Source: a virus. Taken from it: 27,435 nt of DNA. The stretch spans positions 1 through 27,435 of the IMG/VR virus record IMGVR_UViG_3300022225_000003; one strand, written 5' to 3'. Made by a program: the position numbers and the translations under genes. Every line of letters starts with the position of its first letter. Position 1 is the first letter of the stretch. The notes under the pieces are model-generated. The model had not been told where the DNA came from. It did no database searches and worked only from the letters and a program-made list of their open reading frames with translations. Below, one piece after another: positions 1 through 27,435 of this stretch.

Positions 1-42
1 TATGTGTACGGTGTTTATTTTAACAACTTAATATTTATTGGT

Positions 43-258
43 ATGAGTAGAAGTTATAAAAAGGCAATCTATAAAGATAGTAGAGATCATAGATTGTATC
101 ATAGAATTATTCGTAGAATCTCAAAACAATTTTTGAAACAGGGTAAAGAAATTCCAAATCCAAAAACGGTTATTAACGATTATGATTATTGTGATTATTC
201 GTTTTACGCTGAATTTGAAAATGATGAGAATTGGAAAAAAAAATTAAGTAGAAAATAA
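43..258 (+). CDS. Small basic hypothetical protein
   Basis: The 71-residue product is not recognised. It is strongly basic in its first half (many Arg and Lys around residues 1-35) and acidic in a Tyr/Asp-rich middle section (around 45-60), and it has no membrane segment or signal peptide. An in-frame GTG at 4 would add 13 residues, but I chose the ATG at 43 because the upstream residues are hydrophobic and unlike the rest. The frame enters from the window edge, so a longer gene cannot be fully excluded. It lies 4 bp before the first tRNA and probably shares its transcript. The basic N-terminus could suit nucleic-acid binding, but that is only inference. Confidence 0.55.
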   Translation: MSRSYKKAIYKDSRDHRLYHRIIRRISKQFLKQGKEIPNPKTVINDYDYCDYSFYAEFENDENWKKKLSRK

Positions 259-262
259 ACAT

Positions 263-334
263 TGTGATGTAGCTCAGTGGTAGAGCGGAACTCTCATAAG
301 GTTCAAGTGGTGGGTTCGATTCCCACCCTCACAA
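263..334 (+). tRNA. tRNA with CAT anticodon (Met or Ile2)
   Basis: A full cloverleaf can be drawn by eye. The acceptor is TGTGATG/CCTCACA with one mismatch, the D stem GCTC/GAGC, the anticodon stem GAACT/GGTTC around loop CTCATAA, and the T arm GTGGG-TTCGATT-CCCAC, with discriminator A. The 3' CCA is not encoded. CAT can be elongator Met, or Ile2 after lysidine modification; I cannot tell which by eye. Confidence 0.9.
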
Positions 335-347
335 CTCTTAAAAATAT

Positions 348-427
348 ATCGCGGGGTAGACTGGAGATGGCACCAGCTTGGTCTCATAAGCCAAACCACG
401 TGGGTTCGAGTCCCACTAGGGATACCA
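348..427 (+). tRNA. tRNA-like gene, CAT anticodon, poor acceptor stem
   Basis: The anticodon arm (TTGGT-CTCATAA-GCCAA), D arm (CTGG/CCAG) and T arm (GTGGG-TTCGAGT-CCCAC) are good, and a 3' CCA is encoded at 425-427. The 3' acceptor strand TAGGGAT pairs poorly with anything upstream: ATC at 348-350 matches, and the following bases mostly do not. The 5' part, with CGCGGGG at 350-356, resembles an initiator tRNA. It may be a degenerate or chimeric tRNA, so the 5' end is uncertain. Confidence 0.6.
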
Positions 428-489
428 ACTTTTAAAACTTAAAACATGAATGACTGGAAAAATGTTGTAGAAATAAAAATAATAAAATT

Positions 490-574
490 GCTCCTATGGT
501 GAAATAGGTAAACACGCCTGGCTTAAACCCAAGTGACCATTGCGGTCTTGCTGGTTCGATTCCAGTTAGGAGTA
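490..574 (+). tRNA. tRNA-Leu (TAA)
   Basis: This is a type II tRNA with acceptor GCTCCTA/TAGGAGT, anticodon loop CTTAAAC, a real long variable arm (GACC-ATTGC-GGTC), a T arm GCTGG-TTCGATT-CCAGT and discriminator A. It reads UUA, a preferred Leu codon in AT-rich genes. Its last bases are shared with the downstream tRNA fragment. Confidence 0.92.
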
Positions 575-640
575 CAAGTATTAGTTAATGATGTTTATTA
601 GCAGGTTATCTGGACGTGGGTTCGACTCCCACATACTCCA
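569..640 (+). pseudogene. tRNA fragment or degenerate tRNA overlapping tRNA-Leu
   Basis: A perfect T arm (GTGGG-TTCGACT-CCCAC, 616-632) is followed by ATACTCC and discriminator A. The matching acceptor strand GGAGTAC lies at 569-575, inside the 3' end of tRNA-Leu, and would give exactly 72 nt. The D and anticodon arms in between do not fold normally and no anticodon can be assigned. It is probably a tRNA remnant after deletion or recombination. Confidence 0.5.
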
Positions 641-739
641 CTTAGAATTAGAAACAACACGGGGTATGCATGGTATTAGACAGTAATTATGATGGTAGAA
701 AGAGATTAATACGATAAGAAGAAATAACAACTTCGCACT

Positions 740-816
740 AGCGGCGTAGCCGCTCATTGAATATCCGAATTCAAGGAGTTCCGATATTCACGTCTTACCG
801 AAACGAAATTCGGTAA
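740..816 (+). ncRNA. Three tandem hairpins, candidate structured RNA
   Basis: Three consecutive hairpins lie directly before tRNA-Arg. AGCGGC-GTA-GCCGCT is at 740-754. TGAATATC (758-765) pairs with GATATTCA (783-790), with an inner GAATTC/GAGTTC stem and an AAG loop, about 14 bp in all. TTACCGAA (795-802) pairs with TTCGGTAA (809-816) around a 6-nt loop. There is no ORF and no T-run. Function unknown; a tRNA-processing spacer or small RNA is possible. Confidence 0.45.
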
Positions 817-820
817 ACTT

Positions 821-893
821 ACCTCTATGGTGTAACTGCATAGCACATGGGATTTCTAACCCCACAGTCCGAGTTGGAGTCTTGGTAGAGGTA
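821..893 (+). tRNA. tRNA-Arg (TCT)
   Basis: The acceptor ACCTCTA/TAGAGGT is perfect, the D stem is GTGT/GCAC, the anticodon loop TTTCTAA has anticodon TCT, and the T stem is CCGAG/CTTGG. The T loop TTGGAGT departs from the usual TTCRANY. It reads AGA, a common Arg codon in this AT-rich phage. Confidence 0.85.
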
Positions 894-903
894 CAAATAA
901 ATT

Positions 904-975
904 GCGAGAATATATCAGTGGTAGATAGTCTGCTTGCCAAGCAGAAGGCCGTGAGTTCGAATCTCATTTCTCGCT
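904..975 (+). tRNA. tRNA-Gly (GCC)
   Basis: The acceptor GCGAGAA/TTCTCGC is perfect, the anticodon arm is TCTGC-TTGCCAA-GCAGA and the T arm is GTGAG-TTCGAAT-CTCAT, with discriminator T as in bacterial tRNA-Gly. CCA is not encoded. Confidence 0.93.
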
Positions 976-1001
976 CAGTATAAATTAAATAAATAGAAAT
1001 C

Positions 1002-1511
1002 ATGAGTAAGTACAGAAAAACATTAGTTATTGACTCTAGTTATATGGCGAAAAGCATTATAACTACAGAGAGAGCATTCGTGATTTCTTACAAAGGAAAC
1101 GCAGATATACTCAACACACACCCTGAATCGTTCAAATTGGTAAATCCTGAACTTGATATTAAGAAACCGTCAATTATCGGAATTTACAAACACGTTGATA
1201 CACGTGTACACAAAGTACCACTATCACGTACTAACATTTACAAACGAGATAACTACGAATGTGTGTACTGTGGTGATGGAAATGTGAGAACATTGACACT
1301 TGACCACGTTATACCACAATCAAAGGGTGGCTCGGATACATGGAATAACTTAGTTACTGCATGTAAAACTTGTAATAGTGAAAAGGCCGATTTAACGTTG
1401 GAAGAATACGGTAAAGAAATACCACAACCCCGAAGGCCACATTATTTAATGTTAATGAAACAATTGCAATATATTCCAGACGAATGGAAACCTTATTTGT
1501 TTCTGGATTAA
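1002..1511 (+). CDS. HNH endonuclease (free-standing, homing-type)
   Basis: The 169-residue protein has an HNH domain in its C-terminal half. A zinc-binding CVYC (residues 87-90) is followed by the catalytic LDH (100-102), a Gly-Gly and Trp-Asn-Asn segment (109-116) and a second Cys pair with CNSEK (121-128). Such proteins cut DNA with a metal-dependent HNH active site. This group is common as free-standing homing endonucleases in phages and also as bacterial HNH proteins. The N-terminal 75 residues are not recognised. The gene sits between tRNA-Gly (26 bp upstream) and the GIY-YIG cassette, a typical hot spot for intron-less homing genes. The ATG at 1002 starts the conserved frame. Confidence 0.85.
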   Translation: MSKYRKTLVIDSSYMAKSIITTERAFVISYKGNADILNTHPESFKLVNPELDIKKPSIIGIYKHVDTRVHKVPLSRTNIYKRDNYECVYCGDGNVRTLTLDHVIPQSKGGSDTWNNLVTACKTCNSEKADLTLEEYGKEIPQPRRPHYLMLMKQLQYIPDEWKPYLFLD

Positions 1512-1531
1512 TAAGGGTTTTTTAGTTTTGT

Positions 1532-1541
1532 TATATTTATA
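1532..1541 (+). promoter_or_regulatory. Putative late promoter (TATATTTATA)
   Basis: Matches the NATATTTATA motif found before several late-type genes. It overlaps the 5' strand of the first hairpin of the downstream RNA leader, so a transcript starting about 6-8 bp downstream would begin near the end of that strand. Confidence 0.5.
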
Positions 1542-1633
1542 TATGTAGAGTGGTTGCTACATATATTTGAGAAATTTAACAAAAACCTATATGTGAGTAG
1601 AGAACAACCACCTCGAAAGCATATAGGTTTTTT
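1539..1633 (+). ncRNA. Kissing-loop RNA leader upstream of GIY-YIG gene (copy 1)
   Basis: Stem 1 is ATATATGTAG (1539-1548) with CTACATATAT (1557-1566), closing an 8-nt loop. Stem 2 is AAAAACCTATATG (1581-1593) with CATATAGGTTTTT (1620-1632), capped by a 3-bp stem GAG/CTC (1600-1602/1612-1614). Loop 1 GTGGTTG (1550-1556) is exactly complementary to CAACCAC (1605-1611) in the apical loop of stem 2. The internal loop strands AGTA and GAA match the bulged-G (sarcin-ricin/loop E) consensus. A U-run ends the fold 3 bp before the start codon. A second copy at 11409 keeps all helices with compensatory changes. It is probably a cis-regulatory RNA controlling termination or translation; this is inference. 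Confidence 0.75.
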
Positions 1634-1636
1634 GAT

Positions 1637-2449
1637 ATGAAACAGAATAAATACCATTACGTTTATAGATTAGATGACCCAATAACTAATGAATTTTATA
1701 TTGGAAGTAGGAGTTGTAACTGCAGTATTGATGATGATACTTACATGGGTAGTTATTACACGTGGAAACCAGATGATAAATCAAGATTAGTAAAAACAAT
1801 ACTGAAATCAAATTTCAAAAACAGAGAAACAGCTATTGAGGAAGAACGTACAATAATAAAAGAAACTATTACCAATCCATTAAACAGAAATTATCATATC
1901 CCATCTGACGGATTCCATAATAATGGAAGAATTATGAGTGAAGATACTAAGGGGAAAATACGAGAAGCTAGAAAACATCAAATAATAACAGATGCTACAA
2001 AGGAAAAAATACGATTATATTGGACTGGTAGAAAACATACACTCACTACAATTAAAAAAATGAGTGATATCAAACAAGGTAATAGTAATCCATTTTTTGG
2101 AAAAACCCACACACCGGAATGGAAACAACATATGTCACTTATTCAGAAACAAATAGGAAATAAACCACCTGATAGAACTGGTACAACCGCAACGAATGAA
2201 ACTAAATGTAAAATGAGTAAAACCTGGTTAGATAAACTTAATTCACCTGATGGTGATGCCATACGAAAAAACATAAGTGATAAGAATAGTAAAGTCATAC
2301 TACAATACGACAAAGATGGGGCTTTTATAAAAGAATGGAAATCATTATCACACGCATCAACTGAGTTAAATATAAGTGTAAGTAATATATCAAGTTGTTC
2401 CAATGGTAAATTAAAAACAGCCGGTGGTTATTGTTGGGAAAAAAAGTGA
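1637..2449 (+). CDS. GIY-YIG homing endonuclease with NUMOD repeats
   Basis: The 270-residue SegA-like free-standing homing endonuclease has an N-terminal GIY-YIG nuclease domain: HYVY (7-10), FYIGSRS (20-26), and basic/acidic helices to about residue 85. Two or more NUMOD3-type DNA-binding motifs follow (about 95-165, with GNSNPFFGKTHTPEW at 148-162), then a C-terminal NUMOD1 helix-turn-helix (about 220-268, ending GGYCWEKK). Such enzymes cut a recognition site in a related genome and copy themselves in by repair. The ATG at 1637 follows the U-run of the kissing-loop leader by 3 bp, so the leader probably controls its translation. The frame is intact, so the gene is likely active. Confidence 0.9.
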   Translation: MKQNKYHYVYRLDDPITNEFYIGSRSCNCSIDDDTYMGSYYTWKPDDKSRLVKTILKSNFKNRETAIEEERTIIKETITNPLNRNYHIPSDGFHNNGRIMSEDTKGKIREARKHQIITDATKEKIRLYWTGRKHTLTTIKKMSDIKQGNSNPFFGKTHTPEWKQHMSLIQKQIGNKPPDRTGTTATNETKCKMSKTWLDKLNSPDGDAIRKNISDKNSKVILQYDKDGAFIKEWKSLSHASTELNISVSNISSCSNGKLKTAGGYCWEKK

Positions 2450-2456
2450 AAAAAGA

Positions 2457-2488
2457 TTAGGAATTGTAAAATATATTTCGTATCTTTA
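2457..2488 (+). promoter_or_regulatory. Promoter, TTAGGA box and Bacteroidota -7 element
   Basis: TTAGGA at 2457-2462 and TATCTTTA at 2481-2488 are 24 bp apart start to start, the same spacing as five other promoters in the window. It would drive the structured RNA at 2501 and tRNA-Cys. Confidence 0.75.
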
Positions 2489-2500
2489 TACTAACAAAGA

Positions 2501-2586
2501 ACATAACATCGGAAAATCCTAGTATTTTCGAGTGAGGAAAACACGGCAAACCCCGATAAAGAATTAAGGTATCTTTTATGTTATGT
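2501..2586 (+). ncRNA. Small structured RNA upstream of tRNA-Cys
   Basis: A perfect 9-bp closing stem ACATAACAT (2501-2509) / ATGTTATGT (2578-2586) encloses a hairpin GAAAAT-CCTAGT-ATTTTC (2512-2529) and a possible CGG/CCG helix. It starts 12 bp after a strong promoter and ends 5 bp before tRNA-Cys. It is either a discrete small RNA or the 5' leader of the tRNA transcript. No family recognised. Confidence 0.45.
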
Positions 2587-2591
2587 TATAT

Positions 2592-2662
2592 GGTCACGTA
2601 TCCAAATGGTTAGGTACTGGTCTGCAAAACCAGGCATGTGGGTTCGAGTCCCACCGCGACCT
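2592..2662 (+). tRNA. tRNA-Cys (GCA)
   Basis: The acceptor is GGTCACG/CGCGACC with one mismatch, the anticodon arm CTGGT-CTGCAAA-ACCAG and the T arm GTGGG-TTCGAGT-CCCAC, with discriminator T (correct for Cys identity, U73). CCA is not encoded. Confidence 0.92.
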
Positions 2663-2683
2663 CTAAAAAAAAGTTAAAAAAAA

Positions 2684-2715
2684 TTAGGATATTAAAAAAA
2701 ATAGTTGTATATTTG
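2684..2715 (+). promoter_or_regulatory. Promoter, TTAGGA box and Bacteroidota -7 element
   Basis: TTAGGA at 2684-2689 and TATATTTG at 2708-2715, a full TAnnTTTG match, are at the class spacing of 24 bp. It would drive the small gene at 2767 and the long structured RNA region beyond it. Confidence 0.75.
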
Positions 2716-2766
2716 TATAACAAAAATATTTAAGGATTGAAAAAAGTTAAGAAAAAAGGAAAAGGA

Positions 2767-2925
2767 ATGAAAACTCGTAGAGTGTTCGCACTCGAAAGAT
2801 TAGAGTTCCAATTGAATCGTGGTAGTAAAGTATCAAAAACGAATAACGATTTAATTCCTTTAACAGATAAAGATAAAAATCGGATTGAACGTGAAATAGA
2901 AACACTAAAATCCAGAATAAATTAA
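2767..2925 (+). CDS. Small basic hypothetical protein
   Basis: The 52-residue highly charged product is rich in Arg and Lys, with a predicted helical C-terminus (heptad-like, around residues 32-52). It is not recognised. I chose the ATG at 2767, which has a purine-rich stretch (AAAAAGGAAAAGGA) just upstream; an in-frame TTG at 2737 would add a Lys-only tail and is unlikely. It is the first ORF after the TATATTTG promoter and the last before about 1.7 kb without credible genes. Whether it is translated or is only the 5' part of the structured transcript cannot be decided here. Confidence 0.45.
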   Translation: MKTRRVFALERLEFQLNRGSKVSKTNNDLIPLTDKDKNRIEREIETLKSRIN

Positions 2926-3452
2926 GTTCATAAACGTATTGAAAATATTGGGTGGTTTGACATCCATTTGATTCGGCTTCGGTCGTTTCAATAAAAGATA
3001 AAATACCGCAAGGTATCAAAAGGGTGGTCTTTCACAGCCATTCACCATTCACGTGGCCTATTTAAATAAGCAACATTCTAACTATCACCAAGATAGGACA
3101 TCACACGTCAACTGTGGTGGATATGGAGTAAGTTGGAGAATAATAGTCCCTTTGGTAAGGATAAGGTTAGTGCCTAACGGTGAGACCAAAAGAGGGTAGT
3201 ACCTCACTATTATTCACACTAACCAACGAAACCAAAATCGAATAAGTTGTAGTCTTTGAGTTCAAGTACTCACCAGTATTAGAGCAAGAATTCATTATCA
3301 GAGTTGAAAGGAAACATACAAGTTTCCGTAGTAAACTTGAAGTAACGCACAGTAGGATTGGTACTCCGAAACGTAGTTTACGTGTCGCATTTTATACCTC
3401 AAAAGGGTACGAAACGACTGTTAGGGCACGTAGAAGTGAACCCAATAACTTT
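2926..3452 (+). ncRNA. Candidate giant structured RNA, 5' part (no ORF)
   Basis: This gene-free stretch is dense in hairpins. CGGC-TTCG-GTCG (2974-2985) has a cUUCGg tetraloop, and ATACC-GCAA-GGTAT (3003-3016) a GNRA loop. CTATC/GATAG is at 3082-3096. A long nested arm at 3138-3215 has GAATAATAGT/ACTATTATTC outside, then TTTGGT/ACCAAA, then GTTAG-TGC-CTAAC at the tip. Further hairpins are TGAGT/ACTCA (3257-3272), GGAAAC/GTTTCC (3310-3327) and ACGTA-GTT-TACGT (3371-3383). GGTTAGTG (3165-3172) can pair instead with CACTAACC (3217-3224). AGCCATTCACC (3036-3046) is fully complementary to 3670-3680, across the tRNA. Large ornate RNAs such as GOLLD and ROOL are known in phages next to tRNAs, but I cannot confirm membership. 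Confidence 0.6.
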
Positions 3453-3525
3453 GGAAAGTTAGCTCAGTTGATAGAGCGCTTGCATTGAAAGCAAGAGGTC
3501 GTGGGTTTAATCCCCGCACCTTCCG
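3453..3525 (+). tRNA. tRNA, TGA anticodon, short variable loop
   Basis: The acceptor is GGAAAGT/ACCTTCC with one mismatch, the D arm GCTC/GAGC, the anticodon arm CTTGC-ATTGAAA-GCAAG and the T stem GTGGG/CCCGC with loop TTTAATC. The discriminator is G. The anticodon reads UCA (Ser) and G73 suits Ser, but the variable loop is only 5 nt, whereas bacterial tRNA-Ser has a long arm. It is embedded in the structured RNA region. Its charging identity is uncertain. Confidence 0.8.
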
Positions 3526-4140
3526 TCATTAAGTTGATACAAACGCAAAGCCCCTAACGGTAATAGAGAACAAATTACCTAAATCTACAATCTTCGGATA
3601 ATGTAGAGTTTCAGAATCTCGCAAGGGGGACGAAATTTAATTGGAGTTTGCATCTAATCTCTTAGCGGAGGTGAATGGCTCGCAAGGTCAAGAGAATAAC
3701 GATAGTTGAGTAGTTCTGTTACGATAAGAGAATAGCCACTCTTTAAAAAAGGCGGTAATGTTGGTATACTTACATGTTGTAAGTGGATAAGTTTTTAATG
3801 GTTGGGATGCACCTAATCAGTACGGAAACGAAAGTATTAACACATAACCTGTAATCTCACGGTTTTATGGAAATGAATTAACGCATCGAATATCGGATGT
3901 TGGTTATAATTGGGGGCTCGTTACTTCCCATTTCCACAATTAAAAAGCACGTTATCCTTTTGCGTTAAAAAGGTTCATCTATGAATTGAATAGTCGGTAG
4001 TTTTTCGTAGAGGTGGGTCAGCCCGTGAAATAAAACCTCTAGCGTTGGTCACGTTCGGTAAATGTGGTAGGGTACGTTCTTAGCCTGTAGATTTGCAATC
4101 AGAAGAACAACTCCCGTTGGGTGCACACCAATGGGAACAT
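3526..4140 (+). ncRNA. Candidate giant structured RNA, 3' part (no ORF)
   Basis: It has no credible ORF and continuous hairpins. CCCCT/AGGGG (3551-3555/3624-3628) closes a domain with GGTAAT/ATTACC (3559-3579) and a TCTACA/TGTAGA hairpin (3584-3607) capped by a UUCG loop. Others are TCTCTT/AAGAGA (3658-3695), AAGAG/CTCTT (3726-3743), ACTTACA-TGT-TGTAAGT (3768-3784), AATTG/CAATT (3908-3941) and CCTTTT/AAAAGG (3956-3973). TAGAGGT/ACCTCTA (4008-4041) has an inner GGG/CCC, GTTCTT/AAGAAC (4076-4108) an inner GATT/AATC, and TCCCGTTGG/CCAATGGGA spans 4112-4136. The loop of 3658-3695 holds the complement of 3036-3046. It runs up to tRNA-Leu at 4141. Confidence 0.6.
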
Positions 4141-4215
4141 GCCTCGGTGGACAAAATGGTAAAGCCGCTTGATTTAGGCTCAAGAGATTTGTGGGTTCGA
4201 CTCCCACGCGGGGCA
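4141..4215 (+). tRNA. tRNA, TAG anticodon (Leu-like), short variable region
   Basis: The acceptor is GCCTCGG/GCGGGGC with one weak pair, the anticodon arm CTTGA-TTTAGGC-TCAAG gives anticodon TAG followed by G37, and the T arm is GTGGG-TTCGACT-CCCAC, with discriminator A. The 5' end and D region look like a Leu tRNA. The variable region is only about 6 nt, whereas normal Leu tRNAs carry a long arm, as the Leu(TAA) at 490 does. The D stem is weak. Confidence 0.75.
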
Positions 4216-4573
4216 CTTTAACTTAAAGTTTTATTTTTATATACTTATATATATATAACAAACAACGCTCATACAAATAAAATATATTAAGTGGTAAGTA
4301 CATGAGTTACTTCGATAGGGCGGGGATTCCCCGTACATAAACTCAAATTCGCTCAGTACAACTTTCCCTTATATGACATAACAATGGTTGAAGCCAGTAC
4401 ATAATAAAACCGAGTACGTGAGTTTCAGTATCACCCCACCAAACGATACCGAACAAAAGCCGGATATCATTGTTTACAATATTGAGTAGTAGTAATAACA
4501 CGAGTTACTTCGAAAATTAGACAGATTAAATTAGATAACATACTCTGTTAACTAATTCTCTACTCAATCACAT
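4216..4573 (+). ncRNA. Structured untranslated stretch after tRNA-Leu
   Basis: No credible gene is seen in these 358 bases. CGGGG-ATT-CCCCG (4321-4333) lies inside TGAGTT/AACTCA (4303-4308/4340-4345). A longer arm ATTGAGTAG/CTACTCAAT (4481-4489/4560-4568) encloses AATTAG/CTAATT (4515-4520/4552-4557) and ACAG/CTGT. The phrase GAGTTACTTCGA occurs twice (4304 and 4502). It probably belongs to the same long transcript, ending at the terminator that follows. Confidence 0.5.
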
Positions 4574-4610
4574 AAGGGATTTTAACTTCGGTTAGAATCC
4601 CTTTTTTTTA
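4574..4610 (+). terminator. Strong intrinsic terminator
   Basis: AAGGGATT (4574-4581) pairs with AATCCCTT (4596-4603) and continues into TTAAC/GTTAG with a cUUCGg loop, giving a 13-bp stem followed by eight T. It ends the tRNA and structured RNA block. Confidence 0.92.
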
Positions 4611-4635
4611 TATAAAATTTAAAAAAATAATAATC

Positions 4636-4848
4636 ATGAAAAAAGTAGAAAAAGTATATTCACAGATAAAGAATAAAGGTAAAGATGCTAACGATCAACC
4701 ATTTTGGTCTGAATGTTATCACGAAGAAGATGTAACAGATGAAATGTTATCATCAGAAAAACAATGGTATTGTTACCATGTAAAGTTTGATGGGGCTACC
4801 CCTATCCAACTAACTAAGGTTGTAAAACTTAGTAAAACAATTAATTAA
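4636..4848 (+). CDS. Small acidic hypothetical protein
   Basis: The 70-residue protein is not recognised. It has a basic N-terminus, an acidic middle with a Cys (SECYHEEDVTDEM, about 25-37) and an aromatic stretch WYCYHVKF (about 43-50) that may form a beta strand. There is no signal or membrane segment. The ATG at 4636 follows an A-rich leader with no Shine-Dalgarno sequence, normal for Bacteroidota systems. It stands alone 25 bp after a strong terminator, so it needs its own promoter, which I do not see clearly. After its stop the -1 frame stays open to 4934 with coding-like sequence. Confidence 0.6.
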   Translation: MKKVEKVYSQIKNKGKDANDQPFWSECYHEEDVTDEMLSSEKQWYCYHVKFDGATPIQLTKVVKLSKTIN

Positions 4849-4942
4849 ATTATTATTCACTCTTTAATATAATCGAAATCAATACCAAAGGTTACGGTGC
4901 AATTATTAAAGAAATTGAAGCAATTCAATTGTAAGAAAACCA

Positions 4943-4952
4943 CATATTTATA
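4943..4952 (+). promoter_or_regulatory. Possible late promoter (CATATTTATA)
   Basis: Matches the NATATTTATA class, but the next start codon is 87 bp away with a terminator-like hairpin between, so it is weaker evidence than the other copies. Confidence 0.35.
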
Positions 4953-4961
4953 TTAAAATAG

Positions 4962-4994
4962 TCGAGATTTTATTAGGAAGTCTCGAATTTTTTT
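4962..4994 (+). terminator. Terminator-like hairpin overlapping a promoter
   Basis: TCGAGA (4962-4967) pairs with TCTCGA (4981-4986), with a 13-nt loop followed by a T-run. The loop contains the TTAGGA box of the next promoter, so termination of upstream transcripts and initiation share the same DNA. Confidence 0.6.
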
Positions 4995-5004
4995 CGTACT
5001 TTAG
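4973..5004 (+). promoter_or_regulatory. Promoter, TTAGGA box and -7 element TACTTTAG
   Basis: TTAGGA at 4973-4978 and TACTTTAG at 4997-5004 are at the exact class spacing of 24 bp. It drives the small-gene operon beginning at 5039. Confidence 0.65.
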
Positions 5005-5038
5005 TAGTAGATATTGAAAGTATAATTAAAAACATAAA

Positions 5039-5371
5039 ATGATGGAAGCTTCAGAAAAATTAATGAAAAGTGTTGATGAATTTGTAATAAAAGTTAACAC
5101 CGAGATTGGTATTCACTCCAAAACAAATTTTCCAAGTCTTACACCAAAACTGATTAAAATCAAACAAGGACAACGTTATATAAAATTAATCTCAGACCGT
5201 TCGGTATGGGGTTTTATCAGTAAGTATGATGGTGAGTTTAAAGGTGTTCCTATAAAAGTTGGTGATTTAATGAAAGCCGCTTCATGGAGTGCTCCCGCCA
5301 AACATAGTAGAGGTAACGTTATCAACGGTACTACATCATATACTACTTACGGTCCGAGTTACTTAATATAA
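5039..5371 (+). CDS. Hypothetical phage protein
   Basis: The 110-residue protein is not recognised. Residues 1-35 look helical. The middle part (about 38-80) alternates hydrophobic and basic residues like a small beta fold, with YIKLISDRSVWGFISK. The C-terminus is rich in Ser, Thr, Tyr and Gly. There is no membrane segment. It is the first gene after a TTAGGA-class promoter with a 35-bp leader, followed 4 bp later by the small membrane protein. Two adjacent ATGs (5039 and 5042) are possible starts. Position suggests early or middle expression. Confidence 0.65.
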   Translation: MMEASEKLMKSVDEFVIKVNTEIGIHSKTNFPSLTPKLIKIKQGQRYIKLISDRSVWGFISKYDGEFKGVPIKVGDLMKAASWSAPAKHSRGNVINGTTSYTTYGPSYLI

Positions 5372-5375
5372 AAAT

Positions 5376-5567
5376 ATGACAAACGAACATAAAGAATGGG
5401 TGACTGGTACGATTATATTGGTACTAGTTACATTAATATTGAATGTAATTGATAATTACGTTATCACAGCATTTAATTTATCGTTACTTGAATGGTGGGG
5501 TATCATATTAACAATGATACTAGTCCTTTCAGGTATTCATTCACATAACCTAGATAACGATGCCTAG
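5376..5567 (+). CDS. Small two-helix membrane protein
   Basis: The 63-residue product has two predicted transmembrane helices, about residues 9-31 and 36-55, linked by a short turn, with a charged N-terminus and a polar C-terminal tail. The architecture resembles small phage inner-membrane proteins such as holins, but no family is recognised. A holin role is not supported by neighbours, since the lysozyme-like gene is 7.5 kb away. It starts 4 bp after the preceding gene and overlaps the next by 8 bp, so the three are co-translated. Confidence 0.65.
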   Translation: MTNEHKEWVTGTIILVLVTLILNVIDNYVITAFNLSLLEWWGIILTMILVLSGIHSHNLDNDA

Positions 5568-5784
5568 AATATCACCATTAAAAAAAGAGATACAGTATAT
5601 AAACAAAGTACCGTATCTCTTAAAAGCCGTTTATCCTATCAGTAGGATAAAGGATGCTGCTGGCCTGAAGAAATGGTTTGGGTGTTCACATGCATTTAAA
5701 AATGTAAAACAAGGTGTATACTATTTTTGTGATAAAATAGATGATGCCGAGATTATTGAAGATATTCCATTGATAGAGGAGTAA
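5560..5784 (+). CDS. Hypothetical protein
   Basis: The 74-residue protein is not recognised. It is basic in the first two thirds, with an aromatic patch VYYFCDK (about 53-59), and ends acidic (DDAEIIEDIPLIEE). The layout looks like a small alpha/beta fold and it has no membrane segment. The ATG at 5560 lies inside the end of the preceding gene, indicating translational coupling. It is last in the small operon started at 5039; the next gene has its own late-type promoter. Confidence 0.6.
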   Translation: MPRISPLKKEIQYINKVPYLLKAVYPISRIKDAAGLKKWFGCSHAFKNVKQGVYYFCDKIDDAEIIEDIPLIEE

Positions 5785-5807
5785 TTTGTCTATTTATCTT
5801 TTTGTTT

Positions 5808-5817
5808 AATATTTATA
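5808..5817 (+). promoter_or_regulatory. Putative late promoter (AATATTTATA)
   Basis: NATATTTATA-class element ending 28 bp before the ATG at 5846, the usual distance for this class. Confidence 0.55.
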
Positions 5818-5845
5818 GGTACATACTATAATAGATAAAGATAAT

Positions 5846-6184
5846 ATGACACAACAATTTCAATCAGCCGTAGGTTGGAGAACATATTTAGATCCAACCA
5901 ATAACCCACGTGTTAGTAGATTTTTAAAGAAAAATGGATCAGTTGTTTTCGAACAAGTAGTACGTAATATACGAACTGCTATCGATGAACGACATGATAA
6001 ATTTGTGCTAATAGCCCACCCAAATGTATCATCTGTTATAGTAGTTAGTACCATTGAATATCGAGAATTGTTAGCTCATTGTTTAGAGTGGTTTAAATCA
6101 CATGAAAATTATGAACAATGTGAGGATATTATTAAACTTCAATCACGATTACCAAACAAGATAAACAGTATTATATTAAACTAA
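5846..6184 (+). CDS. Hypothetical protein
   Basis: The 112-residue soluble protein is not recognised. It has the pattern of a compact alpha/beta domain: a helix around 35-50 (VRNIRTAIDERHDK), a hydrophobic strand pair around 53-70 (FVLIAHPNVSSVIVVS) and helices in the C-terminal half with Trp and two Cys. The strand-helix spacing vaguely recalls antitoxin-like or small regulatory folds, but that is too weak to use. It follows a late-type promoter by 28 bp and lies 11 bp before PhoH, so the two are likely co-transcribed. Confidence 0.6.
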   Translation: MTQQFQSAVGWRTYLDPTNNPRVSRFLKKNGSVVFEQVVRNIRTAIDERHDKFVLIAHPNVSSVIVVSTIEYRELLAHCLEWFKSHENYEQCEDIIKLQSRLPNKINSIILN

Positions 6185-6195
6185 TATCATATTTA

Positions 6196-6858
6196 ATGAC
6201 AGAGAACATAACAAAAAAATCTCCAAAAGGAAAAGTTAAGTTTAACATAGTATTAACAACCGAACAAAAACAAGCTAAAGCACTTATATTAGATAATCCG
6301 TATAATTTCATAACTGGGATTGCGGGAACAGGAAAAACACTATTAGCTGTACAGATTGCTCTTGATTTGTATTTTACACGTAAGGTAAATAAAATTGTTA
6401 TAACACGTCCAACGGTATCCAATGAGGATAATGGATATTTACCAGGTTCACTTGCTGAAAAAATGGAGCCTTGGTTAGTTCCAATTAAATCTAACATGAG
6501 AAAAGTGTATAATAAACCAACTCAACTTGAATCAATGGAAAAGGAAGAGGCGATTGAATTGGTATCATTATCACACTTTGCAGGTAGAACTTTCGAAGAT
6601 TCGGTAGTTATAGTTGATGAATTTCAAAACTTAACAAAGGCTCAATTGAGTATGGCAGTTGGTAGACTTGGTAGAAACTCAATAATGATGTTTACAGGTG
6701 ACCCACAACAAATTGATTTAAAATCAAGAAATGATTCAGCTATTCATGAAATACCAAAGTTAAGATCATCTAAGTATGTATATACAGTTGTATTAACCGA
6801 GAACCACCGACATGAATCATTACAAGAAATTCTAAAATTATTAACAGAATATAATTAA
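6196..6858 (+). CDS. phoH: PhoH-like ATPase
   Basis: The 220-residue P-loop ATPase of the PhoH family has Walker A GIAGTGKT at 41-48, a Walker B-type VVIVDEFQN at 137-145, and the family motif GDPQQIDL at 168-175. A further Arg-containing motif, ENHRH, lies near 202-206. The length fits phage PhoH proteins, which have the ATPase core without extra RNA-binding domains. PhoH is widespread in large phages, but its function is unresolved; links to RNA metabolism and phosphate stress are suggested for cellular members. It lies 11 bp after the 5846 gene, and a TTAGGA promoter starts just after its stop. Confidence 0.92.
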   Translation: MTENITKKSPKGKVKFNIVLTTEQKQAKALILDNPYNFITGIAGTGKTLLAVQIALDLYFTRKVNKIVITRPTVSNEDNGYLPGSLAEKMEPWLVPIKSNMRKVYNKPTQLESMEKEEAIELVSLSHFAGRTFEDSVVIVDEFQNLTKAQLSMAVGRLGRNSIMMFTGDPQQIDLKSRNDSAIHEIPKLRSSKYVYTVVLTENHRHESLQEILKLLTEYN

Positions 6859-6861
6859 ATA

Positions 6862-6893
6862 TTAGGAATTCTCAATTATTTTTTGTATCTTTG
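6862..6893 (+). promoter_or_regulatory. Promoter, TTAGGA box and TATCTTTG
   Basis: TTAGGA at 6862-6867 and TATCTTTG at 6886-6893 make the best copy of the class, 30 bp before the ATG at 6923. Confidence 0.82.
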
Positions 6894-6922
6894 TACCTAT
6901 AACATTGTAGAAAAATGCGTGT

Positions 6923-7336
6923 ATGGGTAAGTATAAATTTATTAACAGAAAATTTCCTGATGATTTTCAAAAAGTATCTGATTATATTTTTTATAAACGG
7001 GGTATCATAGTATCACTTGGTGATATTACAAAATTCTTAGGACATTTTAATAGACAAATAATTATACACCATAATTATGATATAACTAATAATGGTTTAT
7101 TTGCATTGTTACATGAATGTGGTCGTGTATTACAACCAATCACAAACATAGGTGTTAATTCATATAAGAATCTTGATAAACATAAATATCTATATGAATA
7201 TAGAATGGGAAGATTTTTAAGTGAAGTAGATGCTTGGAAACGTGGATATCAAATCGCTATGGATCTGGGTATATCTATTAATACCAAAGATTGGGAACGT
7301 GAAAAAAACAAATCATTAATTACATATTTTAATTAA
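6923..7336 (+). CDS. Degenerate metallopeptidase-like protein (HECGR)
   Basis: The 137-residue protein looks like a minimal zinc-metallopeptidase fold of the IrrE/ImmA-like or phage HExxH type. The helix FALLHECGRVLQ (60-71) corresponds to the HExxH helix, and EVDAWKRGYQIAMDLGI (101-117) matches the helix that carries the third ligand Glu and the usual AW..G pattern of such phage proteins. The second His of HExxH is Arg here (residue 68), so zinc binding as in true peptidases is doubtful. It may be a catalytically dead relative with a binding role. A strong TTAGGA-class promoter precedes it, and the next gene starts 2 bp after its stop. Confidence 0.65.
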   Translation: MGKYKFINRKFPDDFQKVSDYIFYKRGIIVSLGDITKFLGHFNRQIIIHHNYDITNNGLFALLHECGRVLQPITNIGVNSYKNLDKHKYLYEYRMGRFLSEVDAWKRGYQIAMDLGISINTKDWEREKNKSLITYFN

Positions 7337-7338
7337 TT

Positions 7339-7698
7339 ATGACCAAATCAATAATACCAATTGAAATACCTGAAACTCCCATTACCGATAAAATGTTTAT
7401 CCGTCAGGGATGGGAACGATATATACATTCCGAACCAGATAACGAAGAGGATGATGAAGACGATGATATTGGTGATGACCCGTATTATTGGGTGTTACCA
7501 CTACCAAAAGATAATCCAGATGAATTGGCAGTCTGCTTAATGTCATCAGAGAGTGATGAAAGTGAAGAAATCTCATTACCAATTGGTACGTATGTAGTTG
7601 AAATAGCAAACTCTAATGGAATTGGTATTTGTATAACTGAGGAAGAAGTTGAAATGTTGTACCAATCACTAACAGGTCGAGATATTAATTCCGATTAA
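7339..7698 (+). CDS. Acidic hypothetical protein
   Basis: The 119-residue protein is very acidic: an Asp/Glu run spans about residues 33-50 (with EEDDEDDDIGDD) and a Ser/Glu patch lies around 72-82. The C-terminal third is more ordinary, with hydrophobic strands and a helix. It is not recognised. Acidic phage proteins can act as DNA mimics or bind host basic proteins, but nothing here proves that. It starts 2 bp after the preceding gene and is probably co-translated. The operator-like palindromes begin 5 bp after its stop. Confidence 0.6.
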   Translation: MTKSIIPIEIPETPITDKMFIRQGWERYIHSEPDNEEDDEDDDIGDDPYYWVLPLPKDNPDELAVCLMSSESDESEEISLPIGTYVVEIANSNGIGICITEEEVEMLYQSLTGRDINSD

Positions 7699-7702
7699 AA
7701 CA

Positions 7703-7746
7703 TGACCATTTGTCAGATTTCACTATCATAATATGACAAAGTGTCA
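7703..7746 (+). promoter_or_regulatory. Two TGAC-N5-GTCA palindromes before hsp20
   Basis: TGAC-CATTT-GTCA (7703-7715) and TGAC-AAAGT-GTCA (7734-7746) share half-sites and N5 spacing. They are 31 bp apart, about three helical turns, so they face the same side of the DNA. This is typical of paired operator sites for a dimeric regulator. They lie 66-109 bp before the Hsp20 gene. The regulator is unknown. Confidence 0.5.
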
Positions 7747-7811
7747 TACTTACATGAACGGTACAGTATTTGAACAATAGGATAATATTATTAATAATAT
7801 AAAATAGAAAA

Positions 7812-8210
7812 ATGAATAACAGACAGAATAGATTGGATCAAGTATTTGATAATATCTTAGATGATATTTGTAATATGAGTAACAATATGAAAACATCGGG
7901 AGAAGTTCAATCAAATGAATACACCACTGAAAAATTAGAAAACGGTGATAATCAGATTTCCATTAATATGGCAGGGTATAATCCAAAAGATGTATCTATC
8001 CAGTTAAAGGATGATATCTTAACAGTAAATAAAACGGTTTTGACTGGGATTTCTAGTACAAGAAGTAAACACCCGTCAATTCAGTTTAAGTTATATGATA
8101 AATTAGATGGTAAAAAAACAACTGCCAAGTTTAATTATGGTATGTTGATAATTACAATCCCATTAAAAAAAGAAAGGAAACCTATTGATATTGAGATTAA
8201 TATTGATTAA
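7812..8210 (+). CDS. hsp20: Small heat shock protein (Hsp20 family)
   Basis: The 132-residue ATP-independent chaperone has an alpha-crystallin domain over about residues 35-120. It includes INMAGYNPKDVSIQLKDDIL (51-70), matching the conserved strand region, and the terminal G-x-L-x-I-x-x-P pattern as GMLIITIPL (110-118). The N-terminal arm (1-30) is short and Asn-rich. A C-terminal I-x-I segment (DIEINI) could serve the usual oligomer contact. Hsp20 genes are recurrent in T4-like phages of marine bacteria, where they may aid folding of virion proteins; that role is inference. A pair of palindromes upstream suggests regulation, and a strong terminator follows. Confidence 0.88.
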   Translation: MNNRQNRLDQVFDNILDDICNMSNNMKTSGEVQSNEYTTEKLENGDNQISINMAGYNPKDVSIQLKDDILTVNKTVLTGISSTRSKHPSIQFKLYDKLDGKKTTAKFNYGMLIITIPLKKERKPIDIEINID

Positions 8211-8244
8211 TAATAAGTGATTTTTTCGCACGTGGTTATGTTAG

Positions 8245-8274
8245 AGAGGATTCGATTACGAGTCCTCTTTTTTT
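8245..8274 (+). terminator. Intrinsic terminator after hsp20
   Basis: AGAGGATTCG (8245-8254) pairs with CGAGTCCTCT (8259-8268) around an ATTA loop, followed by a run of seven T. Confidence 0.9.
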
Positions 8275-8282
8275 ATATTTCT

Positions 8283-8292
8283 AATATTTATA
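8283..8292 (+). promoter_or_regulatory. Putative late promoter (AATATTTATA)
   Basis: NATATTTATA-class element directly after a terminator and ending 27 bp before the ATG at 8320. Confidence 0.6.
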
Positions 8293-8319
8293 ACCACATA
8301 ATATACAAATATATTAATT

Positions 8320-8499
8320 ATGAATGATTTATACAAAAACCGTATCATGGATATGATAGATGGTGTAAATGGCCGAGTTAAATTAATTGACAGGATGATA
8401 GACGGAACAAAACGTTCTGATCCAGCAGAGGCCAAACGTTACTTAAATGATATTAAAACACAGTTAGAAAAAATCTCAGAATTAGTGAGTATTTCGTAA
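8320..8499 (+). CDS. Small helical hypothetical protein
   Basis: The 59-residue protein is predicted almost entirely helical and charged, with heptad-like hydrophobics (KLIDRMIDG..., then YLNDIKTQLEKISELVS). It is not recognised. It begins 27 bp after a late-type promoter. Its stop overlaps the start codon of the large membrane protein (TAATG), which strongly supports it as a real, translationally coupled gene. It may be a partner of that coiled-coil membrane protein, which is only inference. Confidence 0.65.
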   Translation: MNDLYKNRIMDMIDGVNGRVKLIDRMIDGTKRSDPAEAKRYLNDIKTQLEKISELVSIS

Positions 8500-9683
8500 T
8501 GAAGTTAAGAACCATATTATTGGGCTTATCTGCACTCTTTGTAGCGTTCAACGCCGCATTCTTTTCAATAACAGGTTTATCACAATTATTCGCAGGTGCA
8601 ACCCTTTCGGTAATATTAATGGCTAGTTCGTTAGAATTGGCCAAACTTATTGCGGCCTCATTTTTGTATAACTATTGGAAGAAAATTAACAAAGCATTAC
8701 GAGCGTATTTGTTCGCGGGTGTTGTCATATTGATAATAATAACTTCTGCGGGGATATATGGATTCCTAACCGCGGCATTCCAAAGTACATCTGATAAACT
8801 TGATGTGCTTGATAATAAAACCGAGTTATTAGAATTACGCAAAGATAGATTTGAATCCCAAGTAACTACCTATACAAATGAAGAAGCCCAATTATCTAAT
8901 TCTATAAATGAATTAACAAAGGGGTTGTCGAATAATGTAATTCAATACAGAGATAGTGCTAGTGGTAAGATTATCACAACCACATCATCAAACACTCGTA
9001 GAGTATTGGAACGTCAATTAAATGATTTCAAATCTAAACAGGATATCATTTCAGTAAAAAAAGAAATCGCATTAGATTCCATAACAGCAATTGATATTAG
9101 GTTATTAAATTTACAAACAACTGCTGATGTTACATCGGATATCGGTGCGTTGGTATATTTATCAAAGGTAACGGGTAAACCAATGTCAACCGTCATTAAT
9201 TGGTTCGCGTTGTTTATTATCTTTGTTTTCGATCCACTAGCAGTTGGATTAATAGTTGCATTTAACACAGCTTTGCGTGTAGATAGAGGTGAACACCCAA
9301 CTACAAAGAAAGTACAGGAGACACCCTTAAAAGAGGAACCAGTTGAACCTCAACTAGTTACATCACCTAAAGATGTTGCAACAATGATTGAGGCTAACGA
9401 ATCACCCCCAGAACCAAACGAAGCTTTGAAAAAGGCCGCCGAAACATATAAAAGTGAGGGTGTAAAAGAAACACTTGAACTACATCAAGGTGAGAACGAA
9501 CATGAATTTTATGAGGGTAAAGAACGAACAAGTTATACCGATGTTCCATATTATACACACCCAGAATTCGAATGGGATGAAACTAACCAATGGTTAGGTG
9601 ATAGAGCCGCTGAAAATTATTGGATTCGTCATAGAGGTGGTTCATATCAAGCTATTAATGAGTTACGACAGAAAAATAAATAA
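8499..9683 (+). CDS. Multi-pass membrane protein with long coiled coil
   Basis: The 394-residue protein has three predicted N-terminal transmembrane helices (about 5-27, 31-57 and 70-94), a long coiled-coil region (about 98-210, with repeated Glu/Leu/Lys heptads), a fourth transmembrane helix (about 233-258), and a hydrophilic, acidic, Pro-rich C-terminal tail ending in an aromatic and charged stretch. No enzyme motif is visible. The coiled coil between two membrane anchors implies a loop projecting from the membrane. Similar unnamed proteins occur in other large phages, so the family is not named here. It is coupled to the 8320 gene. Possible roles are membrane remodelling or superinfection exclusion, but neither is shown. 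Confidence 0.75.
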   Translation: MKLRTILLGLSALFVAFNAAFFSITGLSQLFAGATLSVILMASSLELAKLIAASFLYNYWKKINKALRAYLFAGVVILIIITSAGIYGFLTAAFQSTSDKLDVLDNKTELLELRKDRFESQVTTYTNEEAQLSNSINELTKGLSNNVIQYRDSASGKIITTTSSNTRRVLERQLNDFKSKQDIISVKKEIALDSITAIDIRLLNLQTTADVTSDIGALVYLSKVTGKPMSTVINWFALFIIFVFDPLAVGLIVAFNTALRVDRGEHPTTKKVQETPLKEEPVEPQLVTSPKDVATMIEANESPPEPNEALKKAAETYKSEGVKETLELHQGENEHEFYEGKERTSYTDVPYYTHPEFEWDETNQWLGDRAAENYWIRHRGGSYQAINELRQKNK

Positions 9684-9690
9684 TAAATAA

Positions 9691-9722
9691 TTAGGATATA
9701 TCAATTATTTTTTGTATCTTAG
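9691..9722 (+). promoter_or_regulatory. Promoter, TTAGGA box and TATCTTAG
   Basis: TTAGGA at 9691-9696 and TATCTTAG at 9715-9722, spacing 24 bp, start 8 bp after the preceding stop and end 26 bp before the ATG at 9748. It drives the small gene and the helicase. Confidence 0.78.
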
Positions 9723-9747
9723 TGAGTTATAAAGTTTATTTTTACAA

Positions 9748-9987
9748 ATGGCATTTGCAGTTAAACTAGATGTGGTATTAATATACAAAAATTCAAAACG
9801 AAGTAATGCTAAAATTCGTATGAAAGTATATCGTCATAAAGCAATTGATGAAATACTAGATGCAACGAATAAACGATTACATATTCCAGAGAACACAGAA
9901 ATCTTACAAATAGGATTTGGTAGTACGTTCAAAGAACGATATAATGAACATGTTATTAGGTATTCCAATAGAAAAAATTATTTATAA
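9748..9987 (+). CDS. Small basic hypothetical protein upstream of helicase
   Basis: The 79-residue basic protein is not recognised. It starts with a hydrophobic beta-like stretch (AVKLDVVLIYK), then has Arg/Lys-rich segments with a probable helix (about 30-45) and a C-terminal basic and aromatic tail. Its stop codon overlaps the helicase start (TAATG), showing translational coupling, so a helper or regulatory role for the helicase is conceivable. It is directly behind a TTAGGA-class promoter. Confidence 0.6.
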   Translation: MAFAVKLDVVLIYKNSKRSNAKIRMKVYRHKAIDEILDATNKRLHIPENTEILQIGFGSTFKERYNEHVIRYSNRKNYL

Positions 9988-11375
9988 TGAAGTTAAGACC
10001 ATATCAAACACCAATGGTGGCAATTGGTGCAGAGTTTTTTCGCACACCCAATATAAAGCCTGGAATAATAGTAGCACCTACGGCAGCTGGTAAATCAATA
10101 ATTATTGCGTTTATTGTCAAGGAATTAAAAGAAAAGGTGTTGGTTATTCAACCATCTAAAGAATTACTCGAACAGAATTATGAAAAGTTTACCACACTCG
10201 GTGGTGAAGCTAGTATTTATTCTGCCTCAATGGGTGAAAAAGAAATCGGCGATGTTACATACGCAACCATTGGTTCTATTATTAAAATAGCACATAGATT
10301 CAGATCACTTGGTATTACAAAAGTGATTATAGATGAATGTGATAGGTATCCACGAAATCCAACTGGTATGTTACGTAGATTTATAGATGCCTCACGCGTA
10401 ACTCATGTACTTGGTTTAACGGCGACACCATTGAAATTACAGACTAATATGGGTGATGATGGCCCGTTTTCAAAATTGGTAATGTTAACCAATCGTAGTG
10501 CAAAGGGAACATTTTTCAAACACATATTATATGTATCACAGATTCAAGATATTGTAAAATTGAATTATTGGACACCATTGGTGTATCAATCGTATGAATT
10601 CGATTCAGGAAAATTAGTGTATAATTCAACCAAAGCTGATTATACTAACAAATCAATGGAAAAGGCCTATGAACACCAAAACATTGAAACTAAAATCGTA
10701 AAAAAAGCGAAAGAGCTATCAGATAGAAAATCTATATTAATCGCCGTACCAACGGTGGCACAGGCTACTCGGTTAGCGGGATTGATACCAGATGCCGCGG
10801 TAGTACATGGCGAAACAAAAAAGAAGGAACGTGATAGAGTTATAACAGAATTCAAAAGTCAACGAATCAGAGTAGTTGTACAAGTGAATGTGTTAACTGT
10901 TGGATTTGATTACCCACAATTGGATTGTGTGATAACAGGTCGTCCAACATCGTCAATAACATGGTGGTATCAACTTGTTGGTAGAGGTACACGTATTCAC
11001 GATGATAAAGAGAATTGTATGGTAGTTGACTTTGTAGGTTCGGTACAACGGTTCGGTAAAGTTGAGGAGTTATATTACGCTGAAACTGATGAACGGTGGG
11101 AATTATACGGTTCGGGTAAAAAACAAATCACGGGACTACCGATGCATGAGATTGGGTTGTTCTTAGAAGATGGTACTGATTTGGGTGAGATTATTACTGA
11201 AGATGGTGATATTGAAAAAGTATATATGACATTTGGGTCTCATAAAACTAAAGAGGTACGGAGTCTTCCACTCTATTACCGTGACTGGTTATTAAATAAC
11301 ATAACATGGGGGCCATGGAACATGAAGATTAAAAATGAGATTTTACGATTAAAAAGTATACAAGAAATATCATAA
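9987..11375 (+). CDS. uvsW: UvsW-like SF2 DNA helicase
   Basis: The 462-residue superfamily 2 helicase resembles T4 UvsW, which remodels recombination intermediates and stalled forks. Motifs in order are the Q-like N-terminus KLRPYQTPM (2-10), Walker A PTAAGKS (31-37), motif Ia (VIQPSKELLEQ, 53-63), motif II IIDECD (114-119), motif III GLTATP (143-148) and motif VI QLVGRGTR (329-336). The C-terminal RecA-like domain includes VHGETKKKERD (273-283). Length fits a helicase without large accessory domains. It is coupled to the 9748 gene. In T4, UvsW also helps switch off origin-dependent replication; the same role here is inference. Confidence 0.88.
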   Translation: MKLRPYQTPMVAIGAEFFRTPNIKPGIIVAPTAAGKSIIIAFIVKELKEKVLVIQPSKELLEQNYEKFTTLGGEASIYSASMGEKEIGDVTYATIGSIIKIAHRFRSLGITKVIIDECDRYPRNPTGMLRRFIDASRVTHVLGLTATPLKLQTNMGDDGPFSKLVMLTNRSAKGTFFKHILYVSQIQDIVKLNYWTPLVYQSYEFDSGKLVYNSTKADYTNKSMEKAYEHQNIETKIVKKAKELSDRKSILIAVPTVAQATRLAGLIPDAAVVHGETKKKERDRVITEFKSQRIRVVVQVNVLTVGFDYPQLDCVITGRPTSSITWWYQLVGRGTRIHDDKENCMVVDFVGSVQRFGKVEELYYAETDERWELYGSGKKQITGLPMHEIGLFLEDGTDLGEIITEDGDIEKVYMTFGSHKTKEVRSLPLYYRDWLLNNITWGPWNMKIKNEILRLKSIQEIS

Positions 11376-11399
11376 AAACTTATGAAAATTTATATTTTT

Positions 11400-11409
11400 G
11401 ATATTTATA
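11400..11409 (+). promoter_or_regulatory. Putative late promoter (GATATTTATA)
   Basis: NATATTTATA-class element in the same position relative to the RNA leader as the copy at 1532, overlapping the first base of stem 1. Confidence 0.5.
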
Positions 11410-11498
11410 TATGTAGAGTAGTGGCTACATATTAAGAACTTTTTATAAAACCTATATGAGAGTAAGGATCCACTACCCTGAAATCATGTGGGTTTTTT
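11409..11498 (+). ncRNA. Kissing-loop RNA leader upstream of HNH remnant (copy 2)
   Basis: Stem 1 is ATATGTAG/CTACATAT (11409-11416/11425-11432) with an 8-nt loop. Stem 2 is AAAACCTATATGA (11447-11459) with TCATGTGGGTTTT (11484-11496), using G-U pairs where copy 1 has A-U. A 3-bp apical stem is AGG/CCT (11465-11467/11477-11479), against GAG/CTC in copy 1. Loop 1 GTAGTGG (11418-11424) is fully complementary to CCACTAC (11470-11476), with two compensatory changes against copy 1. Strands AGTA and GAA again flank the internal loop. The U-run lies 4 bp before the ATG at 11503. Confidence 0.75.
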
Positions 11499-11502
11499 AA
11501 TT

Positions 11503-11727
11503 ATGAATTATAATAAAATATACAATCAAATTGTAGAACGAGCAAAAAGTAGAAAGCTAAACGGTTACATGGAAACTCATCACATAATACCTAAATGTAG
11601 GAGATTACTTATTCGATTAGAAATTCCTTTTATTGATTATCAAAATAGAAGATTATATAAATTTGATGATATAATAAATAGTGTTGAATTAATGGATATT
11701 TTGGATATAGAAAAATTAGGTTTATAA
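11503..11727 (+). pseudogene. Truncated HNH homing endonuclease
   Basis: The 74-residue ORF begins like free-standing HNH homing endonucleases of large phages (MNYNKIYNQIVERAKS, then GYMETHHIIPKC at about 21-32, the His-His of the active site). After that Cys the family normally continues with a Gly-Gly-x-Asp segment, Asn and His residues. Here an unrelated Leu/Ile/Asp-rich sequence follows, and the HNH fold cannot be completed. The most likely history is a deletion fusing the N-terminus to foreign sequence. I chose the ATG at 11503 over an in-frame GTG at 11488 because the GTG lies within the RNA hairpin. A kissing-loop leader precedes it. Confidence 0.65.
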
Positions 11728-11729
11728 TT

Positions 11730-12248
11730 ATGGATAAAAGAATTATATATTGTGATATGGATGGTGTCTTATGTACCTTCAAAGATAGTTTTAAAAAAAT
11801 AACCAATGAGACTTTACCTGATCATGTTGAAAAATATGGTTGGGCTAAAACTTGGAAAATAATAGAACAAGGTGGTAGTAAATATTGGGGTGACATAAAA
11901 TGGAATAAAGGTGGAAAAAAACTATGGAAATTTATTAAAGGATTTAATGTTGAAATTTTAACTGCTCTTCCATATGGTAAAGTTGGTGAATATGCAACAA
12001 TAGGAAAAACAGATTGGTGTAATAAAGAATTGGGAGATATTAAAGTAAATGCTATAATAGGTGGTAAAAATAAATATAAATTTATTAAAAACAATGATAT
12101 TTTAATAGATGATATGGAAAGAAATTGTGAAGCATGGGAAAATACTGGAGGAATAGCTATATTACACACAGATGCTGATACTACTATAAGAGAGCTTAAG
12201 ATGATATTACGTAAAATATATCTTTCCGAAGATCGTTATCAATTTTAA
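11730..12248 (+). CDS. HAD-family 5'(3')-deoxyribonucleotidase-like protein
   Basis: The 172-residue HAD-superfamily hydrolase has motif I DMDGV (9-13, the nucleophile Asp and acid Asp), motif II LTA (77-79), a Lys-containing GKTDW (92-96), and motif IV ILIDDMERN (124-132). This fits 5'(3')-deoxyribonucleotidases of phages, which remove phosphate from nucleoside monophosphates and adjust nucleotide pools. Polynucleotide phosphatase activity is an alternative. Codon and base use here and in the preceding ORF appear even more A/T-rich than neighbours, which may mark recent acquisition with the homing cassette. It begins 2 bp after the preceding stop. Confidence 0.78.
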   Translation: MDKRIIYCDMDGVLCTFKDSFKKITNETLPDHVEKYGWAKTWKIIEQGGSKYWGDIKWNKGGKKLWKFIKGFNVEILTALPYGKVGEYATIGKTDWCNKELGDIKVNAIIGGKNKYKFIKNNDILIDDMERNCEAWENTGGIAILHTDADTTIRELKMILRKIYLSEDRYQF

Positions 12249-12325
12249 AACTATTAAAAGTGATTATTACAAATCTAAAAAATAGAAAAATAGCATTATT
12301 AATTTATGGAATCTTATTTATATCC

Positions 12326-12357
12326 ATAGGATATGTCAACTTTTTTTCGTATCTTTA
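12326..12357 (+). promoter_or_regulatory. Promoter, ATAGGA box and TATCTTTA
   Basis: ATAGGA at 12326-12331 (one mismatch to TTAGGA) and TATCTTTA at 12350-12357, spacing 24 bp, lie 19 bp before the deformylase ATG. TATGGA (12305-12310) and TCCATA (12323-12328) form an inverted repeat touching the box. Confidence 0.7.
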
Positions 12358-12376
12358 CTATATATAAGTTACATTT

Positions 12377-12997
12377 ATGGATATAATAAAAGACAAAAAT
12401 AAATTATCAATACCAGTTCGTCCAACAAAACTGACAACAGAACATATTGATGAAATTTCAGATTTACTAAAAGTTGAACTGAAGAACCATGGCGATGATA
12501 GGGTTGGGATGGCGGCTAATCAACTTGGAATTGACGTACGAATGTGTATTGTCAAGGTAAAGGATACATTGATTTTAATAAATCCACGTATTATAAGTAA
12601 ATCGACAAACGTGGTATCATACTACGAACAATGTTTATCAATTGATAAATCAATGAGATCACCAATACAAGTACAACGTCATACAGAAGTAACGATTATG
12701 ACTGATAACTTGGGTGAATTGACATTTAAACCAGATACATACAAATGGAAAGATTCTAGCGATTTCTATTCTGATTTGGGTATGTTGGAGTCAGCGTGTG
12801 TTCAACATGAGATTGATCATTTAGATGGTATCATGATTGATTCAGATTTACGGAAATGGTTTGTACCGAGAAAATCAGAGAAAACATACGGAAGAAATGA
12901 ACGTGTGATGATTCGGTATAAAAAAGACGGTACAACTGGATTTATGAAATATAAAAAGGCATTGTTATTACCTCAACTAGAAATTGAGATTTTGTGA
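12377..12997 (+). CDS. def: Peptide deformylase
   Basis: The 206-residue metalloenzyme removes formyl groups from nascent N-terminal Met. All three family motifs are present: motif 1 GMAANQ (44-49, usually GxGxAAxQ), motif 2 EQCLS (84-88, usually EGCLS, with the metal-binding Cys kept) and motif 3 HEIDHLDG (144-151, with both His ligands and the catalytic Glu). The region between motifs 2 and 3 is somewhat longer than in compact phage deformylases. Phage deformylases probably keep protein maturation going as host functions decline; that is inference. It has its own TTAGGA-class promoter and is followed 35 bp later by the lysozyme-like gene. Confidence 0.92.
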   Translation: MDIIKDKNKLSIPVRPTKLTTEHIDEISDLLKVELKNHGDDRVGMAANQLGIDVRMCIVKVKDTLILINPRIISKSTNVVSYYEQCLSIDKSMRSPIQVQRHTEVTIMTDNLGELTFKPDTYKWKDSSDFYSDLGMLESACVQHEIDHLDGIMIDSDLRKWFVPRKSEKTYGRNERVMIRYKKDGTTGFMKYKKALLLPQLEIEIL

Positions 12998-13032
12998 TCA
13001 GAATGGCTAAGTATTAACTAATTATAAATTGT

Positions 13033-13635
13033 ATGAAACGATGGATATTATTGTTATTATTTATACTAATGTTACCAACTTTATTACCAACTTCAAATAG
13101 TACGGTAATAATACAACTTCCACCTATTAACTACTCCATGATATATGATCATTTGGAGTGGAATATGGTGCAAGAACCTGTAGAAAATTATGTGGTAATT
13201 AAAAAAACTAAAAAAAGTGAATTGTATAAATTTTTAAAAGATATTGGACACAGTGAAAGTACTAATACATATGATACTGTAAATACACTTGGATATATGG
13301 GTTGTTATCAATTTGGACAGGCAACACTAAAAGGATTGGGTATTAAAATATCAAAGGAGGATTTTCTTAATAATCCTGAATTTCAAGATAAAACAATGAT
13401 TAAACTTCTGTTACATAATAAATCAAAATTACAGAAGTATATAGATTATTGGGATGGTAAACGAGTTCATGGACAAATAATAACAGAAAGTGGGATTTTA
13501 GCTGCAGCACATTTAGCAGGACAGGGAAACGTAAAAAGGTTTTTTAAGTTCGGTGATAATCCACAAGATAATTATAAAACAAAATTAACAACATATCTAC
13601 ATGAATTTAGTGGATATGCATTACAATTAGATTAA
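13033..13635 (+). CDS. Membrane-targeted lysozyme/transglycosylase-like protein
   Basis: The 200-residue protein has a hydrophobic N-terminal segment (about 4-20) that is either a signal peptide or a signal-anchor. A linker follows to about residue 60, then a peptidoglycan-hydrolase-like domain: KFLKDIGHSESTNTYDTVN (66-84), with Glu75 as the candidate catalytic acid, and GYMGCYQFGQATL (87-99), similar to transglycosylase-type lysozymes. GILAAAHLAGQGNVKRFF matches the later helix of that fold. It is a candidate endolysin exported by the host Sec system, or a SAR-type endolysin released later. A virion-associated enzyme is a less likely alternative. Confidence 0.72.
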   Translation: MKRWILLLLFILMLPTLLPTSNSTVIIQLPPINYSMIYDHLEWNMVQEPVENYVVIKKTKKSELYKFLKDIGHSESTNTYDTVNTLGYMGCYQFGQATLKGLGIKISKEDFLNNPEFQDKTMIKLLLHNKSKLQKYIDYWDGKRVHGQIITESGILAAAHLAGQGNVKRFFKFGDNPQDNYKTKLTTYLHEFSGYALQLD

Positions 13636-13646
13636 CAAACGAAAAC

Positions 13647-13907
13647 ATGACACTAGAGATTTTTTTAGGACTAAGTTTGATATTCAATATCATACTTGGC
13701 ATTGGTGTACGTAATTTATTACGGCAGAACCACCAACTTGAAGATGCCGTTCTCAATGAACGAGATACGATGCATCGAGAATTTTCAAAAACATTAGAAA
13801 CATTACGAGAAATTGATTCAAAAGGAGCATTTGAATCAGATGACGAAGTTGGTGCTATCTTTAATGATATAAAACAGGCTATTACTGAATTAGGCGAGAA
13901 AGTATAA
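13647..13907 (+). CDS. Small membrane-anchored coiled-coil protein
   Basis: The 86-residue protein has an N-terminal transmembrane helix (about 3-21), then a coiled-coil segment (about 26-57) and a conserved-looking acidic C-terminal motif (FESDDEVGAIFNDIKQAI, about 62-79). Proteins of this shape with the SDDEVG motif recur in T4-like phages, without known function. It starts 11 bp after the lysozyme-like gene and its stop is 1 bp before the late sigma factor start, so the three are co-transcribed. A spanin-like role next to a lysozyme gene is possible but not shown. Confidence 0.7.
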   Translation: MTLEIFLGLSLIFNIILGIGVRNLLRQNHQLEDAVLNERDTMHREFSKTLETLREIDSKGAFESDDEVGAIFNDIKQAITELGEKV

Positions 13908-13908
13908 T

Positions 13909-14643
13909 ATGGCGATACCAAGACAAAGAAAAGCAAAGAAATCAAAAATATACTTTGGTAAACCAGCACAAGATGCTATTATACTGTTTAATGAATGTGA
14001 TGATCCAATCGAACGTAGTAAGATTTATGAAGATCACATTAAAGCACCATTTGAAAAACTAGCCGAAGTTGTTTTTAATAAATTCAAATTCGTGTATTTC
14101 GATGTACCTGATATAGATGTTCAACGTGATGTTGTATCTGTTATGGTAGAGAAAATGCATATGTTCGATCCTGCATTGGGACGAGCATTTTCATATTTTA
14201 CAATTGTAGCAAAAAATCATCTTATTCTAAACAACAATAACAACTATAAGAGGTGGAAACAAACAGCTATAATGTCACAAATGTCTGAAACATGGAATCC
14301 ACCTGATCAATTCTATCACGACGAAGAGGGTGGTGAGTTCAAAGAATTCAAGAATAAAATGTTACAATATTGGGATATTAATTTAACAAAAGTCTTTGTT
14401 AAAAAACGAGATATTCAAATAGCAGATGCAATTCTTGAATTATTCCGTAGAAGTGAGTATATTGAAAATTTCAATAAAAAACAGTTATATTTACTCATAC
14501 GTGAAATGACAGATTGCAAAACACATTATATTACAAAAGTAGTAAATATAATGAAAAAACATCAGACTAAAATGTTAAATGAATATTTAGATACAGGTGA
14601 TGTTACCTCACCAACTGATGAATTTTGGAAAGACAACGAATAA
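13909..14643 (+). CDS. gene 55: gp55-like sigma factor for late transcription
   Basis: The 244-residue protein resembles T4 gp55, the minimal sigma that directs host RNA polymerase to late promoters made only of a -10-like element. The region KMHMFDPALGRAFSYFTIVAKNHLI (about 81-105) matches the sigma region 2-like core of gp55 relatives. A helical C-terminal part (about 155-225) is followed by a hydrophilic tail, where gp55 proteins carry a clamp-binding end. The candidate target, NATATTTATA, occurs eight times in the window, including before the virion operons. It ends the operon with the lysozyme-like gene, and a terminator follows. Confidence 0.82.
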   Translation: MAIPRQRKAKKSKIYFGKPAQDAIILFNECDDPIERSKIYEDHIKAPFEKLAEVVFNKFKFVYFDVPDIDVQRDVVSVMVEKMHMFDPALGRAFSYFTIVAKNHLILNNNNNYKRWKQTAIMSQMSETWNPPDQFYHDEEGGEFKEFKNKMLQYWDINLTKVFVKKRDIQIADAILELFRRSEYIENFNKKQLYLLIREMTDCKTHYITKVVNIMKKHQTKMLNEYLDTGDVTSPTDEFWKDNE

Positions 14644-14670
14644 CATTAATTAAAAATACATAATATTTAA

Positions 14671-14697
14671 CCTCATACGAAAGTGTGAGGTTTTTTT
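14671..14697 (+). terminator. Intrinsic terminator after gene 55
   Basis: CCTCATAC (14671-14678) pairs with GTGTGAGG (14683-14690), has a GAAA tetraloop, and is followed by seven T. Confidence 0.92.
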
Positions 14698-14703
14698 ATT
14701 TAA

Positions 14704-14713
14704 TATATTTATA
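14704..14713 (+). promoter_or_regulatory. Putative late promoter of the virion operon (TATATTTATA)
   Basis: NATATTTATA-class element directly after a terminator, ending 22 bp before the first virion-module gene at 14736. Confidence 0.65.
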
Positions 14714-14735
14714 TAATGAATAAATATCATAAACT

Positions 14736-15158
14736 ATGAATATTGAATTTGAATTATTTCCAGGCAAAAATCTAAGTGGTTTGTTTTCTGACATATACAC
14801 AAATCAGAAAACCAAGAAACTACGTATTTCGGGATTAATAAAAGATGTAAAGGATTTACTAAAATCAGCTACTGATTATGCAACGCTGGGGCCCTTACTC
14901 CGAGATTTGGTTGATAGTTCTATTAAGAACGATGATTCGTTGGTAAAGATGGCCACTATAGCACAACGTATAATATCAGCTTCGATTCAAAGTGAAGGAG
15001 TTGATGCTGGTGTATTAACTGATGCGGAAAAGGAACAAATACTTAAAGAAATAGATGAAACCGTTGTTGAATCAAATGTGATAAATGATGCCAAAGTAGA
15101 TGAATTAGCAGATGAGTTAGACGAACTTAAAGGAAAACTTACAACCAATGAGCAATAG
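14736..15158 (+). CDS. Virion-module hypothetical protein
   Basis: The 140-residue protein is not recognised. The N-terminal third (about 1-35) looks like short strands, residues 37-90 are helical (with DLLKSATDYATLGPLLRDLV), and the C-terminal third is acidic with coiled-coil character (about 98-135). It lacks membrane segments. It is the first gene of the late virion operon and overlaps the spike/hub gene by 11 bp, so co-translation is likely. A chaperone or assembly role for the next protein would fit its position but is inference. Confidence 0.7.
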   Translation: MNIEFELFPGKNLSGLFSDIYTNQKTKKLRISGLIKDVKDLLKSATDYATLGPLLRDLVDSSIKNDDSLVKMATIAQRIISASIQSEGVDAGVLTDAEKEQILKEIDETVVESNVINDAKVDELADELDELKGKLTTNEQ

Positions 15159-16395
15159 AATAGCGTCCTCAAATAGAGCTAAAACAACAAATTATCAAGC
15201 TCCGAAGAAACCACCATTAACGGGTGTTGTTATTGATGTAATATTGAATGAAGATCATGAGAGAATCAACGATTCGGATGCTGAAGTATTTTCTGGAAAA
15301 GATTTATCAGTAATTGGTTCATGTTTAATTCGGCCACTTGGTGATAATGTATCCGCAGTTGAAGATCTACTTGTGATGAAACCATATGATTCACTATCAC
15401 TTGATGTTCCGTTGATAGGTGAAACCGTTCAGTTAATAACTATTGGTATCAGGCGTTATTATAGAAGAATTCCCGATACAGGACTAAATCAAGGTAACGC
15501 CGTAGAAAATGCTGATTTATCATTATACCCAAATACAGAACCTAAATCGAATAAAGCATCGGATTACAAGACCTCATCAAGTACTGGCATACCGAATTCA
15601 AGTGGTGAATCGGAACGAGATACAACACTGGGTGAATATTTTGAACCAACTCAAACTAATGCATTATTATTATATGAGGGTGATAAGATAATACAATCAC
15701 GGTACGGCCAATCAATAAGATTTAGTGGGTATAATAACGAAGAGAAAAAGATATCACCAACAATAATCATACGAAATCGACAAAATGATAAATCATTATC
15801 AGAATTAAAACTATTTGATATAACAGATGAAGATGTAAATCGCGATGGTTCATCAATAGTATTGAGTTCAAATAAATATCAATCATTGTTCCAACCTGGC
15901 ACAATAGATGATGGTGGTAGTAGTGATTTTGATACAACTCCTGATAATTTTTTGGATTATCCATCTGAATTAGATGGTGATCAGATTATAATAAATACTG
16001 ATAGAATTATATTATCTGCTCGAGCAGGTGAAATGATTTTCTATTCAAAAGGAAATTGGGGATTTATTTCGGATGGATTCATGTCAATTGATAATGGTGA
16101 AGCTGGTGCATATCTTAACTTTAATGGTGAATTTACATTAAACACAAATGATAATGACATGTATTTTCTTGGTGGAAGTGGAAAGATATATTTGAATATA
16201 GAATCTGATTCCGAACCACTTATACGTGGAGAAACACTTAAAGGACTATTAGAAGAATTAATTGATGCCATAAATAAACAAGTATATTCAACACCAGCAG
16301 GGCCTACTTCGGTTGGGCCGATTAACGCCCCTGTATTTGAAAGTATTAAGGCTAAATTACAAACAATGTTGTCAACCTTAAATTTTACTGAATAA
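15148..16395 (+). CDS. Baseplate hub/spike-like protein (gp5-related, no lysozyme)
   Basis: The 415-residue protein starts with a basic tail (1-25). An OB-like beta domain follows (about 26-110, with TGVVIDVILNEDHERIND and DVPLIGETVQLITIGIRRYY), then a Ser/Thr/Asn-rich linker (about 115-165), then YEGDKIIQSRYGQSIRFSG (about 176-194), typical of gp5/hub spike proteins of myoviruses. A repetitive beta-rich region follows (about 270-350), which could form a trimeric beta-helix spike. No lysozyme domain is visible, unlike T4 gp5. Such proteins form the puncturing device at the baseplate centre. The assignment is moderate; another baseplate protein is possible. Confidence 0.7.
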   Translation: MSNRIASSNRAKTTNYQAPKKPPLTGVVIDVILNEDHERINDSDAEVFSGKDLSVIGSCLIRPLGDNVSAVEDLLVMKPYDSLSLDVPLIGETVQLITIGIRRYYRRIPDTGLNQGNAVENADLSLYPNTEPKSNKASDYKTSSSTGIPNSSGESERDTTLGEYFEPTQTNALLLYEGDKIIQSRYGQSIRFSGYNNEEKKISPTIIIRNRQNDKSLSELKLFDITDEDVNRDGSSIVLSSNKYQSLFQPGTIDDGGSSDFDTTPDNFLDYPSELDGDQIIINTDRIILSARAGEMIFYSKGNWGFISDGFMSIDNGEAGAYLNFNGEFTLNTNDNDMYFLGGSGKIYLNIESDSEPLIRGETLKGLLEELIDAINKQVYSTPAGPTSVGPINAPVFESIKAKLQTMLSTLNFTE

Positions 16396-16961
16396 TGTCA
16401 TATTCTCTTTTCAAAACTAATATGAAATCAATGATGGATGATCCAGATAGTATCGGGAATTTCCAACAATTCGGTAAGAAATTAACAGACGAATATGATT
16501 TGTTAATTAAACGTGGATTTCAAAGTCAAATAGATTCTGTACCAATCGATTCAGCAAATAAACCAGCTATGGAACAATTGGTAAATTTAGCGTTAATGGC
16601 TATGTTACAACAAAAAGAGGGTGAACATAGTATAGTATTTGAAATCGGTAAAGGTATCATTATGTATTGGACGGGTGCTTCATTAAGTAGTATGCCACCA
16701 CCAATAACACCAGCTATTGGATCTATTGTGAACGTATCAACCGTATCAGCTCCTGTTCTAAATTCAGGTACATTTCCAAATTTAGGGCCGAATTCACCAA
16801 CGGAAGATACCGCTGATTTAATAGATAATTTAATTGATGCTATCACCATTCATTTAACAACAATCACAGGATTATATAACACTATATCATTATATCCAGC
16901 TGTACCAACACCCACACCAGCTCCAGGTGTCCTGCCATGGACTGGATTTACCATCCCGTAA
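16395..16961 (+). CDS. Virion structural hypothetical protein
   Basis: The 188-residue protein is not recognised. The N-terminal 85 residues are helical, with QFGKKLTDEYDLLIKRGF and LVNLALMAMLQQ. The middle is Pro/Ser/Val-rich and probably extended (about 95-135), with a helix around 137-160 and a Pro/Thr-rich C-terminal tail (about 165-188). It overlaps the preceding hub-like gene by one base and clearly belongs to the late baseplate operon. A tail or baseplate component is the best guess from context. Confidence 0.7.
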   Translation: MSYSLFKTNMKSMMDDPDSIGNFQQFGKKLTDEYDLLIKRGFQSQIDSVPIDSANKPAMEQLVNLALMAMLQQKEGEHSIVFEIGKGIIMYWTGASLSSMPPPITPAIGSIVNVSTVSAPVLNSGTFPNLGPNSPTEDTADLIDNLIDAITIHLTTITGLYNTISLYPAVPTPTPAPGVLPWTGFTIP

Positions 16962-17000
16962 CACATTAATTATGGTGTAATAGTAAAAATATATAAATGA

Positions 17001-17010
17001 TATATTTATA
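17001..17010 (+). promoter_or_regulatory. Putative late promoter (TATATTTATA)
   Basis: NATATTTATA-class element ending 25 bp before the ATG at 17036. Confidence 0.6.
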
Positions 17011-17035
17011 CTTAGACAACAAATTATAATGTAAA

Positions 17036-17563
17036 ATGGACGTAAGAAAATTAAGAAAACTTATTGAACGAGTAGTTGCTAAGGAAGTTAAAAAACAATT
17101 ACCTATACTACTTGAACAAATGGGCACAGCTCATTCAAATAAGAGATTAACTGAAGTTAATGAGGTTGAGGTGGATCCGTTTAAATTAGCCAATGCTGTA
17201 TTAGAACAAGACAGAGGCGTTGTGAATTCCACGCCACCACCAAATCTCAAAATGAAACTATTAAGTTCAAACCCAGTGTTAAATGAGATTTTGAACGAAA
17301 CAACACCATTTAATATGACACCGATGGATTCAGCAATACCAGTTGATTCAGATGATAAAACTGTAAATTTCAATACAAACATAGCTGAAGGTGGCATTGA
17401 CGGTCTTAAAGCTCAAATGGCACAAAAAATGGGATATGAAACACCGGCACCAAACAATACACCAGAAAATAATGGTATGGGTGTTAGTACCGGTTTAGCA
17501 GGATTAGATAGAATATTAAATCGGGATAACTCGGAATTAGTTGCTAGATTCAAAACAAGATAA
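17036..17563 (+). CDS. Virion-module hypothetical protein
   Basis: The 175-residue protein is not recognised. It has a basic helical N-terminus (1-28, with VRKLRKLIERVVAKEVKKQL), a low-complexity middle rich in Pro, Asn, Thr and Asp, and a C-terminal motif LAGLDRILNRDNSELVARFK (about 154-173) that looks helical. Long disordered regions between short helices suit a linker or scaffold-like virion protein. It starts its own late transcript and precedes a decayed homing gene and gp25. Confidence 0.68.
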   Translation: MDVRKLRKLIERVVAKEVKKQLPILLEQMGTAHSNKRLTEVNEVEVDPFKLANAVLEQDRGVVNSTPPPNLKMKLLSSNPVLNEILNETTPFNMTPMDSAIPVDSDDKTVNFNTNIAEGGIDGLKAQMAQKMGYETPAPNNTPENNGMGVSTGLAGLDRILNRDNSELVARFKTR

Positions 17564-17567
17564 TAAT

Positions 17568-17727
17568 ATGAACTATTACGTATATAAACTAACAGACCCA
17601 ATATTGGGAATATATAAAATTAGCAAGTGAATCACTTGGTATAAACAGATGCAATATTGGTAGATGTTGTAGTGGTGCATTGAAAACTTGCGGTGGTTTT
17701 AATTGGAAATACGATAAAGGAGATTGA
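17568..17727 (+). pseudogene. Decayed GIY-YIG/NUMOD1 homing endonuclease
   Basis: The ATG at 17568 begins MNYYVYKLTDPI, matching the N-terminus of GIY-YIG homing endonucleases (compare HYVYRLDDPI in the intact gene at 1637), but a stop occurs at 17628. From about 17605 the +1 frame reads WEYIKLASESLGINRCNIG and on to CGGFNWKYD before a stop at 17725. That is a good NUMOD1 helix-turn-helix, comparable to the C-terminus of the 1637 gene. The nuclease centre and linker, about 200 residues, are missing, so this is an internal deletion with frame change. The remnant sits 3 bp before gp25. Confidence 0.82.
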
Positions 17728-17730
17728 TTT

Positions 17731-18162
17731 ATGTCATATGAAATAGGTTCGAAACTAGTAAAAGATACGGTTGAATTTAATAACTATGCCTATGGTATTG
17801 TGTTACCTGTACAACGTGGTAATACTGGATATTTTAGACAAGCATTTACTTCGTATGATCAGGCACGTGCAAACTTATTGAATTTATTATCTACAAAACG
17901 TGGTGAACGAGTAATGCAACCATTATTTGGAACAGGACTCCATTCAATATTATTTGAACCAATGGATGATGCATTTGAACAAAAATTACAAGATACTATA
18001 ATCGAGAGTGTTAACTACTGGTTACCATATATCACGGTTAAAGATATAGATGTTGATATGACGGATGTAATGAAAGATAATTATACATCAAATTTGAAGA
18101 TTGGATTTACGGTCGGTACAGATATAACATTACAAGAAATAACATTTACAATACAAGGATAA
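17731..18162 (+). CDS. gene 25: Baseplate wedge protein gp25
   Basis: The 143-residue protein of the gp25/GpW baseplate family has the conserved core ARANLLNLLSTKRGERVMQP (45-64) followed by FGTGLHSILFEP (66-77), a signature of gp25-like wedge and contractile injection baseplate proteins. The C-terminal half forms the beta sheet typical of the family. gp25 connects the wedge to gp6 and helps trigger sheath contraction. It precedes the gp6-like gene by 6 bp, the conserved order in contractile-tail phages. The ATG at 17731 follows the homing-gene remnant by 3 bp. Confidence 0.93.
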   Translation: MSYEIGSKLVKDTVEFNNYAYGIVLPVQRGNTGYFRQAFTSYDQARANLLNLLSTKRGERVMQPLFGTGLHSILFEPMDDAFEQKLQDTIIESVNYWLPYITVKDIDVDMTDVMKDNYTSNLKIGFTVGTDITLQEITFTIQG

Positions 18163-18168
18163 CAAGTA

Positions 18169-20034
18169 ATGGCATTAAATAGCATAACTAAAAAACGTAA
18201 TCAGGGAAGGGATATAAAATATCTTAACAAGGATTTTGAAAGCTTTCGTAAAAACTTAATTGAATACACGAAAACATATTTTCCTCAAACTTATTCTGAT
18301 TTTAACGAGTCATCACCTGGAATGATGTTCATGGAAATGGCATCGTATATTGGTGATACATTGTCATACTACATTGATGATTCATTGAAAGAATCAATGA
18401 TGTTATATGCTGAGGATAAAGAGAATGTGGTAAACTTAGCTAGATATCTTGGATATAAGTCAAAAGTTACAACACCTGCGTTAGTACAAATAGCAGTATA
18501 TCAATTAGTACCATCGGTTGGTACTGGTGATGAAAATTCACCTGATTCGAGATTTTACTTACGTATACGTGAGGGTATGTTAGTAGAATCACGTGATACA
18601 AGTACATTATTTAGAACAACGGAATTGTTGGATTTTAATGTAGTAGATGGACGAGAAATTAGTGTTCATGAGGTTAGTTCCGTAACAGGCGAACCAACTT
18701 TTTATCTAATAAAGAAATATGTAAATGCTATCTCAGGTACACCAAAAACAACAACAAAGATATTCACATCACCAGATCAATTTTCTGAAATTGTTATTAG
18801 TGATACCAATGTGATTGATGTGTACGATGTTCGTGATTCAAATGATAACAAGTGGTATGAAGTACCATATATGGCACAAGAAATGGTATTCGTTGACTAC
18901 GCACTATCAACACAAACTGATTCAGGTTTAAGTACATACAGTACATCGGTATCAAATATATTACGATTAATTAAAACATCACGAAGATTTACTACTCAGG
19001 TAAACTCGGATAATACCACAACATTGGTATTTGGTGGTGGAAATTCAACAGCTGGTGATGAAACTCTAATACCAACCTTTAAAAATGTTGGTTTGGGGTT
19101 ACAATCATCAATAGATAAATTAGGTGCATCATTTGATCCAGCCAATTTCTTAAAAACACAATCATACGGACAAGCACCAGCTAACACTACATTAACAGTA
19201 TCGTATTTAGTAGGTGGTGGTGTTGATTCAAACGTAACAGAGGGACAATTAACACGCATACAATCAATTGAGTTTGAGGATGATACCAGAGTATTCTCAG
19301 CCGATCAAGACCGTTTATATCAAAGAATGAAAACTACTATAGCAGTTGAGAACGAAACGGCTGCTACGGGTGGAAGAGGTGCAGAAACCGTTGAGGAAAT
19401 TCGACAAAACGCACTGGCAACTTTTGGTTCTCAAAATAGAGCCGTAACAAATCAAGATTATCACGTGAGAGCATTATCATTACCACCAAAATATGGTGGT
19501 ATTACTAAGGCACACGCAACCTCAACCAAAACCCCAGGTCATAACTCATATACGGTTGATTTATACATCTTGGGATATAATTCTGATAAAAAATTAGCTT
19601 CATTAAATACAGCTGTTAAGGAAAATTTACGAACTTATATCAATGAGTATAAGATGTTAACTGATTCTATTAATATTATTGATGGATTTATTGTAAATAT
19701 CGGCGTAGATTTTGAGATAAGAGTATACGGTGGTTATAATAAACGAGAGGTATTAGTGAGGTGTATCGAATCGGTTACTGATTATTTTAATATTGATGAT
19801 TGGACATTTAATATGCCAATTAACATAAGTGAACTAGAATTAATGATATCAGGTATTGAGGGTGTACAATCTGTACCGAAGTGTGATATTACTAATAAAT
19901 CTCAAGGCACATACTCACGGCATTCATATAATATAAATGAGGCCACAAAAAATAAAATGCTTTATCCAAGTTTAGATCCATCAGTATTTGAGGTTAAATA
20001 TCCAGGTACTGATATACAAGGTAAGGCTGTGTAA
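18169..20034 (+). CDS. gene 6: Baseplate wedge protein gp6 (gpJ-like)
   Basis: The 621-residue protein of the gp6/baseplate J family forms the wedge ring around the central hub. The N-terminus has NKDFESFRKNLIEYTKTYFP (16-35) and FNESSPGMMFMEMASYIGD (about 44-62), a recognised start pattern of gp6 proteins of T4-like phages of marine hosts. The central region is beta-rich. The motif GAETVEEIRQNALATF (about 404-419) and QNRAVTNQDYHVRA (about 422-435) match the conserved J-domain. It directly follows gp25 in the late operon. Confidence 0.92.
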   Translation: MALNSITKKRNQGRDIKYLNKDFESFRKNLIEYTKTYFPQTYSDFNESSPGMMFMEMASYIGDTLSYYIDDSLKESMMLYAEDKENVVNLARYLGYKSKVTTPALVQIAVYQLVPSVGTGDENSPDSRFYLRIREGMLVESRDTSTLFRTTELLDFNVVDGREISVHEVSSVTGEPTFYLIKKYVNAISGTPKTTTKIFTSPDQFSEIVISDTNVIDVYDVRDSNDNKWYEVPYMAQEMVFVDYALSTQTDSGLSTYSTSVSNILRLIKTSRRFTTQVNSDNTTTLVFGGGNSTAGDETLIPTFKNVGLGLQSSIDKLGASFDPANFLKTQSYGQAPANTTLTVSYLVGGGVDSNVTEGQLTRIQSIEFEDDTRVFSADQDRLYQRMKTTIAVENETAATGGRGAETVEEIRQNALATFGSQNRAVTNQDYHVRALSLPPKYGGITKAHATSTKTPGHNSYTVDLYILGYNSDKKLASLNTAVKENLRTYINEYKMLTDSINIIDGFIVNIGVDFEIRVYGGYNKREVLVRCIESVTDYFNIDDWTFNMPINISELELMISGIEGVQSVPKCDITNKSQGTYSRHSYNINEATKNKMLYPSLDPSVFEVKYPGTDIQGKAV

Positions 20035-20051
20035 AAAGTAAAGGAAATACA

Positions 20052-21110
20052 ATGTATTATTTCATGACAGCATCAAAAGATGCAACAATATATAAACAAC
20101 AAGAAACCCAAAACTCTGGGTTAGATGAGGTATTAGAAATTTCAAAAACCTACGTGGGTTCGTTGTTAGATATAGCACATACGTTGATTAAATTTGAAAC
20201 GAGTACGGTTGATTCATTGATATCAAATGGTGAGGTGACTGCATCTTCGGTAGAACTTATTCTCCGTGAATGTGAAAGTGATGCGGTTCAAACTGAATAT
20301 TCGGTATACGCACATCCAGTATCACAATCATGGGAAATGGGACTCGGTACTAGATTTGATGATGTTACTGTAAATGGTGTAACGTGGAATCGAAGAAGAA
20401 CCAACACAAACTGGTTATCAGGTAGTTATGCCACGGGAACAACGGGTTCAGCAACAGGTGTTGGTGGAACTTGGTACACGGGTTCAGAGGCAACACAATC
20501 ATTTAATTATCAAACAACGGATATAATGATGGACGTTTCATCATCATTATCAGATTGGATAGAGGGTACAATTCCAAATGAGGGATTTATATTGAAATTA
20601 AGTGCAACTGCTGAAAATAATGTATTGGATTATGGACAACTTAAATTCTTTGGTAAAGAAACGAATACCATATATCAACCTACAATTCGTATAGGGTGGG
20701 ACGATGCAGTATTTGCAACGGGTTCATTGACTGAATTAACGGCAGCTGATATTTCAATTAGATATAAACGATTAAAAACAAGATATAAAACAGGAAGTAC
20801 ACCACGAATTACAGTAATAGGACGTGAAAAATATCCATTAAAAACATATACATCACAATATTCATATACTGATGTAAAATATTTACCAAGCACTAGTTAT
20901 TATCAGATTAAAGATGCAGTAACACAGGAAATACTTATACCATTTAGTGATTACACTAAGATTAGTTGTGATTCAACTGGTAACTATTTCAAGTTGAATT
21001 TAACTAATTGGCCTGTTAATAGGGATTACTACGTTGAGATAAAAATCAATAGAGATGGTGTAATAGAACATTTTACGAATGATGATTTAACATTTACATT
21101 AGAGGAGTAA
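20052..21110 (+). CDS. Virion structural protein with DNRLRE-like N-terminus
   Basis: The 352-residue protein has an N-terminal domain (about 1-205) starting FMTASKDATIYKQ, with SGLDEVLEISK (23-33), beta strands and a late WIEG...NEGFILK pattern. This resembles DNRLRE or carbohydrate-binding jelly-roll modules found in cell-surface and phage structural proteins. The C-terminal part (about 225-352) is beta-rich with many Tyr, Thr and Lys. No enzyme motif is seen. It follows gp6 by 17 bp and is probably a baseplate component, in the place of gp7/gp8-type wedge proteins; homology to these is not visible by eye. Confidence 0.72.
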   Translation: MYYFMTASKDATIYKQQETQNSGLDEVLEISKTYVGSLLDIAHTLIKFETSTVDSLISNGEVTASSVELILRECESDAVQTEYSVYAHPVSQSWEMGLGTRFDDVTVNGVTWNRRRTNTNWLSGSYATGTTGSATGVGGTWYTGSEATQSFNYQTTDIMMDVSSSLSDWIEGTIPNEGFILKLSATAENNVLDYGQLKFFGKETNTIYQPTIRIGWDDAVFATGSLTELTAADISIRYKRLKTRYKTGSTPRITVIGREKYPLKTYTSQYSYTDVKYLPSTSYYQIKDAVTQEILIPFSDYTKISCDSTGNYFKLNLTNWPVNRDYYVEIKINRDGVIEHFTNDDLTFTLEE

Positions 21111-21116
21111 TCAACA

Positions 21117-21686
21117 ATGAATGAAACAGTTAGTATAAAACGAAGTATAACTATTGGTGATGTAAAAGGCCTTGTTGAAAATGCTCGTTATATTGAGGGT
21201 GAACTTAAAAAAACCATTGATGTGAGTATTACCGAGTTAATAAAACCGCGGTCTAAAAAGAAAACTGCACTCGTGTTAAAATCCGCTTATACTGAATTAC
21301 AACGTAAATATGATGAATTATTAAGTAGGGCTGATGAATTGAGTAAACAACAAAATAAATCACAACAAACAATAACTAACTTACAATCATCTACTGAATC
21401 AGCAATTCAAACATCTGATGCGGATAGGAAAAGACGTGAACAGTTAGAATTGGATGTTATAAACAATAACAACAACCGCGTTGACTCTATTAACGAGTTA
21501 AACGAATTAAAAGAACAATTATTACAATCAAAACTTGATACCGTTTCAGCAAAAATAGATAGAGTTAGTAAACGAGATGAGGTGATACCAAACGATAAAG
21601 ACAAAAGTAGTGATACTATAATTACACAAAAGAAATCAATTGTTCCAGATATAGTAAAATGGCCAGTTCGGGGCAGTCTTAAATAA
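21117..21686 (+). CDS. Coiled-coil virion-module protein
   Basis: The 189-residue, strongly helical protein has a long coiled coil from about residue 55 to 150, containing LQRKYDELLSRADELSKQQN and LNELKEQLLQSKLD. The first 50 residues include basic and hydrophobic segments, and the C-terminal 35 residues are hydrophilic, ending VKWPVRGSLK. It is not recognised. It starts 6 bp after the preceding structural gene and ends 8 bp before the next, so it belongs to the operon. A fibre stalk, tape-like connector or assembly chaperone is possible. Confidence 0.7.
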   Translation: MNETVSIKRSITIGDVKGLVENARYIEGELKKTIDVSITELIKPRSKKKTALVLKSAYTELQRKYDELLSRADELSKQQNKSQQTITNLQSSTESAIQTSDADRKRREQLELDVINNNNNRVDSINELNELKEQLLQSKLDTVSAKIDRVSKRDEVIPNDKDKSSDTIITQKKSIVPDIVKWPVRGSLK

Positions 21687-21694
21687 CATTTATA

Positions 21695-23101
21695 ATGGCA
21701 ATATCACGATTTAAAGAAATAATAGATAATAAGGGATATAAAATAACCTTAGCTGATAGGACGATTTTTGAACGAAGTGTTACTAAATCGCCGTTTGGGT
21801 TGGATAGTACATTACCCAATCAACATAATAATACTGATGTTATTGAATTTATGTTATTCGATTCAAACAACAATCAATTACCACAAGGTGATTCGGGTAA
21901 ACTAGTTAGATACGTTTATTTAGATGATGCAAATATTAATGAATATATTACAATATCAACCGTAGATGATAATAGACACATTGATTCAAATCAATATGTA
22001 ATAAATGCAGAAAAATTAATTAAAGACGCGGGATATTCAAATGGGATATTTAACGTACAAATTACTTTATTAAATAGACGTATTGGAACTGATATAACAA
22101 TTGAGGATAAATTATGGATACATGATATATCACCATCACGAACTGAAATACGTGTGATACCTGTAAAGGGTAATACTGATGATACTGTTATAGCTGATTT
22201 ACAAGAGCGATATAATCTTTTTTTAAAAGATGGACAGTTTAGAGATGATACAATGCACTTTGTTCATGAATTCATAGAACAAATTAATTTACACAAAGTA
22301 TTATCTAACATGTTAACATCACGTGGTGATACAATTTCTAGTAAATCATATATTGATATAATTAAAGATGAATTTAAGATTTATGATTTTGATAAATTTC
22401 TTAATGATGTTCGTTCAACATATATAGAAGCTATGATTTACTTTGTATCAAATTGTGATTATAATCCATTATCATTAAATTATGGAAAACCATTACCTGA
22501 TGATGTTAGTGTAGCATTATCAGTAATTGAGATATATGATACAGCCGTGGATATTATTGCATCCGTAGTTGATTCTGTATTACCATATCGTGAAATTATC
22601 AAAGACAGTGTTTTTGTTGAAGAAACCAATGTTAATATTGATGAACTGAAGGAAGTTATTAAGAGTGATAAAATAATTGAACCCCGTGAAATAAAAGAAA
22701 TCATACATAAACGTCCTCCACGTGAGGATGAACTAATACCTGACACATTAGTTACAAAAACATTTTATATGTGGTCTGATAGGGGGTACATTGAATACGT
22801 TAACGAACACAAAAAACCAACCGTGATTAAAGGTGTTGAATATGATGAATTAAATATATCATATATTGGTAAACCTAAATTTACGGGGGATATCCGTGAA
22901 ATTCAAAAAATGAAGATATCGAATAAGATTTGTAATGATCCACGTGCTTCTAATTATGGTGAGGTGGGTGTATGTGAATATAAACAAATAGATATGATTA
23001 CTCATAAATTACCTGAAGATAAAAATATCACGGTATACAAGAAAACAAAGAAAAATAAGAAATTAACGATAGATGGTAAAGTGGGTTTGCGTGTGGAATA
23101 A
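21695..23101 (+). CDS. Virion structural protein, Cys-Asp-Pro motif near C-terminus
   Basis: The 468-residue protein is beta-rich in the N-terminal 165 residues, helical and mixed in the centre (about 175-330), and has a C-terminal section with a motif like Bacteroidota surface-protein repeats: KICNDPRASNYGEVGVCEYK (about 408-427). That parallels the fuller motif in the next gene. No enzyme motif is seen. It lies in the late operon with the coiled-coil protein and precedes a gene with its own late promoter. A tail or baseplate appendage is likely from context, but the exact role is unknown. Confidence 0.7.
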   Translation: MAISRFKEIIDNKGYKITLADRTIFERSVTKSPFGLDSTLPNQHNNTDVIEFMLFDSNNNQLPQGDSGKLVRYVYLDDANINEYITISTVDDNRHIDSNQYVINAEKLIKDAGYSNGIFNVQITLLNRRIGTDITIEDKLWIHDISPSRTEIRVIPVKGNTDDTVIADLQERYNLFLKDGQFRDDTMHFVHEFIEQINLHKVLSNMLTSRGDTISSKSYIDIIKDEFKIYDFDKFLNDVRSTYIEAMIYFVSNCDYNPLSLNYGKPLPDDVSVALSVIEIYDTAVDIIASVVDSVLPYREIIKDSVFVEETNVNIDELKEVIKSDKIIEPREIKEIIHKRPPREDELIPDTLVTKTFYMWSDRGYIEYVNEHKKPTVIKGVEYDELNISYIGKPKFTGDIREIQKMKISNKICNDPRASNYGEVGVCEYKQIDMITHKLPEDKNITVYKKTKKNKKLTIDGKVGLRVE

Positions 23102-23137
23102 CAACTAAAACTACGGGTCAAACAAAAGATAATTAAT

Positions 23138-23147
23138 TATATTTATA
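23138..23147 (+). promoter_or_regulatory. Putative late promoter (TATATTTATA)
   Basis: NATATTTATA-class element ending 21 bp before the ATG of the giant structural gene at 23169. Confidence 0.6.
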
Positions 23148-23168
23148 AAAGATGATAGATTCACTATA

Positions 23169-26100
23169 ATGGCAGAATCAATACAAAATACAACATCACG
23201 TGAAACATTAGGTTCAAAATCGGAAACTGGTTTAAGTACTCGTACAAATACTGAATTGCTCAAACTAACTGTACCAGATAAAGCAATTGAGGTAGATACA
23301 ACAACGGGTGAATCTATTAAAATTATACGAGGTTGTACCGATCCTAAATCATTAAATTATAACCCAAATGCAACTGTCGATGATGGTAGTTGTGCTTATT
23401 TACCACCTACGGATAATATAGTAGTGGTATCGGTAAATAGTACACCTAAAGGTACAACAATTCAAATTGATGGAATAGATACAAATAAAATAACACCATC
23501 TCAATTACGATATACTGATAAAGAATTATTAACACCACGTGTAATAACCGTTATTAGACCAGGCCATATTACACTTACAAAATATAGAATAAGTACTAAA
23601 AGTGTATTTACCGATCTTAAAACAACTACTAAAGTGGTGGATAATCCATCAGTTGAAGTAACCACATTAGAATCCAAACCATCTGTTATATCAGAAAAAA
23701 CTAAAGCACCTATTATATCAGAAAAAACGTTAGAGGGTGAACCCATAACAACACCAATAACACGAACATCTACTACAAAAAGTAGTGGTACGACCTCAAT
23801 ATTAGCTGCGTTAAAAGAGACTGTGCGACAAACTACATCAACTGATACCACATTTGGTACAAAATCAGATGTAAAAGTTGTAACTACAATTGATGAACCA
23901 GTTATGAACTATTTTGAAATTGTATTAGAAAAATATATAAATGGAAGATGGGTTCAACAACCAGTCAAAACATTATCAGATTTAACAGATTCTAATTCAT
24001 CAATTCGTAATCTTTCACTATCATTTGATTCATTTGACTTCAAAGCAATACCAGGGGATGAATCTACAATTGAGGTTCAAATTATTGGTGATGTGTTTAG
24101 TGATGGTGTTGTGAAATATAATACATCTAATGACATTGAGGATTTTGTTATCAATGATACAAATGTTTCATTGAAATTTAAGCGTAATTCATTACGTGAT
24201 ATCCCATGGATCCAATTTAGTAGCACCGCGTTAGAAGATAGTGCACAATTTACTAAATATACGGTAACCACAAAGGGTAAAATAACACCAACCGTACTTG
24301 AAGATGATTTTAGATTAGAGTTAAAAGATGGTGTTACTATTATTAACGTAGAAAGTAGTAAATTAGTAGATACACCACCTGATAATACACCAATTGTATT
24401 GGTTGATAATGATCAATTACAATATAACATATCAGATACTAATCCATTAAAAATACCATATTACTCACAATTCACGGATATAATATCATACCAATTAGGT
24501 AGTACAAAACGAGAAATAGCGAAGTCTGGTTCATTAGTATTGACAAAGGCTGATTTTTCGAATGCAATTGGGAAGTATATATTATTATTGCAACCAAAAT
24601 CTGATACGGGTAAAGTTGGTGACTATAAACGAATTACAATAAATGTAATAAATAAAGATATACAACCTGGTCCTGATATCACACATGTTACATATCCTGC
24701 TAATATTATTGGTGCATCATTTACTGGATATAATCATCCATTCAAAATAAGTTGGCAATCAGTAAACACAAATTATATAAATGTATATGTATCGAGTTAC
24801 GATGCCGAACACATTTTATGCAAATCAACACCACAAGGTACACTTACTCTTAATGTTAAAGACGTATTAACAAGAGCAAAAGTAGTATTAGATCCAGACG
24901 TAGATATTATTACATTTAAACTAATACTTGTACCAATTAATGTTGAGGGTTCTGATAAAACAATCGGTAATCCAGAAGAAATAACTATTGAATTTGATAA
25001 AGGTAATTTAACTTTAGTACGTAGTGAGGTAATCCGAGATATCAGAAACGCGTTTGTTCCTGAATTAGATACAACCGTATTCGATATACAAACTTCAAAA
25101 TATTTAACACATTATACTCATTTCGGTGATGGTGATAATAAATTAATAGCAACATGGGCAACCGATTCTGACACATTTTCTGAATTCATACCCGATAGTA
25201 CTACTGGTGGTTTAGTTAAAACCAAAGAAGTACAATCATTGGTTTTCAAATTATATGAACCACTTGATCGTAGTATTCAAACTAATCAGTTACTATGGGT
25301 ATCTAAATTACAATCTGTACCAATTATTGAACAAATTACTTTAATTGATGAAGTAATTGATACTAGTATATCATTAACACCTAATTTTAATTACGAACTT
25401 GGGGATGATATTGGATATCAGGTAATGGATAGTTTAGTTGCAAGTGGTTCAATATCATCAACCGAATTGGTTAACGAATATATTGGACGTAATGAACTAT
25501 CACTCACCAAATTAAATATAGATTATACATCAGGTTCCAATTATATGTGGACTAATTTTGTAAAATATTCATCAGCAACAGAACGTACCGAGAATTTTTA
25601 TTACAAAATCAAATTATTAGAATTTTATGAGGATAAATTAACCACATTAAAAGCAACACAATCTGCTATTTCATCAATTGCGGTTATAAATGAGTCAAAT
25701 CGAATAAGTGGGAGTATCAAAGCCGTTAAATCTGGATTTGATGATTTTGAATATACTATGTATTCTGTATCTAGTTCATTATCATATCCAGGTGCAGGAC
25801 AAACTTCTATAAGTGCATCTACTCACGATGATACCACTACTTGGTATAATACAATCAAGGCTTCAGCGGTATCATATGATGATACTAATGTAAACGCGTT
25901 GGTGTATAATCTACCTGATCATATTATAAATGATACAAATGGACAAGAGTTCATATTGTTTTTTAATATGATAGGACAACATTTTGATATAATATGGAGT
26001 TATACAAGTGGTATAACGGATTCTAAAAAACTAGTACATAAGTTTGATGCGGGTGTTACGAATGATTTATTATATCATATGTTAGGTTCACTTGGATGGG

Positions 26101-27435
26101 AAGTTGATAGTTCGACTAATTCTCAATTCTTATGGGAATACGCATTTGGTAAACATGAGGACGGAACATCATCATCAATTACAAGTGGAAAACAAAGACA
26201 AACAGAGGTATGGAGGCGTTTAATAAATAACTTACCATATCTGTATAAACATAAAGGTACAAAACGGTCATTATCAGCTGCTATGGCATGTTACGGAATT
26301 CCTAATTCTATGTTAAGTATTATGGAATTCGGTGGAACTGTTGATCCAACTGATAGTACAACTAATACCTTTACATTTGATGATAGAGCTAGTGCAATAA
26401 AATGTGATAATACGGCTTCTATTTTAATCCCATGGAAAACATATAATATAACAAGTGATTTTCCAAATTGTGTTGAGGTACGAGTAAATACAGATGCTAG
26501 ACAGGATCATACATTGATTCAAGCAGAGGGTTGGGATTTAAAGGTAAAAGCTGGTACGGGTTCACTTGCATCGATAGTGTTTAATATCACGGGTAGTAGT
26601 AACCCTATATCAGCATCGACTGGTTATTTTCCATTCTTTAATGATGAATATACACAAATTGCGGTTAATAAATATACAAGTGGTTCTGTTGATATATTTG
26701 ATGTGTATGCTAAAGAGGGGTTCAATGAACGAATCCGTAATGAGGGGTACGCACAAGTAACAGCTAGTACGGGTAACACCACATGGGCATATGGAACTGA
26801 ATTAGAAATGGGAGCTGGTCTTACTGGTAGTATTGATGATTTTAGATTATGGACAACTGCATTAAGTGAGTCTCGTGTAGAGAATCACACATTAATGCCA
26901 GATGCAATTGATGGTAATCATGTAAGTGCATCCACCACAGATTTAATTTTCAGATTAGACTTTGAATATCCAAAAGATAGAGCAGCTGGTGGCGACACAG
27001 CTATAAAAAATGTATCATCGAATCTCGATTATACAGCTAGTTATGCAACTGCTTCTAATTTTACAACTGTTACTACGTATCCGTATCAATATATACCATA
27101 TGAACGGACTGTAACTGCAACAATACCATCAACTGGTATTGGATATAGTAGTAAAATTAGATTTAAAGATCAATCGACTGATAATTATCTGAATTCAAAG
27201 AAAACAGTTACGGTGACAGAAGATGAAACTACTTATGGTTCAAGTAAGTTAGGATTATTCTTTTCACCAATGAAAGAGATTAATTTGGATATTGTTCGTT
27301 CATTGGGTAAATTCAATATTGATGACTATATTGGCAACCCAGCAGATGAATTCAATGACACATACGGTGCATTGGATGAATTACGTGATTATTATTTCAA
27401 TAGATATAATCTAAACATATACGAATACATACAAT
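23169..27435 (+). CDS. Giant virion structural protein (partial, cut by window end)
   Basis: The frame is open from the ATG at 23169 to the window end, giving at least 1,422 residues with no stop. Near the N-terminus GCTDPKSLNYNPNATVDDG (55-73) followed by Ser-Cys matches a motif common in Bacteroidota secreted proteins. A Thr/Ser/Lys-rich low-complexity region follows (about 120-230), then several beta-rich domains. A concanavalin/laminin G-like fold lies near residues 1060-1260, with GSIDDFRLWTTALSESRV around 1220. Near the end, EINLDIVRSLGKFNIDDYIG recalls large baseplate wedge proteins of T4-like phages. It is probably a gp7-like wedge or adhesin-bearing baseplate protein. Confidence 0.8.
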   Translation, partial: MAESIQNTTSRETLGSKSETGLSTRTNTELLKLTVPDKAIEVDTTTGESIKIIRGCTDPKSLNYNPNATVDDGSCAYLPPTDNIVVVSVNSTPKGTTIQIDGIDTNKITPSQLRYTDKELLTPRVITVIRPGHITLTKYRISTKSVFTDLKTTTKVVDNPSVEVTTLESKPSVISEKTKAPIISEKTLEGEPITTPITRTSTTKSSGTTSILAALKETVRQTTSTDTTFGTKSDVKVVTTIDEPVMNYFEIVLEKYINGRWVQQPVKTLSDLTDSNSSIRNLSLSFDSFDFKAIPGDESTIEVQIIGDVFSDGVVKYNTSNDIEDFVINDTNVSLKFKRNSLRDIPWIQFSSTALEDSAQFTKYTVTTKGKITPTVLEDDFRLELKDGVTIINVESSKLVDTPPDNTPIVLVDNDQLQYNISDTNPLKIPYYSQFTDIISYQLGSTKREIAKSGSLVLTKADFSNAIGKYILLLQPKSDTGKVGDYKRITINVINKDIQPGPDITHVTYPANIIGASFTGYNHPFKISWQSVNTNYINVYVSSYDAEHILCKSTPQGTLTLNVKDVLTRAKVVLDPDVDIITFKLILVPINVEGSDKTIGNPEEITIEFDKGNLTLVRSEVIRDIRNAFVPELDTTVFDIQTSKYLTHYTHFGDGDNKLIATWATDSDTFSEFIPDSTTGGLVKTKEVQSLVFKLYEPLDRSIQTNQLLWVSKLQSVPIIEQITLIDEVIDTSISLTPNFNYELGDDIGYQVMDSLVASGSISSTELVNEYIGRNELSLTKLNIDYTSGSNYMWTNFVKYSSATERTENFYYKIKLLEFYEDKLTTLKATQSAISSIAVINESNRISGSIKAVKSGFDDFEYTMYSVSSSLSYPGAGQTSISASTHDDTTTWYNTIKASAVSYDDTNVNALVYNLPDHIINDTNGQEFILFFNMIGQHFDIIWSYTSGITDSKKLVHKFDAGVTNDLLYHMLGSLGWEVDSSTNSQFLWEYAFGKHEDGTSSSITSGKQRQTEVWRRLINNLPYLYKHKGTKRSLSAAMACYGIPNSMLSIMEFGGTVDPTDSTTNTFTFDDRASAIKCDNTASILIPWKTYNITSDFPNCVEVRVNTDARQDHTLIQAEGWDLKVKAGTGSLASIVFNITGSSNPISASTGYFPFFNDEYTQIAVNKYTSGSVDIFDVYAKEGFNERIRNEGYAQVTASTGNTTWAYGTELEMGAGLTGSIDDFRLWTTALSESRVENHTLMPDAIDGNHVSASTTDLIFRLDFEYPKDRAAGGDTAIKNVSSNLDYTASYATASNFTTVTTYPYQYIPYERTVTATIPSTGIGYSSKIRFKDQSTDNYLNSKKTVTVTEDETTYGSSKLGLFFSPMKEINLDIVRSLGKFNIDDYIGNPADEFNDTYGALDELRDYYFNRYNLNIYEYIQ

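Follow-up and report, generated by a model that had tools for sequence, protein, structure and literature searches.

Does the long stretch without genes in this phage tRNA array encode a known class of large RNA, and what role does the tRNA inside it play? The window (the whole stretch of DNA analysed here) is an IMG/VR virus record of 27,435 bases with a tRNA array, in which ARAGORN finds seven tRNAs. Its genes include those for the baseplate wedge and for a PhoH-like protein, and its baseplate protein is 38–42% identical to proteins of Flavobacterium Immutovirus and Microcystis phage Mel-JY01. GOLLD RNAs lie in phages or prophages, often close to tRNAs, and this virus record, with its tRNAs and its baseplate and PhoH genes, offers such a setting. 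A first-pass annotation had proposed that positions 2926–4140 form a single ornate RNA around a tRNA, of the GOLLD or ROOL type or of a new class.

Most of the non-coding stretch is a GOLLD RNA

The plus strand between 2926 and 4635 contains no open reading frame of at least 60 aa and the longest within 2926–4140 is 48 aa, in agreement with the first-pass view that the region holds no credible ORF; a protein-coding reading of 2926–4140 was rejected on this basis. The Rfam covariance search that had been recommended returned RF02032 (GOLLD) at 3377–3863, covering the full model (positions 1–416 of 416) with 160 bits (gathering score 150) and an E value of 2.4e-43 in the whole-window search, and the same search gave no match in 14 control genomes. 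Because this match is full-length and above the gathering score, and because the 5' domain covaries (see below), we regard it as practically certain that the 1.2-kb stretch is indeed non-coding and consists mostly of GOLLD RNA. ROOL, a large phage RNA that lies near tRNA islands and forms a cage (PMC12286853), gave no match at its gathering score, nor at E up to 5 within 2600–4700, and the window RNA is thus not ROOL. The proposed interpretation was therefore upheld for GOLLD, whereas ROOL fell away and a new class of ornate RNA was rejected on the RF02032 match. The features of the locus are as follows.

2930–3868, plus strand: GOLLD RNA, about 940 nt (RF02032 and blastn homology; 5' end estimated from homology)
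3377–3863, plus strand: GOLLD 3' domain, the whole Rfam model, with a tRNA in its linker (RF02032)
3441–3545, plus strand: GOLLD variable linker (Rfam alignment; linker position from PMC12286853)
3846–3868, plus strand: last GOLLD hairpin, then a short T-run
4574–4603: strong terminator downstream of GOLLD (13-bp stem capped by a UUCG loop, then a T-run)
263–335: tRNA-Met, without encoded CCA

We collected GOLLD loci by motif scans of IMG/VR followed by Rfam verification, which yielded several dozen; a pattern scan of the genome collection gave many chance matches, and subsequent Rfam checks confirmed GOLLD in only some of the records tested. The closest relatives, L234 and L241, are 72.7% identical to the window over 3116–3866 (blastn) and can be aligned to about 2930, while L264 and L277 show 69% identity to the window over the full alignment. 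The window baseplate gene is present in the L264 and L277 records at 68% identity and in the L234 record at 45%, and its PhoH gene is found in L264 and L277 at 72% identity over residues 47–219. Since the sister records share baseplate (and PhoH) genes and have the same RNA with a tRNA in the same linker slot, this phage lineage keeps GOLLD and its linker tRNA as a pair. No GOLLD was found in Immutovirus or Microcystis phage Mel-JY01, the annotated phages with the nearest baseplate proteins; a blastn search with the region returned only tRNAs from annotated phages, and a search for homologues through the small upstream ORF at 2737–2925 found none. Tandem GOLLD pairs were seen at L112 (G026 20212–20657 and 21539–22019, with a tRNA-like linker in the second copy alone) and at L177 (G065 C7 366610–367082 and 367581–368046).

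Where does the RNA end? The fold of 2926–3863, where many hairpins had been noted, is strongly stabilized, at −247.9 kcal/mol compared with −220.2 kcal/mol in dinucleotide shuffles (z −4.33, 0/20), whereas the tail at 3864–4140 is no more stable than expected by chance (z −0.42). Homology with the closest relatives ends at 3866, which places 3869–4140 outside the RNA and shortens the extent originally drawn to 4140. L234 has the same last hairpin followed by TTTTTTTT, which resembles an intrinsic terminator. A reading of the whole of 2926–4140 as one larger RNA, or as a new ornate class, has in its favour that the tail also lacks a long ORF and that tRNA-Leu begins only at 4141, but the Rfam model and the homology both stop at 3863–3866, the tail shows no excess structure and L234 has a terminator-like T-run after the end of its GOLLD; we consider this extremely improbable.

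The strong terminator that had been placed downstream is present at 4574–4603, but the strong promoters claimed upstream found no confirmation, with eight sigma-70-like matches against 6.3 expected, which is chance level. A Bacteroidota-type TATATTTG box was noticed, by eye only, at about 2710. A second non-coding stretch 3' of tRNA-Leu, at 4217–4603, has a fold z of −3.31, much of which the terminator hairpin may supply; it holds the recurring GAGTTACTTCGA and has no Rfam match. An HNH endonuclease and a homing endonuclease lie between tRNAs at 1002–1511 and 1637–2449, and GOLLD with an HNH endonuclease gene has been reported from mycobacterial tRNA clusters (PMC9569102).

A covarying 5' domain beyond the reach of the Rfam model

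The Rfam model stops well short of the 5' end of the RNA. Its length of 416 positions fits the 3' region of env-38 GOLLD (nt 421–833), upstream of which env-38 has a distinct 5' region of some 420 nt (PMC12286853), the less conserved part of GOLLD RNAs. In the window, structured non-coding sequence of about 430 nt occupies the corresponding place. The 5' domain, traced in an alignment of 34 relatives, has the following elements.

2949–3376, plus strand: 5' domain beyond the Rfam model (34-sequence alignment, covariation)
2949–2966: first hairpin of the RNA
3002–3017, plus strand: conserved hairpin with a GCAA loop and 6 bp, all pairs covarying
3031–3035, plus strand: 5' strand of a long-range helix, partner 3436–3440
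3436–3440, plus strand: 3' strand of the same helix, partner 3031–3035

RNAalifold predicted 52 pairs for the 5' domain and the 3377–3434 arm, 48 of them with changes on both sides. Across the 34 relatives 90.8% of the 5' domain cells are paired compared with 37–44% when the partners are slid, some of this excess being expected since the structure came from the same alignment, and the covariation score is 0.80 against 0.24 for shuffled alignments. The helix 3031–3035/3436–3440, which spans 400 nt, has all five of its pairs changed on both sides and is 90.9% paired. Homologous regions thus conserve base pairs and carry no reading frame of at least 60 aa, so the covariation check and the refutation test set out in the first-pass annotation both came down on the side of a structured RNA.

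Some of the pairings in that annotation fared less well. The nested arm at 3138–3215 does pair, and comparable pairing is kept in sister phages. The 11-bp complement between 3036–3046 and 3670–3680 exists, but 43/400 shuffles contain such a match and it is absent in L234, L264 and L291, indicating chance. The CCCCT/AGGGG pairing (3551–3555/3624–3628) said to close a multibranch domain can also be drawn, yet it is not a conserved pairing: in the GOLLD consensus 3617–3629 forms its own hairpin, which conflicts with it, and L234 has CCCCC opposite AAGGT. What stood of the original description is a non-coding, structured stretch with the nested arm, a tRNA and a terminator; its extent and these two pairings did not stand, and its promoters went unconfirmed.

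A profile of the 5' domain recovers 26/35 held-out long-hairpin GOLLDs, compared with 1/69 of the short type. The window RNA is of the long type: its 3'-end hairpin is longer, with a motif spacing of 77 nt rather than about 59 nt as in the largest group. On this distribution we treat the long-hairpin type, with its own covarying 5' domain, as a GOLLD subfamily.

A tRNA-like module in the linker

The embedded tRNA noted in the first pass was recovered by both ARAGORN and Rfam.

3453–3525, plus strand: tRNA-like module in the linker (ARAGORN; Rfam tRNA, 59.1 bits)

The module has a 73-nt body with a short variable loop of 5 nt, a TGA anticodon at 3486–3488 and no encoded CCA, the last of which may mean little because other window tRNAs such as tRNA-Met at 263–335 also lack CCA. 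It does not have the long variable arm of a functional tRNA-Ser(UGA), and the TGA module is thus not a usual serine tRNA. Six of the seven acceptor pairs form, with the terminal pairs intact and a mismatch at A3457–C3520 (5:68), and in the elbow A3471 (position 19) stands with T3508 (position 56). L264 is mismatched at 5:68 as well, with A-A where the window has A-C, and the anticodons vary among the sisters, from TGA in the window to GTT in L264 and CTT in L234. A competing hairpin over the acceptor strand, AACUU/AAGUU, was dropped since its sequence is kept in the sisters with zero covariation. The neighbouring tRNA-Leu(TAG) at 4141–4216 lacks the usual long variable arm, and similar tRNA-Leu genes occur in Cellulophaga phages.

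Linker tRNAs usually have broken acceptor ends

We scored linkers for tRNA-like folds across the relatives, ignoring acceptor pairs 1–3 in the choice of fold and requiring fairly good inner stems. Such linkers occur in 37/62 non-redundant long-type GOLLDs and in 0/34 of the short type, whose loci were partly Rfam-checked and otherwise assigned by motif spacing; 5/225 shuffled linkers passed the score. All seven acceptor pairs form in 3/35 linker tRNAs of ordinary order compared with 321/415 ordinary tRNAs of the same loci, a control set picked by ARAGORN and so biased to good acceptors. Against the same controls, pair 1:72 forms in 15/35 versus 376/415, pair 2:71 in 19/35 versus 393/415, and CCA is encoded in 2/35 versus 294/415 (Fisher p for the acceptor and CCA contrasts, 3e-10 to 3e-16). 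In most of the 35 the D, anticodon and T stems are kept, as are the inner acceptor pairs. Paired elbow changes are seen as well, A19 with U56 in the window and L236 and A at position 18 with G at 55 in L142 and L157; as proof of selection they are weakened by low-rate occurrence in the controls. Two features appear to be new, namely that tRNA-like linkers are confined to the GOLLD subfamily with its own 5' domain and that the acceptor ends of linker tRNAs are usually broken. This pattern suggests that in related phages the linker tRNA usually stays joined to GOLLD and is not cut out for use.

The linker tRNA could instead be a working gene with GOLLD as its precursor, released by RNase P together with tRNase Z or RNase E and given CCA by the host, leaving GOLLD in two pieces or maturing it only after cleavage. 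The window tRNA is among the better ones, and its intact terminal acceptor pairs and 59.1 bits count in this direction and against a module that is kept; so do the good acceptors with encoded CCA in L142 and the second L177 copy, the full acceptor stems of L291 (as also of L142 and L130), and the position of GOLLD within tRNA arrays. We nevertheless find a working gene rather unlikely: linker tRNAs form pairs 1:72 and 2:71 at close to chance rates and rarely encode CCA, the TGA anticodon sits on a body without the long arm of tRNA-Ser, and the pseudo-tRNA within Mycobacterium aubagnense GOLLD had no detectable expression when its product was tested (PMC6582537).

Frayed acceptor ends and changing anticodons are also what would be seen if the tRNA were a passenger, landing by chance in a disordered linker that tolerates insertions and then decaying without function, and the tRNA arrays around GOLLD in the window and several relatives, together with linkers without tRNA in the same subfamily, fit such an origin. 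Decay is limited to the acceptor end, however, with the other stems mostly complete in the 35 (although the scorer itself asks for reasonably good stems), several of the elbow changes come as pairs, which also happens at a low rate in controls, and none of the 34 members of the other subfamily has a tRNA linker. With the permuted forms described next, this makes a chance passenger quite unlikely.

Circularly permuted tRNAs in GOLLD linkers

Four linkers hold tRNAs in permuted order.

L049, 4769–4850: permuted tRNA in GOLLD linker
L149, 5380–5461: permuted tRNA in GOLLD linker
L117, 13567–13665: permuted tRNA in GOLLD linker
L273, 3709–3792: permuted tRNA in GOLLD linker

L049 and L149 have identical GOLLD 3' domains, so the set represents three unrelated relatives; the GOLLD match of L117 scores 138 bits, below the gathering score, with E 6e-40. 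In each the T arm comes first, followed by the acceptor 3' strand and an encoded CCA; a short loop leads into the acceptor 5' strand, after which come the D arm and the anticodon arm. The break thus falls in the variable loop. After rejoining they are recognized as tRNAs by ARAGORN, which 0/58 shuffled linkers were, and read from the sequences the acceptor strands are fully complementary in 3/3, G-U counted. Perfect acceptors in three unrelated records argue against a decaying passenger, and end trimming of the permuted versions cannot give an ordinary linear tRNA, which argues against a working gene. A limited literature search found no prior report of permuted tRNAs in GOLLD.

Circularly permuted tRNA genes occur in algae and archaea. 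Like these, L049, L117 and L273 have the tRNA 3' half before the 5' half; unlike them, these three are phage genes with the break in the variable-loop region and lie inside GOLLD. The linker tRNA of the window, in contrast to these three, is not permuted. Permuted tRNA-like genes with GGGGGAG/CTCCCCC acceptors were also seen in L297 (7219), L298 (1298), L299 (5563) and L300 (918–960), large phage records without a GOLLD match, so the permuted form is not GOLLD-specific. In L300, tRNAs on the reverse strand (oriented about 6296, 6536 and 6843) have apparent ~60-nt variable-loop insertions ending in ACAAGC(A/T), and the same motif precedes its permuted gene, as if a small intron were involved.

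No permuted tRNA was found in the window itself, where the sole suspicious element, at 581–749 and extending to about 820, is a probable phage-encoded permuted tmRNA (RF04321, tmRNA_permuted, 46.6 bits with gathering at 47, E 2.4e-8) in which T-arm/ATACTCCA precedes GGGGTAT. Three of the phage records with permuted tRNAs also carry tmRNA genes (L049 8196–8535, L117 5489–5882 and L299 4121–4529), one of the permuted alpha type.

Discussion

Known GOLLD RNAs rise in expression during phage lysis. Env-38 GOLLD is a protein-free 14-mer by cryo-EM, with symmetric kissing loops, L21a and L21b, between its chains and with a variable linker early in the 3' region that lies inside the cage and is unresolved in that structure, and phage tRNAs have already been reported in some GOLLD linkers (PMC12286853), so that the window RNA is a further member of a known family. 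It has the full 3' domain, an upstream 5' domain and a variable linker in about 940 nt, and it lies in a phage genome with a tRNA array and an HNH endonuclease nearby, all as in GOLLD; it differs in its longer 3'-end hairpin, its subfamily 5' domain and its tRNA-filled linker. The M. aubagnense GOLLD likewise contains a tRNA-like gene and lies in a tRNA cluster of phage origin that also has an HNH endonuclease (PMC6582537), although the window comes from a different host group.

By analogy with env-38, copies of the window RNA may assemble without protein into a hollow cage in which the 5' domains would form caps and the 3' domains rings, with the linkers pointing inward. Comparison of the relatives suggests that the tRNA module would stay covalently joined, placing up to 14 tRNA-shaped domains in each cage. 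Broken acceptors, varying anticodons, the permuted forms and the restriction to one subfamily point to such a kept module, which would most likely serve as an internal docking handle or a decoy for something that binds the tRNA body (the ribosome, RNase P, a synthetase or a nuclease are candidates) and would not be released for decoding. As a whole, we consider this explanation, a GOLLD cage with a permanently joined docking or decoy module, somewhat probable. Our confidence in the mechanism is moderate: cage formation, the inward linker, non-release and the docking or decoy role are what we infer.

In most relatives the module would hang by a frayed acceptor end, whereas in the three permuted relatives it would hang by the variable-loop side with the acceptor end intact. 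A broader version is possible, if doubtful, in which the whole subfamily builds cages with covalent tRNA modules that sequester or present tRNA-like domains during infection. Ordinary-order modules would then be blocked from maturation by the broken acceptor end, and permuted modules, tethered to the cage by the variable loop, would have a free and potentially chargeable CCA end.

Structures of GOLLD cages are known. Should the linker tRNA prove to be a kept module and not a gene, the contents of the cage and its likely tRNA-body-binding partners would become directly testable, and the permuted forms would offer a natural contrast, with the position the same, the tether opposite and the acceptor end intact.
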